Origin: Fimbriiglobus ruber
GTDB taxonomy: Bacteria > Planctomycetota > Planctomycetia > Gemmatales > Gemmataceae
Assembly: GCF_002197845.1 (NCBI RefSeq)
Contig: NZ_NIDE01000014.1
Location: 744,001 to 808,000, forward strand
Direction: 5' to 3'
Length of the DNA stretch: 64,000 bases
The notes under the pieces are model-generated. The model did not search any database. It worked only from the letters and a program-made list of their open reading frames with translations, and was not told the DNA's origin. The translations under genes and the position numbers were made by a program. Below, one piece after another: positions 1-64,000 of this stretch (position 1 is the stretch's first letter; each line of letters opens with the position of its first letter).

Positions 1-2
1 CG

Positions 3-713
3 GTCGGCGCCCCTGTTCGGGCGGACGACCCGAAGCCCGCGTCGAAGGACAACCCGAAGGCCCGGTACGAGTTCAAGGAGAACCACGACCCGGACGGGAT
101 CGGCAAGTTCTACCTGGGCCGCGAGATCGCCCACGTGATGGGGTTCCAGGCGTCCGGGTGGCTGGAGCGGACCGAACGCGAAAAAGAGGAAGAGCCGGGT
201 AAGTTGCTCAAGGCACTCGAAGTCAAAGAAGGCATGGTCGTCGCCGACGTGGGCGCGGGGAGCGGGTTCCACACGTTCCGCATCGCGCCCCTGGTCGGCG
301 AGAAGGGTAAGGTGCTAGCCGTCGACATCCAACCGGAGATGCTGGACCTCATCAAGCAGCGGGCGAAGAAAGAAAAGGTCACGAACGTCGAGCCGGTCAA
401 GAGCACCGAGGCCGACCCCAAACTGCCCAAGGAGAGCGTCGACCTGATCTTCATGGTCGACGTTTACCACGAACTCTCGCAGCCCTACGAGATGACCGAG
501 AAGATGGTGGCGTCGCTGAAGCCGGGCGGGCGGATGGTGTTCGTCGAGTTCCGCCTGGAGGACGACAAGGTGCCGATCAAACTGGTCCACAAGATGACCG
601 AGCGGCAGGTCATCCGCGAGATGGGTCCGTTCCCGGAGATGGAACACACCAAGACGGTCGAAACACTGCCGTGGCAGCACATCATCATCTTCACGAAGAA
701 GGCGGCGAAGTAG
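3..713 (+). CDS. SAM-dependent class I methyltransferase, 5'-truncated
   Basis: The reading frame is open from the first bases of the window, so the true start lies upstream; the GTG/ATG at 135/138 are internal. The visible part has a Rossmann methyltransferase core: motif I VADVGAGSGFHTF, the acidic end of strand 2 (AVDIQPEML), and a later DLIFMVDVYHEL segment followed by LKPGGRMVFVEF. This is the UbiE/Methyltransf_11 type pattern. The substrate cannot be told. The lysine-rich stretch before the domain (DDPKPASKDNPKARYEF) resembles the mature N terminus of exported planctomycete methyltransferases, but the signal peptide, if any, is outside the window. Confidence 0.85.
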   Translation, partial: VGAPVRADDPKPASKDNPKARYEFKENHDPDGIGKFYLGREIAHVMGFQASGWLERTEREKEEEPGKLLKALEVKEGMVVADVGAGSGFHTFRIAPLVGEKGKVLAVDIQPEMLDLIKQRAKKEKVTNVEPVKSTEADPKLPKESVDLIFMVDVYHELSQPYEMTEKMVASLKPGGRMVFVEFRLEDDKVPIKLVHKMTERQVIREMGPFPEMEHTKTVETLPWQHIIIFTKKAAK

Positions 714-847
714 CGGTCCGCCCCGGTCCGCCCGGGTGTGACACGACTTTGCAAAGGCGACGATTACCCGGGGTTCCCGTCGGGCTGGCATGGGGGATGC
801 AGCTTACCTGTCGTCACCGGAATCATCTCCCCGACGGGTATCGAGCC

Positions 848-1609
848 ATGACGGGCGAAAACACCAAGAAATACCGGGCCAACCTCCAGGCTCTGGCCAC
901 GCAGATTCGGGCCACGGTCGCGGGCCTGACCGATCAGGCCACGTCGCCGCTCGGCGGCGAGTCCGCGGGCGGCATCTCGAACGCCCCGCTCCACCTCGCG
1001 GACATGGGGAGTGAGGCTTACAACCAGGAACTCGGAGCCACCCTGCTGGAAAACGAATTGTTCATCGGCGAAGAAGTGGCGGCCGCTCTGGAGCGGTTGA
1101 ACAACGGAACTTATGGCAAATGCGAGGGTTGCGGCAAGGCGGTCGCGGCCGAGCGGCTCGATGCCCTGCCCTACGTGCGGCACTGTGTGGTTTGTGCGAC
1201 GAAGCTGCAATCGGGTCGCCCGATCAATCTGAACGCCGGTCGGCCCGCGGGGTGGCTCGGCGCGCCGGGCTACGAAGGTATGCACCAGACGGGCTCGCCC
1301 GTGCGAACCGTTGGCCGGGATTTGGGCGGCGCCCCGAACGACGTCCACGCGGCCGGCACCCCGGGCGGTGGCACCGCCGTGGGCGGACTGGCCGGCACGA
1401 CCATCGGCGACGGCGCGCTCGACGACGTGAACCTGGAGCAGGCGGCCGCGGGGCGCGAGGAAGAACCGCGGGACGAAGCCGAGGAAGAAGCGGGCGGCGC
1501 GTATTCGGGGCCGACCGGCGGGGCCGTGGGTGGTAGCCCGGCGAATAAGCGCACCCGCGGGGGCAACGCAAAGAACCCGGCTGACCTCGGCCGCACGGGC
1601 GGGAAATAG
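848..1609 (+). CDS. DksA/TraR-type zinc finger protein with glycine-rich tail
   Basis: About 253 residues from ATG 848; the frame is open further upstream but without good coding character. The first ~80 residues look helical, then comes a DksA/TraR C4 zinc finger: CEGCGK and, after LPYVRHC, VVCA, preceded by the typical ALERLNNGTYGK. In this family the finger supports binding in the RNA polymerase secondary channel, but small relatives have many roles. The last ~120 residues are Gly/Ala/Glu-rich and low in complexity (GGTAVGGLAGTTIGDG), unlike classic DksA of about 150 residues. Family call is good; a role in the stringent response is not shown. Confidence 0.8.
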   Translation: MTGENTKKYRANLQALATQIRATVAGLTDQATSPLGGESAGGISNAPLHLADMGSEAYNQELGATLLENELFIGEEVAAALERLNNGTYGKCEGCGKAVAAERLDALPYVRHCVVCATKLQSGRPINLNAGRPAGWLGAPGYEGMHQTGSPVRTVGRDLGGAPNDVHAAGTPGGGTAVGGLAGTTIGDGALDDVNLEQAAAGREEEPRDEAEEEAGGAYSGPTGGAVGGSPANKRTRGGNAKNPADLGRTGGK

Positions 1610-1639
1610 GCGGCGAATGAGGACGATCGCGGGGGTGCG

Positions 1640-2098
1640 TCAGTGTTCTTGAACGAGCAGCGTGCCGTCCGCGGCGAACCAACCCTGGCCGTCGATCTGG
1701 TATATGCCGTCGGTTCGGGCGGCCAGGAAGCGGACGACTTCCTGGCAGAGTTTGTCGAGGGTGATTTCGTCCGCGTGGTCGAGCGGCCGGCGGAGCGCGA
1801 AGAGGTGTTTGGTGGAGATGACGTGGGTCATGAGTCGGGTGTTGTTCGGACTGTAGTCCATCGTCTCCAGTTCGGCCGCGAATGCGTTGAGCGAGTCCCG
1901 CAGGTCGTCTTCGTCCGTTAGATAATGGTCGATGCCGACGGGCGAACCGCCACCCGGCAGAACGAGCTGCCCGCTCGTCCACCCGAGGTCGTCGCCTTTG
2001 AAGTGCGGCACGACCGGCAGCCCGACGGCGTGCAAGTGGGTCGCCAGCATGGACGGGGGAACGTCAGTCGCCGCGGCGCCGAACACGCGATACCACAT
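1640..2098 (-). CDS. conserved hypothetical protein
   Basis: 152 residues from the ATG at 2098; the frame extends upstream to 2203 but that part has no protein character. It begins MWYRVFGAAATDVPPSML and holds a PHFKGDDLGWTSGQLVLPG stretch, a pattern I associate with small Gemmataceae proteins of unknown function. No signal peptide, membrane segment or catalytic motif is visible. It is convergent with the zinc finger gene on its left and co-directional with rsmD (gap ~70 bp), so it may be read from the rsmD transcript. Confidence 0.65.
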   Translation of the reverse strand: MWYRVFGAAATDVPPSMLATHLHAVGLPVVPHFKGDDLGWTSGQLVLPGGGSPVGIDHYLTDEDDLRDSLNAFAAELETMDYSPNNTRLMTHVISTKHLFALRRPLDHADEITLDKLCQEVVRFLAARTDGIYQIDGQGWFAADGTLLVQEH

Positions 2099-2171
2099 AG
2101 ACAGAGCTCTCGTACCACCGGCGCGCGGGACCGACACACCACCTGGAACAAGTATACAGGTCGCCCCCTTA

Positions 2172-2792
2172 TTATTCCGCCCCGCCCGCTGCCGGGACGT
2201 CATCCCCCTTCACCCGGAACAGCAACATGTTCCGCCCGTACGCGCGGACGTCCCAGGCCGGCAGGTCGGGCAATGCATCGACGGGGAAGCCGTCCTCGGC
2301 CTGGATGACGAGGACGGACTCGTCCGGCGCCTTGGCGAGCAGGTCGGTCACGAGCTTGGAAAAGGCGTCGAGTTTCTCGCCCTGGAGGTCCGGGAATGGC
2401 GGGCTGAGGAACAGGTTCACCGGACCGCCGATCGGCGGCACCCACCGTTCGGCCCACCGGTACGCGTCCGCCTTCAAAACCTGCACCTTGTCCGCCACGC
2501 CGAAAAGCTCGGCGTATTTCTGAATGTCGGCCGCCTGGCGGGTATTCTGTTCGAGTAGGGCTGCCCGGGTCGCGCCCCGGCTGACCGCCTCCAACCCGAC
2601 CACCCCGGTCCCGGCGAACACGTCGTAAAACACCCGGCCGGGGACGGCGTTGCCCAGGATGCTGAATAGCGCCTCGCGGACCATCTGCGGCGTCGGCCGC
2701 ATGCCCGGGTGGACCATACAGGTGATCTTGCGGCCGCGGAGGGTTCCGGCCACGATTCGTACTTCGGACTTCTCGGCTTTTTCTAACGCCAT
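2172..2792 (-). CDS. rsmD: RsmD-family 16S rRNA (guanine-N2)-methyltransferase
   Basis: 206 residues from ATG 2792. The start RIVAGTLRGRKI, then RPTPQMVREALFSIL and motif I YDVFAGTGVVGLEAVSRGA are typical of RsmD, which methylates G966 of 16S rRNA. The catalytic motif IV, normally DPPY, reads SPPF here (LFLSPPFPDLQG), a conservative but notable change of the first residue. Length fits the family. The longer upstream frame (to 2915) is not needed for the fold and was left out. Confidence 0.88.
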   Translation of the reverse strand: MALEKAEKSEVRIVAGTLRGRKITCMVHPGMRPTPQMVREALFSILGNAVPGRVFYDVFAGTGVVGLEAVSRGATRAALLEQNTRQAADIQKYAELFGVADKVQVLKADAYRWAERWVPPIGGPVNLFLSPPFPDLQGEKLDAFSKLVTDLLAKAPDESVLVIQAEDGFPVDALPDLPAWDVRAYGRNMLLFRVKGDDVPAAGGAE

Positions 2793-3062
2793 CGGTCTAC
2801 CCAGGTTGGAGCGAGCACGCACGCCGGAACGATACCGGTCTGGCTGCCGCGGTTCGCCCCGCCCCGCCGCAGCCGAATTTACTATTTCCCGCGCGACCCC
2901 CGGGGGCAATGGCAAACCCCCGGTTTCGCCCCACTTTCGGCCCGCTCGCGCCGGGCGAAAACCCGGGCTTCGCGCGGGTTCCGGGGCGGGTATAAGGTGC
3001 GCAAACCGGGGGGCGGTGGCCCGCCGGACCAGACCGCTCGACCCGTTCAGGAGAGTTTACAG

Positions 3063-4040
3063 ATGCCCCGCGCCGGACTACCCCTGGTTGCGGTCCTCGC
3101 CGCCGCCGCTTCCACCGCGTTTGCCCAAGTTCCCGTCCCACCGGCCGCACCCGCGCAGCCTGTCCCGGTGCAGCAACCGATCCAGGTGCAACCGATCCCA
3201 GGGCAGCCCGCCCCGGGGGGAGCCCGCGTCCCCGTTCCCGGCGGCGAAAACCCGACCGGCGCGCTGCCCGGCGGTCTACCCGGTGCCCCGCCCGCCCCGG
3301 CCCCGATTCAAGCCCCGGTCATCGACCCGGTCCTCCGCGGCCACCTGGACGGGTGGGAAAAGGCGATGAAGGGGGCCGCCAGCTTCAGTACCGAGTGTAC
3401 GCTCGAGCGGAAGAACCTGCTCCTGAAGAAGACTACGGCGTCCAAGGGCAGCATCTGGTGCCTGAAGCCGAACATGGCCCGGATGCGGCTCGACGCCGTC
3501 GCCCCCCCGGGCGCGCCGCCGAACCCGAACAACTACACCGCGTACATCTGCACCGGCACGTCCGTGTTCGAGTACGACGGGACCGCCAAGATGTTGAAGG
3601 AATACAAACTGGCCGCGAACGGGCTGGGTGACAACCTCCTGCTCGAGTTCATGTCCGGGGCGATCACCGCCCAGGTCGCCATTGCCCGGTTCGACCTGAA
3701 GCTGTTGAAGGACGACCAGCACTACATTTACATCGAACTCAAGTCCCGGCTCCCGCGGGACAAGGCCGAGTTCGACACGATGATCCTGGTCCTGTTCAAA
3801 CCGACCGTGCCGAACATGGGTTACCTGCCGCGAACCGTGGTGATGCGGAAGAACAACCTGCAGGAAGAAGAAGCCTGGGACTTCCCGAAGCCGGCGGTCA
3901 ACCTGCCCGGGATCACCGACAAGGACTTCAAGCCGGTCGCGCCGCCCAAGGACTGGAAGTTCGAGCAAGTTTCCGTCCCGCAGGCCGCCCCCGGCGTGCC
4001 GACCGGCCAGCCGCGGGTCGCCCGCCCGACCCAGCCGTAA
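3063..4040 (+). CDS. TIGR03009-like secreted planctomycete protein
   Basis: 325 residues. ATG 3063 follows an AGGAGAG Shine-Dalgarno and gives a clean signal peptide (LPLVAVLAAAASTAFAQ). A Pro/Gln/Val-rich linker of ~80 residues (QPVPVQQPIQVQPIP) separates it from a folded domain beginning LDGWEKAMKGAASFSTECT. This WEKAM...FSTECTLERKN start and the later IWCLKPNMARMRLD resemble the planctomycete TIGR03009 family, whose fold recalls lipoprotein carriers of the LolA type. Function unknown. Secretion is well supported; family membership is from memory of the pattern. Confidence 0.72.
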   Translation: MPRAGLPLVAVLAAAASTAFAQVPVPPAAPAQPVPVQQPIQVQPIPGQPAPGGARVPVPGGENPTGALPGGLPGAPPAPAPIQAPVIDPVLRGHLDGWEKAMKGAASFSTECTLERKNLLLKKTTASKGSIWCLKPNMARMRLDAVAPPGAPPNPNNYTAYICTGTSVFEYDGTAKMLKEYKLAANGLGDNLLLEFMSGAITAQVAIARFDLKLLKDDQHYIYIELKSRLPRDKAEFDTMILVLFKPTVPNMGYLPRTVVMRKNNLQEEEAWDFPKPAVNLPGITDKDFKPVAPPKDWKFEQVSVPQAAPGVPTGQPRVARPTQP

Positions 4041-4234
4041 CCCGTTCGTTCGTCAATAGCTTACGCCCGCCCCAACGATCGCCGGCCCGGTGATTTTTGG
4101 GGCGGTTTGATTTTCTCATACGTCTTTCACGCGCCTTTGCCCATGATAGCGGGGATCGAACCGGCACCTGTTCGCTGACTCGCGGTGTCGACCGATCCGT
4201 GCGATACACCTTCTCTCTGTTGGGGGGCGACGTA

Positions 4235-5011
4235 ATGCGACGCGTGACACGGTTGTTGATGGCGGTGGCCCTGGTGGCCGGGATCGGCGGCCTGACGGCG
4301 CTCGCCCAAGGTCCGGGCGGCGGCCGCGGCGGGTTCGGGTTCGGCGGCGGGCCGACCACCCTGCTCCGGACAAAAATCGTGAAGGAAGACCTCAAGGTCA
4401 CCGACGAGCAGGACACCAAGATCCAGGCCTGGGCCAAGGAATTCGCGACCAAGACTCGCGAAACGATGACGGAGAAGCTGAAAGACGTGCCGATGGACGA
4501 ACGGTTCCAGAAGATGGCCGAGATCACCGCCGAAAACAACAAGACGGCGTACACCGAACTCTCGTCCATCCTGAAGCCCGAACAGATCACCCGCCTGAAG
4601 CAGATCGGCGTCCAAGTCGCCGGCGCCCGGGCGTTCCGCGACCCGGAAGTCGTCGCGGCCCTCAAGCTGACCGACGACCAGAAGGACAAGGTGAAGGACA
4701 CGCTCGCCGCGAGCGCCAAGGAGTCGCAAGAACTCCGCACCGAGTACGGCTTGGGTGGCGGCCGGCAGGGCGGCGGTAAGGGTAAGGGCAAGGCCGCGGT
4801 CGACGCGGACAAGATGAAGGAATACCAGAAGAAGAACGAACTCATCACCAAGGAAACGTTGACCAAGGTGGCCGCCACGCTGACCGACGACCAGAAGAAG
4901 ACGTGGCAGACGCTGAGCGGCGAAACCTTCGACGTCGCCAAGCTGCAAACCGAAATGGCCGCCCAGGGCGGCTTCGGTGGCGGCGGCCGCAAGAAGAAAG
5001 AAGAGAACTAA
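4235..5011 (+). CDS. secreted Spy/CpxP-like helical protein
   Basis: 258 residues from ATG 4235, with signal peptide LLMAVALVAGIGGLTALAQ. After a Gly-rich stretch it is almost wholly charged helix, with two repeated motifs LKVTDEQDTKIQAW and LKLTDDQKDKVKDTL, and a third TLTDDQKKTWQTL. The 'L-T-xxQ' repeats are the hallmark of Spy/CpxP-like periplasmic proteins as annotated in planctomycetes. It ends in a Gly/Lys tail (GGRKKKEEN). Its own terminator follows at 5033, so it is the end of its transcription unit. Confidence 0.7.
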   Translation: MRRVTRLLMAVALVAGIGGLTALAQGPGGGRGGFGFGGGPTTLLRTKIVKEDLKVTDEQDTKIQAWAKEFATKTRETMTEKLKDVPMDERFQKMAEITAENNKTAYTELSSILKPEQITRLKQIGVQVAGARAFRDPEVVAALKLTDDQKDKVKDTLAASAKESQELRTEYGLGGGRQGGGKGKGKAAVDADKMKEYQKKNELITKETLTKVAATLTDDQKKTWQTLSGETFDVAKLQTEMAAQGGFGGGGRKKKEEN

Positions 5012-5032
5012 GCGGTAACGACCGCGAAACAG

Positions 5033-5070
5033 CGAACCCGGGGCGCGGGCGCCCCGGGTTCGTTGCTTTT
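5033..5070 (+). terminator. Rho-independent terminator
   Basis: A perfect 12-bp stem (5033-5044 with 5051-5062), a 6-nt loop GCGGGC and the T-rich tail TTGCTTTT. It lies 21 bp after the stop codon of the Spy/CpxP-like gene and fits termination on the plus strand. Confidence 0.88.
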
Positions 5071-5522
5071 CCGGGGTGGTGGAAGCGGGTGCCGCGGCCG
5101 GGCCGTGTTCAAGACGTTGCGGAACCGACTCGCACTGGGCCCATTCCGGATACTCAGTCGTCACAATTTGTCGGCGCCGGACTGTATTGATGGCTTGAAC
5201 TTCTTGACGACGTCTTTCAAATCCGCGAGAATTCGAGTGTCGCAACCTCTCTCATGATAGATGCGGCTTCAAAGTTCCGTCACGATATCAGACTGAACTG
5301 CCGACTCATCGGGACGCGGTCCGAGGAGTGAGTCCGTTCCCGCCTGGGATCGAAGTCGGCCTGAAGATTTCGCACGGTGCTGTCCGTCCGGACCCGTTTC
5401 GCCCCGGGTCCGGATGACGACCACAACCCCGGATGGGCGAAGTGGCTCGAAGGCGGTCCCGAGCCGACCAAATCGGACGACTCAGGGTCACCGTCGGGTG
5501 GCCCGAGGCGGTGGATACGATC
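5071..5522. other. 452-bp non-coding stretch with a possible gene remnant
   Basis: No intact gene. On the minus strand, reading down from about 5266 to a TGA at 5161-5163, a short open stretch of ~34 residues reads like a real protein C terminus (CDTRILADLKDVVKKFKPSI, then QSGADKL and stop) but is closed by a stop just upstream. This may be the tail of a decayed gene. The rest is likely the upstream region of the kinase gene; no promoter could be assigned. Confidence 0.35.
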
Positions 5523-7535
5523 ATGCCAGACCCGAGATCGGCGGATCAATGGGAGTGCCCGAGCCGGGATGAATTGGTCGGCTTTCTCCACGACCGGCTC
5601 CCGCCCGATTTCGCCCGGGGCATCGAATCCCACTTGTCGAGTTGCGCCTCGTGCGACTTCGCTGTCCGAGAGCTGCGCGAGAGAACCCGGGGTACCGAAG
5701 CCCGGGACCGCCGGTCGGATCCCGCGAACCGGGCGACGATGGCCGACCCGCAACCGGTCCCCGTGCCCGGGCTACTCCCGCTCGACCGGCGGGTCGGCCA
5801 GTACCGGCTCGTAGAGCGGATCGGCCACGGCGGTATGGGAACGGTTTACCGGGCCGAACACCTGCGGCTCAAGAAGATGGTGGCGGTCAAGCTCCTGGCG
5901 GCCGACCGCCTGGCCGACCCGGGGGCCGTCGGCCGGTTCGAGCGGGAGATGGCCGTCGTCGGCCGCCTCGATCACCCGAACATCGTGCGGGCGACGGACG
6001 CCGGGGACGCGGACGGCGTTCACTTCCTGGCGATGGAACTCGTCGACGGCCTCGATCTGGGGGCCGTCAACCGGCGGTGCCGCCCGCTCGCCGTGGCCGA
6101 CGCCTGCGAAATCGCCCGGCGGGCCGCCCTCGGACTCCAACACGCCCACGAACACGGACTCGTCCACCGGGACGTCAAACCGCAAAACCTGATGCTCTCG
6201 CGGAAGGGTGAGGTGAAGGTTCTCGACCTGGGACTGGCCCTGTTCCGCGCGGGCACGCCCGACGAGGACGCCCTGACCGCCACCGGTCAGCTGATGGGGA
6301 CGGCGAACTACATGGCCCCCGAGCAGTTCGACGGGTGCCACACGGTCGACATCCGGGCCGACCTGTACAGCCTCGGGTGCACGCTGTACGCCCTGCTCGC
6401 CGGCCAACCCCCGTTCGGCGGCCCAGAACACAAGTCGATCTTCGGGAAGATGACCGCGCACAAGACGAAGCCCGTCCCGCGGGTCACGGCCGCCCGGCCC
6501 GACGTGCCGCCCGGCCTCGTCGCGGTCCTCGACGCCCTCCTCGCGAAAGACCCGGCCGCCCGTCCGTCCGTCCCCGCCGAAGTCGCGACCGCCCTGGAGC
6601 CGTTCGCCAGCGGTGCGGACCTCCCCGCGCTCGCCCTCGTGGCGCTTATCCGCGGCGACGCCCGAGACACGGCGGAACACGCGACCGTCACGGCGGCGAA
6701 CTCCACGCCCGTGGTCTCGACCCGCACGGCCACCCCGGGACGGCGGCGGAGGTGGGCCGCAGCCGTGGTGGCGGGCGCAGTCGCCGCCACGGTCGGGGGG
6801 GCGGTGTGGTTGTCCCGGCGACCGGCCGCCGACCTGGTCCCTGAGGTTCCGGCCGGGCTACTCGCCCCCCGTGTGCCCGTCGCGGGCGACGACATCAAGC
6901 CGGATGTCGCCGCGCTGGAACCTCGCATCTCGGGCAGGTGGTATGACCTCCTCAAGACCCGGCCGACGGAATTTCACTGGTGGGATCCCAAGGGTATCAA
7001 CGATTGGAAGCACGATCCCGCGAGAGGTATGGTGCGGGTGGTGTACGCGAACAACACCGGACTATTGAGTTTCGGGCGGGCGGACTCTGGCGGTTTCAGA
7101 CTCCAGATCGGCTTCCAGCAACCCGCCTGGACCGGGGATTTTGGCTTGTTCTTTGGTGGCAAGCGGAGCCCGGACGGGCAGTCTGTCCGCTTTCAATACC
7201 TCAGGTTCGCGTCGTTCGCGAACGCCGGTGAACAACAGTTTCGACTCTACCGCGGTCAAAACGAGATTGCCAATCTCCTCAAACCTCCCCCACTCGTAAG
7301 ACCCCGCGACTGGGTCTCAAGCGAGGTGACTTCACCAGACCAACACGAGCAAGAATTGACGATCGAGGTGGGTCACGCGGGGCTGCAATTGGTCAAATGG
7401 AACGAGATGAAATGTCACGATCTGTTAACGGTTAACGAGAAGTTTTCGGCAGACGACTACACGGGCGAATACGGTATCTATTTTTTTAAGACAAACTTTA
7501 CGGTCGTGTCCGCCAAACTCAAGCCCACCGACTGA
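5523..7535 (+). CDS. transmembrane Ser/Thr protein kinase with N-terminal anti-sigma-like zinc motif
   Basis: 670 residues from ATG 5523. Residues ~10-50 carry HLSSCASC (H37, C41, C44), the HxxxCxxC motif of zinc-binding anti-sigma domains. A PknB-type kinase domain follows (about 94-360): glycine loop IGHGGMGTVYRAEH, VAIK-type Lys in VAVK (K123), HRDVKPQN (HRD at ~215), metal-binding DLG (D234, in place of DFG), and GTANYMAPEQFDG. A Pro/Thr linker and one membrane helix (AAAVVAGAVAATVGGAVWL) lead to a ~220-residue C-terminal domain that I do not recognise. It probably senses an extracytoplasmic signal and phosphorylates cytoplasmic targets. The small gene at 7545 starts 9 bp after its stop. 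Confidence 0.9.
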   Translation: MPDPRSADQWECPSRDELVGFLHDRLPPDFARGIESHLSSCASCDFAVRELRERTRGTEARDRRSDPANRATMADPQPVPVPGLLPLDRRVGQYRLVERIGHGGMGTVYRAEHLRLKKMVAVKLLAADRLADPGAVGRFEREMAVVGRLDHPNIVRATDAGDADGVHFLAMELVDGLDLGAVNRRCRPLAVADACEIARRAALGLQHAHEHGLVHRDVKPQNLMLSRKGEVKVLDLGLALFRAGTPDEDALTATGQLMGTANYMAPEQFDGCHTVDIRADLYSLGCTLYALLAGQPPFGGPEHKSIFGKMTAHKTKPVPRVTAARPDVPPGLVAVLDALLAKDPAARPSVPAEVATALEPFASGADLPALALVALIRGDARDTAEHATVTAANSTPVVSTRTATPGRRRRWAAAVVAGAVAATVGGAVWLSRRPAADLVPEVPAGLLAPRVPVAGDDIKPDVAALEPRISGRWYDLLKTRPTEFHWWDPKGINDWKHDPARGMVRVVYANNTGLLSFGRADSGGFRLQIGFQQPAWTGDFGLFFGGKRSPDGQSVRFQYLRFASFANAGEQQFRLYRGQNEIANLLKPPPLVRPRDWVSSEVTSPDQHEQELTIEVGHAGLQLVKWNEMKCHDLLTVNEKFSADDYTGEYGIYFFKTNFTVVSAKLKPTD

Positions 7536-7544
7536 GGAATTTAT

Positions 7545-8030
7545 ATGCCGATCAATTGCCCAACGGCAGGTCCAGGGATTACCTACGAGATCGTCGGCGG
7601 AACGGTTTGTGCCTCCGGTACACTATCAGAATCGTCCGAGGATCTGCCGGCTGGTTCGGGGACGCCGTTTGAGGGAGTATTCGTCCTGGTCATTCCCGAT
7701 CCCGGTTCGGGGAGTTCCGTCAATCCGATCTTTTCCTCGTTGGCAGTGCAGGTGACCGTTTCTGCGGACAAGAGATCCTGGTCCGGACAGGGCATTCCCG
7801 TCCCGCCGGCGTCCGGGTCTGGCTCGGGGACGGCGTACCTGATGATCCTGTGGCACTTCGCGGGCGGCAGTTTGTTGGAAAACCCGGTCGCCAGCTTTAT
7901 CGGCACCGTGGGAACCGGCCTCTCCTGCTGTGGGAGCGGGTCCGGGGGGGTGCCGGTTATGACGCCGAAAATCAACCGGCCGGCGCCACATTTAATTCTT
8001 CCCCCGCCCCCGCCCCCGTCAATCGTCTGA
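7545..8030 (+). CDS. hypothetical protein, kinase operon partner
   Basis: 161 residues. ATG 7545 lies 9 bp past the kinase stop and behind GAGGAA, which overlaps that stop, so the two genes are almost surely co-transcribed and translationally linked. The protein starts MPINCPTAGPGITYEIVGG, is rich in Gly, Ser and Pro with repeated GSGS turns, and ends LPPPPPPS. It looks beta-rich, like a small immunoglobulin- or virion-like fold, but nothing is recognised and no signal peptide is seen. It could be a kinase substrate or partner. Confidence 0.6.
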   Translation: MPINCPTAGPGITYEIVGGTVCASGTLSESSEDLPAGSGTPFEGVFVLVIPDPGSGSSVNPIFSSLAVQVTVSADKRSWSGQGIPVPPASGSGSGTAYLMILWHFAGGSLLENPVASFIGTVGTGLSCCGSGSGGVPVMTPKINRPAPHLILPPPPPPSIV

Positions 8031-8123
8031 AAATACCCTTCCCGTTAATCCGGCGGTGCCCCGACTTCGGGCGCCTGAGGCGCTGAACGTGCCGGATTGA
8101 CTCGAACCTTTTCGGACCCGCCC

Positions 8124-9290
8124 ATGCCGAGCGCCCCGGTCGGTCTCTACGTCGTCACCTGCCCCGGTCGCGAACACCTTCTCGCCCAGACCCTGGATTC
8201 GATCCGGGCCTGCGACTGGCCGACCGCGCCCGTCGTCCTCACGCAGCCGGCGGACTGGCCGGTCGGCTGGGAAAGCACGTCGCGGATGTACCAGACCGTT
8301 CTCCAGCGGGCGTGGGACGACGGGTGCTGGTGGGTGCTGGTCCTCGAAGACGACGTTTTGGTCTGCCGCCATTTGTGGGCGAACGTCACCCGCTGGCACC
8401 CGGTGGCCACCGGGCAGCTGCACTGGGGGAGCCTGTTCGTCCCGGACACGATCTACGAGCCGTGGCGGCGGGAGTGCCCGGAGTTGGCGTACCGGCTGGC
8501 CCGCCCGGAGTTGGTCCACGGCCCGCACGACCTCTGGCAAAAGCACCGGCTCTGGGGTTCCCAGGCATACCTGTTCAGCCGCGGTGGGGTGCGGAAACTC
8601 CTCGACAAATGGGACACGTGTTCCGGCGGGCAGGACGCCCGGGTGCTGACGGCCGTTCACGGCGAAGGGTGGCCGCTCTGGTACTCGTACCCGTCGTTCG
8701 TGCAACACAACCCCTTGCAGAGCGCGTTCGCCACGCCGCCGGCCTACGCCCCGGACTTCGACCCCGACTTCCGCCTCCCGCCCCACGACCCCGACGTCTA
8801 CCGTCACCCGGAGGGGGTGCCGGGGTGGCTGACGTACCGGGAAGGGCGGGAATTGTGGGCGGCGGCCCGCGGCCGGCGGGTACTCGAACTGGGCCGCCTG
8901 TACGGCCGCGCGACGGTCGCGCTGGCCCAGTCGGCCGCGGCACTCGTCTCGGTCGACATCGAAGACCCCGAACCGGCGGGCAGCTGGCTCGCGCGGTTCG
9001 GCCTGGCCGGTCGGGCGGACCTCCGCCGCGGCGCGTTCGCCGACATTGTGCCCTCCCTCGGGTCGTTTGATCTGGTGTTCGTGGACGGCTCGCACGACGG
9101 GCCGTCCGTCCGGGCGGACCTGGCCCTGGCGCGATCTGTTCTGGCCCCCGGCGGAACGCTCGCCTGTCACGACTACCCCGACCCGTTCTGGCCGGACGTC
9201 CGCCGGGAAGTCGACGCGGTCGCCCGCGAGCGCGGGCTGGTCCGGTACCGGCAGGCGGACTACCTGGGCGTTTTTCGGGCGCCCCAATGA
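8124..9290 (+). CDS. glycosyltransferase-methyltransferase fusion protein
   Basis: 388 residues from ATG 8124 (a TTG at 8097 would add nine). The N-terminal half (~1-230) looks like a GT-A/GT25-type glycosyltransferase: start VGLYVVTCPGREHLLAQTL, acidic metal motif VLVLEDDVLV, and GSQAYLFSRGGVRKLLDKW. The C-terminal half (~245-388) is a class I methyltransferase of the Methyltransf_24 type: VLELGRLYGRATVALAQ, VSVDIEDP, DLVFVDGSHDGPSVRADL, LAPGGTLACHDYPDP. Such fusions would add and methylate a surface sugar in one polypeptide. Its acceptor is unknown and neighbours give no hint. Confidence 0.75.
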   Translation: MPSAPVGLYVVTCPGREHLLAQTLDSIRACDWPTAPVVLTQPADWPVGWESTSRMYQTVLQRAWDDGCWWVLVLEDDVLVCRHLWANVTRWHPVATGQLHWGSLFVPDTIYEPWRRECPELAYRLARPELVHGPHDLWQKHRLWGSQAYLFSRGGVRKLLDKWDTCSGGQDARVLTAVHGEGWPLWYSYPSFVQHNPLQSAFATPPAYAPDFDPDFRLPPHDPDVYRHPEGVPGWLTYREGRELWAAARGRRVLELGRLYGRATVALAQSAAALVSVDIEDPEPAGSWLARFGLAGRADLRRGAFADIVPSLGSFDLVFVDGSHDGPSVRADLALARSVLAPGGTLACHDYPDPFWPDVRREVDAVARERGLVRYRQADYLGVFRAPQ

Positions 9291-9453
9291 ACACACCGGC
9301 CTCTTCTTTTCCGCCCGGCCGTTTTAGTCTCGCCAACTGTATCGTCAGGCGCGATGATAAAGTTGCGGACGAGTGTGGCCAGAGGAACCCGGCCGCCCTT
9401 CAGATTCGACCCTGATGGACTGGTCGAGCAGCTATTTTGGTCATCAAGACCAT

Positions 9454-10779
9454 ATGATTTTTCAGAGCATAGAATTAATAAATTTCCGTTGCTTCGCTTC
9501 GCTGGCCGTGCCGCTGGACCCGCAATTGAACGTATTCGTCGGCGGCAACGGCGCGGGGAAGACCGCACTTCTCGACGGTCTCGCACTGGCACTGGCCCCC
9601 GTTTTGACCCGGCTCCCGTTCGACAAGAAACCCAAAGTCCCATTCATCGTTTCTTCTGACATCCACCTGACCGGTGAAGACCACTCGGCCCCTTTTACCC
9701 ACGTCGCGGCCGGCGGTCGGGTCGAACGGGCTGCCCCCCTAACTTGGGGCCGGACTCACTTCCGGGACAAATCGCCCGGGACAAAGAATCAAGCACCACA
9801 AGGCCGGAAAGACCTGAAAGAACTGCACCAGTATCTGGACCGGGTTACGGACGCCCACAACGCCAACGCGTCGTACACCCTTCCAGTTTTCGCATATTAC
9901 GGCACGAACCGGGCAGTAAATGTCCCGCACTATCGGTTACGACGACAGGTCACCCCGAAGCATTTCCGACGGCTCGCGGGGCTCGAAAACGCCCTCCAAA
10001 CCACCACCGACTTCCGTCAAGCCCTCGGCTGGTTTGATTTCTTTGAACAACGCGAGTTGCGCGAACAGCGCGACAAGGTTATTGAAGGTCGCTTACCCGC
10101 GCTGGAATGTGTACGGCGCGCGATCACTTCCATGATCCCGGATGTCCGCAACCCGAGGATCGACGGCACCACCGGACGGTTCGCCGTCGATCGCAACGAC
10201 CCCGGCGGTACGAACATCCGATTGCACCTCGATCAACTCTCCGACGGGTATCAGGTGATGCTCGGGGTCGTCATGGATTTCGCCTTGCGCCTGGCACTCG
10301 CGAACCCGCCCGAGAAAACGAACGACGACCCGCTGCTGAGCGAGGCGATCCTGGTCATCGACGAGGTCGACCTCCACTTACACCCGTCGTGGCAACAGCG
10401 GGTCATTCCCGACCTGCGGCGGACGTTCCCCAACACGCAACTCGTCCTGACTACACACAGCCCGCAGGTAACGACGACTGTCCCCAGCGAGAACCTAAGA
10501 ATATTGTCCCGGTCCCAACTATTCGCCGCCCCGGGCGGGACGGACGGTGCCGAAGCCCAACGACTCCTTGAAGACGTGTTCGGCGTCAAGCCGCGGCCCG
10601 ACGTGTCCACCGCGAAGGATCTCGACGAGTACCTCCGGCTGGTCGACACCCGCCAGTGGGATTCGGACAAAGCGCGGTCGTTACGGGCACGATTGGACGA
10701 CTGGAGCCGAGGGGCGGAACCGCGTCTCATCGAAGCGGACCTTCAAATCGAAAACCAGAAGTGGGAGGCCGGGCAGTGA
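9454..10779 (+). CDS. ptuA: Septu-like PtuA ATPase (SMC/AAA_21 type)
   Basis: 441 residues from ATG 9454; upstream in-frame starts at 9415 and 9373 exist, but MIFQSIELINFRCF is the usual beginning of RecF/SMC-like ATPases. Walker A GGNGAGKT is at ~30-37, the ABC-signature-like LSDGYQVMLG at ~265, Walker B ILVIDEVDLHLHPSWQQ at ~300 and the switch TTHSPQ shortly after. There is no TOPRIM nuclease at the C terminus. The next gene encodes an HNH nuclease and overlaps by the GTGA junction, which makes this the ATPase half of a PtuA/PtuB-type antiphage pair. A retron or OLD-type system is less likely: no reverse transcriptase or TOPRIM is present. Confidence 0.8.
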   Translation: MIFQSIELINFRCFASLAVPLDPQLNVFVGGNGAGKTALLDGLALALAPVLTRLPFDKKPKVPFIVSSDIHLTGEDHSAPFTHVAAGGRVERAAPLTWGRTHFRDKSPGTKNQAPQGRKDLKELHQYLDRVTDAHNANASYTLPVFAYYGTNRAVNVPHYRLRRQVTPKHFRRLAGLENALQTTTDFRQALGWFDFFEQRELREQRDKVIEGRLPALECVRRAITSMIPDVRNPRIDGTTGRFAVDRNDPGGTNIRLHLDQLSDGYQVMLGVVMDFALRLALANPPEKTNDDPLLSEAILVIDEVDLHLHPSWQQRVIPDLRRTFPNTQLVLTTHSPQVTTTVPSENLRILSRSQLFAAPGGTDGAEAQRLLEDVFGVKPRPDVSTAKDLDEYLRLVDTRQWDSDKARSLRARLDDWSRGAEPRLIEADLQIENQKWEAGQ

Positions 10780-11639
10780 AGGCCATGCGACGACCGCCCG
10801 AGCCGGAATCGCTGAGCGCGTACAGAACCGCCAGACCCAACGGCACCTGGGAGCAAATGCGTAACGACCCGCATGACGGGGGCCAACAAGCTTATCTCGA
10901 CGTAAAAGAATCGCTCGTAAAAGGGCAGCGGTGCCTGTGTGCTTACTGTGAAATGCGGGTCGAGGCAGGAACTGGTGCCGCCGAAATTCGGGCGGCGAAA
11001 AATCTCCAACGGGTCGAGCATTTTCACCCCAAAAGCGATACCATCGGAGCCACCAATTGGGCCCTCCATTGGCCGAACCTCTGGGCGGTTTGCCTCGGCG
11101 GCTCCCAAAAGCCGGCCGATGGAATACCTCACGATTCCCGGAATTATTTACCTCCGTTGCCCGAGAACCTCAGATGCGACAGTCATAAGGACTATCAGAT
11201 TCAGAACGGGCGACTCGACATTAATCCCGAGGGATGGATTCTCGCGCCGGACCAGGTGCCAGCATTTCCGAGGCTGTTCCAGTACGCCCCGGACGGCGCG
11301 CCCGAGCCGGACCGCAATGCGTGTTCCGGCCATCCGGTACCCGGTAATCGCCACCCCGACACGGTAACCCTCGTCGACAAAACCATTGAACACCTCAACC
11401 TCGGGTGTGAGCGTCTCAAACGGAACAGGCGTGTCGCCAAAGCGCAACTTGAAAAGGAGATCGCCAACCTTCGGCAGAAACACGTCGGAGCCGACCCACG
11501 GGCACTCCTTCTCGACCGAGCCAGGAAGTGGTTTCCGAGCGATCAGGCCGTCCCGTGGTCAGAGTTCTTTACCCTCGTGCGGTGGCGATTGGGTGAACCG
11601 GCCGAAGAACGGCTGCGCGAAATGGGGTTTACCGGTTGA
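10776..11639 (+). CDS. ptuB: Septu-like PtuB HNH endonuclease (TIGR02646 type)
   Basis: 287 residues from GTG 10776, whose GTGA overlaps the ptuA stop; an ATG three codons later (10785) is the alternative. GGGAGG lies upstream at ~10763. The nuclease core is visible: LCAYCEMRVEAGT, then VEHFHPKS, then NLWAVCLGG, the spacing of TIGR02646-type HNH proteins found next to retrons and in Septu. Known Septu systems stop phage by a nuclease activity controlled by the ATPase. The C-terminal ~100 residues are helical and charged. A terminator follows at 11654, so the pair is a self-contained two-gene operon. Confidence 0.82.
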   Translation: MKAMRRPPEPESLSAYRTARPNGTWEQMRNDPHDGGQQAYLDVKESLVKGQRCLCAYCEMRVEAGTGAAEIRAAKNLQRVEHFHPKSDTIGATNWALHWPNLWAVCLGGSQKPADGIPHDSRNYLPPLPENLRCDSHKDYQIQNGRLDINPEGWILAPDQVPAFPRLFQYAPDGAPEPDRNACSGHPVPGNRHPDTVTLVDKTIEHLNLGCERLKRNRRVAKAQLEKEIANLRQKHVGADPRALLLDRARKWFPSDQAVPWSEFFTLVRWRLGEPAEERLREMGFTG

Positions 11640-11653
11640 GCGTACAGATCCCG

Positions 11654-11681
11654 CGCCCGGACGATGTCTCCGGGCGTTTTT
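11654..11681 (+). terminator. Rho-independent terminator after ptuB
   Basis: A perfect 8-bp stem (11654-11661 with 11669-11676), a 7-nt loop CGATGTC and a run of five T. It lies 15 bp past the ptuB stop and isolates the defence pair from the next gene. Confidence 0.85.
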
Positions 11682-11793
11682 CGGGCGCCCGCGGCCCCTT
11701 GACCCGCCCGCCGATCGGTGTCACACTCCTCGAACCGCCGGCCACCCCCGCGCCGCCTCGTCTCCCCGTGCCTGCGTCTTCCCGGAGTCTCCC

Positions 11794-14607
11794 GTGATCC
11801 GCCGTGCGTCCGCCGCCCTCTTGCTGCTTCTCACCGCCGCCCTGGCCCCGGCGGCCGACCCGAAGGCAGCCGACCCGCGGCTGGTGGTCGAGCCGTTCGC
11901 CGCCGCCCCGGACATCGTCCACCCGATCGCGATGGACTTCGACGCCAAGGGCCGGCTGCTCGTGATCGAGAGCCACACGCACTTCCGGCCCGCGAACTAC
12001 GCCGGCCCCAAGCACGACCGGATTCGCGTCCTCGAAGACACGGACGGCGACGGCAAGGCCGACAAGTTCACCACCTTCTACGAGGGCACCGACGCCACGA
12101 TGGACATCGCCGTCCACCCCGACGGGTCGGTGTACTTGGCGACGCGGAACGAGATCATTCGCCTACGCGACAGGACGGGCAAGGGGATGGCCGACGAGCG
12201 GATCAGTATTGTGGGCCTCGAAACCAAGGGAAATTACCCGCACAACGGGCTGAGCGGCCTGTCGTTCGACTCGCGCGGGAACGTGTTCTTCGGAATGGGC
12301 GAGAACCTCGGGGCTGATTACGCGCTCGTCGGCTCGGACAGCAAGAAGCTCACGGGCGGTGGGGAAGGCGGGAGCATCTTCACCTGCGATCCACTGGGGA
12401 AAGGGCTCCGCCGCGTGGCGACCGGATTCTGGAATCCGTTCGGCTCGTGTCGGGATATTTACGGACGATTGTTCGTCGTTGATAACGACCCGGACGCCTC
12501 GCCGCCGTGCAAACTGGTACAAGTCGTCGAGGGCGGGGATTACGGATTTCAATTCCGCTACGGTCGGGCCGGTCGGCACCCGTTTCAGGCGTGGAACGGG
12601 GAATTGCCGGGCACGCTGCCGTTCGTCGCCGGGACGGGCGAGTCGCCGTGCGAGGTGGTGAGCTACGAGTCGGACGGCCTGCCGGCCGAGTACCTGGGCA
12701 GTCTGCTCGTACCCGCGTGGGCCGATCACCGCGTCGAGCGGTACGTCCCCCGTCCGCGGGGGGCCGGGTTCGTGGCCGAACGCATGCCGTTCGTTCAAGG
12801 CGGAAGCGAGTTTCGGCCGTCCGGCCTTACGGTCGCCCCGGACGGGTCGCTGTTCGTCAGCGACTGGGTTTCGCGGAGCTACGAACTGCACGGCAAGGGG
12901 GCAGTTTGGCATATCCGATGGAAGAATGCCCCGCCCCCGGAGCGGCCGACCAACCCGAAGGTCGCAATTCTCAGCAGCCATGCCCCGCTCCGCGCCGCCT
13001 CCGCCCGAACTCTGGCGAAAGACGCACCGGATTTTCTCCGACCTCTTCTCCAGAGCAGTGACCCCCGTCTCCAGTCCGCGGTCGCCACGGCACTTGTGGA
13101 TGCGGGGAGCGAGAGATTCGACGCCATCGGATTCGCTCGAAGGGGCGCGACGCCAGGACTTCGCGCAATGGCAGTACGAGCGTTAACCGCACAGGGGGCA
13201 GACGTGTCCGCCTATGAATCTGACAAGAACGGCGGTGAAGTGGTAGCAGCGGCGATCGTGGGACTCAAAGGAGACGCCGCTCTGCCTCGACTATTAAGCC
13301 GCCTCGCCGACCCCGATCCGTATCTTTCCCAGGCAGCCATTCACCGGCTGAGCCAGCTGCCCGAGTTGCTGGCCCAGGTCAAATACCGTGCCCTGACCGA
13401 CCCCAAACAGCGCGTCGGCATCCTGCTCGCGTACCGTGCGTCCAGTCAAAAGAACGATACCGCCGTCATCCCGGACTTCCTAGCTGACCCCGACCCAGAC
13501 GTGCGGTTCATGGCGGTGAAGTGGGTGTCGGACGAGAAGCTCACCGAATTCCGCCCGCAGATCGTGGAAGCCCTCAAGAACCCGGCTCTCGACCCGCGGG
13601 CGTTCGTGGGACTGACCACCGCCCTCGCCCGACTCGACAACAAGCCGGTGAACGAGGACGGCCTGGCCGGCTACTTCGTCGAGCGTCTGGCAGACCCGGC
13701 CGCGCCCGCGTCGACCCGCATCCTGGCTCTCCGAGGCATCCCCGCCGGGAACGCGAAACTGCGACTCGACCTCCTGACCGGTATGCTCAAGAACGACGAC
13801 CCGGCGGTGCGGATCGAAGCCCTGCGGGCACTGAAAGACCGTGGCGACGCGAAGGCGATCCCGGCCGTCCTTGCCATCGTTACCGACGCGAAGCAACCGG
13901 CCGCCGTCCGCGTGGAAGCCCTTGTCGCGCTCGGCGACGCGGCCCAGGCTAACGCGGATTTCCTGACGCAACTGGCGACCGGCGACGCCGACCCGGCACT
14001 TCGCCGCGAAGCGTTACGGGCGCTCGTGCGCGTCAAGCTCACCGACGCCCAGCAGTCGCAGCTCACAACCGCGACCAAGGACCGGCCCGATTGCACGGAA
14101 CTGGTCGCCCGCATTGCGGGCAAGCCGTTCACCGCCCGCCGACCGTCAGTGACCAACACCGACGCCTGGCTGAAGTTCCTCGACGGCCCGGCCGACCCGG
14201 CCGCCGGCCGCCGGGTGTTCGAGAACACCAAGCTGGCCGGGTGCTACCGCTGCCACAAGGTCGAAGGGCGGGGTGCAAACGTCGGCCCGGACCTGAGCCT
14301 GATCGGGCGGACCGAGCGGCGGTGGATCGTCGAATCGATCCTCCAGCCGAGTAGCGTGGTCGCCCCGCACTACCAGGCCTGGAAGATCGACACCGCCGAC
14401 GGCCAGTCGCGAACCGGCCTGCTCGTGGGCACGTACCTGGACGTGTCCGAGTACGTGGACGAGAAGGGGAGCAAATTCAAGGTCGCCGCTGGGGATGTCC
14501 TCCAGACCACGGCCGCCCGCACGTCGATCATGCCCGACCGCCTGCTCGACACGCTGACCGATCAGGAGGCACGCGATTTGGTCGCGTATCTGGCGGGCCG
14601 GAAGTAA
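11794..14607 (+). CDS. PVC-type heme-binding CxxCH protein with dehydrogenase-like propeller and HEAT repeats
   Basis: 937 residues from GTG 11794, behind GGAG and giving a signal peptide (ASAALLLLLTAALAPAA). Residues ~20-390 are the beta-propeller of the TIGR02604-type 'membrane-bound dehydrogenase' (PHNGLSGLSFDSRGNVFFG, DWVSRSYELHGKGAVWHI). A long HEAT-like middle (many ALxxL units, e.g. DDPAVRIEALRALKDRG) follows, then a cytochrome c-type domain with CYRCHKVEGRGANVGPDLS, its CxxCH heme site. This layout is very common in planctomycetes and is linked to periplasmic oxidation of sugars, but the substrate is unknown. Confidence 0.9.
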   Translation: MIRRASAALLLLLTAALAPAADPKAADPRLVVEPFAAAPDIVHPIAMDFDAKGRLLVIESHTHFRPANYAGPKHDRIRVLEDTDGDGKADKFTTFYEGTDATMDIAVHPDGSVYLATRNEIIRLRDRTGKGMADERISIVGLETKGNYPHNGLSGLSFDSRGNVFFGMGENLGADYALVGSDSKKLTGGGEGGSIFTCDPLGKGLRRVATGFWNPFGSCRDIYGRLFVVDNDPDASPPCKLVQVVEGGDYGFQFRYGRAGRHPFQAWNGELPGTLPFVAGTGESPCEVVSYESDGLPAEYLGSLLVPAWADHRVERYVPRPRGAGFVAERMPFVQGGSEFRPSGLTVAPDGSLFVSDWVSRSYELHGKGAVWHIRWKNAPPPERPTNPKVAILSSHAPLRAASARTLAKDAPDFLRPLLQSSDPRLQSAVATALVDAGSERFDAIGFARRGATPGLRAMAVRALTAQGADVSAYESDKNGGEVVAAAIVGLKGDAALPRLLSRLADPDPYLSQAAIHRLSQLPELLAQVKYRALTDPKQRVGILLAYRASSQKNDTAVIPDFLADPDPDVRFMAVKWVSDEKLTEFRPQIVEALKNPALDPRAFVGLTTALARLDNKPVNEDGLAGYFVERLADPAAPASTRILALRGIPAGNAKLRLDLLTGMLKNDDPAVRIEALRALKDRGDAKAIPAVLAIVTDAKQPAAVRVEALVALGDAAQANADFLTQLATGDADPALRREALRALVRVKLTDAQQSQLTTATKDRPDCTELVARIAGKPFTARRPSVTNTDAWLKFLDGPADPAAGRRVFENTKLAGCYRCHKVEGRGANVGPDLSLIGRTERRWIVESILQPSSVVAPHYQAWKIDTADGQSRTGLLVGTYLDVSEYVDEKGSKFKVAAGDVLQTTAARTSIMPDRLLDTLTDQEARDLVAYLAGRK

Positions 14608-14743
14608 CATACGAGAATGATTGGTATGGAGCTGAGCGATAGTCAGTCGGCAGGTGCAGAGGTCATGAAGGTTGCCGTGTGGTATGACTGGATTGCGCTG
14701 CCCCGCACTATCGTCTGTCGCTCGGCTGGATTGGGGGGAGAAG

Positions 14744-15430
14744 GTGGTTCTGGTCTGTCCGTATTGTGAATCCAAATTGCTCGCCCGCCACGGCGTGGCA
14801 TCGGAACTGGACGGAGAACGCAGCTACATCTGCCTGACCTGCCAGGCGCAATTACAGCCCCGGCGCTATCGACCCCTCTTTTATTTTTTCTTCTTCCTCG
14901 CAGTGATTTTTCCCCTGCCGTTGGCCGCCATCGGGGTTTGGGTTCTAGCGCAAGCGTGGGAGGCCATTCGGTGGGCCGTGCTCTTGTTCGGGTGTGCGGC
15001 AGCACTCTTGTTCGGGTGTGCGGCGACATGTGTGTTCGCGGCCGTCCAGATCCGCCGGGTGCTATGGCTACCGGTGCCGAACAAATTTCCGACCACGTCC
15101 TACCCCGATCCGCGTGTACGACTCACCGAGTTGAAAGAGCGGACCAAGGTGTGGGCACTCAAAAATAGCGACGGGGGCGAACCGCTCACCGATTACGTCT
15201 CGGCCGTGATCGATTCGGCCGGGCGCTGCTTGGGTCGTAGTCGTACCGCGTACAAAGCCGTGGCGAAAATCCGTGTTAACTACCGATTCCGCGAAGTCAC
15301 TGTCGGCTACCGGGGTAAAGTCGATTCCGATTCTCTGCAGCAGTTCTTTGACGAAATCAACACGAAGCCTTTATTTAAAACGGCGAGAGGGGACATTGCC
15401 CTGGAATTGTGGTTCAAGGTCAGACCCTGA
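14744..15430 (+). CDS. zinc-ribbon membrane protein
   Basis: About 228 residues from GTG 14744, which follows a strong GGGGGGAG; the frame is open from 14672 and a longer start is possible. It begins with a zinc ribbon (CPYCESK ... YICLTCQ), then two membrane helices (FYFFFFLAVIFPLPLAAIGV and LLFGCAAALLFGCAATCVFA) and a ~110-residue soluble tail (EVTVGYRGKVDSDSLQQFFD). The second helix contains an exact eight-residue duplication, LLFGCAA(A/T), caused by a 24-bp tandem repeat at 14977-15024. Function unknown. Confidence 0.65.
   Translation: MVLVCPYCESKLLARHGVASELDGERSYICLTCQAQLQPRRYRPLFYFFFFLAVIFPLPLAAIGVWVLAQAWEAIRWAVLLFGCAAALLFGCAATCVFAAVQIRRVLWLPVPNKFPTTSYPDPRVRLTELKERTKVWALKNSDGGEPLTDYVSAVIDSAGRCLGRSRTAYKAVAKIRVNYRFREVTVGYRGKVDSDSLQQFFDEINTKPLFKTARGDIALELWFKVRP
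14977..15024 (+). repeat. 24-bp tandem repeat inside a membrane helix
   Basis: Two consecutive 24-bp units share the core CTCTTGTTCGGGTGTGCGGC (14981-15000 and 15005-15024). The repeat is in frame and duplicates eight residues of the second membrane helix of the zinc-ribbon protein. It looks like a recent slippage or duplication. Confidence 0.8.
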
Positions 15431-15625
15431 TCGGTCGCTGTCAGGTGTTCTCGATTTTCTCAATCGTGTGCAAGTTACTCCGGTCAACCACAGCCGATAG
15501 CTCGATGGCGCATCCGAACGCTTTCCGTGGTCGCAAGGTACCATCGGGCTAACGCCAAGGCCGCGGTCCGTGTGTTCCGAAACCGGCCGACCGACGAATA
15601 TTTTCAACACCGGCCGAATTGCTGC

Positions 15626-16465
15626 TCACTTCACGACCGGGAAATCGGAATACTTCCGCAACCCGAAGTACGGCTGTTTCGGGTCCGTGTTGACCTTGAC
15701 TGGTAGCGCGTCCACCTGCCAGACCTCGCGGCCATCGCGAACGGCCCGCAACGAGGCGTGGCCGACGAACCGGGCGAACGCGTACTGCCATTCCACGCCC
15801 TCGCCACCCTTGCGGGCTTCGATCATCAGGAAGGCTTCCGGGTCGGTGCCGCGGACGAAGGCGAACAGCGCACCGTCCGTCGCGCCCTGCTTCTCACTCG
15901 CGTAGCGGTAGACCGGTGCGGGCAGCAGTCGCATGTCCTCCTTATTCTTGCTCCCGTAGTCCACGACCACGGAAAACTGGGCCGCCAGGGTGCGCATCTG
16001 GCTCAATCGGGCGACGGCCGTCGTCCCCGGTTTCGGGGCGCCGGAAAGCGGCTTCAGCTCCACTCCGGGGTGCTCGGGCTCCCAGACGACTTTCCCGTCG
16101 TGCGACAGGAGCGGCAGCGTGGCCGAAAGCGAGTGGATCTCCGTTTCCATCGCCCGGCGGGCTCCGTAGATGTTCGTGATCGCCGCAATGACCTCGGGCC
16201 GCCCCTCGTGCGTCCAGACGTACACGTCGCTGTAAAACCGGCGGTCGAGTTGAAGGAGCCAACGAAACACCGGCTCGGGTTCCCGCCTCAGCCGGAGGCC
16301 GGACTGCTTATCGAGTTGAAAGACGTACTCGTCGGCCAATTTCCTGGCGATTGCCCGGGCCTCCTCCGCTTCGGCCTTGTTATCGGCTTTCTCACCCGCG
16401 GGTGGGCTCGGCGGTTGACTCGGACCATGACCCAGCAGAAGTAGGACCATCATCGTGGCGTTCAC
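15626..16465 (-). CDS. hypothetical exported protein
   Basis: 279 residues. GTG 16465 is preferred because GAGGA lies 8 nt before it; ATG 16453 is the alternative. The short hydrophobic start (MMVLLLLGHGPS) may be a signal peptide and is followed by a Pro/Glu/Lys linker. The body contains ARKLADEYVFQLD and a repeated mention of small charged motifs, with AFLMIEARKGGEGVEWQYAF near the end. It has the look of planctomycete-specific secreted proteins. No function can be assigned. Confidence 0.6.
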   Translation of the reverse strand: MNATMMVLLLLGHGPSQPPSPPAGEKADNKAEAEEARAIARKLADEYVFQLDKQSGLRLRREPEPVFRWLLQLDRRFYSDVYVWTHEGRPEVIAAITNIYGARRAMETEIHSLSATLPLLSHDGKVVWEPEHPGVELKPLSGAPKPGTTAVARLSQMRTLAAQFSVVVDYGSKNKEDMRLLPAPVYRYASEKQGATDGALFAFVRGTDPEAFLMIEARKGGEGVEWQYAFARFVGHASLRAVRDGREVWQVDALPVKVNTDPKQPYFGLRKYSDFPVVK

Positions 16466-16711
16466 GGCAGAATCCTCGTCGGGGTTGGCCCGCGGCGATC
16501 ACTTGCGTGCCCGGGGCCACCGAATTGTCACCCGGCGAACGAGGAAATCAAGACAAAAAGTCTTGACTGGCGGCGGTAGCGAAACTGGTAGGGAGGAGAA
16601 CAGTCCACGAGCTTCATGCGACGGTCGGCCGATCTGGTTCGATGAGCATGTATTCGGCCGAGCCGATCAAGTGCCGCGGTTCGGTGTGGTGACAGGCCCG
16701 ACGCACTTCCC

Positions 16712-17146
16712 TCAAGGAAGTGTGACTGACACCTCTTGCGTCTCGCGGTGATCAGGGATCTTTTCCACCGCACTTACCCGCCGTCCGTCCGGGAGTACGC
16801 CGATTACCACCAGGTATTTGAACTGCCATCGGCGTACGACCCGCCCGAGCGGGGAATGCATGTGACCCGCGGGAACCCGGACCGTGAGCGGCTTACCGTC
16901 GAACCCTTCGGTGACAACCGAGTAACTTCCCGGGTCAGGCTGAGCTAATTCGTCCCGGAGTGCCTCGGCGACCTCCCTTTGGCCGACCGCTTCACACCTG
17001 ACCGATCGTGGCAGACCGGCCGGGCGAGCGACCCGAACCGTCAGATTGTAGTTCCCGTCCCAATGCCCCGCGCACCCGGGCACGAAGTCGAGCGCCAGAA
17101 TACCTCCGCCGAGCACGCCGAGTGCGACCACCCAAGCTCTCCGCAC
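16712..17146 (-). CDS. hypothetical membrane-anchored or exported protein
   Basis: 144 residues from GTG 17146, with a very good GGGAGGTG 6 nt upstream. The start VVALGVLGGGILALDFVPGC is a hydrophobic anchor or signal sequence. The rest is short, beta-rich and carries LTVRVPAGHMHS. No family recognised. A 7-bp hairpin (16704-16710 with 16716-16722) sits at its stop codon. Confidence 0.55.
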   Translation of the reverse strand: MRRAWVVALGVLGGGILALDFVPGCAGHWDGNYNLTVRVARPAGLPRSVRCEAVGQREVAEALRDELAQPDPGSYSVVTEGFDGKPLTVRVPAGHMHSPLGRVVRRWQFKYLVVIGVLPDGRRVSAVEKIPDHRETQEVSVTLP

Positions 17147-17299
17147 GGCACACCTCCCTACTCTTTTGGTGATTCGTTTTTGTGCTTTGATTTCTTGAGA
17201 GCAGGTTTGTTCTGCGTTAACCTTGGCGTTGCGGTGTCGGTCGCCATCCTGTTCACTCCACCTTCGCGCCGGTCGGAAAACTTACAAGGGACGCTATGC

Positions 17300-17543
17300 A
17301 TGGACAGGCGATTTCAATCCGAGCGTTATACCACCAATTTGGTTAGGGACAGGTCAGCAGGTTACGAGGGCTATGAGTTGTTAATAGAGGCAAACGGCGT
17401 CACACAGGCTATCGCACGAATCGTGTATTGGGACGCTGCTCCAGGTTTTTTTTGTCGAAACGCTCGAAACGGGTGCTTGTGTTCCTCTGGATATTTTTCA
17501 GCAGTTTATTGCAGAAACACTGGCGAACATGAAGGCTGGTTAA
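17300..17543 (+). pseudogene. small conserved protein gene split by a T8 run (frameshift)
   Basis: From ATG 17300 the frame reads MDRRFQSERYTTNLV...YEGYELLIEANGV...ARIVYWDAAPGF and then turns to unlikely cysteine-rich sequence after the eight T at 17446-17453. In the frame that assumes seven T, it continues smoothly as FVETLETGACVPLDIFQQFI and AETLANMKAG and stops at 17541-17543. The joined ~80-residue protein is coherent and resembles small Gemmataceae proteins with YEGYELLIEENG-like sequence. The run may be a mutation, a sequencing error or a transcriptional slippage site. The preceding AAGGGA is a fair ribosome binding site. Confidence 0.7.
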
Positions 17544-17838
17544 CCGTAGCAATTGGTGGGGTTTGCGGGGGATAACTTCGGTCATTGCTGGCAACAACTC
17601 GCAAACCATGCATTCGGGCTACCCACTTCTCGCAGTGGTCGAACCTGGAATTCGGCAACTGATTCTTGCCTGATTTGCTGGCGACGGCCCCCCTCGATCA
17701 CATAGTAGCCTGCTCCCAGGCTCCCATTATTCCCACGCGGCGAGGGCATGAAACCGCCCGCGGCGACAACGCCCTCGCCCCGTCCCCGTCCGGGGCTACA
17801 ATCTCCGCAAGATTCCCACCCTCCCGGAGCCCGATACC

Positions 17839-19026
17839 GTGCCCACGAACGCGCCTCTCGACCGCAAACTCCGCATGGGCCTGATCGGCGGGGGCCAAGG
17901 TTCCTTCATCGGCCGCGTCCACGCCACCGCCGCCGTCCTCGATAACCGGGCCGCCCTCGTCGCCGGGGCGCTGTCGTCCGACCCGGCCAAGGCCAAGGCG
18001 TCCGCCCCGGACTACGACATCCCGGCCGACCGCGCGTACACCAGCTACCAGGAAATGGCCGCCGCCGAGGCCAAGCGGGCGGACAAGGTCGACTTCGTCT
18101 CGGTCGCGACGCCGAACCACACTCACTTCGAGATCGCCAAGACGTTCGCCGAAGCCGGGTTCAACGTCGTCTGTGACAAGCCGCTCACGTTCGACCTCGC
18201 CCAGGCCGAAGAACTCCTCAAGGTCGTCGAGAAGACCGGCGTGGTGTTCGCGGTCACGCACAACTACACCGGCTACCCGCTCGTCCGCCAGGCCCGGGAG
18301 ATGATCCAGGCCGGCGAACTCGGCGAGATCAACGCCATCCGGTCGAACTACATCCAGGGCTGGCTGCGGACCCGGCTCGAATCGTCCGACCAGAAGCAGG
18401 CCAAGTGGCGGACCGACCCCAAGCAGTCCGGGGCGGCCGGCTGCTTCGGCGACATCGGCACGCACGCGTACAACCTCGGCCGGTACATGACCGGGCTCCT
18501 GCCGACCGAGCTGTCGTGCAGCCTTAAGGTGTTCGAGGAAGGCCGCGCCCTCGACGACTACGGGACGGCCCTGATCCGGTACGAGAACGGCGCCCTGGGC
18601 AGCGTCACCGCGTCGCAGATCAGCCACGGGCGGGAGAACGACCTGTTCATCGAGATCGACGGGACGAAGGCTGCCCTGGAGTGGCACCAGGAGGAGCCGA
18701 ACAAGCTGATCGTCCGCAAGAACGGCGACCCGCACAAGATCTACACCCGGGCCGGCGGGCCGTACATCGGGACGCTATCGGGTTCGTCGAGCCGCCTGCC
18801 GAGCGGCCACCCGGAGGCGTTCTTCGAGGCCTTCGCGAACGTCTACACGGCCACTTACGACGCGATCGTGAAGCGGGCCGGCGGCCAGAAGGTCGAGTCG
18901 GTGAACACCGTCTACCCAAACGTGTACGACGGCGTCGAAGGGATGCTGTTCATCACCAAATGCGTGGAGAGCAGCAAAGCCAACGGCGGCTGGCTCCCGT
19001 TCCGCCACCCGAAGAGCCGGAAGTAA
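17839..19026 (+). CDS. Gfo/Idh/MocA-family oxidoreductase
   Basis: 395 residues from GTG 17839, which has GGAG a short way upstream; the first ATG is internal (after MPTNAPLDRKLR). The N-terminal Rossmann fold (GLIGGGQGSFIGRVH) binds NAD(P); VATPNHTHFEIAKTFAE and CDKPLTFDLAQAEEL correspond to the conserved EKP region; GCFGDIGTHAYNLGRYM carries the catalytic-region GDIGxH motif. Family members oxidise or epimerise sugars and inositols. No sugar-specific neighbour is present, so the substrate is open. Confidence 0.9.
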   Translation: MPTNAPLDRKLRMGLIGGGQGSFIGRVHATAAVLDNRAALVAGALSSDPAKAKASAPDYDIPADRAYTSYQEMAAAEAKRADKVDFVSVATPNHTHFEIAKTFAEAGFNVVCDKPLTFDLAQAEELLKVVEKTGVVFAVTHNYTGYPLVRQAREMIQAGELGEINAIRSNYIQGWLRTRLESSDQKQAKWRTDPKQSGAAGCFGDIGTHAYNLGRYMTGLLPTELSCSLKVFEEGRALDDYGTALIRYENGALGSVTASQISHGRENDLFIEIDGTKAALEWHQEEPNKLIVRKNGDPHKIYTRAGGPYIGTLSGSSSRLPSGHPEAFFEAFANVYTATYDAIVKRAGGQKVESVNTVYPNVYDGVEGMLFITKCVESSKANGGWLPFRHPKSRK

Positions 19027-19107
19027 ATCGATTGACGAACCGGCACCGGACTCGGGCGGGGGGGGCCCGCGTCCGGTGCCGATGGTCCGAACACCCAGGT
19101 GATCTGG

Positions 19108-19944
19108 ATGCGACTGCTGACGCGCCTCGAACAGACGTTTGGCCGGTTCGCCGTGCCGCACCTCACGCTCGCGTTGGTCATTTCCCAGGTCGTCGTGTAC
19201 GTGGTCACGACCGGGATGAACGCCCGGCCGGAGGTGCGGAACGGGGCGGTCGAACCGGTCGAAGCCAGGCTCTACCTGATCCCGGACAAGGTGCTGGAAG
19301 GCGAGGTCTGGCGGTTCGCGACGTTCCTGATCCTGCCGCCGACCATGAACATCGTTTTCAACTGCATTTTCTGGTATCTATTCTGGCTCATGGGTTCCAC
19401 GCTCGAAATCTATTGGGGCCATTTCCGGTACAACCTGTACCTGTTGGTCGGCTACCTCGCGACCGCCGGGGCCGCGTTCTTTACGCCCGAACATGCGGCG
19501 ACAAACGTGTTCCTGGAGTCGACCGTACTTCTGGCGTTCGCGTGGCTCAACCCGGAGTTCCGCGTTTACGTCTATTTCATCTTTCCGATACCCATCAAGT
19601 GGTCGGCGCGGCTGGTGTGGGCCGGGGTGATCCTCGCGGTACTGGTCGGAGACTGGTCGATGAAGGCGACGGCCCTGGCCTCGGTCGTGAATTTCTTCGT
19701 CTTCTTCGGCCCCGAACTTTGGGAGGCCGTGCGCTACGGCCGGCGGCGCATGGCGGCCCAGGCCGCCCGGTTTGCTGACGAGGGCCGGCGGCCCGCGTAC
19801 TACCACAAATGCATGGTGTGTGGGATCACGGACCAGATCAACCGGAAGATGGACTTCCGCTATTGCAGCAAGTGCGCGGGCGAGTGCTGCTACTGCGCCG
19901 ACCACCTCAAGAACCACGAACACAAAACCAACCCGGCGGCCTGA
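19108..19944 (+). CDS. rhomboid-like membrane protein with C-terminal zinc-binding segment
   Basis: 278 residues from ATG 19108 (AGGTG 8 nt before; GTG 19099 possible). About six membrane helices; NIVFNCIFWYLFWLMGSTLE and the following YWGHFRYNLYLLVGYLATA match the early helices of rhomboid/Der1-like proteins. The rhomboid GxSG serine motif and matching histidine are not seen (the region reads NVFLESTVLLAFAW), so it is probably a pseudoprotease. The C-terminal 50 residues hold many Cys/His (CMVCGI, YCSKCAGECCYCADHLKNH), a probable zinc-binding hook. Role unknown. Confidence 0.72.
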   Translation: MRLLTRLEQTFGRFAVPHLTLALVISQVVVYVVTTGMNARPEVRNGAVEPVEARLYLIPDKVLEGEVWRFATFLILPPTMNIVFNCIFWYLFWLMGSTLEIYWGHFRYNLYLLVGYLATAGAAFFTPEHAATNVFLESTVLLAFAWLNPEFRVYVYFIFPIPIKWSARLVWAGVILAVLVGDWSMKATALASVVNFFVFFGPELWEAVRYGRRRMAAQAARFADEGRRPAYYHKCMVCGITDQINRKMDFRYCSKCAGECCYCADHLKNHEHKTNPAA

Positions 19945-20064
19945 TCAATTCGCCAACATCTCGGTCGTGATCGCGTATCTCTTTGCGGAGGAATTAATCT
20001 CCCGCGTCCGGCGCGAGGCGCTCGCGGGGTAGCCATGCGGGCCGCCGGCCCGAGGAGCGCAGCC

Positions 20065-22602
20065 ATGCCACCCGCTCACCCCGACCGCCGCGACGTTCTG
20101 CTGGCCGGGGCCGCCGCGCTCGCGGCCGGTTATGCCGATCTGGCTGCGGCACCGGTCCGCTCGCCTGCTCCCGTCTCCGCTGCCGCAGACCCTCCGCTCC
20201 CGGCCGGCATGATTGCCCAGTTCGGCTCGCCCCGGTTCCGCTGCCCCAAAGATCCGACCGCGCTCAAGTTGAGCCCCCGCGGGCGGTACATCTTGGCGTT
20301 CACCGAGACCGCCCTTTACATCTTCGAGACCGCGACCGGACAATTGACGGGTGAACTGACTCTGCCGGACGACTACAAGTTCTTGCTTCAGTTCCCGGAC
20401 GAAGACACGGCCGTCATACCGATAAACCCGTGGCCGGCCGGCAACATAGCACTGCTTCGTGTCGATTTACGATCCGCGGCCGCCTTACGGATTCCCACAA
20501 AAATCAACTTGTTACCCGAGGAAGAAGCCGTCCTCAGTCCTGACGTGACCGGGTTCGTGGTTTCTTTTGGCGACCGTGTGCGATACTTCGCCCTCCCGCA
20601 TGGCCGGAAAGTCTGGGTCGCGCACGACGACATAGTCCTGGACCCGAAGCCCTGCTTCTCGCCCGACGGCCGCCTACTCGCGGTCGCGATGATCGACGCG
20701 GTCGTCGTCTACGACGTCCAGTCCGGTACGGTCGTGTACCGGTTTCCTGCCAAAAATGGTCCGGGCGAGCCGTACCTCGCGTTCACGCCCGACGGCCAAA
20801 AATTGGCATACGACCGTTCTGAAATGGTGGTCTGGACTCTGGCGACCGGCAACCGGCGAGTGATCGAGAACACGATATTTCCATCCTCACTGTTCGTCGG
20901 GGCGACCGAATACGTGTGCTGGACAAGAACGGACCAGAAGTGCGGCTTTGAGGCAACCAGTTGGGACCGCCCCGAACGCGTCCGGAGGTTCGAGGTTCCG
21001 GCTTTTTACGACAGTCGTCACGACGCCGACCGCCAATCCGAGCGGGTGGTGGCGGCGAATGCCCAGATAGCGGTTACGAACCTGGATGGTGGCGGACTCG
21101 TGGTATGGGACACACCGACCGGAAAAATCCTGCCGCAATCAGTCGACCCGCCCTGCGCGTTGATGTCGCCGTGTTTCGGTCCGACCGGCCGTATTCTGGC
21201 CCGACCCTGGTCCCCAACCCCACCCGCCGGGTGGTGGAGCTGGGACGTGTCGACCGGCGCGGTCCGGCGATTTGGACCGTGGGAGCAGGCCTGGTTGTCA
21301 CCCGACGAGCGTTACGTGGCACGGGCGGAAAAACGGTGCGCCGAAACTCTCCTGGAAATCGAGCTGACCGGCACCACGGACGGGCACCGGATCTGTGGAC
21401 TACTTATTCCGGGCGGGGAATCGAGCCCGCCGTGGTTCAGCGGGGACGGCACCCTCCTCGCGGCAACCGACAACGTCTCCCACCTCTACACGAGGCGACT
21501 GCCCGGCGGCCGGCAGCAGGTTATCACACTCGGCAAAGGTCGTAACCGTGTGACAGAACTCGTGGACTTTTCCCACACGGGGCGGACCGCCGTCCTCACC
21601 AGCCGGGACTCGGATGTTCCGGGCACTGATCAGGAAATTTGCGTGGTTGACGTTGCCGCCGGCGAAGTCCTCCATCGGTTCCAATTCGGCGACACGCTGG
21701 CCGTTGGTTCGATCTCGCGGGACGGGACTCGCTTTCTGATCTGGAAAGCCGATAAATCGTCCACGGGCCAATACGACTCTGTCATCAGGATCGTGGTTTA
21801 CGATACGGCGACCGGAACAATACTTTCCGAGTCGTTGGATTATTTTGTGACGTTTCCTGATAGTCATTTCCCCGCCCGATTTTCGCCGGACAACCGGGCC
21901 GTCGTTGTCCCCGTATCGACCCATGAAGTTGTCGTCCGGGAACTGGTAGATGGTGGGGGAATCCGCAAGCGGTTTCACACCCGCGGGACTGCCACCGGCG
22001 CCGCATTCGGCCCGGACGGGACGGCCTTGGCCATCACCAGCTGTGACGCCCCACTCAATTTGTGGGACTATCGCGGTCTCCGCGCCGCGCATCCCGCTCC
22101 AGAACCGGTCGCCGTCCATCGGGCGTGGGATGATCTGACGGGGTTCGACGCCGCCGGGGCGTTCGCCGCGATTCAGACGTTGGCCCGAGCCCCAGACCTG
22201 TCACTCCCACTGATCCGTAAAAAACTCCCCCCGGCGGTCCCCGTGGCGGAAACCCGGGTTCGCCAACTGGTGGGCGACCTCGGTGCGCCCGACTACCCGA
22301 CCCGGGCCCGAGCCGACGCGGCCCTGCGAGCGCTGGGCCGCCACGCGACCGCCTCCCTCAAGGCCGAGTACGACCTCGCTACTGACCCGGAGAGGCGAAG
22401 TCGGTTAGCGGCCATCCTCTCTTCTTCACCCCGACGAACGCCGTCCCAGCTTCGGGTGATCCGGGCCGTCGAGGCGGTCGAGTGGATCGGGACGCCGGAC
22501 GCCGCCCGGCTCCTCCGCGCGTGGGCGGACGGTGCCTCGGGTGCCCTGCTGACGACCGAAGCCCAGGCGGCCTTACGGCGTTTACGGCCGGTATCCGGAT
22601 GA
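20065..22602 (+). CDS. Tat-type exported WD40 protein, paralogue 1 of 3
   Basis: 845 residues from ATG 20065, behind CGAGGAG. The N terminus PDRRDVLLAGAAALAAGYAD is a twin-arginine-like signal. Most of the protein is WD40-type propeller (FSPDGRLLAVAMIDAVVVYD, FGPDGTALAITSCDAPLNLWD). The C-terminal ~170 residues form an alpha-helical HEAT-like module ending IGTPDAARLLRAWADGA, which I associate with planctomycete WD40 proteins. It heads a run of three like genes with short gaps (45 and 34 bp), probably one operon. Likely a protein-protein interaction scaffold outside the cytoplasm. Confidence 0.85.
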   Translation: MPPAHPDRRDVLLAGAAALAAGYADLAAAPVRSPAPVSAAADPPLPAGMIAQFGSPRFRCPKDPTALKLSPRGRYILAFTETALYIFETATGQLTGELTLPDDYKFLLQFPDEDTAVIPINPWPAGNIALLRVDLRSAAALRIPTKINLLPEEEAVLSPDVTGFVVSFGDRVRYFALPHGRKVWVAHDDIVLDPKPCFSPDGRLLAVAMIDAVVVYDVQSGTVVYRFPAKNGPGEPYLAFTPDGQKLAYDRSEMVVWTLATGNRRVIENTIFPSSLFVGATEYVCWTRTDQKCGFEATSWDRPERVRRFEVPAFYDSRHDADRQSERVVAANAQIAVTNLDGGGLVVWDTPTGKILPQSVDPPCALMSPCFGPTGRILARPWSPTPPAGWWSWDVSTGAVRRFGPWEQAWLSPDERYVARAEKRCAETLLEIELTGTTDGHRICGLLIPGGESSPPWFSGDGTLLAATDNVSHLYTRRLPGGRQQVITLGKGRNRVTELVDFSHTGRTAVLTSRDSDVPGTDQEICVVDVAAGEVLHRFQFGDTLAVGSISRDGTRFLIWKADKSSTGQYDSVIRIVVYDTATGTILSESLDYFVTFPDSHFPARFSPDNRAVVVPVSTHEVVVRELVDGGGIRKRFHTRGTATGAAFGPDGTALAITSCDAPLNLWDYRGLRAAHPAPEPVAVHRAWDDLTGFDAAGAFAAIQTLARAPDLSLPLIRKKLPPAVPVAETRVRQLVGDLGAPDYPTRARADAALRALGRHATASLKAEYDLATDPERRSRLAAILSSSPRRTPSQLRVIRAVEAVEWIGTPDAARLLRAWADGASGALLTTEAQAALRRLRPVSG

Positions 22603-22647
22603 CTTTGAGCTGAGGTAAGCCCACAGGACTTCGGCCAGGATGAAGCC

Positions 22648-25263
22648 ATGCCGACCGTACACCCCGACCGCCGCGACTTCCTCCTGACCGGGGCCGCCGC
22701 GCTCGCGGCCGGCAACGCCGACCTGACCGCGGCACCGGTCCGCCCGCGGGTTCCCGCTCCCGTCGTGCCCGACCCTCCACTCCCAGTTGGCGTGATCGCC
22801 CGATTCGGGTCGTCCCGGTTCCGCTGCCCCGAAGATCCGACCGACCTCAAGCTGAGCCCCCGAGGCCAGTTCGTCCTGGCGTTCACCGAGACCACGCTCT
22901 ACATCTTTGAGACCGCTACCGGCCGACTGACGGGTGAACTGGCTCGTCCGCCTGCCTTCCCGTTGTCCCCCCGGCGTAGTGTTGCGGTTTGTGGGCGCGA
23001 ACTGCTTCCCCCACCCCTCCCCCGCTTATCACTCGCATTCCCGGACGAAGACTCGGCCGCCTTCCCGATGATCTCGTCCGACCGCGCCACGCTTGACGTG
23101 ATCCGCATTGATCTGCGTTCCGGAACTGCCACCCGGACACCGACCCGCGTTCCTCTGCCGCAACGGCGGTGTGCCGTCTTGAGCCCGGACGGGACCGCCG
23201 TGGCTGTCGTTCTCGGCGACAGGATTCGCTTCCACACTCTGTCGGATGGCAGCCTTCTCTGGTCCGTAGTCGGCTCAATAATCGACGACCCGATTCCCTG
23301 CTTCTCGCCCGACGGCCGACGGCTGGCGGTTGTGATGACTGATGCGATTGTCGTCTTCGACGCCTTATCTGGAAGTGTTCTGTTTCGGTGTCCGGTCGCG
23401 GCCGAAAACATCACCGAGAAAGCCCTCCTCGTCTTTACGCCCGACGGCTTGCAACTGCGGTACGGCTTCGACTCCGACGAACCGTTTATTTGGAACCTGA
23501 CGACGGGCGAGCAGCGATCGTTCGGCCGCCCGCTGTTTGTGGGAACGACCGAATTCGTGCGTTGGGCGGATTCGGGCGAGAGAAGAGGCTTGGAGGCCGT
23601 CCGGTTGGACGACGAGACCGCGGTTCGGAAATTCGAGTCGGTCTTCTCGTTCGAAACGGACCGTCAGATCGGCCGCGATTATCTCCGCAAAAGTGTAGCC
23701 AATTCGCACGTGGCGGTCGCGATCCGGGGTGGCGCGGTCGTGGTATGGGACACGAGGACCGGAAAGGTTTTGCCGCAATCGATCGAACTACCCTGCTCCC
23801 TGATGTCGCCGTGTTTCGGCCCCACCGGTCGGGTGCTGGCCCGCTCCTGGCCCGAAGAAACTATCTGGTGCAGCTGGGACTTAGCCACCGGGAAACCTCG
23901 ACGATACGGACCGTGGGATGGAGTCGGTTTGTCTCCGGACGAGCGTTACGAAGTGAGGACGGCGTGGATGGGGATGGGTGCCGATCAAGCGTTCGGCGTG
24001 GAACTAACCGATACCGCGTCCCGCGACCGCGTCTGTGGCCTGCGAATATCCGATTCGATTACCAGCCTCCGGTCCTCCGAACCACTGTTTAGTGGAGACG
24101 GCAAACTACTGGCCCAGGCGTGTGGCGCGTACCTGTGCGTGCGGCAACTTCCGGGCGGGAAGCAACAGAATTTGACGCCGGCCGGGGACGACAATTTTCT
24201 GTTTGATCATTTAATCGAAACGTCCTATACGGGCCGAATGGCTATAGTCGGACTCCCGTATTATTTCGGAAGGGGTGTAAATATTTGCATTTTTGACACC
24301 GTGGCCAGTAAGGTCTGCCTCCGAATCAAACTCGACCGCCATCATAATGGAGATTACAAAGTTTCGATATCACCAGACGGTACCCATTTTGCCTTGTTGG
24401 AAACGACCGAACCGATAGATTTCTCGGGCGCCTTCTCGATGAATCTCAAGGTTTCAAACGCCAGGACTGGCGATCCGGTTACCCTGCTGGTTTACTCGTC
24501 CGACTTGCATTACGAACGTTGGTTTCCGCCCCGCTTCTCACCGGACAATCGGGCCATCGCCGTCGCCGAGTCGCGCCGCGAGATCGCAATATGGGAGGTG
24601 GCGAGCGGCGCGGTTCGCAAGCGGTTCCGCACCCGCGGGATCGTCACTGGGGCCGAGTTCAGCCCGGACGGGACGGCCCTGGCCATCTGTAGTTACGACG
24701 CCCCTCTCGACCTCTGGGACTACCGCGGGCTCCGCACCGCCCGCCGCACCCCCGACCGCGCCTCGGTCCGCCGGGCGTGGGACGACTTGACCGCCGACGC
24801 CGCACGTGCGTTCGCCGCCATCCAAACCCTGGCCCGGGCTCCGGACGTGGCGCTCCCACTGCTCGGTGAACGCCTCCCGCCGGTCGCCCGTGCGATCGCG
24901 GCCCAGGTCCGCCAACTGGTGGCTGATCTCGACGCCAACGATTACCCAACGCGAACCCGTGCCGACGCCGCTTTGCGGGGCCTCGCCGACCATGCCGCGG
25001 CGCTCATCCGCGAGGAGTATGAGGTTGCCACTGCACCCGAAGTGCGGAGCCGGCTGGCCGCCATTCTGACCACCTCATCCCGGCGAACGCCATCCCAGCT
25101 TCGGGTGATCCGGGCGGTCGAAGCAATCGAGTGGATCGGGACGCCGGACGCCGCCCGGCTCCTCCGCGCGTGGGCAGACGGTGCCCCGGGTGCTCTGCTG
25201 ACGACCGAAGCACAGGCCGCGCTTCGCCGCGTAAAGGCAGCGGTTAAGATGGCTGCGAACTGA
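22648..25263 (+). CDS. Tat-type exported WD40 protein, paralogue 2 of 3
   Basis: 871 residues; ATG 22648 is confirmed by the repeated leader CGGCCAGGATG before it, also found before paralogue 3. The Tat signal is the clearest of the three (DRRDFLLTGAAALAAGNAD). Propeller repeats include FSPDGRRLAVVMTDAIVVFD and FSPDGTALAICSYDAPLDLW. The C-terminal helical module is VRQLVADLDANDYPTRTRAD ... IGTPDAARLLRAWADGA. The ends are highly conserved among the three genes while the central propeller is divergent, a sign of duplication followed by faster change in the middle. Confidence 0.85.
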   Translation: MPTVHPDRRDFLLTGAAALAAGNADLTAAPVRPRVPAPVVPDPPLPVGVIARFGSSRFRCPEDPTDLKLSPRGQFVLAFTETTLYIFETATGRLTGELARPPAFPLSPRRSVAVCGRELLPPPLPRLSLAFPDEDSAAFPMISSDRATLDVIRIDLRSGTATRTPTRVPLPQRRCAVLSPDGTAVAVVLGDRIRFHTLSDGSLLWSVVGSIIDDPIPCFSPDGRRLAVVMTDAIVVFDALSGSVLFRCPVAAENITEKALLVFTPDGLQLRYGFDSDEPFIWNLTTGEQRSFGRPLFVGTTEFVRWADSGERRGLEAVRLDDETAVRKFESVFSFETDRQIGRDYLRKSVANSHVAVAIRGGAVVVWDTRTGKVLPQSIELPCSLMSPCFGPTGRVLARSWPEETIWCSWDLATGKPRRYGPWDGVGLSPDERYEVRTAWMGMGADQAFGVELTDTASRDRVCGLRISDSITSLRSSEPLFSGDGKLLAQACGAYLCVRQLPGGKQQNLTPAGDDNFLFDHLIETSYTGRMAIVGLPYYFGRGVNICIFDTVASKVCLRIKLDRHHNGDYKVSISPDGTHFALLETTEPIDFSGAFSMNLKVSNARTGDPVTLLVYSSDLHYERWFPPRFSPDNRAIAVAESRREIAIWEVASGAVRKRFRTRGIVTGAEFSPDGTALAICSYDAPLDLWDYRGLRTARRTPDRASVRRAWDDLTADAARAFAAIQTLARAPDVALPLLGERLPPVARAIAAQVRQLVADLDANDYPTRTRADAALRGLADHAAALIREEYEVATAPEVRSRLAAILTTSSRRTPSQLRVIRAVEAIEWIGTPDAARLLRAWADGAPGALLTTEAQAALRRVKAAVKMAAN

Positions 25264-25297
25264 GAGCCGCCCACGAAACTACGGCCAGGATGCCGCC

Positions 25298-27865
25298 ATG
25301 TCGACTTCACACCCCGACCGCCGCGAATTCCTCCTGGCCGGCGCCGCCACACTTGCTACCGGCTATGCCGACCTGACTGCGACGCCGGTTCGCCCATCAG
25401 CGCCGATTCCCACCACGCCCGACCCGCCACTCCCGGCCGGCATGATCGCCCGATTCGCGTCGCCCCGGTTCCGCTGTCCCGAAATTCCGATTGCTCTCAA
25501 ACTGAGCCCCCAAGGAAAGTATGTCCTGGCGTTCACTGAGACCACACTGTTCGTCTTTGAAACCGTGACCGGACGAATGACCGGCGAACTGGCGCGGCCG
25601 AAGGGGCTTCAGTTGTCGCCCGCGTTCTCAAACGAGCATACCGTGGTCTTTCCGGGCACTCTGTCCGATGGCCCGAATCTCGATTTGCTCCGTGTCGATT
25701 TGCGGTCCGCGGCCGTGCAACGAATCACAACGGCGATTCGCGTTTCGGAGACGTGGACGGCCGTCGTCAGTCCGGACGCGACCGCGGTCGCGGTGTTACT
25801 CGACGGCAAACTATCCCTTCACGAGCTACCGTCAGCCAAAGTAGTCTGGAGCGCGGTTGGTCTTACAGCCGACAACCCTCAGCCCTGCTTCTCGCCGAGC
25901 GGCCGCTTCCTCGCGGTCGCGAAAACGGATGCGAACAAGAATACGGAGGCCGTGGTCGTTCACGACGCCCGGTCAGGGGCAGTCGTGTTCTGGTTCGGCT
26001 GCTTCGTCTCGGAACTGGAATCCGTTTATCCACAGGTTCTCGAATTCACTCCGGACGGTATTGGGGTGACGTACAGAGGGTTTCGCAAGAAGACGGTCTG
26101 GGATCTGTGGACGGGCACCCCGCGCGATCTCGGTGTCAAACCTCATGTGGTCGCGTTCATAGGACTTGGTAAGTATGTTCGCCGTCCGACTGGGGAAGGA
26201 GCGGGATTATTTGAGGCGGTCGAAATGGGTTCCGCCGGCTCCGTCCGGACGTTCGAGACATCCCCCTCTGTCAACGGAGAGTTGGCTTGTCCCGTTGTAG
26301 CCAATGCCACCGTGGCGGTCGCGGCTCAAACGGGAGGCGGAATCACGGTTTGGGACACGGGCACCGGGAAAATATTACCCCAGTCTGCCAGTCCGCCCCG
26401 TGCGCTTATCTCGCCCCGCTTCAGTCCAACCGGGCAGTTATCGGCGCGCTGTTGGTGGTCCCATCAGATTACCAGCTATTGGAGTTGGAATCCGACCACC
26501 GGATCAGCGCGAGAACTCGGAGCATGGTCGCGGGCGTGGTTGTCTCCCGACGAACAGTATCTAGCCAAGATTGTCGGGTCGGGAAAGGGGGACGGGTATC
26601 GCGTTGACGTATTCGAGGCGCGGGACGGCAAGCGGGTCGCTAGTCTTCCCATCCCGAACGACAAAGGAACAGATGTCGGTTTCAGCGGAGACGGCGACCT
26701 ATTCGGGGTCGCCGATGAGACCCACTTGTGGGTCCAGCGAATCGGCGACGGCAGGAAACGGATCGTAGATATACCACGAAACAAGGGGCAGAAGTATTTT
26801 ACATGCGACGTAGAACTCTCTCACAACGGGCATGTCGCACTTGTCAGCCGAAAAATCCTTGATCATTTAAGCCGCTATGAGATCTGCGTCGTTGCCGTTC
26901 GGGCTGGTAAGGTTCTCCACCAGCTTACAGTTAAAGGGATGGATGTAGACGGATCTGTCTCGCCCGACGGTACTCGTTTTTCTCTCGTGATCACGCCCGA
27001 GGTGGTCTATGGTGAGGATGTTCCTCAAGCGCGGCTCAAAATTTATCGCGTATCGACCGACAGAGAGCCCGTCGCAATCGAGTACCCGAACGATATTCCC
27101 GTTGCACACGAATACTGGGGGCGGTTTCACCCATTCGCCGCTCGGTTCTCGCCGGACAACCGTGCTGTTGTAGCGGCTGGATCTCCCTATGAAGTCACTG
27201 TCAGAGAGGTAGCGGGTGGAGCCGAGCGGGTGAAGTACCGGACTCGTGGGATCGTCACCGGGGCCGAGTTCAGCCCGGACGGAACGGCCATCGCCATCAC
27301 CACCTACGACACCCCGATCGCCCTCTGGGACTACCGCGGTCTCCGCGCCACCCACCCCACCCCCGATCGCGCCGCCGTCCGCCGGGCGTGGGACGAGCTG
27401 GCTTCCGCCGACGCCGTCCATGGATTTGCGGCGATTCAAACGATGACGCGGTCTCCTAGCTTGTCACTTCCGCTCCTCCGCGAACAACTTCCCCCTGCGG
27501 TCCGAATCTCGGCAACGCGCGTCCGCCAACTGGTGGCCGACCTGGACGCGAACGACTACCCGACCCGCGCGCTCGCCGACACGGCCTTGCGGGGGATCGC
27601 GGATCACGCCGCACGATTGCTCCAGGCCGAATATGACTGCGCCACCGTACCGGAGGTGCGGCGCCAGTTGGGAGCAATTCTGTCTCCCCCACCGTGGCTG
27701 GTGCCCCGGCAACTCCTCGTGATCCGGGCCGTCGAAGCGGTCGAGTGGATCGGGACGCCGGACGCCGTCCGACTCCTCCGCGCGTGGGCGGACGGTGCCC
27801 CGGGTGCCCTGCTGACGACCGAAGCGCAGGCAGCTCTCCGTCGTGTCCAGGCGTCGCCCGGATGA
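25298..27865 (+). CDS. Tat-type exported WD40 protein, paralogue 3 of 3
   Basis: 855 residues from ATG 25298, again with CGGCCAGGATG upstream. Tat-like start DRREFLLAGAATLATGYAD; propeller units such as FSPSGRFLAVAKTDANKNTE and FSPDGTAIAITTYDTPIALW; C-terminal module VRQLVADLDANDYPTRALAD and IGTPDAVRLLRAWADGA. It ends the operon: the next gene is convergent and begins 3 bp beyond its stop. Same inferred role as its paralogues. Confidence 0.85.
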   Translation: MSTSHPDRREFLLAGAATLATGYADLTATPVRPSAPIPTTPDPPLPAGMIARFASPRFRCPEIPIALKLSPQGKYVLAFTETTLFVFETVTGRMTGELARPKGLQLSPAFSNEHTVVFPGTLSDGPNLDLLRVDLRSAAVQRITTAIRVSETWTAVVSPDATAVAVLLDGKLSLHELPSAKVVWSAVGLTADNPQPCFSPSGRFLAVAKTDANKNTEAVVVHDARSGAVVFWFGCFVSELESVYPQVLEFTPDGIGVTYRGFRKKTVWDLWTGTPRDLGVKPHVVAFIGLGKYVRRPTGEGAGLFEAVEMGSAGSVRTFETSPSVNGELACPVVANATVAVAAQTGGGITVWDTGTGKILPQSASPPRALISPRFSPTGQLSARCWWSHQITSYWSWNPTTGSARELGAWSRAWLSPDEQYLAKIVGSGKGDGYRVDVFEARDGKRVASLPIPNDKGTDVGFSGDGDLFGVADETHLWVQRIGDGRKRIVDIPRNKGQKYFTCDVELSHNGHVALVSRKILDHLSRYEICVVAVRAGKVLHQLTVKGMDVDGSVSPDGTRFSLVITPEVVYGEDVPQARLKIYRVSTDREPVAIEYPNDIPVAHEYWGRFHPFAARFSPDNRAVVAAGSPYEVTVREVAGGAERVKYRTRGIVTGAEFSPDGTAIAITTYDTPIALWDYRGLRATHPTPDRAAVRRAWDELASADAVHGFAAIQTMTRSPSLSLPLLREQLPPAVRISATRVRQLVADLDANDYPTRALADTALRGIADHAARLLQAEYDCATVPEVRRQLGAILSPPPWLVPRQLLVIRAVEAVEWIGTPDAVRLLRAWADGAPGALLTTEAQAALRRVQASPG

Positions 27866-27868
27866 GGT

Positions 27869-29107
27869 TCACCAAATCGAGACCGGCTCCCGGTTGTATC
27901 GCATGCCGAGTTCCAGGCGGACCCGGTGGGAAATCCCGATCTCGGTGAAGGTCAGGCGACGGAGGCCACGAAGGATCGGTGACTCCATGACGGCCAGGAA
28001 CCCGCCGTCCCCGATCGGGTTGTGGCTCACGTCGAGGGCCGCGAGCCGGGACAGGTAGGGAGACCGAGCCAGCGTCTCCAGCCCGACCCCGGTAACGTGG
28101 TTCGCGTTCAGGCGGAGCATGCGGAGACCGGCCAGCGTTGGCGTGCCCGCGAGGAGGTCGACGCCGGCGTCGCCCAGGTCGTTGTGCCCCAGGTCGAGTT
28201 CGCGGACCCCGGCGGCCGTCGCGTCGCCCAGCAGCCACTCCAGCCCCGCCGCGGTCAGCCCGTTCCCGGACAGGTCGAGGCTGCTCACGCGGAACAGCGC
28301 GGACGCCCGCGGAGTCGTCACGAGGCGCGGCCCGCCGATCCGGTTCCCAGCCAGCCCGAGGCGGTCCAGGAGCGAGAACCGGTCCGGGTCGGCGAGCCGA
28401 CCGGCCGCGACGGGGCCGACCGCGTTGCCGCCCAGTTCGAGTCGTCGCAGGCGGTCGAACCGCGGGCACCCGGCGAGCCCCAGACCGGCCGGTTCGCCGA
28501 GTTCGTTCTCGCCCAGGTCCAGGTCTTCCAGTGCGGCCAATCCCGGGGCGGAGACGATCTGCTCGGCCCCCGCGTCGCCGATCCGGTTCCGCCCGAGGTG
28601 GAGCAGCTTCAGCCCGGACAGGTACGGCGACTCGGCCACCGCCCGCGCGAGGGTGTCCCCCAGGTGCTGGCCGAAGACGGTCAGGCCCGTCAGCCGGGCG
28701 AGGTGGGGGGACGTGAGGACGGGGGCGACGTGGCTACCGAGGTCGAGGACGTGCAGGTGCCGCACGGGGCCGGCTTCAAAGATCGCGTGGGCGTGGGCGA
28801 GGAACTGCCGGGCGGTGACTTTGATCTCGTCCACGAACCCGCGCCGGAAGACCGGGCCGGTGGCCAGCCCGTGAAACGGGGCGGCCCACAGGTCGGCGTA
28901 CCGCCCGAGCAGGTCGCGCTCGACCCGCACCAGTTCCCCCCGCCGGCGGTCGTATTGCGGCACCCGGGCCAGCGCGATCTGCACCCGGATGAACTCGCCC
29001 CGCGGGTCGCCCTGCTCGTCCAGCCAGTCGGCGTAGATGAGCCGCAGGCCGTCGTCGTCCGGGGCTTCGCGGACGCGGGCCAGGAACCCCTCGTCCGTGT
29101 GGTGCAT
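27869..29107 (-). CDS. TIGR02996-domain leucine-rich-repeat protein
   Basis: 412 residues from ATG 29107. The first ~50 residues are the TIGR02996 'repeat-companion' domain typical of Gemmataceae: EGFLARVREAPDDDGLRLIY ADWLDEQGDPRGEFIRVQ. The rest is leucine-rich repeats of the ribonuclease-inhibitor type (LDLGENELGEPAGLGLAGCP, LDLSGNGLTAAGLEWLLG, LDVSHNPIGDGGFLAV). No signal peptide, so probably cytoplasmic and used for protein binding. Its 3' end faces the WD40 operon with a 3-bp gap. Confidence 0.88.
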   Translation of the reverse strand: MHHTDEGFLARVREAPDDDGLRLIYADWLDEQGDPRGEFIRVQIALARVPQYDRRRGELVRVERDLLGRYADLWAAPFHGLATGPVFRRGFVDEIKVTARQFLAHAHAIFEAGPVRHLHVLDLGSHVAPVLTSPHLARLTGLTVFGQHLGDTLARAVAESPYLSGLKLLHLGRNRIGDAGAEQIVSAPGLAALEDLDLGENELGEPAGLGLAGCPRFDRLRRLELGGNAVGPVAAGRLADPDRFSLLDRLGLAGNRIGGPRLVTTPRASALFRVSSLDLSGNGLTAAGLEWLLGDATAAGVRELDLGHNDLGDAGVDLLAGTPTLAGLRMLRLNANHVTGVGLETLARSPYLSRLAALDVSHNPIGDGGFLAVMESPILRGLRRLTFTEIGISHRVRLELGMRYNREPVSIW

Positions 29108-29242
29108 GTCCGGGCGCTCCTTGCGTAAACGTCGATCGCAAGAATAGCACGCGGAACGACCTTCGGCACGACCCGATTTTCACTCCCGTCGGTGAACGAC
29201 ACGGTATGCTGTCAGAGTCCCGAACCATTGAGGGGATCGCCC

Positions 29243-29701
29243 GTGCCAACCCGTTTCACGCTATCCCGGCAGGTTGCGGCGCCGCCGCAAGCGGTATTCG
29301 CGATCGTGACCAACCCCGAGCGCGTGCGGGAGTGCGTCACGGCGATCAAGGCGTTCGAGGTCATTCCCCCGGGGCCGGTGGCCGTCGGGACGAAGATTCG
29401 GGAAACACGGATCATGTTCGGCCGCGAGGCGACCGAGACGTTCGAGGTGGCCGAATGCGATCCGCCGTCGAAGTACACGCTCACCGCCATCTCGTGCGGC
29501 GCACAGTATCGGGTCGAACACCGATTCGTGCCGGACGGCGCGGGGACGCGGTTCGAGATCGAGATGACGATCGCCGGGGCGTCGTTCTTCGCCAAGCTGA
29601 TGTCCCCGCTCGCCCGGCTGATGATGAGGCCGATGAAAAAGGCGATCGCCGGCGACATGGCCGCGATCGCCTCCGCGGCAGAGAAAGCGGCCCCTCAGTA
29701 G
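29243..29701 (+). CDS. SRPBCC-family (START-like) protein
   Basis: 152 residues from GTG 29243 (GAGGGGA upstream). It starts TRFTLSRQVAAPPQAVFAIV and has the alternating strands and long C-terminal helix (LMSPLARLMMRPMKKAIAGD) of polyketide-cyclase/START-like proteins that hold a hydrophobic ligand or modify one. Length is usual for the family. Convergent with the flavoprotein gene, 3 bp away. Ligand unknown. Confidence 0.82.
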   Translation: MPTRFTLSRQVAAPPQAVFAIVTNPERVRECVTAIKAFEVIPPGPVAVGTKIRETRIMFGREATETFEVAECDPPSKYTLTAISCGAQYRVEHRFVPDGAGTRFEIEMTIAGASFFAKLMSPLARLMMRPMKKAIAGDMAAIASAAEKAAPQ

Positions 29702-29704
29702 GGG

Positions 29705-30871
29705 CTACGCCGCTTTCTTGGCGTATAAATCGAGACCAGGTTTGCCGGCGACAACCGCGAACGTCCGGCGGACGTGGGCGTGGCCGTCCTGGATCAAGAA
29801 GTTCGAGTCCCGCCCCTTCGCCTTCGCCCCAAGGATGAAATAACCGGGTTCGTCCGTCTCGACCCGGCCGGCCGGCTCGCCCACGCGCAGTTCCGCGCAC
29901 GCCGACAGGTCGGGTCGGTAGCCCACGTTCGCGATCACCCGCTCCACGTCCCACGTCGTCGGCTTGCCGGCCAGTCGCGCGGCCACGCGGAAGCCCTGGT
30001 CGGGGCCGCCGCAGACGAGTTCGTCGATCATGGCCTGCGGGTGATATTCGAGGTTCCCGTCGCACCGCATCGCCAGACTGTTTGCCCGGGCGGCGAGCCG
30101 GTCGCGCTCCTTAAGGGGGTCGCCCCCGATGCGGCCGAGCGGCTGCGTGCGCGGGCCGTTCGTGAGCCAGATCACCCACGTCGCCTGATGGACCTCGGCC
30201 AGCGTCGCCAACTCGCAGACCGCCGTCGCCGCCGAGTACCCGGCGCCGATGACGAGGACGCTCTTGCCGGCGTAGTGCCCCGTCCGGGCACCGCGAACAT
30301 CTTCGGGCCAGTACGCCGCGTGCTGCCGGGCGGCCACCTCGCCGACGGCCGGGATGCCGCCGTCGCCGACCCAGTTCGGCCGACCGAGTGTGCCGGTACA
30401 ATCGAGGACCACGTCGGCCGCGTCGAACCGCTCGACGCCCCTGGGATCGCGGACGAGGAGTCGGAACGGCGGCAGCGGCTTCTTCGGGTCCGCGGGTTCA
30501 CCCTTGCGCCACCCCGCCCGGCCGATCGCGACCACCCGCGTCTGGGGCTGGACGAGACCCCGCAAGGCGGACGATTCCGCCAGCGGGGCCAGGTACGCGT
30601 CACGGAATTCCTTGCCCGTGATGAGGTCCGTGTCGGCCGGGAGTTCGCGGTCCGGGGCGTCGCGCAGGAGGGCCGCGAGGCCGAGGGGGGTGACGTTCAT
30701 CCCGAACGGGGTGAACATCCGCAGGAACCCCCATCGCTCGACGTGGGCACCGGGAGCGTTGGCTTCGTAAACGGTGACGGGGTGCCCCAAAGATTTGGCG
30801 TAGAGCGCGGCTTCCAGCCCGATCGGTCCCGCGCCCAGGATTGCCACACGCGGCAGCGTCGGCTTACTCAT
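29705..30871 (-). CDS. FAD/NAD(P)-binding oxidoreductase
   Basis: 388 residues from ATG 30871. Two dinucleotide-binding motifs are visible: VAILGAGPIGLEAALYAKSL at the N terminus (FAD) and SVLVIGAGYSAATAVCELA at ~210 (NADPH), as in flavin monooxygenases and related disulfide-type reductases. A later FILGAKAKGRDSNFLIQDGH fits the conserved C-terminal FAD-contact region. No substrate clue. The annotation 'flavoprotein monooxygenase-like' is also possible. Confidence 0.85.
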   Translation of the reverse strand: MSKPTLPRVAILGAGPIGLEAALYAKSLGHPVTVYEANAPGAHVERWGFLRMFTPFGMNVTPLGLAALLRDAPDRELPADTDLITGKEFRDAYLAPLAESSALRGLVQPQTRVVAIGRAGWRKGEPADPKKPLPPFRLLVRDPRGVERFDAADVVLDCTGTLGRPNWVGDGGIPAVGEVAARQHAAYWPEDVRGARTGHYAGKSVLVIGAGYSAATAVCELATLAEVHQATWVIWLTNGPRTQPLGRIGGDPLKERDRLAARANSLAMRCDGNLEYHPQAMIDELVCGGPDQGFRVAARLAGKPTTWDVERVIANVGYRPDLSACAELRVGEPAGRVETDEPGYFILGAKAKGRDSNFLIQDGHAHVRRTFAVVAGKPGLDLYAKKAA

Positions 30872-30997
30872 CGCGGCCTCCGTGCCGGGTGTGGGAAGTA
30901 ATATAGCGTAACTCTAACCCGCGACCGTCGACTTGCTCAACCGGAACCGACGTCGAACCAACGGACTCACACTGGGAACCGGAAGATGTGCGGGTTA

Positions 30998-31106
30998 TGC
31001 CGGGAAGGGAGACTTGGGCTCTGCCCCAAACCCCACTGGAAGGCCGTGGGCCCTCCAGACCTCCCCATTTGCTCCCGATCAGCGGGGCGTCCCGCTGATC
31101 GGGAGC
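30998..31106 (+). repeat. left copy of a multi-hairpin inverted repeat
   Basis: This ~109-bp copy shares a conserved block (TGCCGGG..., GGGCTCTGCCCCAAACCCC, GGCCGTGGGCCCTCCAGACC) with the reverse complement of 31833-31949. At its inner end a perfect 16-bp hairpin follows (31071-31086 with 31091-31106, loop GCGT). The two copies face each other around the AT-rich gene at 31269-31727. Confidence 0.8.
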
Positions 31107-31268
31107 AGTGGCCGTTGATGCTCAGGGCAGGCGGAGCCTGCTTCGCCCCGGGCGCCTAACAGGGAAGCCAGCTAAGAGGGCGGGCTATAATCGAAAATTA
31201 GTTAGGTCGATAGAATCATACGTATTCATGAATTCTTACGGGCCGATTACAGTGGGCAGTATCGAATA

Positions 31269-31727
31269 TTAGTATTCGTCATACGTACCGTTGAATATAT
31301 CTATATTGAGGTCGCGTTTTTGACATTCAATGATAAAGTTAATTGGCATGGACACCCTGAGAAACGGCCTATTTGGACAGATGCATATGCATATATCTAA
31401 CGCATAGCCGAGCGCCCTCCACGAAGCGACAAGTTTGATCGGGATTTTCACAAGCTTATTTAAGGCCGCTTTGAACCAGATGTCGTTTATGTGTATAAGA
31501 TCATTTGGCGTATAGAGCTGGCAATTCAGCGATGATTCATAAATTGCATCTGCGAGCAAAATATATGCACCACGATTGCCAATAATTTTCTGATAGTGTG
31601 GCGGAAAATGCTGTCGCGGAAGACCGAAATGTTTGTACAAATCGCAGCTTTCGAGAGCCGCGGCCTCTTCGATCGCGCAACTCTGAAGGACTATGCCACA
31701 CCAAAACGAGTCTTCCGTAAGCTTCAT
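31269..31727 (-). CDS. orphan AT-rich gene of unknown function
   Basis: 152 residues from ATG 31727, preceded by AGGGAAGG; the frame runs on upstream into the repeat but that part is not coding-like. The protein starts MKLTEDSFWCGIVLQSCAIE and holds YILLADAIYESSLNCQLYTP and CICICPNRPFLRVSMPINF. It uses far more A/T codons than any neighbour (the stretch is roughly 40-45% GC by eye against ~65% around it), a sign of transfer. It lies between the two inverted repeats. No family recognised. Confidence 0.6.
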   Translation of the reverse strand: MKLTEDSFWCGIVLQSCAIEEAAALESCDLYKHFGLPRQHFPPHYQKIIGNRGAYILLADAIYESSLNCQLYTPNDLIHINDIWFKAALNKLVKIPIKLVASWRALGYALDICICICPNRPFLRVSMPINFIIECQKRDLNIDIFNGTYDEY

Positions 31728-31832
31728 GGAATACCGCCTTCCCTGATCAAGATTTAAACCCTCTCCCGCCTTGTCATCCGCCCGGAGCGGGGTCAAGTGC
31801 TCGTGCCGTGGGCAACAAAGGTCACCGCGAGC

Positions 31833-31949
31833 GCTCCGTGGGTCGATCCGCTTTGGGATCGACCCACGGAGCGGGAGCAAGAGGGAGGTCTGGAGGGCCC
31901 ACGGCCCTCCAGCGGGGTTTGGGGCAGAGCCCCAAGACTCCACCCGGCA
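31833..31949 (-). repeat. right copy of a multi-hairpin inverted repeat
   Basis: Reverse-complement partner of 30998-31106. It contains a perfect 17-bp hairpin (31833-31849 with 31856-31872, loop GCTTTG), then a 9-bp hairpin (31890-31898 with 31904-31912, loop CCACG) and a G/C-rich palindrome around GGGGCAGAGCCCC. The conserved block is almost the same as in the left copy, but the terminal hairpin has a wholly different sequence while keeping its position and size. Confidence 0.8.
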
Positions 31950-31960
31950 CTCCCGGACTG

Positions 31961-33844
31961 CTACCTTCCCCCGCACGTAACCATTGTGGCCTCCGCCCGG
32001 CCTTGCGTGAGCCGGTAGAGGTGCCCCGCCTCCAACCCGGTCCACTCCTGAACCACGCCCTTGCGGCCCGGCCAGCGAACGCGGACTCGCTCCGCTCCGT
32101 TTTCCCGACCCAAGCCGAACGCGACCGTCAATTCACTCCCGCTCAAATACCCGCGGCTCGCGGTCACGTATTGCCGGCGGGTCTGCCCACCGGATTCGAT
32201 CGTCACCTCCGCGCCGAGGGCGTCCCGGTTCGAGACGGCCGGGTCGCCCTCAAGTGTGAAACGGAGCCAGTTGTTCCCGGTCCGGTTGTCCGCCCGGAGC
32301 AAGCGGGCCGGGCCGTTGTTTTCGATCACGACGAGATCCCAGGCGCCGTCGCCGTCGAAATCCAGGTACGCGCACCCGCGGCCCACGATCGGACGGAACA
32401 GGTCCGGTCCGGCTCGATCGGGGGGAACCGGCTCGAACAAGCCGCCGCTTGGCCGGCCGGTGTTCCGAAACAGCTGAGCCGACTGCGCGAACGTGTGGTG
32501 CGGTTGAACCCTGGAAATATCCGGTTCGAGATGGCCGTTGCACGTGAACAGGTCGGGCCGGCCGTCCAGGTCGTAGTCGAAGAAGAGGGCGCCGAACTTC
32601 ATCGGCTCGCGGCTCGCCCCGGCCAGGCCGTCCGCGGTTGCGGTTTCGCGAAACATCAGCGGCGACCGCTCGCGCAGGGTGAGGAGCGTGTCCGGCTCGT
32701 TGGTGAAGTTCGCCACGACCGCAGCCAGTTGACCCGGGCGGACTTCGGCCGCATCCACGCCCATGCCGCCGCGGGCGCGGCCGTCCGCGTAAGCCACGTT
32801 CGCCGTCAGGCCGATTTCTTCAAAGACCCGCGAACCGCCCGGCCCCGGGACGTTGTGAAAGAAGAAGTTCCGGACCGTGTCGTTGGCGACGATCAGGTCC
32901 GGCCAGCCGTCGCCGTCCGGGTCGCAGACGACCACTCCGAGCGACTTGCCGCCCGGCTGGGGCGGCCCGCCGGGGGCGACCGGTTCGCTCACGCGGACCC
33001 CCGCCCGGGCGGACACGTCCTCGAAACGGACGCCGTCGACGTTGCGGTAGAGAGCGCAGTGGGTGCCGGAGAAGTACGTCGGGGGAACGTACGCACGCTT
33101 CCCGCCGGGTAAGACGGCGCGAATCCCGAGATCGAGGGCCGGCGCCCAGGTGACGTAGTCGCAGACAAAGAGGTCGAGGCGGCCGTCGCCGTCGTAATCG
33201 AGCCAGGTCGCGGAGGACGGAAACGGGATGGGCTTGTCCCACTTCACAAAATCGGACGCGGAGACCACCGGCCACGTCCCCCCTCCGCCGACGCCGGCCC
33301 GGTCGGTCACGTCCACGAACCGCCGGCCGTTCGGCCCGGGTTCGTTGTGGTAGAGCCGGTTGCCGCCGACGGCGGTAACGAACAGGTCGGGCCAACCGTC
33401 GTTGTCGAAATCGGCGACGGCGCAGCCCATGCCGTACAACTCGATGTCCAACCCGGCGGCCGCGCTTACGTCCTCGAACGTGCCGTCGCCCTTGTTCCGG
33501 TACAGCGCCTGGGTAGCGCGACCGCTGGCGGCCTCGGGGTGGCCGGGCCAGGGGCGGCTGTTGACGAAGAACAGGTCGGGCCATCCGTCCCGGTCGAAAT
33601 CGATGACGGCGACGCCCGCGCCCATCGTTTCTGGGAGTAACTTCAGGCCCGTCGCCCCGTTGACATGGCGGAAGTGGATGCCCGCCCGCTCGGTCACGTC
33701 CGTAAACGTGACGGGCGGAAACGTCGCGATCGCTTCGGACGAGTCGGGAGGGGTGAGCGAGCGCCAATAAAGAAGGGCGGCGAGCAGGACGGCCGAGACG
33801 CCCACTCCTAGAACCAAACGCTGCCAACGGGCCGATCGGAACAT
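31961..33844 (-). CDS. CRTAC1/ASPIC-UnbV family FG-GAP repeat protein
   Basis: 627 residues from ATG 33844. A membrane anchor or signal (LVLGVGVSAVLLAALLYW) leads to FG-GAP/VCBS repeats with calcium-loop motifs DFDRDGWPDLF, DFDNDGWPDLF, DYDGDGRLDLF, DPDGDGWPDLI, DYDLDGRPDLF and DFDGDGAWDLV. The C terminus is an ASPIC/UnbV domain (LGAEVTIESGGQTRRQYVTA, RVRVRWPGRKGVVQEWTGLE). Such proteins are abundant and cell-surface located in planctomycetes; exact function unknown. Its stop lies 12 bp beyond the right hairpin repeat. Confidence 0.9.
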   Translation of the reverse strand: MFRSARWQRLVLGVGVSAVLLAALLYWRSLTPPDSSEAIATFPPVTFTDVTERAGIHFRHVNGATGLKLLPETMGAGVAVIDFDRDGWPDLFFVNSRPWPGHPEAASGRATQALYRNKGDGTFEDVSAAAGLDIELYGMGCAVADFDNDGWPDLFVTAVGGNRLYHNEPGPNGRRFVDVTDRAGVGGGGTWPVVSASDFVKWDKPIPFPSSATWLDYDGDGRLDLFVCDYVTWAPALDLGIRAVLPGGKRAYVPPTYFSGTHCALYRNVDGVRFEDVSARAGVRVSEPVAPGGPPQPGGKSLGVVVCDPDGDGWPDLIVANDTVRNFFFHNVPGPGGSRVFEEIGLTANVAYADGRARGGMGVDAAEVRPGQLAAVVANFTNEPDTLLTLRERSPLMFRETATADGLAGASREPMKFGALFFDYDLDGRPDLFTCNGHLEPDISRVQPHHTFAQSAQLFRNTGRPSGGLFEPVPPDRAGPDLFRPIVGRGCAYLDFDGDGAWDLVVIENNGPARLLRADNRTGNNWLRFTLEGDPAVSNRDALGAEVTIESGGQTRRQYVTASRGYLSGSELTVAFGLGRENGAERVRVRWPGRKGVVQEWTGLEAGHLYRLTQGRAEATMVTCGGR

Positions 33845-34307
33845 GCGGGAACGTGAGTCGAGGACGCGGGGCCAGCCGACATCTTAGCAAACGCAGGCGG
33901 GCAGACACCCGGTAGTGGACGGGTGTAGGACACGCTATTGCGTACCGTCTTGCGCGCCGGCAATGCCGGTGACGGCTTGCTCCCCCCCCGGCCGATTCGC
34001 AACGGCCCCAAAGTCCGCCGGACCGAAACCCTTCGGGGTGCAAATCTCGCCGCCCGCCGTCCTTCTTAACTGCTTGTCACTACTTGTGTTTGGTACGTGT
34101 ATCGATTATACCACTTTCGAGCGGGGCGGTTTCGGGGAGAGTTGCGCCAACAAATGGGCGGGCCGGGAGTTATGCCCGTTAGAAAGGGCGTGGCCCGTGA
34201 CCGACCGGACGCTAGACACGCCCTTCGGGGCCGGCTATGGTGGGACCTTGTGGCCGAACGGACATTCCGACTCCGGCCTACCCCGGAACTCGCACCCGCC
34301 GAGTCGT
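33845..34307. other. 463-bp divergent intergenic region
   Basis: This lies between the divergently read CRTAC1 gene and the ECF sigma gene. The stretch at about 34070-34115 is the most A/T-rich part (TATCGATTATACC) and is the best place for a promoter of the sigma operon, but no consensus could be assigned. The frames that cross it have no protein character. Confidence 0.4.
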
Positions 34308-34904
34308 GTGGCACTGGACCAGGACGCGATCCTCCCCGGGGAGGAAAACGAGTGGATTGCTGCCGCCCAGGCGGGCGACCGGCAGGCGTTCGCCCGCCTC
34401 GTCGACCGCTACTGGGACCGGCTCTACCGGTGGCTGTACCACCTGACCCGGGACCGCCACAAAGCCGAAGACCTGGCCCAGGAAACCTTCCTCAAAGTGC
34501 TCGCGGCCCTAGGCTCGTTTCGGCCCGGGAGTAACTTTCGCGCGTGGTTGTTCCGGATCGGGCACAACAACTTCGTGAACCTCAAGCGGACCGAGAAGCG
34601 GACCGGGCACCCGCTGTCGGAAGACACCCCCGGCCCAAGTGTGGGCGCCCCCGAGGACGCCGCGGCCGACCGCGAGGCGTTGCAGGTGGTGGCGAAGGCG
34701 GTGGCCGAGCTGCCGCCCGAGTTCCGGGCGGCCCTCATGCTGCGGGCGGACGAGGGACTTTCCTTTAAGGAAGTGGCCGCGATCCTGAATATCACGGAAG
34801 AAACTGCCCGCTGGCGCGTATTTAAGGCGCGGCAGAAATTGGTGAAAGTCCTGGCCCCCGAACTGTTGCCCCCAGGCGTGGGTGAAGGCGAGCGGGGGAC
34901 GTAA
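34308..34904 (+). CDS. ECF-family RNA polymerase sigma factor
   Basis: About 198 residues from GTG 34308; the frame stays open upstream to 33915 but conservation starts here, and the exact start is uncertain. Region 2 is clear (FARLVDRYWDRLYRWLYHLT, HKAEDLAQETFLKVLAAL, FRAWLFRIGHNNFVNLKR), as is region 4 (LPPEFRAALMLRADEGLSFK, EVAAILNITEETARWRVFKA). It would direct polymerase to a stress or envelope regulon. The next gene, 33 bp on, has a zinc-type anti-sigma domain and is its probable partner. Confidence 0.9.
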   Translation: MALDQDAILPGEENEWIAAAQAGDRQAFARLVDRYWDRLYRWLYHLTRDRHKAEDLAQETFLKVLAALGSFRPGSNFRAWLFRIGHNNFVNLKRTEKRTGHPLSEDTPGPSVGAPEDAAADREALQVVAKAVAELPPEFRAALMLRADEGLSFKEVAAILNITEETARWRVFKARQKLVKVLAPELLPPGVGEGERGT

Positions 34905-34937
34905 GTCCCCTGATTCTGGGAATGCTTTTGGTGTCTT

Positions 34938-35744
34938 ATGAAATGTGAAGTCGTCCAAAACCGACTCCTCGCCCTCCCGGACTCGCACCGGGTGCCGGAC
35001 GACCTCCGCGCCCACGTAACCACCTGCACGGGTTGCACGGCGTTTCTGGCCACGGCCGCCCGGCTCGACGGCCTGCTCGCGGCCCTGCCCGTCCCGCAGT
35101 CGTCCGCGGACGTGAAGGCCGCGTTTCTGGAGCGGGTGACGGAGGCCGGGCCGGTCATCAAACGGATTCCGACGATCCCCCGCCCTGATTCGACCATCGA
35201 CCTACGGGCCGTGTTGATGAAGAACGGCCGCTGGAAGTACGCCGGCGCCTTGGCCGCGAGTCTCTTAATCGGCGCCGGAGTGTGGGTCGCCGTGGGCGGG
35301 AAGCGGGCGCCCGGGCAGCCCGAAACCGTCGCTTTGAAGCACGAACTGCTCAACCGCGAGGTCAAACACTTCGACGAGTTGGCGAACGCGACCACGCCGC
35401 CCGAGCGGATCGCCGTCTGGTCGGCCGTCGCGGCCGACCTGCGGGGCGAGGCGAAGGCTCTGTATGTCGCCGCACAGGAACCGGAGATGCGGGCGCTGGC
35501 TCGGATGTACGAAAAGGCGGTCCGGGAGGGGGTCGTGGCCCAGGCCGAGCTGCTGTCCCCCGCGCCGATGCCGACGGCCGAGAAGCGGGAAGCGCTGACC
35601 GAGGCCGCCAACCGGTTGACAGAAGCCGAGGCCGAGGCCACCAGCCTCGCGGCCACGGCCCCGCCCCAGTCCAAGAACGCACTGCTGGCGATCGCGAAAA
35701 CAGCCAAGGACGGGAAAACCAAACTACTAGCCCTCCGTGGGTAG
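34938..35744 (+). CDS. transmembrane anti-sigma factor (zinc-binding type)
   Basis: 268 residues from ATG 34938. The first ~40 residues carry the HxxxCxxC motif of ZAS anti-sigma domains (HVTTCTGCTAF). A single membrane helix (YAGALAASLLIGAGVWVAVG) at ~100 leads to an extracytoplasmic, helical, Ala/Glu-rich domain with coiled-coil tendency (EALTEAANRLTEAEAEATSL). This layout fits a sensor that holds the upstream ECF sigma until an envelope signal arrives. Confidence 0.85.
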   Translation: MKCEVVQNRLLALPDSHRVPDDLRAHVTTCTGCTAFLATAARLDGLLAALPVPQSSADVKAAFLERVTEAGPVIKRIPTIPRPDSTIDLRAVLMKNGRWKYAGALAASLLIGAGVWVAVGGKRAPGQPETVALKHELLNREVKHFDELANATTPPERIAVWSAVAADLRGEAKALYVAAQEPEMRALARMYEKAVREGVVAQAELLSPAPMPTAEKREALTEAANRLTEAEAEATSLAATAPPQSKNALLAIAKTAKDGKTKLLALRG

Positions 35745-35755
35745 GGGGCACCATA

Positions 35756-36277
35756 ATGAACCGCACACTCCTGACCCTGATCGTCGCCGCCGCAGTCTCT
35801 GCGTGGGCGTCCGCGCAGAACACCGCCCCCGGCCCGATCGCAGCCGACCAGCTGAAACTGCTGCAGGGCAACCGCACGTTGCTCGAACACCTCCTCGACC
35901 ACAGCCTCAAGGTGTCGAGCGCGGGCACCGCTCTGGAGCGGGCGGAAGAGTGCCGTCGGACCGCCGTCACGATCGGCGACGAACTGAAGTCGGCCGCCGA
36001 AGACCCGTCCCCGAACGCCGACCGCGTGGCCGAGCTGAGCGAACACGTCGCCACCGTCGTCCGCGACGGCCTGACCCCGACACTCTCGGAAGCCCGGCGC
36101 CAGATCCACCCCGGGTCGCCGGATTTCGAGCGATTGGAAAAAGAGCAGAAACTGGTGAAGTCCGAACTGGCCAAGGTCCAGCAGTGGATTCCGAGCGAGG
36201 GGAAGGTCGCCCAGTCGCCGAAGGTGAAGGACGCCCGGGGCAAGTTGGCCGCGGCGGTCGAAGAGCTGCAGAAGTAA
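35756..36277 (+). CDS. secreted helical protein of the sigma/anti-sigma operon
   Basis: 173 residues from ATG 35756, 11 bp past the anti-sigma stop and behind TAGGGGG. Signal peptide LLTLIVAAAVSAWASAQ. The mature part is all-helical (LLEHLLDHSLKVSSAGTALE, LEKEQKLVKSELAKVQQWI). It resembles the outer domain of the anti-sigma protein in composition, so it may bind it or act as a signal. No family recognised. Confidence 0.7.
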   Translation: MNRTLLTLIVAAAVSAWASAQNTAPGPIAADQLKLLQGNRTLLEHLLDHSLKVSSAGTALERAEECRRTAVTIGDELKSAAEDPSPNADRVAELSEHVATVVRDGLTPTLSEARRQIHPGSPDFERLEKEQKLVKSELAKVQQWIPSEGKVAQSPKVKDARGKLAAAVEELQK

Positions 36278-36318
36278 GCGTGTCCGGTTCGCCCCGGCGA
36301 CGACGCCGGCTGACACGC
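36278..36318 (+). terminator. hairpin after the sigma operon, no T run
   Basis: Arms 36278-36284 with 36312-36318 (GCGTGTC/GACACGC) enclose a second stem, 36294-36299 with 36304-36309 (CCGGCG/CGCCGG). It begins at once after the stop codon. Without a T tract it may be a weak or Rho-assisted terminator or an mRNA 3' end protector. Confidence 0.4.
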
Positions 36319-36556
36319 CGTCTACTGAGTCGATCACGTCCCGCACGACACCCGGATGCGGGCGATCCTCGTTCCCGTCGATTTCGACACTTCTTTTGAC
36401 GCCGGCTCCTTCCACCCAAAGACAGCCGCGGACCGCGCGGGCGGAAACTCGCTCGCGGGCGGTCACCCCCTTGATTCCGAGCCCGGCCCGGTCGACAATT
36501 CGGTTCCCCCGGCACCCCGTTCGGGTGCCGCCCCCCACTTCCTGTTCGGAGTACCC

Positions 36557-37840
36557 ATGCGCCGCATACTCCCCGTGCTGCTCGGGGCCGCCGCCCTGAT
36601 CGCGTCGCCGCCGGCCGCGCCCGCGGTGGATCGTGACCAGCTCGTCCCGGCCAAACTACCGAGCCACTCCGAGTGGCCCGACCCGCTCGTGACGTTCGAT
36701 GGCCAGAAGGTGACGACGAAAGAAGACTGGGCCACGAAGCGGCGGCCGGAACTCAAGATGTTGTTCGAGGAGCTGATGTACGGCCGGTATCCGACCGTGA
36801 AGACGAACGTGACCGGCAAGGTCGTCCACGAGGACAAAGAAGCCTACGGCGGAAAAGCCACACTCCGGGAAGTGGCCGTGTCGGTCGGGGTGCCGGGGGC
36901 GCCGCCGTTTTACCTACTACTCGTCACGCCGAACAAGCACACCGGCCCGGTCCCGCTGTTCGTCGGCCTCAATTTCTCGGGCAATCACACGTTGACGGCC
37001 GACCCGAAGGTCCGCATCCCGGACGGCTGGATCTACCCGAACTCCCCCGGCGTGAAAGACGGCAAGGCGACCGAGGCCGACCGCGGGAAGGTACTCGATG
37101 TTTGGCCGTTCGAGACGATCGTCGACCACGGGTACGCTGTGGCAACGGTCTACAGCGGCGACATCATCCCGGACAACCAGAACGTCCGCGGCGGACTGGC
37201 GGACGTGGTGATGCCGGTGGCGGCGGGTAAGAAGGCCCCGTGGGAGACGGCGACGGTCATGGCGTGGGCGTGGGGCGTTCACCGCGCGGTGGATTACCTC
37301 CAGACGCTGCCGGAGATCGACGCCAAACGGATCGCCACGGTCGGCCACTCGCGGCTGGGTAAGGCGGCGATCGTGACGGCCGCCTTCGACGACCGGATCG
37401 CGCTGGCGATCCCGCACCAGGCCGGGTGCGGCGGGACCGCACCGGACCGCCGCAAGAACCCCAAGAGCGAACCCCTCGACCGCATTAACAAAACGTTCCC
37501 GCACTGGTTCTGCGACAACTTCAAGGCGTTCAACGACGACGCCACGAAGCTCCCATTCGACCAACACTGCCTGGTCGCGATCTGTGCCCCGCGGCCGGTC
37601 CTGTTCACCAACGCGACGGACGACCAGTGGGCCGACCCGCCCGGCCAGTTCGAGGTGTTGAAGGCCGCCACGCCGGTCTACAAGCTTCTCGGCGTCGACG
37701 GCGTGGTCGAAGGAGCCGCGCCGGTGGAAGGCAAGCTCACCGACAGCCGGCTCGGGTACTGGATTCGGCCGGGTAAGCACTCGATGAACCGCGACGATTG
37801 GGCGGTTTTCATTCAGTACGCGGACAAATGGCTGAAGTAA
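36557..37840 (+). CDS. CE15-type glucuronoyl esterase-like alpha/beta hydrolase
   Basis: 427 residues from ATG 36557, signal peptide LPVLLGAAALIASPPAAPA. The serine motif VGHSRLGKAA is the GxSRxGK signature of bacterial CE15 glucuronoyl esterases, which cut ester bonds between lignin and glucuronoxylan. HQAGCGGTAPDRR and the final RPGKHSMNRDDW (probable His) fit the same family; LLVTPNKHTGPVPLFVGLNF is the usual core start. Annotated relatives are sometimes called acetylxylan esterases. Exported; a role in polysaccharide use is inferred. Confidence 0.82.
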   Translation: MRRILPVLLGAAALIASPPAAPAVDRDQLVPAKLPSHSEWPDPLVTFDGQKVTTKEDWATKRRPELKMLFEELMYGRYPTVKTNVTGKVVHEDKEAYGGKATLREVAVSVGVPGAPPFYLLLVTPNKHTGPVPLFVGLNFSGNHTLTADPKVRIPDGWIYPNSPGVKDGKATEADRGKVLDVWPFETIVDHGYAVATVYSGDIIPDNQNVRGGLADVVMPVAAGKKAPWETATVMAWAWGVHRAVDYLQTLPEIDAKRIATVGHSRLGKAAIVTAAFDDRIALAIPHQAGCGGTAPDRRKNPKSEPLDRINKTFPHWFCDNFKAFNDDATKLPFDQHCLVAICAPRPVLFTNATDDQWADPPGQFEVLKAATPVYKLLGVDGVVEGAAPVEGKLTDSRLGYWIRPGKHSMNRDDWAVFIQYADKWLK

Positions 37841-37970
37841 CCGCGGGGCGTGAACCCTGTCGATTACCAACATCCTGGTGGGTCCAGCGTTCGTGCCGCG
37901 GGCGCGAGTACGCAGCCCACGCCGCCCGGAACACCGGTGCGATGGACAACGCGAAGCGGTGACCGTTGCC

Positions 37971-38031
37971 CCGGTGTTCACCGCCGGGTAGCGTCACCGC
38001 ATGACCCGCCAGCCGACCGCAATAGGGAGAG
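37971..38031 (+). repeat. leader repeated before the LRR genes
   Basis: The ~60 bp before LRR gene 1 (beginning CCGGTGTTCACCGCCGGGTA and ending GGGAGAG) recur almost unchanged before LRR gene 2 (39973-40034) and in diverged form before LRR gene 3 (41338-41401). The likeness runs on into the first ~160 bp of coding sequence. This marks tandem duplication including the upstream control region. Confidence 0.8.
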
Positions 38032-39855
38032 ATGATGTTCAAGACTCTGGCGTTCGCTCTCGCGTTGTCGGGGCTGTGTCTGTGTTCATCGTCTCGGGCC
38101 GACGACGCCGAGGATAAGACCATCGCGTTCGTGAGGGAACTCGGCGGGAGGGTCACCCGCGACGAGAAGGCACCCGGAAAACCGGTCATCTTCGTATACC
38201 TGAGCGTCACGCAGGTGACAGACGCGGACCTGAAGGAACTGGCTAAACTTAAGGACCTCACCTCACTCGACCTGAGTGTCACACGGGTGACGGGCGCGGG
38301 GCTGAGGGAATTGGCCACACTTAAAAACCTCACCATACTCGACCTGTCCCGCACGAATGTGACGGACGCGGGGCTAAAGGAAGTGGCCACGCTCAAGAAC
38401 CTCACCACGCTCGACCTAAGCGAGATGCGGGTGACGGACGCGAGCCTGAAGGAATTGGCCACGCTCAAGAATCTCACCACGCTCCGCTTGCACCGCGCGG
38501 AGATGACGGACATGAAGATGAAAGAACTGGCCACACTCACAAATCTCACCACCCTCGATCTGTCCGGCACGCCAATATCGGACGTGGGTCTGATGGAACT
38601 GGCCACACTTACAAATCTCACCACGCTCAACTTGTCCATCACGAAGGTGACCGGTGTGGGGCTGAAAGAACTGGCCGCCCACAAAAACCTCACCACACTC
38701 GACCTGAGCGTCACGCGGGTGACGGACGCGGGGCTGAGGGAATTGGCCACACTTAAAAACCTCACCACGCTCGACCTGTCCCACACGGAGGTGACGGACG
38801 CGGGGCTAAAGCAACTGGCCACGCTCAAGAACCTCACCACGCTCGACCTGTCCTATCTGGAGGCGGCTGATACAGGGCTGAAGGAACTGGCCACGCTTAA
38901 GAACCTCACTACGCTCCGCTTGCACCGCACGAGGGAAGTAGGGCTGAAGGGACTGGCTACACTCACAAACCTCGCCACACTCGACTTGTCTGGCACGCCG
39001 GTGACAGACGTGGGGCTAAAAGAACTGGCCGCCCTCACGAAACTTACCGAACTCGACCTGAGGGACACGAAAGTGAGAGACGCGGGGCTGAAGGAACTGG
39101 CCGTGATCAAAAACCTCACCAAACTCTATCTGGGCGACACGAAAGTGACGGGCGTGGGGCTGGGAGAGTTGGCCGCCCTTAAAAACCTCACCGTACTCGT
39201 TCTGTACCACACGCCGGTGGCGGACGCGGGGCTGAAGGAACTGGCCACACTCACGAACCTCACCACACTCTCCCTGGCCGAGACGGCGGTGACAGACGCG
39301 GGGCTGAAGGAACTGGCCGCCCTCAAAAACCTCACCACACTCATCCTGAGCGAAACGAAAGTGACGGACGCAGGGCTGAAAGAGTTGGCCCCCCTCACGA
39401 AACTCACCGAACTCTACCTGAACGACACGTCCGTGACGGGCGTGGGGCTGGGAGAGTTGGCCGCCCTTAAAAACCTCACCGAACTCGTTCTATACCACAC
39501 GCCGGTGGCGGACGCGGGGCTGAAGGAAGTGGCTGCGTTCACGAACCTCACCACGCTTTCTCTGGGCGACACGAAGGTGACGGACGCGGGGTTGAAGGAA
39601 CTTGCCCCACTCACGAAACTCACCCACCTCGAACTGTACGGCACAAAGGTGACGGACGCGGGGTTGAAGAAACTGGTTGCACTTGGGAATCTTAACAAAC
39701 TCTACCTGGGCGACACGAAGGTGACGAGCGCGGGCCTGAAGGAACTGGCCGCCCTCAAGAGCCTCACCTTCCTCAATCTGGAAAATACGAATGTGACTGA
39801 CGAGGAGTTGAAGGAACTCCAACAGGCACTCCCGAACTGCGATTTCAGGAAGTAA
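38032..39855 (+). CDS. exported leucine-rich-repeat protein, paralogue 1 of 3
   Basis: 607 residues from ATG 38032 (a second ATG follows at 38035), with GGGAGAG before it. Signal peptide LAFALALSGLCLCSSSRA, then a ~25-residue spacer (FVRELGGRVTRDEKAPGKPV) and about 22 repeats of 24 residues of the type VTDAGLKELATLKNLTTLDL. The C-terminal cap is DEELKELQQALPNCDFRK. The repeats form an LRR solenoid for binding other proteins or sugars outside the cytoplasm. First of three tandem paralogues. Confidence 0.88.
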   Translation: MMFKTLAFALALSGLCLCSSSRADDAEDKTIAFVRELGGRVTRDEKAPGKPVIFVYLSVTQVTDADLKELAKLKDLTSLDLSVTRVTGAGLRELATLKNLTILDLSRTNVTDAGLKEVATLKNLTTLDLSEMRVTDASLKELATLKNLTTLRLHRAEMTDMKMKELATLTNLTTLDLSGTPISDVGLMELATLTNLTTLNLSITKVTGVGLKELAAHKNLTTLDLSVTRVTDAGLRELATLKNLTTLDLSHTEVTDAGLKQLATLKNLTTLDLSYLEAADTGLKELATLKNLTTLRLHRTREVGLKGLATLTNLATLDLSGTPVTDVGLKELAALTKLTELDLRDTKVRDAGLKELAVIKNLTKLYLGDTKVTGVGLGELAALKNLTVLVLYHTPVADAGLKELATLTNLTTLSLAETAVTDAGLKELAALKNLTTLILSETKVTDAGLKELAPLTKLTELYLNDTSVTGVGLGELAALKNLTELVLYHTPVADAGLKEVAAFTNLTTLSLGDTKVTDAGLKELAPLTKLTHLELYGTKVTDAGLKKLVALGNLNKLYLGDTKVTSAGLKELAALKSLTFLNLENTNVTDEELKELQQALPNCDFRK

Positions 39856-40034
39856 CCAAGAAACCTCGACGCGCCGTTGACAAGGTTCCGCCGGCGCGGG
39901 CGGGCGAGACCATCCGCCGGGCGGTCACGAGTTCGGGTGGCCGCTAATGGACAAGATGAAGTAGCCGTTACTCCGGTGTTCACCGCCGGGTAGCGTCACC
40001 GCATGACCCGCCAATCCGACCGCAATAGGGAGAG

Positions 40035-41288
40035 ATGATGTTCAGGACTCTGGCGTTCGCTCTCGCGTTGTCGGGGCTGTGTCTGTGTTCATCGTCTCGG
40101 GCCGACAACGCCGAGGACAAGACCATCGCGTTCGTGAGGGAACTCGGCGGGAGGGTCACCCGCGACGAGAAGGCACCCGGAAAACCGGTCATCTCGGTCG
40201 GCCTGTCCCACACGAAGGTGACGGACGTGGGTCTGAAGGAACTGGCTGTCTTCACGAACCTCACCGAACTCGACCTGTCCCATACGAAGGTGACGGACGT
40301 GGGTTTGAAGGAACTGGCTGTCTTCACGAACCTCACCGAACTCGACCTGTCCCATACGAAGGTGACGGACGTGGGTCTGAAGGAACTGATCGTCCTCACG
40401 AACCTCACCTCACTCACCCTGGGCGGCACGACCGTGACGGACGCGGGTCTGAAGGAACTGATCGTACTCAAGAACCTTGCCTACCTCACCCTGTTTGACA
40501 CGCCCGTGACGGACACGGGCTTGAAGGAACTGATCGTACTCCGGAACCTCGACACGCTCGATCTGGGCGGCACGAAGGTGACGGACGCGGGCCTGAAGGA
40601 ACTGATCGTACTCAAGAAACTCACCTCGCTCTATTTGAGCAGCACGCCGGTGACGAGTGCGGGCTTGAAGGAACTGCCCGCACTCCGGAACCTCGACACG
40701 CTTTCTCTGGGCGGCATGAAGCTGACGGGCGCGGATTTGAAGGAACTAGCCCCACTTACAAACCTCAGGATGCTCTCCCTGGTCGGCATGAAGCTGACGG
40801 GCGCGGATTTGAAGGAACTGGCCCCACTCACAAACCTCACCGCACTATTACTGGGCGATACGAAGGTGACGGACGCGGGTCTGAAGGAACTGGCCCCACT
40901 CCGGAACCTCAGGAGGCTCTCCCTGGTCGACGCGGGGGTGACGGACGCGGATCTGAAGGGGCTGGCCGCACTCACGAACCTCACCTTCCTCAATCTGTTT
41001 GACGCGACGGTGACGGACGTGGGGTTGAAGGAACTGGCCGGACTCACGAACCTTACCTGGCTGTCACTGAGCGGCACGAAAGTGACGGACGCGGGCCTGA
41101 AAGATCTGGTCGCACTTACGAATCTCAGGACGCTTTCCCTGGGTCGCACGTACGTGACGGACGCGAGCCTGAAGGAACTGGCCGCCTTCAAGAAACTTAC
41201 CACGCTCCACTTGATCAGCACGAGGGTAACGGATAGGGGCCTGAAGGAACTCCAGCAGGCACTCCCGAAGTGCAAAATCACGAAGTAG
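40035..41288 (+). CDS. exported leucine-rich-repeat protein, paralogue 2 of 3
   Basis: 417 residues; starts as MFRTLAFALALSGLCLCSSS and shares almost every base of leader and signal sequence with paralogue 1. It has fewer 24-residue repeats (about 15). The first three, from 40202, are near-perfect 72-bp DNA copies encoding VTDVGLKELAVFTNLTELDL, so the array is still growing or shrinking. The cap is DRGLKELQQALPKCKITK. Confidence 0.88.
   Translation: MMFRTLAFALALSGLCLCSSSRADNAEDKTIAFVRELGGRVTRDEKAPGKPVISVGLSHTKVTDVGLKELAVFTNLTELDLSHTKVTDVGLKELAVFTNLTELDLSHTKVTDVGLKELIVLTNLTSLTLGGTTVTDAGLKELIVLKNLAYLTLFDTPVTDTGLKELIVLRNLDTLDLGGTKVTDAGLKELIVLKKLTSLYLSSTPVTSAGLKELPALRNLDTLSLGGMKLTGADLKELAPLTNLRMLSLVGMKLTGADLKELAPLTNLTALLLGDTKVTDAGLKELAPLRNLRRLSLVDAGVTDADLKGLAALTNLTFLNLFDATVTDVGLKELAGLTNLTWLSLSGTKVTDAGLKDLVALTNLRTLSLGRTYVTDASLKELAAFKKLTTLHLISTRVTDRGLKELQQALPKCKITK
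40202..40417 (+). repeat. 72-bp tandem repeats inside LRR gene 2
   Basis: Units begin at 40202, 40274 and 40346. The first two differ by only a few C/T changes and the third diverges only in its last third. Elsewhere in the gene the same 72-bp unit is recognisable but much more changed. This is a recent in-frame expansion of the LRR array. Confidence 0.85.
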
Positions 41289-41401
41289 TCAAGAAAACGC
41301 GGCGGCCGTTAATGGACAAAGCGAAGTGACCGTTGCCCCGGTGTTCACTGCCGGGTGGCATCACCAGACGTCTCGCCAGTCGACCGGAATCGGGAGAAGC
41401 G

Positions 41402-43165
41402 ATGTTAAAAATTATGGCGTTCGCTCTGGCGTTGTCGGGGCTGTGTCTGTGTTCATCGTCTCGGGCCGACGACGCCGAGGACAAGGCGATCGCGTTTGTG
41501 AGGGAACTCGGCGGGAGGGTCGACCGCGACGAGAAAGCGGCCGGGAAACCGGTCATCGCCGTATCCCTGTGCACCACGCAGGTGACGGACGCAGACCTGA
41601 AGGAACTGGCCACACTTAAAAATCTCACCTCACTCGACCTGAGCCTCACGCGGCTGACGGGCGCTGGGCTGAGGGAACTGGCCAAGCTCACAAACCTCAC
41701 CACACTCGACCTGTCTAGTACGAATGTGACGGACGCGGGGCTAAAGGAACTGGCCACGTTCAAGAACCTCACCACGCTCGACCTGGGCAAGATGCGGGTG
41801 ACGGACGCGAGTCTGAAGGAATTGGCTACACTCACAAAACTCACCACGCTCCGCTTGCACGGCGCGGAGATGACGGACGTGGGGCTGAAGGAACTGGCCA
41901 CACTCACAAAACTCACCACCCTCGATCTGTCCCGCACGCCAATATCGGACGTGGGTCTGAAGGAACTGGCCACACTTAAAAATCTCACCACACTCAACCT
42001 GTCCTTTACGAAGGTGACGGGCGTGGGGTTGAAAGAACTGGCCACACTCAAAACCCTCACCACACTCGACCTGAGCATCACGCCGATGACGAGCGTGGGG
42101 TTGAAAGAACTGGGCACGCTCACGAACCTCACCACGCTTGACTTGTCTCACATGGAGACGACGGATACAGGGCTAAAGGACCTGGGCACGCTCAAGAACC
42201 TCACCACACTCCGCCTGAGCCGCACGAGGGAGGTGGAGCTGAAAGGGCTGGCTATACTCAAAAACCTCACCACACTCGACTTGTCTGGCACCCCATTAAC
42301 GGACGCGGGGTTGAAAGAAGTGGCCGCCCTCACGAAACTCACCTCGCTCGACCTGGGGCAGACGGGTGTGATGGACGCGGGGCTGAAGGAACTGGCCGCC
42401 CTCACGAAACTCACCACGCTCGACCTGGGCAACACGAAGGTAACGAGCGCGGGGCTGAAAGAACTGACCGGCTTTAAAAACCTCACCGTGCTCGCTCTGT
42501 ACCGAACTCCGGTGGCGGACGCCGGGCTGAAGGAACTGGCCACGCTCACGAACCTCACCGAACTCTACCTGGCCGACACGCCGGTGACGGACGCGGGGCT
42601 GAAGGAACTGAGCACACTCACGAATCTCACCACCCTCATGCTGGACAAAACGAAAGTGTCGGACGCGGGTCTAAAAGAACTTGCTGCCCTCAAAAACATC
42701 GCCCACCTTCACCTGAGCGAGACGAATGTGACAGACGCGGGGCTGAAGGAACTGGCCGCCCTCACGAATCTCACCGAACTCTGGCTAAACGATACGAAGG
42801 TGACGGGCGTGGGGCTGAAAGAACTAGCCGCCTCCATGAAGTTATCCACCCTCATTATGAACGACACGCCGGTGACAGACGCGGGGCTGAAGGAACTGGC
42901 CGCACTCAAAAGCCTTACCACACTCGATCTGTCCTACACGCCGACGTCGGACGCGGGGCTGAAGGAATTAGCCACCCTCACGAAACTCACCGAACTCGAA
43001 CTGACTGGCACACCGGTGACGGACGCGGGGCTGAAAAAACTGATTACTCTTAAGAATCTTACTAACCTATTTCTGGGCGGTACGAAGGTGACGGATGAGG
43101 GGCTGAAAGAATTCCGGCAGGCGCTCCCGAACTGCGGAATCATATTAGACGGCACAAGAGGGTAA
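41402..43165 (+). CDS. exported leucine-rich-repeat protein, paralogue 3 of 3, abutting an IS
   Basis: 587 residues from ATG 41402 (GGGAGAAG upstream); a longer frame to 41333 is only leader. Signal peptide MAFALALSGLCLCSSSRA, about 22 LRR units of 24 residues, cap DEGLKEFRQALPNCGIILDG. The stop TAA (43163-43165) lies inside the 9-bp target duplication of the insertion sequence at 43169, so the gene was hit exactly at its end and stays intact. Any terminator beyond it has been displaced by the IS. Confidence 0.87.
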   Translation: MLKIMAFALALSGLCLCSSSRADDAEDKAIAFVRELGGRVDRDEKAAGKPVIAVSLCTTQVTDADLKELATLKNLTSLDLSLTRLTGAGLRELAKLTNLTTLDLSSTNVTDAGLKELATFKNLTTLDLGKMRVTDASLKELATLTKLTTLRLHGAEMTDVGLKELATLTKLTTLDLSRTPISDVGLKELATLKNLTTLNLSFTKVTGVGLKELATLKTLTTLDLSITPMTSVGLKELGTLTNLTTLDLSHMETTDTGLKDLGTLKNLTTLRLSRTREVELKGLAILKNLTTLDLSGTPLTDAGLKEVAALTKLTSLDLGQTGVMDAGLKELAALTKLTTLDLGNTKVTSAGLKELTGFKNLTVLALYRTPVADAGLKELATLTNLTELYLADTPVTDAGLKELSTLTNLTTLMLDKTKVSDAGLKELAALKNIAHLHLSETNVTDAGLKELAALTNLTELWLNDTKVTGVGLKELAASMKLSTLIMNDTPVTDAGLKELAALKSLTTLDLSYTPTSDAGLKELATLTKLTELELTGTPVTDAGLKKLITLKNLTNLFLGGTKVTDEGLKEFRQALPNCGIILDGTRG

Positions 43166-43168
43166 GTC

Positions 43169-44872
43169 TAGGCTGATCGGAAGTTGGGCTTGTCGCGGAT
43201 TATTCGCGCGATTCTACTTCCGGGAACTGTTTCCCGCTTGTCGGGCACGAGGCTCGCATGGCAACCGCAACGGCATTCCACACCCCGCCCCGGATTCTGA
43301 TCCCCAAACTGGTCCGCTCGCGGGACGCCTGGAAAGCGAAAGCGGCCGCCCGCAAAGCCGAACAGAAAGCCTTGACCATCCGCGTCCGGGATCTCGTCGC
43401 GTCCCGCCAACGTCATCGTCAGCGGGCCGAGGACCTGCAACAGCGGGTCGACCACCTGCAACAACGGGTCGACCACCTCGAACAGGAAGTCGCCCGGTAT
43501 CGCCCGGATGGGGCCGACGCGGGCGATGTCGCGCCCCCCAAAAAGATTTGTCCCCCCGCGGCGGCCAATACCCCGTCGCCGTCATCGGTCTCGCCGTCGC
43601 CCTCGTCCGGCAGGCCGGGTTGTCGTTCCGCGGAACGGCCGCCGCGCTGGCCGTCGTGGCCGCCGCCGGGCCGACCGCCCTGGACACCGACCGGACGCCG
43701 TGCCCGACCACCGTCCGGTCGTGGGTCGTCCGACTCGGGTACGCCCACCTCACGCGCCCCCTGGCCCACGACCACTCGTGGGCGTGGCTGATCGACCACA
43801 CCCTCCAGATCGGTCACCAGAAATTGTTCGCCATCTTTGGCATCCCACTCGATCAGGTGCCGTTCGGGGTCCGCCCCCTCCCGTTGGCTGATGTGCATCT
43901 CCTGGCCCTGGTTCCGATGGCCACCACGAACCGCGCGCAGGTCGCCACCGCGCTGGCCGACGCGGTCGCCCGGACCGGGCCGCCGCGGCAGATCGTGTCC
44001 GACGGGGCGACCGAATGGCGGGCCGGCATTCAGGACTTCCGGGTCCGGTATCCGGACACCGTCGGGGTGGCGGACGTGACCCACGTCGCGGCTAACCTGC
44101 TCAAGCACTACTGGGAGGGCGATCCCCAGTGGGCGGCGTTCACCCGCCAGATGGCGGCCACCGCGGCGGCGATTCGCCAGACCCGGTCGGCGCACCTGAT
44201 GGCCCCAACGTTGCGGGCTCGGGGACGGTACCTGAGTGTGGCCGCGTTCGTCCGGTTCGGCCCGTTCGTTCTGCGGAAGTTGCAGGCCGCGGAACCGGAT
44301 GCGGACGTGGTGGCGCACTACGGGTGGGTGGCCGGGTACGCGGCGGCGCTGCCGGTCTGGGCCGACCAACACGCGCTGGCCCAGGCGACCGTCCGGGTGG
44401 TCCGGGTCGAGGGGTTCGGCGCCCGGACCCCGGCCCTGGTCGCCGAGGCGTGGGAACCGTTGGCGACCCGCGACCATCCGACCACGGAACGCTTGCGGAA
44501 CCGGTTGCGGGCGTACGTCGGTCGGGAGACCCGGGCGGCCCACCCGGGCGAACGGCTGGTCGGGAGTACGGAGATCGTGGAATCCGCGTTCGGGGTTCTC
44601 AAGCGCTTGTCCGGGGACCAATCGGCCAGTGGGTTGACGGGGTTGAGCGTGGGGTTGGGGGCCATGATCGGGACGACTACCCCGGAGCAGATCCAGGGCG
44701 ACCTCGAGCGGGTTCCCGAGAAGGTCGTTCAGACGTGGGCGAAACAGATGTTCGGGTCGACGGTCCAGTGGCTACGGCGGAAGTTCCTCGGGACCGACTC
44801 GGCCCCGGGAAAAACCGTACCAGATCCGGGATGAACCCGAAACCACGGCCAGCCTGACTTCCGATCAGCCTA
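43169..44872 (+). mobile_element. complete insertion sequence, 1704 bp
   Basis: Terminal inverted repeats of 16 bp are exact: TAGGCTGATCGGAAGT at 43169-43184 and its complement ACTTCCGATCAGCCTA at 44857-44872. A 9-bp direct repeat GGGTAAGTC flanks the element (43160-43168 and 44873-44881). It encodes one transposase in two frames. Perfect ends and duplication suggest a recent jump. The family is not assigned: a 9-bp duplication and DDE-type enzyme fit several IS families. Confidence 0.92.
43258..44834 (+). CDS. DDE transposase, two frames joined by a probable -1 frameshift
   Basis: Frame A starts at ATG 43258 and ends on its own at 43791; frame B (open from before 43548 to 44834) holds the catalytic part. 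Joining them by a -1 slip at CCC AAA AAG (43537-43545) gives ~525 residues. The N-terminal ~95 residues are basic and then coiled coil (LQQRVDHLQQRVDHLEQEVA), probably TIR binding and multimerisation. Likely catalytic acids: LADVHLLALVPM, RQIVSDGATEWRAG and STEIVESAFGVLKRL. Alternatively the split is an inactivating mutation; the perfect TIRs and C6-A5 run favour programmed slippage. Confidence 0.78.
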
Positions 44873-44949
44873 GGGTAAGTCCCTGATTTTCAAGCCAGCG
44901 CGGGCGGTGAGACCAGACAACTCGGCTTCCGCAGACGTTCGGCAGTCGT

Positions 44950-46590
44950 TCACACGATGTCGGGCCGCGTGACAACGCCGGAGCCGGTTCCCACCACGAC
45001 GTCCGACTTCGGGATCTGGGCCGCGATAATTTCCGCCACGATCTTTTCGATCGCCGTCGGGTCGGCCGGCTTGACCAGATGGTGGTCGAAGCCGGCCGTC
45101 TGGGTCCGCCGGCGGTCTTCCTCCTGGCCGTATCCCGTCAGGGCCGCGATGCGAATTCGGTTCCCCGCCGTCGTCTCGCGGAGCCGGCGGGCCACTTCAT
45201 ACCCGTCCATTCCGGGCAAGCCGAGGTCGAGGAGAACGAGGTGCGGCCGGAACTGGGCGGCCGTTTGCAGCGCGGCCGGGCCGGTGGCGACGGTCCGGAC
45301 CTCGTCGCCACCGAGCCCGAGGATCATGGCCAGGCTGTCGGCGGCGTCGGTGCTGTCGTCCACGATCAGGATTCGACAGCCCGGCCGACGAGAGGGCACA
45401 GGCCCGGCTGTAGCCTCCGGCTCGGCCACGCGGATCTCCGGGAGGGCCGGAAGGTGGACGAAGAACTCGCTCCCTTTCCCGAGCCCGGGGCTGGTCGCGC
45501 GGACCGTCCCGCCGTGCAACCCGACCAGCGTGCGAACGAGGGCCAGGCCGACGCCCAATCCGCCCTGCGCCCGGTCGATCGTCTGGTCGGCTTGGGTGAA
45601 CAGGTCGAACACCCTCGGCAGCATCTCGGCCGCGATCCCCGCCCCCGTGTCGCGGACGCGGACGACGGCCTCAATGCCGTCGCGCTCGAACGCGAGCGTG
45701 ATGTGCCCGCTCTCGTCCGTGTACTTGGCCGCGTTGTTCAGCAGGTTCCCGATGACTTGCGCGAGCCGCGTCGGGTCGGCCCGCAGGCGGACCGGGCGCC
45801 GCGGCCGGTTGATCGTGAGCCGGTGCTTTCGCGCCGTCATCAGGGGCGCGGCCGTTTCGGCGGCGTTCGCCACGATGTCGCCCAGGTCGATTTCTTCGAG
45901 GCGGAGGTCGACCTTCCCCAGATTAATCCGGGACACGTCGAGCAGGTCGTCGACTAGCCGGACGAGGTGTTGGACCTGGCGGTCCATCATCTCGCTGGCG
46001 CGGGTCACTACTTCCGGGTTCTTGCTGCCGAACTTGAGGAGAGCCAGACTGTTCCGGATCGGAGCGAGTGGGTTCCGCAGTTCGTGGGCGAGCATGGCCA
46101 GGAATTCGTCCTTCCGCCGGTCGGCGTCGCGGAGGAGCTGGGATCCCTTGGCCTGCTCGGCGAGGTGGTCCCGCACCTGGTACTGGCGATCGCGGTCGCG
46201 GAGCGCCGATCGGACCGCCGTCAGGAACACTTCGACCTCGATGGGCCGCTTGAGGAAGGACACCTCTCCGAGCCCGAGCAAGGTACGGACAGTCTGCCCC
46301 GGGGTGCGGCCCGCCGCGGTGAGTACGATCACGGGCAGGGCGGACCACCGGGGCTGATCCCGGAGGGCCGCAACCAGCGTCATGGACCGGTCCCGGAGAA
46401 GAACCTCCTCGGGCACGACCACGGCCCCGGCCCCGGTCCGGACCTCGCGACACACGTCCTCCAGCGCCTTGCAAACGTGGACCCCGAGGCCGGCCGCCGT
46501 CAGAAGTCGGTGACTGTGGACCGCGTCCCGGCTCGTCGGCGCGAGGAGGAGGACACGGGTGTCACAGCCGGGACCGTCCAGGTCAGCCAT
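44950..46590 (-). CDS. hybrid sensor histidine kinase/response regulator
   Basis: 546 residues from ATG 46590. N-terminal receiver-like domain (~10-125) whose phospho-Asp site reads VVVPEE, so it is a pseudo-receiver, though FLKRP keeps the conserved Lys. HisKA follows (DEFLAMLAHELRNPLAPIRN, phospho-His), then HATPase_c with LAQVIGNLLNNAAKYTD, VRVRDTGAGI and GGLGVGLALVRTL. A C-terminal true receiver (RILIVDDSTDAADSLAMI, LVLLDLGLPGMDGYEVA) ends it. Its ATG overlaps the stop of the KaiC-like gene by 8 bp, so the two are made together. Confidence 0.92.
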   Translation of the reverse strand: MADLDGPGCDTRVLLLAPTSRDAVHSHRLLTAAGLGVHVCKALEDVCREVRTGAGAVVVPEEVLLRDRSMTLVAALRDQPRWSALPVIVLTAAGRTPGQTVRTLLGLGEVSFLKRPIEVEVFLTAVRSALRDRDRQYQVRDHLAEQAKGSQLLRDADRRKDEFLAMLAHELRNPLAPIRNSLALLKFGSKNPEVVTRASEMMDRQVQHLVRLVDDLLDVSRINLGKVDLRLEEIDLGDIVANAAETAAPLMTARKHRLTINRPRRPVRLRADPTRLAQVIGNLLNNAAKYTDESGHITLAFERDGIEAVVRVRDTGAGIAAEMLPRVFDLFTQADQTIDRAQGGLGVGLALVRTLVGLHGGTVRATSPGLGKGSEFFVHLPALPEIRVAEPEATAGPVPSRRPGCRILIVDDSTDAADSLAMILGLGGDEVRTVATGPAALQTAAQFRPHLVLLDLGLPGMDGYEVARRLRETTAGNRIRIAALTGYGQEEDRRRTQTAGFDHHLVKPADPTAIEKIVAEIIAAQIPKSDVVVGTGSGVVTRPDIV

Positions 46591-48094
46591 GATCCGGCTC
46601 CCCGCCCGGGACCACCCGGCCCCGGTAAATGGGCGTGCCCGTGAGTACGCCCTGGAATTCCGCGAGCGGTTCCCCGATCCGGATGCCGCCGTCGAGCCAC
46701 AATTCGCGGATCATCCGCTCGTGGGCGCCGGTCCGCTTCTTGACCACCGACAAGGCGCGGCGGACGTTACCCCCTGCCTCGAAGTATCGGAGTAAGAGGA
46801 CCGTGTCGGCGAGGTACGTGGTGTCGACCGGGGATTTCATCCGGCCGACCATCCCGTGCTGAGCGAGGACGAGGAACGTCACGACCCCCTTGTGACCCAG
46901 GAACGTCAGCAGTTCGTGGACCTGAGAAGTCAAGAACCGCTCCTCGGGCATCGCGTGTAAATACCCGTTCAAGCTGTCGACGACGATGATCTTGGCCGGT
47001 GCGTGACCGTCGGCGCCGTCGACGGCACGGCGGACGACGTGGGCAAACTCCCCGGGCGAGAGTTCCGCCGGGTCGACCGCCTGGAGGGTCAAGTGTCCGG
47101 ACGCGATGTGCGGGCCGAGGTCCATGCCCAAGCCGGCCGCGCGGCGCAACAAGGTATCCACCCGCTCGTCGAACACGAACAGAGCCGACCGCTCCCCGCG
47201 CATGGCGGCTGCGTAAGCGTAGCTGATCGCGATCGAAGACTTGCCACTCCCGGCGGGGCCGACGAGGAGGACGCTCGTCCCGCGGTCGATGCCGCCGCAC
47301 ATGAGGGCGTCCAGTGGAGCGCACGTACTCTCCAGGCGACTGCGGTCGACTTGGCTGACGTGTTCGGCGGCGACGAGGCGGGGGAAGACGTCGAGCCCGC
47401 CGGTCGTGATTTTGAAATCGTGGTACCCACCGCGGTACGTCTGCCCGCGCAACTTCGTGACCCGAAGGCGCCGGCGATCGGCCCCGTATTCTGGGGACAG
47501 GTTCTCCAGGCTGAGAACTCCGTGGGCGATGCTCTGGAGTTGCAGGTCGTGAGCCTCGGAGGTCTTGTCGTCCAGAAGCAGCACGGTGCATTCGCGGCCG
47601 ACGAAGAACTGTTTGAGGGCTAATATCTGGCGGCGGTAGCGGAGGGGGTTCTGGGCGAGGAGCCGCATTTCCGAGAGCGAGTCGACGACGACCCGGGTCG
47701 GTTTGACCCGCTCGACGGCCGCCAGAATCGTTTTGATCGTGAGCCCGAGTTCGACCTCGGCCGGCTGAAACATGGTGTACTGGTTGTCCGGCTCCAGTTC
47801 TTCTTCCTGGGCCGTCAGTTCGACGATCTCGATGCCGGTGGGAGCCCACCCGTGCGACGCGGCGACATCGAGGAGTTCGGCCTTCGTCTCGGACAAGGTG
47901 ATATAGATCCCGGGCTCGCCCGCGCGGTCTCCTTCGAGCAGGTATTGCATCGCGAGCGTCGTCTTGCCGGACCCCGGGTTGCCTTCGATCAGGTAAACGC
48001 GATTCGGCGTGAGGCCACCGCCAAGAATATCGTCCAGCCCCCGGATGCCGGTGGTCGAAAGTGGACGAACGATCGGAGTGGGTATCGAAACCAT
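46583..48094 (-). CDS. double-domain KaiC-like ATPase
   Basis: 503 residues from ATG 48094. Two RecA-type domains: the first has TGIRGLDDILGGGLTPNRVY, Walker A EGNPGSGKTT and Walker B RVVVDSLSE; the second has VGPAGSGKSS and KIIVVDSLNGYLHAMPEE. Glutamates after strand 2 (TLSETKAE, FDERVDT) match the catalytic acid positions of KaiC. KaiC proteins autophosphorylate and form hexamer rings; without KaiA/KaiB such genes are usually signalling or light/redox modules. The overlapping histidine kinase is its evident output or input partner. Confidence 0.9.
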   Translation of the reverse strand: MVSIPTPIVRPLSTTGIRGLDDILGGGLTPNRVYLIEGNPGSGKTTLAMQYLLEGDRAGEPGIYITLSETKAELLDVAASHGWAPTGIEIVELTAQEEELEPDNQYTMFQPAEVELGLTIKTILAAVERVKPTRVVVDSLSEMRLLAQNPLRYRRQILALKQFFVGRECTVLLLDDKTSEAHDLQLQSIAHGVLSLENLSPEYGADRRRLRVTKLRGQTYRGGYHDFKITTGGLDVFPRLVAAEHVSQVDRSRLESTCAPLDALMCGGIDRGTSVLLVGPAGSGKSSIAISYAYAAAMRGERSALFVFDERVDTLLRRAAGLGMDLGPHIASGHLTLQAVDPAELSPGEFAHVVRRAVDGADGHAPAKIIVVDSLNGYLHAMPEERFLTSQVHELLTFLGHKGVVTFLVLAQHGMVGRMKSPVDTTYLADTVLLLRYFEAGGNVRRALSVVKKRTGAHERMIRELWLDGGIRIGEPLAEFQGVLTGTPIYRGRVVPGGEPDHG

Positions 48095-48514
48095 TGCATG
48101 CTCGATTTCTTAGGGCGGAATCCACGAGTGACGTTTCGCCCACTCGGTCCGACGGCATGTGATCTGAGTCATCTTCGTCCACGTGGAACACGGCGATACC
48201 GTGTCAGAGAGATAGGCAAGTGCTATGCCGCCGGTGTACGCAATTAGTCTCACGCCGAATACTTGAAGCCACGCGCCAGGCAAATTCATCGAGAGTTCCC
48301 AGCGATCCACGCGACATGAGCGGCCCAAACAGACGGCTTCCGGGCGACGAGAATGTTTTTCTGTGACACCATGTTTGCCGGCCGCGCGAGCAGTCGCCCT
48401 CCCTTTTCGACATTTTGAGCAGACAGAAAGGCGACTGAATTCGAGCTACGTTCTCACGCGGCGGCGATTGCGCACAGAATTGCGCAGTCGTCGCCGCGGA
48501 ACTGCGGATGTTTT
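48095..48514. other. 420-bp stretch with an imperfect hairpin
   Basis: No gene seen. A long stem 48457-48474 with 48481-48498 (18 pairs, including G-U; loop CAGAAT) lies just past the hpnC stop and may end that minus-strand transcript, although there is no T run. The part nearer 48095 should hold the promoter of the KaiC-like/histidine kinase operon. Confidence 0.45.
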
Positions 48515-49429
48515 TCAGCCGGCGGTCAGGTTCGACCAAAGAGCGGAGAACAATAACCCCAATTTCCGCTGCTTGGACACAACCGGCCGTCGCGTCCAGA
48601 CATCGAACCCGGCTCGCTCGATCGACGAGAGAACAGCCCGACCGCCGCGCACGAATAGGTCCACGTCGACGCGGGCCGGGCGCGGGAGGAGCGGAAGCAA
48701 GGCCGAGCCGCGATCGAAGAATTCCCGCGTTCGGGTGACTTCGAAGCGGAGCAGGTCGGCGAACGCGGGTGTGAACCGCCGGGCGGCCAGATCCGCGTTC
48801 GCGTACCCGAAGCGGGCGCGGTCCTCGGCGGGCAGGTAGACCCGGCCGACGTCGTAATCGCGGGCGACGTCCTGCCAGAAGTTCGCCAGTTGGAGGCCGG
48901 TGCAGACCTCGTCCGAGAGGGCGGCTCGGACGGGCGAATAACACTCGAACAGGTGCAGCACGAGACGGCCGACCGGGTTCGCCGAGTTCCGGCAGTACCC
49001 GAGCAGGTCGGCGAACGTGGCGTATTGCTTGACCCGCTGGTCTTGTTCGAACGCGAGTAGGAGGTCGAGGAAGGGCTCCGCCGGGATGGCGAACCGGCGG
49101 ACGGTCTCGCGGAGTGCGACCATGACCGGGTGCCGCGGCTCGCCGGCGTAACACGCATGCAACTCGCCCCGCCACCAGTCGAGCAGAGCGAGCGTGGCCG
49201 CGCCACCCGCGGTTTCGTCAGCCAGGTCGTCGGCCCAGCGGCAGTAGGCGTAGACGGCGTGGAAGTGCGGGACGAGCCGGCGGGGCAGGAGGGCCGAGGC
49301 GACGGTGAAGTTCTCGTAGTGCGCCCGCGTCACCCGCGCGCAGTACGCGCGGGCGGCGGCGGGTGACACCGGGGTGTCACCCGCCGCGGGCCCCCACCGC
49401 GTTAGCTCGGCGGCGAAGTCCCAGGGCAT
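48515..49429 (-). CDS. hpnC: squalene/phytoene synthase family, HpnC-type
   Basis: 304 residues from ATG 49429. HYENFTVASALLPRRLVPHF at the N terminus is the usual start of HpnC, which makes hydroxysqualene on the three-enzyme route to squalene for hopanoids and sterols. The first Asp-rich motif is AYCRWADDLADETAGG, the second NFWQDVARDYDVGRVYLP. HpnD and HpnE are not in the window. It starts 3 bp after the upstream gene, so both are on one message. Confidence 0.83.
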   Translation of the reverse strand: MPWDFAAELTRWGPAAGDTPVSPAAARAYCARVTRAHYENFTVASALLPRRLVPHFHAVYAYCRWADDLADETAGGAATLALLDWWRGELHACYAGEPRHPVMVALRETVRRFAIPAEPFLDLLLAFEQDQRVKQYATFADLLGYCRNSANPVGRLVLHLFECYSPVRAALSDEVCTGLQLANFWQDVARDYDVGRVYLPAEDRARFGYANADLAARRFTPAFADLLRFEVTRTREFFDRGSALLPLLPRPARVDVDLFVRGGRAVLSSIERAGFDVWTRRPVVSKQRKLGLLFSALWSNLTAG

Positions 49430-49432
49430 TCG

Positions 49433-50776
49433 CTACTTCTTCGCTTCGAGGATGCGGACCTGCGTCGACAGCGTGAATGTCAGCCCGTCGACCTCGTATT
49501 CGGCCTCGCCCAGTACGGCCCGGAAGCCTTTCGCGGGAGCCGCGAATTCGAATGCAGTCTTCGCGGCCGGGGCGGCCACTTCCTTGATGGCCGACCAGTG
49601 CTGGGGGCGGAAATCCTTGGTGTCCGAATCGACCTGCCAGAGCCGGACGACCTTGGCGGCCGGGGCGGAATCGACTTCGAGGGTCGAGTCCTTGTACGTC
49701 CACGTCAGCTTCGGCAGCGGCTTGCCGAATACCTGCTCGCGGGCGAACGCGGACATCGTGTTGACGGCCCGCATCGGGAAGAGTTGCTTCTTGCCGTCCG
49801 ACTCCATCTCGCGGAGGTCGTGACCGGCGTTCGGGACGTACAGGACGTGCTTCTCGCCCGGCAGGTCGGCCCAATAACTGTTGAGGGCGTCGAGCGGCCA
49901 GTACGGGTCGTTGGCCCCGTTGATGATCATCTTGGGCACGGTCAGGTGGGCGCGGTAGACCCACGGGTCGATCATCGCCCAGAGCTTCTTCGCCTCGGGC
50001 GTGTTCGGGATCGGCGTGAGCTTCCGCTCGACGTAGTCGTGGATCATTTCGCTCGGCTTGCCGAACGCCGCCACTTGATTCACCATCTGGGCCGGCATGT
50101 TCAGCGTGTCGATCACGAGGGGCGCGATCGCCTTCACCCGGGTGTCACCGGTGGCAGCGGTCAGCCAGCTCGTCCACCCGCGCTTGGAGGCTCCCGTCAC
50201 CACAAAGTGCCCGACCTCGAACTTCCACTCCTCCTTGGCGAACGCCTGGATCGCGTCCATCGACTTGACCACGCTCTTGACCATCGGGAAGAGTAGCGGC
50301 CACGACGAATCTTTCGTTTCCAGGTAGCGGACGAACGTCTCAGCGATGAGGGCGTCTTCCTTCTTGCCGCCGAACAGCGGCTGCTTGGGGACGCCGTACA
50401 GGAACGCGACCGGGGCCTTGATCTTCTCGGCTAGCAGCATGGTCAGGAGCTTGCTCGACGGCCCCGACTTGCCGCCCTGGTTCCACAGGAGCATCGTTTC
50501 GGTCGGCCTCCCGCCTTTCGGAAGTGCGATTTGCAGCTCGTGATCCCACTTGATGCCCTGCCACGTCTGAGAAATGATTTCGAGGTTGTAGAGTGTCCCC
50601 GTGGGCGTCTCGGTCTTGTCCACGAGCTTCCAGGAGAACGAATCGTCGGCCTTCTTGACGTAGACGCCCAGGTCCGGCGGGGCGGCGGGCATCACCTGCT
50701 GTGCCGGGGCGGGTGCCGCGACCGCGACCAGCGCAAAGAACGTGGCGACCGCGAGGGGTCGGAGCCGAATGTGCAA
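49433..50776 (-). CDS. PhoPQ-activated pathogenicity-related family protein
   Basis: 447 residues. The start is TTG 50776: a perfect AAGGAG sits 6 nt upstream and gives the signal peptide PLAVATFFALVAVAAPAPAQ. The body matches the PqaA-type alpha/beta hydrolases: MLLWNQGGKS, VVTGASKRGWTSWLTAATGD (serine nucleophile in GASKRG), VIDTLNMPAQMVNQ and MIINGANDPYWPLDALNSYW. In enterobacteria such genes are PhoPQ-controlled; in planctomycetes they are common and of unknown role. Exported. Confidence 0.88.
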   Translation of the reverse strand: MHIRLRPLAVATFFALVAVAAPAPAQQVMPAAPPDLGVYVKKADDSFSWKLVDKTETPTGTLYNLEIISQTWQGIKWDHELQIALPKGGRPTETMLLWNQGGKSGPSSKLLTMLLAEKIKAPVAFLYGVPKQPLFGGKKEDALIAETFVRYLETKDSSWPLLFPMVKSVVKSMDAIQAFAKEEWKFEVGHFVVTGASKRGWTSWLTAATGDTRVKAIAPLVIDTLNMPAQMVNQVAAFGKPSEMIHDYVERKLTPIPNTPEAKKLWAMIDPWVYRAHLTVPKMIINGANDPYWPLDALNSYWADLPGEKHVLYVPNAGHDLREMESDGKKQLFPMRAVNTMSAFAREQVFGKPLPKLTWTYKDSTLEVDSAPAAKVVRLWQVDSDTKDFRPQHWSAIKEVAAPAAKTAFEFAAPAKGFRAVLGEAEYEVDGLTFTLSTQVRILEAKK

Positions 50777-50850
50777 GGGAGTCTCCTTACAAGGAACGCG
50801 GGGAGGTCAGTCGGTGGAAGAAGTGGCCGGTGGTTTCCGCGAGCATTGTT

Positions 50851-51558
50851 TTATGGGCCGTCAGCCGGTGGTCGCCGAGTTCTGGGTGTTTGTTCCTCTC
50901 GCAACACCCAATCGAGTACCCAACACCCTCGGACGTGAGGCCCGGCGCCGCGGCAGTGACTGAGTACGTCGTCGTTGTCGCAGCCGGCGTCCTGAAGGGC
51001 GTCCGCCAGGATGGGCATGCGGTCGAAGGCGCGGTCGACGTACATTTGCCGAGAGAGAGCGGTGACTGTCGATGTGAGCCACGCGGGGTCAGGCGTCACG
51101 GGCCGGAACGGGTTGCCAAAGATCTCGCGGAACAGATCTGCCTGGGCCGCCGGTTCGCCCGGGCGTTGAGCCGCCACAGCGGTGCATCGAAGGACATCAA
51201 GGACATCCAGGAGGTAGGACGGCGCGACATCCTTGGACGGCATGAGGCTGTCCAAGGTCACGATGCACGCCGCGAGCATCACCGCATTGGCCACCTCATT
51301 GCTCGGGCGGCTGTGCTCGTGGTACGCCTCTACGACCGCGTTCCTCACCTCGTCGAACACGGCTGCTGGCAACGAGCCATCGGCGAACCGCTCCGCGGCT
51401 ACCACGGCGTCCTGGCTCCGCTCGTCGCCCATTGCGTCCCACACCCGTCGGCAGGCGGCGCAAGCGAGCAGCCGCAGCTTCCGGTCGCTCGTGCCGTCTT
51501 GAACGATCTCCAGCATCGCCACCGGATCGGTCGCCGCCAGCCATTCCGCCTCGGTCAT
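50851..51558 (-). CDS. Gemmataceae-expanded family protein ('MTEAEWLA' type)
   Basis: 235 residues from ATG 51558. The start MTEAEWLAATDPVAMLEIVQ, the RKLRLLACAACRRVWDAMGD block, and the close REIFGNPFRPVTPDPAWLTS ... YVDRAFDRMPILADALQDAG form a pattern repeated many times in Gemmata genomes. CAACRR and CDNDDVLSHCRG could bind metal or be structural. Function unknown. The end (TPRTRRPPADGP) is variable. Confidence 0.78.
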   Translation of the reverse strand: MTEAEWLAATDPVAMLEIVQDGTSDRKLRLLACAACRRVWDAMGDERSQDAVVAAERFADGSLPAAVFDEVRNAVVEAYHEHSRPSNEVANAVMLAACIVTLDSLMPSKDVAPSYLLDVLDVLRCTAVAAQRPGEPAAQADLFREIFGNPFRPVTPDPAWLTSTVTALSRQMYVDRAFDRMPILADALQDAGCDNDDVLSHCRGAGPHVRGCWVLDWVLREEQTPRTRRPPADGP

Positions 51559-51587
51559 GACTCACCCCCGGCGCCGCCCCGTCCGCC

Positions 51588-53645
51588 TCATGACCCCGCG
51601 AGGATGACCCGCGGCCGCTTGGTGTCGTCCGGTTCGGCCCGGCGGACCAGCTCGCGGACCATCCACGGGACGTTCCCCTCCCCGAACAGCAGGAACCCGA
51701 GCGTCCCGCTCCACGGCGTCTCGTCCGTCCACCCGAAGTGGATCTCCGGCGGCAGGCCGACCTGGGCCATCTCCAGCGACACGGCCGCCAGGGTGTGGGC
51801 GATCGACGCGGCCCCGGCGATCTTCATCACGTACCGGCCCTCCTCCTGCCGGATCTCCAGCGTCGGCTCGTTCACGAAATCGCTCGCGTCCGTCAGCCGG
51901 ACCTCCACGAACACGATCATCAGGTCCTTCGGGATGCGGTGTTCGTGGCGGATCGCCGCCTCCTTGCTGGCCAGCGACCGCCGGCCCGGGCGGTGCGGCA
52001 CCAGCACCGTCATTTCCAGCGTCCGGATCGTGTCCCACAGGAACCGCGACTGCGGGTCCGGGAAGCGGAACCCGGCGAACCGCAGTTCCCGACTCCGGGC
52101 GATTCGCGACGCCAGCGAGGTGAACAGGATCGTTCCGATGAAGCAGAGCGAGATCTTCAACCCGACCGGCTTCTCGATCACCACGGCCGCCGTCGTGTAC
52201 GCGAACACCAGCGTCACGAACAGGTACGGGATCGATAACTTGTGCCCGAACGACCCGGCCTTGTTCCGCCACTTGTCGATGACCGTGGCCACGCAGGCGC
52301 TGGTGATGAGCACGAGCACGCCGGTCGCGTAGGCGTCCCCCTGGGCGGTCACGTCGGCGTCGAAGATCCAGGTGACGAGGAGGTTGATGCCGGTCAGGAG
52401 CAGGACCAGCGGGCGGGTCGCCCCGGCCCACTCGGGGGCCATGCCGTACCGCGGCAGGTACTTCGGCAGGAGGTTCAGGAGACCGGCCATCGCGCTCGCG
52501 CCGGCGAACCAGAGGATCACCACCGTGCTCGCGTCGTAGATCGTCCCGAACCACTCGCCGAAGAACGGCGCGATCTTGTGCGGCCCCTCGTTGTGCGCCA
52601 GGTACGCCAGCGCCCGCTCGGCCGCCGGCGTCTTCGGCTTCTGGGCCATCTGGTCCTTGGGCCACTCCTCCGGCGTGATGAAGTGGCCGGGCTTGGCCGG
52701 GTCCGGGCAGAGCAGGTGTTCGGGCGGGATCAGCACGCTGACCACCAGCGACGACCCGAGCAGGCTCGCGGACATGATGACGGCGGCCGTCAGCAGCAGC
52801 TTGCGGGTGTTGCGGATGCGGCCCTCCGAGCTGTCCGGCGCCTCCCCGGGGTCGCCCTTGATGAGCGGCATCACCGCGACGCCGGTCTCGAACCCGCTCA
52901 GGCCGAGGGCCAACTTCGGGAAGATCAGCAGCACGACGGCGATCAGCCCGAAGACCCCGCCCGCCTGGATCGGCGGGTCCGCGATGTGCCAGTTCCCGGA
53001 CTCCACGTTCGCCAGCCACTCGTGAGTCAGGTGCGGGTGGCCGGCCAGGTACGTCAGCCCGGCCCCGATGACGACGACGTTCAAGGCCAGGTAGATGGCC
53101 ACCAGCGTGACCGCCAGCCCGATCACCTCGCGGAACCCGCGGAGGAACATGGCCCCGAGCATCACGAGGAGGAACGACGTGACGTAGAACTGCTGCCGGC
53201 TCGGGCCGTTGCTCCCGTCGACCGGGATGGGCCAGTAGGGGTTTTCGACCATGTGCTTGGCCGCGTCCGCCGCCGACAGCGTTTTGGTGATGACGAAGTC
53301 CGTGGCCGCGAACCCGAGGAGGGTGAGGACGAGGATCTTGCCCCACCACCCGGACACGAGGGTGGCCAGCATCCCGATCGACCCCTGCCCTTCGCACGAA
53401 CACCGGGCGACGTAGGCGTACACGGGGTACGCGCCGAGTAGGGTGACGAGGACCAGGACGACCGTCGCCAGCGGCGCGAGCAGGCCCGCGCTCGTGTACG
53501 CGATCGACGGCTGGTAGCCGAGGGTGGAAAAGTAGTCGACCCCGGTGAGGCACATCACCCACAACCAGAACGATTTGTGGTGGGGTTGCTTCTCGACGGC
53601 CGGGATGGCGATCGAAGTAGACGACTTGATCATGGAGAGTCGCAT
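51588..53645 (-). CDS. APC-superfamily permease with soluble C-terminal domain
   Basis: About 685 residues from ATG 53645 (ATG 53633 is the alternative). Some twelve membrane helices, starting FWLWVMCLTGVDYFSTLGYQ, with LALGLSGFETGVAVMPLIKG in the middle, as in amino-acid permeases of the APC/KUP-like group. The last ~170 residues are soluble (MIVFVEVRLTDASDFVNEPT, EIHFGWTDETPWSGTLGFLL), a regulatory tail seen in large planctomycete and proteobacterial permeases. Substrate unknown. No Shine-Dalgarno is clear at either start. Confidence 0.83.
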   Translation of the reverse strand: MRLSMIKSSTSIAIPAVEKQPHHKSFWLWVMCLTGVDYFSTLGYQPSIAYTSAGLLAPLATVVLVLVTLLGAYPVYAYVARCSCEGQGSIGMLATLVSGWWGKILVLTLLGFAATDFVITKTLSAADAAKHMVENPYWPIPVDGSNGPSRQQFYVTSFLLVMLGAMFLRGFREVIGLAVTLVAIYLALNVVVIGAGLTYLAGHPHLTHEWLANVESGNWHIADPPIQAGGVFGLIAVVLLIFPKLALGLSGFETGVAVMPLIKGDPGEAPDSSEGRIRNTRKLLLTAAVIMSASLLGSSLVVSVLIPPEHLLCPDPAKPGHFITPEEWPKDQMAQKPKTPAAERALAYLAHNEGPHKIAPFFGEWFGTIYDASTVVILWFAGASAMAGLLNLLPKYLPRYGMAPEWAGATRPLVLLLTGINLLVTWIFDADVTAQGDAYATGVLVLITSACVATVIDKWRNKAGSFGHKLSIPYLFVTLVFAYTTAAVVIEKPVGLKISLCFIGTILFTSLASRIARSRELRFAGFRFPDPQSRFLWDTIRTLEMTVLVPHRPGRRSLASKEAAIRHEHRIPKDLMIVFVEVRLTDASDFVNEPTLEIRQEEGRYVMKIAGAASIAHTLAAVSLEMAQVGLPPEIHFGWTDETPWSGTLGFLLFGEGNVPWMVRELVRRAEPDDTKRPRVILAGS

Positions 53646-53984
53646 CGGCGCGAGCGGGGCGAGCGGGCGACGCGCCCGGAGACCCCGCGGCCGGAGTGGT
53701 TCTCGGCGAACCCGGCCCCACTCCATAACGAGGATACGTTACCAAAAATACCCCGCCCGGACAGCTGTGACGGCGTCCGGGCGGGCATAATTAGACGAGT
53801 GTTGTTCGGTTGAAGTGAGGTGGTTTACCTGGAAACGTCAAAGAGATGTGGACCGTGACGCCAGGTCCGCGAGATCCGCCGGCCAGATTTTTCCCCCGCG
53901 CTGTTGCCGCCGTCCCGATCGTCGTCTAACATCTTCTCAACCGACTTCCGCCGCGTTCGCGTGGCGGGTCGAATGAATTGGTGA
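53646..53984. other. divergent intergenic region before the SAM riboswitch
   Basis: 339 bp between the permease start and the riboswitch. No gene or clear repeat is seen. It must hold the promoters for both divergent units. Confidence 0.4.
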
Positions 53985-54138
53985 GTATCTTATCCAGAGT
54001 GGCTGAGGGTTCAGGCCCTGAGACGCCACAGCAACCGGTCGGCTCGGTGGATCGCCAGATCCGCGGGGTCGATGCTGGTGCTACCTCCTGCCCGATACCC
54101 GCAACCCGTAAGGGTTGCAGTCGGGGCAGATAAGATAC
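53985..54138 (+). promoter_or_regulatory. SAM-I (S-box) riboswitch
   Basis: P1 is a perfect 10-bp helix (GTATCTTATC at 53985-53994 with GATAAGATAC at 54129-54138). Inside, the conserved core is plain: CTTATCCAGAGTGGCTGAGG, GGCCCTGA and CAGCAACC, later GGTGCTACCTCCTGCCC. P4 is closed by CTGCCCGA/TCGGGGCAG with a GCAACCC/GGGTTGC stem above it. SAM-I riboswitches turn genes off when S-adenosylmethionine is high. The right arm of P1 can instead pair with TCTTATC at 54168-54174, a candidate expression platform. The gene start is 175 nt downstream. Confidence 0.93.
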
Positions 54139-54313
54139 CGTGGTGATCCACTACAGATCCCGCGTTCTCTTATCTCACCACACCGCGGCCCGCCGAATTC
54201 CGGCACGGCCCGGACTTTCTGGAACATACTCACCCTCACTCCGCAGATGACCTGTGGCCCGGCGTGCGCAGACGCAGCCGTTGGCCCAACCATCACCGGA
54301 AAGGGTGTGTCGC

Positions 54314-55576
54314 GTGCCCGCCTCGAAGTTCGCCACCGGCCTCCAGTGCAAGGTCTGTGGCAAGCTGTATCCCAAGTCCCCCATTAACTTCTGTACCGAC
54401 GACTTCGGCCCGCTCGAAGTCGTGTACGACTACGCCGCGATCCGCCCACACGTGAGCCGGGCGATTATCGAATCCCGCCCGCGGAACATGTGGCGGTACC
54501 GCGAACTGCTCCCGATCGACGGCGCCCCGACCGTCGGCCCGCAGGTCGGCGGCACCCCGCTCATCCGCGCCGACCGGTTGGCCGAGGCCATCGGCGTCGA
54601 CCGGCTGTGGATCAAGAACGACGCGGTCAACTTCCCCACGCTCTCGTTCAAGGACCGCGTCGTTTCCGTCGCGCTGTCCAAGGCCCGCGAGTTCGGGTTC
54701 AAGACGGTCGGCTGCGCGAGTACCGGGAACCTGGCCAACAGCGTCGCGGCGAACGCGGCCCAGGCCGGGTTGGAGGCATACGTCTTCGTCCCGTCCGACC
54801 TCGAAAAGGCCAAGATCCTCGGGACCAGCGTGTTCGGCGCGAAGGTCGTCGGCGTCACCGGCACCTACGACGAGGTCAACCGGCTCTGCACCCAGGTCGC
54901 GTTCAAGTACAACTGGGGTTTCGTGAACATCAACCTCCGGCCGTTCTACGCCGAGGGGTCGAAGTCGATGGGCTTCGAGATCGCCGAAGACCTCGGCTGG
55001 CGGTTCCCCAAGCACGTCGTCTGCCCGATGGCTGGCGGCAGCTTGATCGGCAAGATCCACAAGTCGTTCGAGGAGCTGTACAAGGTCGGGTTGGTGGCCG
55101 AGGCTCCGCAGACCAAGATGTACGGCGCCCAGGCGGCCGGCTGCAACCCGATCACGGACTGCGTGAAGGCCAACCGCGACCGGCACAAGCCGGTGCGGAA
55201 GCCGAACACGATCTGCAAGTCGCTGGCGATCGGCGACCCAGCCGACGGGTATTTCTCGGCCCAGCTCATCAAGAACTCCGGCGGGTGGGCCGAGGACGTG
55301 ACCGACGACGAGATCGTCGAGAACATGCTCCTCCTGGCCCGGACCGAGGGCGTCTTCGCCGAGACGGCCGGCGGGGTGACGCTGGCCGTGACCCGCAAGC
55401 TGATCGAGCAGGGCCGCATCCCGCGGAACGAGGAGATCGTGATCTGCGTCACCGGCAACGGGCTGAAGACGCAAGACTGCGTGGCCGAAGCGGTCGACCG
55501 CCCGGCCCTCATCAAGCCCGCCCTGGACGCCTTCGACGCGATCTACGCGGGCACCCGCGAACCGGCCCTGGTATAA
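54314..55576 (+). CDS. thrC: threonine-synthase-like PLP enzyme under SAM riboswitch control
   Basis: 420 residues from GTG 54314, with AAAGGG 8 nt upstream. An N-terminal zinc-ribbon-like part (LQCKVCGKLYPKS, NFCTDDFGPLEVVYDY; the last Cys pair partly lost) is typical of archaeal-type ThrC. The PLP lysine is in PTLSFKDRVV (usual form TGSFKDR) and the phosphate-binding loop is CASTGNLANSVAANAA. ThrC makes threonine from O-phosphohomoserine. However, the S-box upstream and the sulfur carrier and E1 genes downstream point to sulfur metabolism; the enzyme may instead add a sulfur nucleophile to phosphohomoserine. That reassignment is inference. Confidence 0.8.
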   Translation: MPASKFATGLQCKVCGKLYPKSPINFCTDDFGPLEVVYDYAAIRPHVSRAIIESRPRNMWRYRELLPIDGAPTVGPQVGGTPLIRADRLAEAIGVDRLWIKNDAVNFPTLSFKDRVVSVALSKAREFGFKTVGCASTGNLANSVAANAAQAGLEAYVFVPSDLEKAKILGTSVFGAKVVGVTGTYDEVNRLCTQVAFKYNWGFVNINLRPFYAEGSKSMGFEIAEDLGWRFPKHVVCPMAGGSLIGKIHKSFEELYKVGLVAEAPQTKMYGAQAAGCNPITDCVKANRDRHKPVRKPNTICKSLAIGDPADGYFSAQLIKNSGGWAEDVTDDEIVENMLLLARTEGVFAETAGGVTLAVTRKLIEQGRIPRNEEIVICVTGNGLKTQDCVAEAVDRPALIKPALDAFDAIYAGTREPALV

Positions 55577-55589
55577 GCCCGAAATATTC

Positions 55590-55690
55590 GCCGCAGATGA
55601 ACGCAGATAAACGCGGATCAGAAAAGATTTAGAAATGCAGATTCTGTTCTGATCTTTTCTGATCCGCGTTTATCTGCGTTCATCTGCGGC
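55590..55690. repeat. 39-bp perfect inverted repeat (long hairpin)
   Basis: Arms 55590-55628 and 55652-55690 pair without mismatch around a 23-nt spacer; the outer part contains GCCGCAGATGAACGCAGATA. It is followed by six A, not T, on the plus strand, so it is not a classic terminator for the thrC-like gene. The CAGATGAACGCAGATAAACG type sequence is known to me as a scattered palindromic repeat in varied bacterial genomes. Confidence 0.85.
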
Positions 55691-55717
55691 AAAAAATGAT
55701 TTTGATTGGGAACATTC

Positions 55718-55990
55718 ATGGCTCTCAAAGTTCAGATCCCGACGCCGATGCGCGAGCAAGCCGGCGGCAGCGCGGAAGTGGTCGTGACCGGGGCGACGGT
55801 GAAGGCGGCTCTCGACGACCTGACCCGCCAGCACCCGGCGCTGGCGGCCAAGCTGTTCGATAACGGCAAGCTGCGGCCGTACATCAACGTGTTCGTCAAC
55901 GACGAAGACATCCGCTACCTCGACGACCTCGACACGCCGGTGAAAGACGGCGAGATCGTCGCTCTCATCCCCGCGGTGGCCGGTGGCTGA
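55718..55990 (+). CDS. MoaD/ThiS-family sulfur carrier protein
   Basis: 90 residues from ATG 55718. A ubiquitin-like beta-grasp protein: KVQIPTPMREQAGG, ATVKAALDDLTRQHPALAAK, INVFVNDEDIRYLDDLDTPV, and the end IPAVAGG. The free C-terminal Gly-Gly is the site of adenylation and thiocarboxylate formation. Relatives feed sulfur to molybdopterin (MoaD), thiamine (ThiS), cysteine (CysO) or homocysteine (HcyS). No moa or thi genes are near; the E1-like gene at 56546 and the riboswitch-controlled PLP enzyme are. Confidence 0.87.
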   Translation: MALKVQIPTPMREQAGGSAEVVVTGATVKAALDDLTRQHPALAAKLFDNGKLRPYINVFVNDEDIRYLDDLDTPVKDGEIVALIPAVAGG

Positions 55991-56336
55991 CAGTGACCCC
56001 ACCCCGGAGCCGTCGGAAGTGCCGGAGTCGCCGGACGGCGCGGCGGTTTTCCCGCTGATCCCGGCCGAACTGGGCGTCCACCCGCTCCTGCTCGGCATGC
56101 TGCACGCCTACGTGTTCCTCGAAGGGTCGGAGGACCACGTCGTAAACGGGGCCGCGGCCGAGGAAGGGATGCAGTACCTCGCCACGTACCTCCAGCGACT
56201 CACGGGGGCGGACTTGAAGCGCGTCCGCGAGGATTTGCAGGCGCTCGTCGGGTACGCCAAACATGAGAAGTGGCCCAAGCAACAAATCCGGTTCCTGCAA
56301 GACTTCCTCGACGACAACGGCGTGACCGGCGAGTAG
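55983..56336 (+). CDS. small conserved protein coupled to the sulfur carrier
   Basis: 117 residues from GTG 55983, overlapping the last 8 bp of the sulfur carrier gene, so translation is coupled. An acidic Pro/Glu start (MADSDPTPEPSEVPESPDG) precedes a helical domain (LLLGMLHAYVFLEGSEDHVV, LKRVREDLQALVGYAKHEKW). Not recognised. The tight link suggests a role in making or using the thiocarboxylate, for example as an adaptor to the E1 or PLP enzyme. Confidence 0.7.
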   Translation: MADSDPTPEPSEVPESPDGAAVFPLIPAELGVHPLLLGMLHAYVFLEGSEDHVVNGAAAEEGMQYLATYLQRLTGADLKRVREDLQALVGYAKHEKWPKQQIRFLQDFLDDNGVTGE

Positions 56337-56545
56337 CCGCGGACCGTACAATTGACTCGGCGTGTGGTCCCGGACTGACCCGTGACCACACGCGGGCGGA
56401 AGACCGACACATTTCCGCGGTAGTCATTACAGAGCCTTTTGTTTTCCGCCCCTCCGGGGCGGCCGAACGTAGACCCGGGCGGGAGCCCGGGGACACCCGC
56501 CCGCGACCGTCTCACCACGGCGCGGCCCGAACACCACACGCTACC

Positions 56546-57613
56546 ATGACCACCCCATTCGATACGGCGTCCCCCCTCGACCGCTACTCGCGGCAAATGC
56601 GCGTTCCCGGCATCGGCAAGGCCGGCCAGGAGCGCATTATGAAGTCGCGCGTCACGCTCTGCGGCGTCGGCGCGCTGGGGACCGTGCTGGCGAACACCCT
56701 CGTCCGCGCCGGCGTCGGCTTCGTCCGCGTCGTTGACCGGGACTTCGTCGAGCCGAGCAACCTGCAACGGCAGGTGTTGTTCGACGAGGCCGACGTGACC
56801 GGGAACCTGCCCAAGTCCGAGGCGGCGGCGACCAAGCTGAGGCAGATCAACTCGTCAGTACAGATCGAGTCCGTGGTCGCGGACATCAACCGGACCAACA
56901 TTGAAAGCCTCTGCGAGGGGGCCGACCTGATTCTGGACGGGACGGACAACTTCGAGGTCCGCTACCTCATCAACGATGTGGCGATCAAACACAACAAGCC
57001 GTGGGTCTACGGCGGGGCGGTCGGCAGCGAGGGGATGACGATGACCATCCTCCCGGGCGAGACGCCGTGCCTCCAGTGCGTGTTCGAGAAGTCCCCCGGC
57101 CCGGGCGAGGTCGGCACTTGCGAGACGGCCGGCGTGCTGGCCCCGATCGTGACGATCATCGCCAGCTTCCAGTCGGCCGAGGCGCTTAAAATCCTGGCCG
57201 GGAAGAAAGACGCGGTCAACCGCGAACTCTTCATGCTGAACATCTGGGAGAACACGTCCCGCCGGGTGAAGATCGCGCCACTGAAGGGGCGGAAGGGCCA
57301 GTGCCCGTGCTGTGCGAAGCGGCAGTTCGAGTGGCTGGAGGGCGAACACGGGACGCAGACGACGTCGCTCTGCGGCCGGAACGCCGTCCAGGTGACGCAG
57401 AAGCGGGCGAGCAAGCTCGACTTCGCCGACCTGTCCCGCCAGCTCGAAGCGTCCGGCCCGGTGACGGCCAACAAGTTCCTGCTCAAGTTCAACGTGACCG
57501 AGGGCGACGAGCCCTACGAGTTCACCGTCTTCCCGGACGGCCGGGCGATCATCAAGGGCACCAGTGACTCCGACCGCGCCCGGACGCTGTACGCGAAGTA
57601 CATCGGGTATTAA
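56546..57613 (+). CDS. ThiF/MoeB-family adenylyltransferase (E1-like)
   Basis: 355 residues from ATG 56546. RYSRQMRVPGIGKAGQERI, the nucleotide loop VTLCGVGALGTVLANTLVRA, VVDRDFVEPSNLQRQVLFDE and the zinc cysteines (PCLQCVF; QCPCCAKRQ) are those of MoeB/ThiF. The catalytic cysteine region is GTCETAGVLAPIVTI. It would adenylate the C-terminal Gly of the sulfur carrier 0.6 kb upstream. The ~100-residue C-terminal extension (SLCGRNAVQVTQKRASKLDF) is a type seen in bacterial ThiF-like proteins and not a rhodanese domain, so sulfur must come from another protein. Confidence 0.9.
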   Translation: MTTPFDTASPLDRYSRQMRVPGIGKAGQERIMKSRVTLCGVGALGTVLANTLVRAGVGFVRVVDRDFVEPSNLQRQVLFDEADVTGNLPKSEAAATKLRQINSSVQIESVVADINRTNIESLCEGADLILDGTDNFEVRYLINDVAIKHNKPWVYGGAVGSEGMTMTILPGETPCLQCVFEKSPGPGEVGTCETAGVLAPIVTIIASFQSAEALKILAGKKDAVNRELFMLNIWENTSRRVKIAPLKGRKGQCPCCAKRQFEWLEGEHGTQTTSLCGRNAVQVTQKRASKLDFADLSRQLEASGPVTANKFLLKFNVTEGDEPYEFTVFPDGRAIIKGTSDSDRARTLYAKYIGY

Positions 57614-57666
57614 CGCGGCGGCGTGTAGTATGGCTCGTGCCATCCCACGAGCGATGAGGGCGTTTG

Positions 57667-58302
57667 ATGACCACTACCGCCGCCCGGTCCGGTCGTCTCC
57701 AATCGACGGGACACCCCAGATTGATTCCGGGTGTTCCGTCGCTCCCGGTCCGGCGGTTCTCGCTGGACGAGTACCACCGGATGATCGAAATCGGGATTTT
57801 GACGCCCGAAGACAACGTCGAACTGATCAACGGCTGGATTGTCGAAACCATGCCCGCCAATCCGCCCCACAAGAAATGCCTCCGCCGCGTACTCCTGTTT
57901 CTTGCCCCGCTATTTGCCGGCGAGTGGGTCGTCGACTCGCAAGCCCCGGTCACGCTCGCGGATAGCGAGCCCGAGCCCGATTTCTGCGTCGTTCTCGGAC
58001 CCGAAGACAAGTACGACACTCGCCACGCGGGGCCGGGTGAAATCGTGTTCGTTCTTGAAATCTCCGACACGACATTGGAGTACGACCGCGGAGAAAAATT
58101 GGCCCTGTACGCGGCGGCCAAAGTGCCCGTTTACTGGATCATCAATCTCAAAGACCGCCGCGTCGAAGTGTACACGGCTCCCCGCGGCGGGAAGAACCCG
58201 ACCTACCGCACCCGCACCGACTACGGCCCGGCCGATTCCGTCCCCGTGACGATGACCGGACGGCAACTCGGTTCGATCGTAGCGGGAGACATCTTACCGT
58301 AA
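57667..58302 (+). CDS. Uma2-family (DUF820) protein 1 of 3
   Basis: 211 residues from ATG 57667. PD-(D/E)xK nuclease-fold marks: SEPEPDFCVVLG, IVFVLEISDTTLEYDRGEKL (E and K), followed by YAAAKVPVYWIINLKDRRVE and YTAPRGG. Uma2 proteins are numerous in planctomycetes and cyanobacteria, and nuclease activity is suspected, not shown. The three copies here share the ends and the YWI(I/V)NL block but differ elsewhere. Confidence 0.88.
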   Translation: MTTTAARSGRLQSTGHPRLIPGVPSLPVRRFSLDEYHRMIEIGILTPEDNVELINGWIVETMPANPPHKKCLRRVLLFLAPLFAGEWVVDSQAPVTLADSEPEPDFCVVLGPEDKYDTRHAGPGEIVFVLEISDTTLEYDRGEKLALYAAAKVPVYWIINLKDRRVEVYTAPRGGKNPTYRTRTDYGPADSVPVTMTGRQLGSIVAGDILP

Positions 58303-58407
58303 CGGCTTCCGGGATTTTCCGCCGGTCGGTCGGGAAAGAAGTCTTCGAGCATTGTTGGCGTCCGACACAATACTGAACGGCCCGTCCACGAATACCGAGG
58401 ACGTTAG

Positions 58408-59049
58408 ATGACCACCACCGCCGCACGATCCGGCCGCCCCCAGGCCGCCGAGCGACCCAAGTTGTCCCCGGGCGTCACGTCGCTTCCGGTCCGACGATTC
58501 ACGCTGGACGAATACCACCGGATGAGCGAACTCGGATTCTTGCGTGAAGGCGATCCGTACGAGTTGCTCAACGGCTGGATCACCCACAAAATGACCATCA
58601 ATCCCCCCCACGCGGCGGCAATCAGTCTACTCGCACGCCGCCTGGACCGAATCCTCGGCGACACATTCGTCGTCCGCGTACAATCCCCGGTGACAATCCC
58701 GGCCAGCGACAGTGAACCCGAACCGGACATCGTCATTGCAATGGGGCCCGAAACGAAATACAACGCGGCCCACCCGCACCCGCATCAGGTGGTGATCCTG
58801 GTCGAAGTCGCGGACTCGACTCTCGCGACAGATCGAGGGCAGAAATTGGCGATTTACGCCGCAGCCAAGATCGCCGAATACTGGATCGTGAATCTGGTGG
58901 ACCGCCAAATCGAAGTGTACACGGCTCCTCGGGGCGGGAAGAACCCGATCTACCGCACCCGCACCGACTACGGCCCCGACGACTCCGTTCGCGTAACCAT
59001 TGCGGGGCGAGAGATCGGCGCGATCGCCGCCAGAGACATACTGCCGTAA
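58408..59049 (+). CDS. Uma2-family (DUF820) protein 2 of 3
   Basis: 213 residues from ATG 58408. FTLDEYHRMSELGFLREGDP, SDSEPEPDIVIAMGPETKYN, VVILVEVADSTLATDRGQKL and YAAAKIAEYWIVNLVDRQIE are the family motifs, with the D/E/K core complete. Closest in sequence to copy 1, from which it is separated by 105 bp, so the pair is a recent tandem duplication. Confidence 0.88.
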   Translation: MTTTAARSGRPQAAERPKLSPGVTSLPVRRFTLDEYHRMSELGFLREGDPYELLNGWITHKMTINPPHAAAISLLARRLDRILGDTFVVRVQSPVTIPASDSEPEPDIVIAMGPETKYNAAHPHPHQVVILVEVADSTLATDRGQKLAIYAAAKIAEYWIVNLVDRQIEVYTAPRGGKNPIYRTRTDYGPDDSVRVTIAGREIGAIAARDILP

Positions 59050-59156
59050 CACTCTGCGGGAATTTCGCTTGCACTCGGCCGTAAATCGGGGATCATTCCC
59101 ACGGCGCTTGTGCGTAGCAGCGCGAACTTACCACGGAACGATTTTTGGAGAGACCG

Positions 59157-59426
59157 ATGCCCAGGGACGATGATGACGAACTCGATAGCCCGAAAAAAGA
59201 AGAGAGCAAGCGCATCGTAGCCGGTATTTTAGCCATCTGCCTCGGCGCACTGGGCGTTCACAAGTTCTACCTCGGTATGCCCGTACCCGGGATCATTACC
59301 ATTTGCAGTAACTGCTTTTTTGGAATTGGGTCGCTGATCGGACTTATCGAGGGGATCATTTACCTGACCAAGAGTGACGCGGATTTCATCCAGACCTACC
59401 AGGTCGAAAAGAAGCAGTGGTTCTAA
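59157..59426 (+). CDS. TM2-domain membrane protein
   Basis: 89 residues from ATG 59157 (GGAG before it; a TTG at 59145 is possible). After an acidic/Lys start (RDDDDELDSPKKEESKR) comes the TM2 signature AICLGALGVHKFYLGMPVPG and a second helix SLIGLIEGIIYLTKSDADF. Two-helix TM2 proteins are widespread and of unknown function. It lies between Uma2 copies 2 and 3. Confidence 0.88.
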   Translation: MPRDDDDELDSPKKEESKRIVAGILAICLGALGVHKFYLGMPVPGIITICSNCFFGIGSLIGLIEGIIYLTKSDADFIQTYQVEKKQWF

Positions 59427-59566
59427 CCACACGCGCCCGGCGTCGGCGGCCCCTCTCCCGCCGCCGCGCCGGGGTTCGCGGGGGGTTCGCGTTGGCCCGC
59501 GGGTCGGGGCGGGGTAACCTACTATTGGAGACTCGTCCCCGGACCGCGCCGCCCGACGACACGATT

Positions 59567-60196
59567 ATGGCCACCACCGCGACACGCCCCCGACCGAAAC
59601 AGCGTCCCCAGCCGGTGCCGGACGTTACCCTCTTCTCGCTTCGCCAACTCACGGTCGACCAATACCTCGCGATGGCGCGACATGGCATCCTGACGAAAGA
59701 CGACCGGGTCGAACTCCTGGACGGGTGGATCGTTAACAAAATGACCATTCACCCGCCGCATTCATTCGCGGTCTGCTCGTTACAGGATCTCTTTTCCTTT
59801 CTCCCCCAGCGCGACTGGTCTCTCCGAATTCAGCAGTCCATCGTGCTACCGACGAGTGTGCCTGAGCCTGACGTCGCCATCGCGGTCGGTGCGCGGACAC
59901 TGTACATGGACCGCCACCCCGGACCGAAAGACCTCCCGCTGGTGATCGAGGTGGCCGACTCGTCGCTGGCGGCCGACCAGACCGTCAAGCTCGGCATCTA
60001 CGCCGGGGCCAAACTCCCGCAATACTGGATCGTGAACCTGATCGACCGTCGCGTCGAGGTGTACACCGAACCCCGCGGGGGTAAAAACCCACTATACCGC
60101 AAGCGCGTCGATTACGGCCCGGACGGCGTCGTTCCGGTCGCCCTATTCGGCCAGGAGTTCGGTTCGATCCCGGTTCGTGAGATTCTCCCGCGATGA
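59567..60196 (+). CDS. Uma2-family (DUF820) protein 3 of 3
   Basis: 209 residues from ATG 59567; the frame open to 59417 is not coding-like. LTVDQYLAMARHGILTKDDR, PTSVPEPDVAIAVG, LVIEVADSSLAADQTVKLGI and YWIVNLIDRRVEVYTEPRGG show the complete fold motifs. Its stop overlaps the ATG of the cysteine desulfurase gene (ATGA), which ties a Uma2 protein to sulfur chemistry at the translational level. Confidence 0.88.
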   Translation: MATTATRPRPKQRPQPVPDVTLFSLRQLTVDQYLAMARHGILTKDDRVELLDGWIVNKMTIHPPHSFAVCSLQDLFSFLPQRDWSLRIQQSIVLPTSVPEPDVAIAVGARTLYMDRHPGPKDLPLVIEVADSSLAADQTVKLGIYAGAKLPQYWIVNLIDRRVEVYTEPRGGKNPLYRKRVDYGPDGVVPVALFGQEFGSIPVREILPR

Positions 60197-61350
60197 TTTA
60201 CCTCGACAACGCCGCGACCAGTTTCCCCAAGCCCGAGACCGTTTACCAGGCGCTGGATCGGTATGCCCGCACGGCCCTGGCTAACCCCGGCCGGGGCGGG
60301 CACCGGATGGCCCGCGAGGCCGCCGACACGCTCCAGAACGCGCGGCACCGGCTCAACCGCTTCCTGAACGGTGCCGGGCTCGAACGAATCATCTTCACAC
60401 TGAATTGCACCGACGGCCTGAACATCGCCGTCAAGGGCACCGTCCAAGCCGGCGACCACGTCGTCACCACCGACCTGGAGCACAACAGCGTCAGCCGGCC
60501 GCTCGTCGCGCTGGCCGAGGCCGGGGTCATCACCCTGACCCGCATACCCTCCGACAAGACCGGCACCATCGACCCGGCCGCGATCAAGGCCGCCCTGACC
60601 CCGAAGACCCGCCTCGTCGCCGTCACCCACGCGAGCAACGTTCTCGGGACGATCCAGCCGGTCGCCGAGATCGGCCGGCTCTGCCGGGAAGCGTCGGACC
60701 GCGTCCTGGTTCTGGTCGACGCGGCTCAGACTGCCGGCGTCGTGCCGATTGACGTGCAGGCGATGCACGTCGACCTGCTCGCGTTCCCCGGGCACAAGTC
60801 GATGTTCGGGCCGACCGGCACCGGCGTGCTGTACGTCGGCCCGCGGGCCAAGCCGCGGGCGTGGCGGGAGGGCGGCACCGGCGGTGACTCCACCTCCCCG
60901 ACTCAGCCGGCCGAGTACCCGCACTACCTCGAAGGCGGCACGCCGAACGTCCTCGGGGTCGCCGGCCTGGTCGCCGGGCTCGACTTCGTCGAAAAAGAAA
61001 CGCCGGACGGCTTACGGGCGCACGAAGTCGGCCTCTGCGAGCGGTTCTGCGAGCGACTCGGGGCGGTCGGTGGGTTCGAATTCGTCGGCCACCAGGACTC
61101 CGCCCGCAAGGTCGGGGCGGTCAGCTTCCGCGGCCCGGACGGATTCGACTCCGAGACCCTCGGCGGGGCGCTCGATTCTTCGTTCGGCATCGCGGTCCGC
61201 GCCGGCCTGCATTGCTCGCCGTACATCCATCGGGCGGTCGGCTCGGTCCACGACGGCCTGGTCCGGGTCAGTCCCGGCGCGTTCAACACGGCCGACGAAA
61301 TCGATCAACTCGTCGAAGCGTTGAAGGAAATCACCGGCGGCGGGGTGTAA
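60193..61350 (+). CDS. class V aminotransferase, cysteine desulfurase type
   Basis: 385 residues from ATG 60193. MIYLDNAATSFPKPETVYQA, HASNVLGTIQPVAEIGRLC, VDAAQTAGVVPIDV, the PLP lysine in FPGHKSMFGPTGTG and the probable catalytic Cys in IAVRAGLHCSPYIHR match the group of SufS/CsdA-like proteins (TIGR01977 type). It takes sulfur from cysteine as a persulfide. It could charge the MoaD-like carrier activated by the E1 at 56546, but the intervening Uma2 and TM2 genes make that only suggestive. Confidence 0.88.
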   Translation: MIYLDNAATSFPKPETVYQALDRYARTALANPGRGGHRMAREAADTLQNARHRLNRFLNGAGLERIIFTLNCTDGLNIAVKGTVQAGDHVVTTDLEHNSVSRPLVALAEAGVITLTRIPSDKTGTIDPAAIKAALTPKTRLVAVTHASNVLGTIQPVAEIGRLCREASDRVLVLVDAAQTAGVVPIDVQAMHVDLLAFPGHKSMFGPTGTGVLYVGPRAKPRAWREGGTGGDSTSPTQPAEYPHYLEGGTPNVLGVAGLVAGLDFVEKETPDGLRAHEVGLCERFCERLGAVGGFEFVGHQDSARKVGAVSFRGPDGFDSETLGGALDSSFGIAVRAGLHCSPYIHRAVGSVHDGLVRVSPGAFNTADEIDQLVEALKEITGGGV

Positions 61351-61365
61351 CGCCCACCGCGAACC

Positions 61366-62289
61366 GTGCCGCTCTCTCCCCCCACCCCACTGGGCTTTTT
61401 CATGGTCGCGATCGCGTTCCTGTTGTTTCAGGTCTTGACCGGCCCGAACCCGCCCGCGTTCATCGCGTACACGCCGTCCGAACTCGACCCGCGGCAGGAG
61501 GTCAACCAGCGGCGGCTGGCCACCTCGTCGATCCGGGCGGACCTGACCGCCATGCGCAAGGGCTTCGACGGGCTGGTCCTCTACGGCTACCACGAGGCGA
61601 ACACCCCGCGCATCCTGGCCGTGGCCAAGGATCTCAAGTACCGGTCGGTGATCCTCGCTATCTGGGATCCGAAGTCGGCGGCCGAGGTCGACGGCGTGGC
61701 CGAGCTGGCCCGGCTGCACGAGAAGGATTTCGCGCTCGGGGTGATCGTGGGGAACGAGGGGATCACGTTCAAACGCTACGAATTTGAAGACCTGACGATC
61801 GCAGCTGCCCGGCTCCGCAAGAAGTTGCCCGCCGGCGTCCCCATCACCACGAGCGAGCCGCTGGTCGGGTACAAGTCGGACGCGGTGGTCGCCTTCGGAG
61901 ACTTCCTGATGCCGAACATCCACCCTGTCTTCGACCGCCCGAACCTGGGCCCGGTCGAGGCGGCGGCGTGGGCGCGGGAGGAAGCGGTCGCTTTGGCGAA
62001 GCGGGCCAAGCGGCCGGTGGTGTTGAAGGAAACCGGCTTCCCGCACGGCGGCAAGCCTGCCTACACGCCGGAAACCCAAAAAGCGTACTGGGAAGCGTAC
62101 CTCAAGCCGGGCGTGGTGGAGAAAGTCGGGGCCGACAATTTCGCGTACTTCGGCATCGGGTTCGAGGCATTCGACCTTCCCTGGAAGGCGCAAGAATCGG
62201 GCCTCGGCATCGAGAAGTATTGGGGCCTGTATTCGACCAAACGGGAGCCGTTCCCCGCGGCCGGGGTGTGGGAAGGGCTGAAGAAGTAA
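61366..62289 (+). CDS. glycoside hydrolase family 17-like protein
   Basis: 307 residues from GTG 61366, 15 bp past the desulfurase; ATG 61402 is the alternative. A hydrophobic start (LGFFMVAIAFLLFQVLTG) suggests export. GH17-like landmarks: AYTPSELDPR early, GVIVGNEGITF (acid/base Glu) and VVLKETGFPHGG (nucleophile Glu, cf. ETGWP). The family cuts beta-1,3-glucans or transfers glucan. Sequence overall is divergent, so activity is not certain. Confidence 0.72.
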   Translation: MPLSPPTPLGFFMVAIAFLLFQVLTGPNPPAFIAYTPSELDPRQEVNQRRLATSSIRADLTAMRKGFDGLVLYGYHEANTPRILAVAKDLKYRSVILAIWDPKSAAEVDGVAELARLHEKDFALGVIVGNEGITFKRYEFEDLTIAAARLRKKLPAGVPITTSEPLVGYKSDAVVAFGDFLMPNIHPVFDRPNLGPVEAAAWAREEAVALAKRAKRPVVLKETGFPHGGKPAYTPETQKAYWEAYLKPGVVEKVGADNFAYFGIGFEAFDLPWKAQESGLGIEKYWGLYSTKREPFPAAGVWEGLKK

Positions 62290-62388
62290 GGGTAAGGAAA
62301 GCCGACTGAGGTTCGACGCTCCCGCCCTCCGAACTGTCCATCCAGCTGGGGACCGGCGGGTGAGCCACGCCAGTCCCAGCGGGCTCGA

Positions 62389-62892
62389 TCAGCGGTCGAC
62401 CGGCTGTTCCAGCTGAACCATCGTGTACAGGCCGTGCCGGACCTCGATGTACGCCGAGGGCGTCTGCGGGGGCCGCGCGCCGGTGGACGTGACCGGAACG
62501 GCCTGTTGGTCGTGTAGGAACCGCACTTGGTACGTTCCCGGTCGCAAGTCGACCCGGAACCGGCCGTCCGCGTCCGCCCGGACGACCGCGACTTGCGACC
62601 GGTGGTACATTTGCTCGATCACGACCGGACACCCCACGCGGGGCCGCGAGCGGACCACCTTAAAGCCTGCCGCCGTCCCCGGGGCGCTTTCGTAGACAGT
62701 TTCCTGGCACATGCCCTGGACGCCGGTGTGGGGCGGTAGGTCGAACCACGACAGCCAGAACGTCCACACCCCGGCGACCACGATCAGGAGCGCCCCCAGA
62801 ACCAACATCCAGCGCACCGCGCGAGATTGCGGTGCCCGCGGGGCCGGGGTCACGTCCTCGGCGACGTCCGGTGGCATGTCGAGAGTGGACAT
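62389..62892 (-). CDS. membrane-anchored protein with carboxypeptidase-regulatory-like domain, copy A
   Basis: 167 residues from ATG 62892; the frame goes on to 62961 without need. One membrane helix (MLVLGALLIVVAGVWTFWLS) after a Pro/Ala-rich cytoplasmic head, then FDLPPHTGVQGMCQETVYES and DADGRFRVDLRPGTYQVRFL, a pattern of carboxypeptidase-regulatory/Ig-like beta domains. Paralogue of the gene at 62966, read in the same direction with a gap of 73 bp. Function unknown. Confidence 0.7.
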   Translation of the reverse strand: MSTLDMPPDVAEDVTPAPRAPQSRAVRWMLVLGALLIVVAGVWTFWLSWFDLPPHTGVQGMCQETVYESAPGTAAGFKVVRSRPRVGCPVVIEQMYHRSQVAVVRADADGRFRVDLRPGTYQVRFLHDQQAVPVTSTGARPPQTPSAYIEVRHGLYTMVQLEQPVDR

Positions 62893-62965
62893 AGGGTGAA
62901 ACCGTATTGCAGCAGACACATCAAAATGGCGCGTGGGCGGTCGCCCGTCTCCACAGAACATGACG

Positions 62966-63427
62966 TCAGTCGACCGATACCGATGTCACTTCTCGCTCCA
63001 GTTTGACGGGCGTGTACCCACCGGGGTGAACGTCCAGGATGCCCTCCGCGATAACCTGCGACCACTTCCGACTGACGGAGTGGACAAAGTAAACCTGATA
63101 CATTCCCGGTCGGAGGTCGACCTGGAACCGACCAGTTGCGTCCGTCCGGACGTATGTGAGATGCGTGCCATTCAGCCGCTCAATCGCGATTTCGCAGTCC
63201 GCCGCGGGCCGGGTGCGATCGAGTTCGAAGCCGGGTTTGTAAACAATGTCCTCACAATATCCCTGGACGCCGGTGTGCGGCGGCACCGCGAACCACGACA
63301 GCCAGAACGCCCAGCCCGCCGCGACGAGAACGAGCAATACGCCGAGGCCGAACACCCAGCGCATCGCGCGGCCGTCTTGCCGAGGCGTTTCCGATGTCGC
63401 TTCAGGATCTGTAGCCGGAAGCGGCAT
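62966..63427 (-). CDS. membrane-anchored protein with carboxypeptidase-regulatory-like domain, copy B
   Basis: 153 residues from ATG 63427. Same layout as copy A: head, helix (WVFGLGVLLVLVAAGWAFWL), WFAVPPHTGVQGYCEDIVYK and TDATGRFQVDLRPGMYQVYF. The PPHTGVQGxC motif is shared exactly, and both have a conserved second Cys. The pair arose by tandem duplication and probably forms one minus-strand unit with the DUF1080 gene at 63468. Confidence 0.7.
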   Translation of the reverse strand: MPLPATDPEATSETPRQDGRAMRWVFGLGVLLVLVAAGWAFWLSWFAVPPHTGVQGYCEDIVYKPGFELDRTRPAADCEIAIERLNGTHLTYVRTDATGRFQVDLRPGMYQVYFVHSVSRKWSQVIAEGILDVHPGGYTPVKLEREVTSVSVD

Positions 63428-63467
63428 GGTGTCGAACCGTTTGCGGTGTGGAGCGAGGCGGCCCCGT

Positions 63468-64000
63468 TTACTTGAGTTCCTTCAGCCGGAGGTTGCGGTA
63501 CTCCATCTGGCCGCGGTCGGCTTCGAGGCCGATGCCGCCTGTCTCGGGGACTTTCAGCGCCGCCTCAAGGACTTCGCCGTTACATGTGCAGTGGGCGGTC
63601 GTGCCCTTGACCACGACCACGATCTCGTTCCAATCCTGCGGCTTGTACTTCTTCAGCATCTTGTACGGCCCGGCGACGAGGTAATCGCGGACCTGGAGTT
63701 GTGGTGCGCGGACGAACAGGCCGCTGTCCGCGTTGACGGCCGCCCGGAACTCCACCCGCAGTTCGAAGTCCTTCGGGAACACGGCCGTCGTCCAGAGTTG
63801 CTTGATGCCCTTGCCCGGGTTCACGACGATCGTGCCGTCCTTGGCCGTGTACCGCTTGTCGTCCGATTCGGTCTTGCCGTCGAACTTCTCGCCCGACTTG
63901 TAGCCCCACCCGGTCAGATCTTTCCCGTTGAATAACTCGATGTTCCCGTCGGCGGGTTTCTTGTCGTCGGCGGTCGCCGCGACCGGGGCGAGGATCAGCA
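63468..64000 (-). CDS. DUF1080 (3-keto-disaccharide hydrolase) family protein, 5'-truncated
   Basis: The frame is open to the window end; only part of the signal peptide (LILAPVAATA) is seen and the start lies beyond 64000. The mature protein begins DDKKPADGNIELFNGKDLTG W, the hallmark of the DUF1080 family, and later has LRVEFRAAVNADSGLFVRAP, IVVVVKGTTAHCTCNGEVLE and GGIGLEADRGQMEYRNLRLK. Concanavalin-like beta sandwich, exported, linked to sugar breakdown in planctomycetes. Confidence 0.85.
   Translation of the reverse strand, partial: LILAPVAATADDKKPADGNIELFNGKDLTGWGYKSGEKFDGKTESDDKRYTAKDGTIVVNPGKGIKQLWTTAVFPKDFELRVEFRAAVNADSGLFVRAPQLQVRDYLVAGPYKMLKKYKPQDWNEIVVVVKGTTAHCTCNGEVLEAALKVPETGGIGLEADRGQMEYRNLRLKELK

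Follow-up and report, generated by a model that had tools for sequence, protein, structure and literature searches.

The window, a stretch of 64,000 nucleotides on contig C14 of the 12.36-Mb genome of Fimbriiglobus ruber, contained a short orphan ORF (P0001) enclosed by two inverted arms facing each other (31013-31110 and 31825-31936; Table 1). The arms were 96% complementary over 50 nt (31016-31065 versus 31883-31932); for a longer block (30998-31093 and 31855-31949) the figure was 84.7% across 98 nt, with an E-value of 3e-20 in a comparison of the window with itself. Each arm also displayed hairpins of its own. The initial annotation had described a gene lying between two facing copies of one repeat, with neither a transposase nor a target duplication, and this description was confirmed here: no transposase was encountered inside the unit and no duplication of at least 7 bp flanked it, while other copies of the same family do have one. 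Elsewhere in the window (55587-55693), an intergenic, near-perfect palindrome of 107 nt (GCCGCAGATGAACGCAGATAAACGCGGATC...), 88% self-complementary, looked like a second palindromic repeat, unrelated to the arm family.

Table 1. Features of the repeat-bounded unit found in the window
Feature	Position	Strand	Remarks
Left arm, outer block	31013..31065	+	Hairpin 1 (31016-31027, one G lost) and hairpin 2 (31036-31058); partner 31883-31936
Left arm, hairpin 3	31070..31107		Shortened; perfect stem of 17 bp
Left spacer	31126..31198	+	80% identity over 76 columns with cargo-less unit L034 (G000:C4:944057-944468)
AT-rich core	31199..31764		Unique to the window unit; GC about 0.43
Orphan ORF P0001	31269..31727	-	152 aa; GC 0.436; putative cargo gene
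Shine-Dalgarno-like AGGGAAGG	31737..31744	-	9 nt upstream of the P0001 ATG; putative, judged by eye
Right spacer	31765..31818	-	Common to L034 and cargo unit L037 (reverse-complemented); on the 5' side of the cargo ORF in each of the two cargo units
Right arm, hairpin 3	31832..31873		Perfect stem of 18 bp, loop GCTTTG
Right arm, outer block	31883..31936	-	Hairpin 2 (31890-31912) and hairpin 1 (31921-31933)

The base usage of P0001 had been singled out as unlike that of the rest of the window, and rightly so: its GC content was 43.6%, against a mean of 64.9% ± 5.1 for 400-nt segments of the window, and no other 459-nt stretch of the window was as low. When the AT-rich segment was resampled with a first-order Markov model, only 0.3% of the resamplings reached the 163-codon stop-free run of this ORF. 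P0001 had no match in Pfam or PHROG and a single, chance-level one in NCBIfam. No convincing homologue was found in 391 other genomes of the phylum, in plasmids, in phages or in viral contigs. A weak match occurred in only two related genomes among these 391 (36% over about 50 residues); it agreed in frame and strand on direct comparison, and its E-value of 3e-4 is not significant with 392 genomes searched. Residues 80 to 130, approximately, weakly resembled the C-terminal part of an uncharacterised family of 290-295 aa proteins (L231, L232), whose members carry a GISTWSSCEGHWG motif. The predicted structure was unusable (mean pLDDT of 29.5). The same gene at the same locus in all relatives, which the initial annotation had named as evidence against a mobile unit, was not encountered, as P0001 was not found in relatives. 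P0001 is best read as passenger cargo and as a putative gene; the one indication of a possible foreign origin is its base composition.

A DNA search of the genome gave 59 arm matches, and a covariance model built from 40 arms extended these to 71 full arms plus two partial ones. The full arms formed 34 facing pairs and left only three solo copies. The initial annotation had called for a genome-wide search and held that copies always occurring singly would speak against a paired element; the search uncovered a multi-copy family that is almost always arranged in facing pairs. The basic unit consisted of two facing arms of about 115 nt, each with three hairpins, separated by a short spacer; over their outer 58 nt, the arms paired with each other as well. 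Measured from arm end to arm end, the core was 281-446 bp long in 32 units, none of which held a gene-sized insert; the two longer units were that of the window (924 bp) and L037 (C17:860194-861115; 922 bp). Of 33 units, 31 were intergenic according to a rough ORF call. Two of the 34 pairs, L044 (C17) and L045 (C3), were near-identical and sat in duplicated flanking sequence; their shared flanks exceeded 100 bp, so that either the region is duplicated or contig C3 holds an assembly duplicate close to its end. Beside one complete unit on C1 (L048, about 1850-1995), a tandem array of 45-bp units comprising the left flank and hairpin 1 was observed. In 94 other Gemmataceae genomes, two of them from the same genus, no match to the arm family reached E<=1e-6, with at most nine candidates scored per genome. 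The search of relatives that had been proposed initially thus recovered neither the repeat nor the gene.

The sequence of the hairpins varied while their pairing was preserved. Hairpins 2 and 3 covaried strongly, with 173 double-changed cells versus 50 in shuffles; 98.3% of cells were paired, and this proportion fell to 46-55% when partners were slid by one column. G-U pairs were entirely absent from the 1390 cells of the three helices. Since selection on RNA should leave some of them, we infer that pairing is maintained at the DNA level, either through an enzyme that binds the hairpins or through templated correction. The hairpin-2 loop was the same in both arms of 22 out of 31 units, compared with 6% between units, while the similarity of hairpin 3 was lower within units (70%) than among different units (76%). 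The outer blocks of both arms therefore act as a single palindrome, and each arm has a separate, independent one in its hairpin 3. A single DNA strand of a typical unit folded with its arms paired and its hairpins formed (z about -22).

Such strong hairpins, together with the intergenic position of nearly all units, are also what bidirectional terminators or processed 3' UTR hairpins would display, so that the arms could be structured RNA under RNA selection and not mobile DNA. It is very unlikely that they are: total lack of G-U pairs despite 173 compensated changes is unusual for RNA, convergent genes flanked only two of the 31 units with both neighbours called, and no Rfam model matched at gathering thresholds (at E<=1 there were only sub-threshold matches, to microRNA and raiA-hairpin models). 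Target duplications, described below, also argue against this explanation.

Most units could be assigned to one subfamily, designated II, with conserved flanks outside the arms, the left and right flanks being different. The right flank terminated in GAGGGCAAGCCCCTC and this end was fixed in 12 copies, some other copies being truncated there. For the 12 copies with an intact right end, a word of at least eight bases starting no more than 4 nt from that end was sought in the left flank. Such words, of 8-11 bp, were found in seven of the 12 copies and in none of 132 mismatched pairs (permutation p 5e-5). These words are target duplications and show that the family has transposed, in part with duplications of 8-11 bp. 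On the left side, the end was located 48 to 69 nt outside the arm, and the sequence following the target duplication differed by copy; the ends are therefore not terminal inverted repeats. The arms are inverted repeats, yet the true ends of subfamily II lie 48-77 nt further out and are unlike each other. The units of the window, L037 and L034 formed another subfamily devoid of these flanks, in which no convincing target duplication was found; one flank of L037 was masked by N.

A fixed, hairpin-ended right extremity, a variable left one and 8-11 bp duplications in the absence of terminal inverted repeats would also suit a bacterial SINE-like retroposon, spread by target-primed reverse transcription. 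Covariation without G-U pairs points instead to a DNA intermediate and some copies are truncated at the right end, which makes this scenario scarcely plausible.

The genome contained three transposase genes of the Y1 (IS200/RAYT) type, on contigs C5, C14 and C17, none of them near an arm. A linkage between arms and Y1 transposases was accordingly rejected (0 out of 3 genes adjoining an arm); the covariance model gave no arm match near the three loci, and the repeats flanking them differed by inspection. Target duplications do not fit the known IS200/IS605 mechanism, which is why a DDE-type or other activity supplied in trans appears to be the more likely motor. The conserved right flank was not found away from the units, except for two marginal matches. 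At 1410-2901 of L093 (G000:C17:1000500-1004500), one of the Y1 genes lay between hairpin-rich inverted repeats of 361 nt (90%), with an extra partial copy downstream, and a second one (L094, G000:C14:995000-998500) was flanked by clusters of palindromic repeats of 35-78 nt. By analogy, the first of these loci resembles the TIRtrons of PMC3733652.

Gene-sized cargo was restricted to two of the 34 units, those of the window and L037. Whether other pairs enclose foreign genes had been asked in the initial annotation, and L037 does: its cargo ORF (L037:2415-2903) encodes 162 aa, and its product displayed 71% identity over 158 aa with a homologue in a genome of another genus (G012). The corresponding DNA match was confined to the coding region (73% over 467 nt), and neither an arm of the family nor a comparable long inverted repeat was found around the G012 gene. 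Because this homologue sits without the repeat and the match covers only coding sequence, the L037 gene is best read as cargo that was captured in the present genome. Homology between the two cargo proteins was rejected, their local score being 28 for a shuffle mean of 25.5, with 123 of 500 shuffles as high.

Spacers were shared by the window unit, L037 and the insert-free L034. On the right side, a segment common to all three displayed 78-95% identity; on the left side, L034 matched the window unit at 80% and, further along, L037 at 79%. L034 thus possesses spacer segments from both sides of the slot without any insert and can be read as a slot that is empty or was emptied, a deletion being equally possible. 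With respect to the shared spacers, both cargo ORFs were oriented alike, and both started about 100 nt from the same arm. One slot holding two different genes is the main support for a cargo site, and there are only two such cases. An occupied slot is a rare state, most units being without gene-sized cargo.

The scarcity of inserts, lacking in 32 of the 34 units, and the want of a target duplication around both long units (with one L037 flank masked by N) could also be accounted for by a MITE-like element whose spacer was hit by unrelated insertions, in which case there would be no slot and the unit would never move with cargo. Chance insertions appear unlikely, since the same spacer segments were retained on both sides of the insert in both long units, the cargoes were similar in size and identically oriented with totals of 922 and 924 bp, and the homology of the L037 cargo comprised coding sequence only.

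A comparison with empty sites in relatives was attempted through the neighbouring genes. The FAD-type neighbour was present in 28 out of 41 genomes, and the FG-GAP neighbour stood beside it in none of the 11 loci checked (flanks of at most 1.5 kb); gene order at the locus was therefore not conserved in these relatives, which offered no orthologous site. The initial proposal of a non-autonomous mobile unit or a repeat-bounded cargo slot is largely supported, as the family has transposed, a second pair holds cargo and L034 looks empty; it is qualified by the many cargo-less units and by the missing duplication at the window copy.

Several known systems share part of these properties. Like MITEs (reviewed in PMC10969869), the units are short, intergenic, multi-copy and palindromic, lack a transposase and display target duplications in part of their copies. 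They differ by a GC-rich rather than AT-rich core, by outer ends that are not mutual inverted repeats in the copies with target duplications, and by the fact that no parent insertion sequence was found at the Y1 genes or through the right flank. With REPINs and REP-BIMEs associated with RAYTs (PMC3116915, PMC3733652), they have in common a facing hairpin pair as the unit, few solo repeats and strong pairing between arms, which was also obtained by DNA folding. The tetranucleotide CGTC was encountered just before hairpin 1 in 28 of 69 arms, and GTAG in none; the former is reminiscent of the CGTC REPs, for which no transposase is known (PMC3116915, PMC3733652). Unlike REPINs, the family has three hairpins in each arm of about 115 nt, a unit length of about 300 bp, target duplications and cargo genes, and no linked Y1 transposase. 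TIRYTs and TIRtrons (PMC3733652) are likewise built of long, partly self-complementary inverted repeats organised as dimers; here, however, the 361-nt repeats at the Y1 gene were not family arms by inspection, no Y1 gene was flanked by the arms, and GGGGWSAS was not seen in them. In mobile insertion cassettes such as MIC231, which is moved in trans (PMC3913671), two inverted repeats enclose a passenger gene instead of a transposase gene, as they do in the window and C17 units. In contrast to these cassettes, the ends of the present family are multi-hairpin, no related insertion sequence was identified and mobility of the cargo form is putative.

Taken together, the window copy probably belongs to a species-specific family of mobile units that are palindromic and lack a transposase, one subfamily having a slot for passenger genes. 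A factor supplied in trans would recognise the hairpin DNA and move the whole unit, as for MITEs, REPINs and mobile insertion cassettes. The spacer of one subfamily would serve as the slot, and a foreign short coding sequence was taken up at least once, in the C17 unit, as its repeat-free homologue shows; the window unit, with an insert of foreign composition and the same slot, length and orientation, probably represents a second uptake. Against this explanation stand the absence of a duplication at the window copy, the presence of gene-sized inserts in only two of 34 units and, for the three Y1 genes and the right flank, the finding of no transposase that shares the ends. In kind, the family is best seen as a variant of the MITE, REPIN or mobile-cassette type with a rarely used cargo slot, and not as a new kind of element.

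Part of the arm was not restricted to this genome. An exact 27-mer covering hairpin 1 and the start of hairpin 2 occurred in at least 120 DNA stretches outside it, and the matches listed originated from Clostridia, Synergistaceae, Acetobacteraceae, Desulfovibrio, Ruminococcus, Turicibacter, Elusimicrobia, Armatimonadetes and Magnetococcales, most of them coming from few bins, above all one Clostridiales MAG. By a strict test, the second stem was self-complementary in 61 of the 126 listed modules. Among listed modules situated within 1.5 kb of each other, 19 pairs were facing and three diverging. Outside this genome, neither hairpin 3 nor the remainder of the arm was seen. Facing pairs of 360-930 bp in other phyla included one in a Turicibacter MAG (L189, 5514-6444), whose modules surrounded a complete uracil-DNA-glycosylase-like ORF; its interpretation as cargo was rejected, this being probably a resident gene between two common repeats. 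No paper naming the module or containing its sequence string was found in the open-access literature. The exact recurrence of the module across several phyla suggests that it is not peculiar to one planctomycete.

The arms might even be part of a pan-bacterial class of DNA palindromes with two hairpins (TTGGGGCTCKGCCCCAAACCCCGCYGG followed by a self-complementary second stem), arranged in facing pairs, kept as exact palindromes by templating, producing duplications of about 10 bp without terminal inverted repeats and occasionally capturing a whole coding sequence; that they form such an undescribed gene-capture element is quite improbable at present. The family nevertheless offers a tractable case of short palindromic repeats as gene carriers, as a single slot is available with two different cargoes and in an empty version, and one of the cargoes has a homologue free of the repeat, all in or near one genome. 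It also provides a test of why bacterial palindromes remain perfectly self-complementary, because the stems vary only through double substitutions that keep Watson-Crick pairing, and a change in one arm of a unit goes along with a change in the other. The module shared across phyla and this covariation restricted to Watson-Crick pairs are the parts most worth following.
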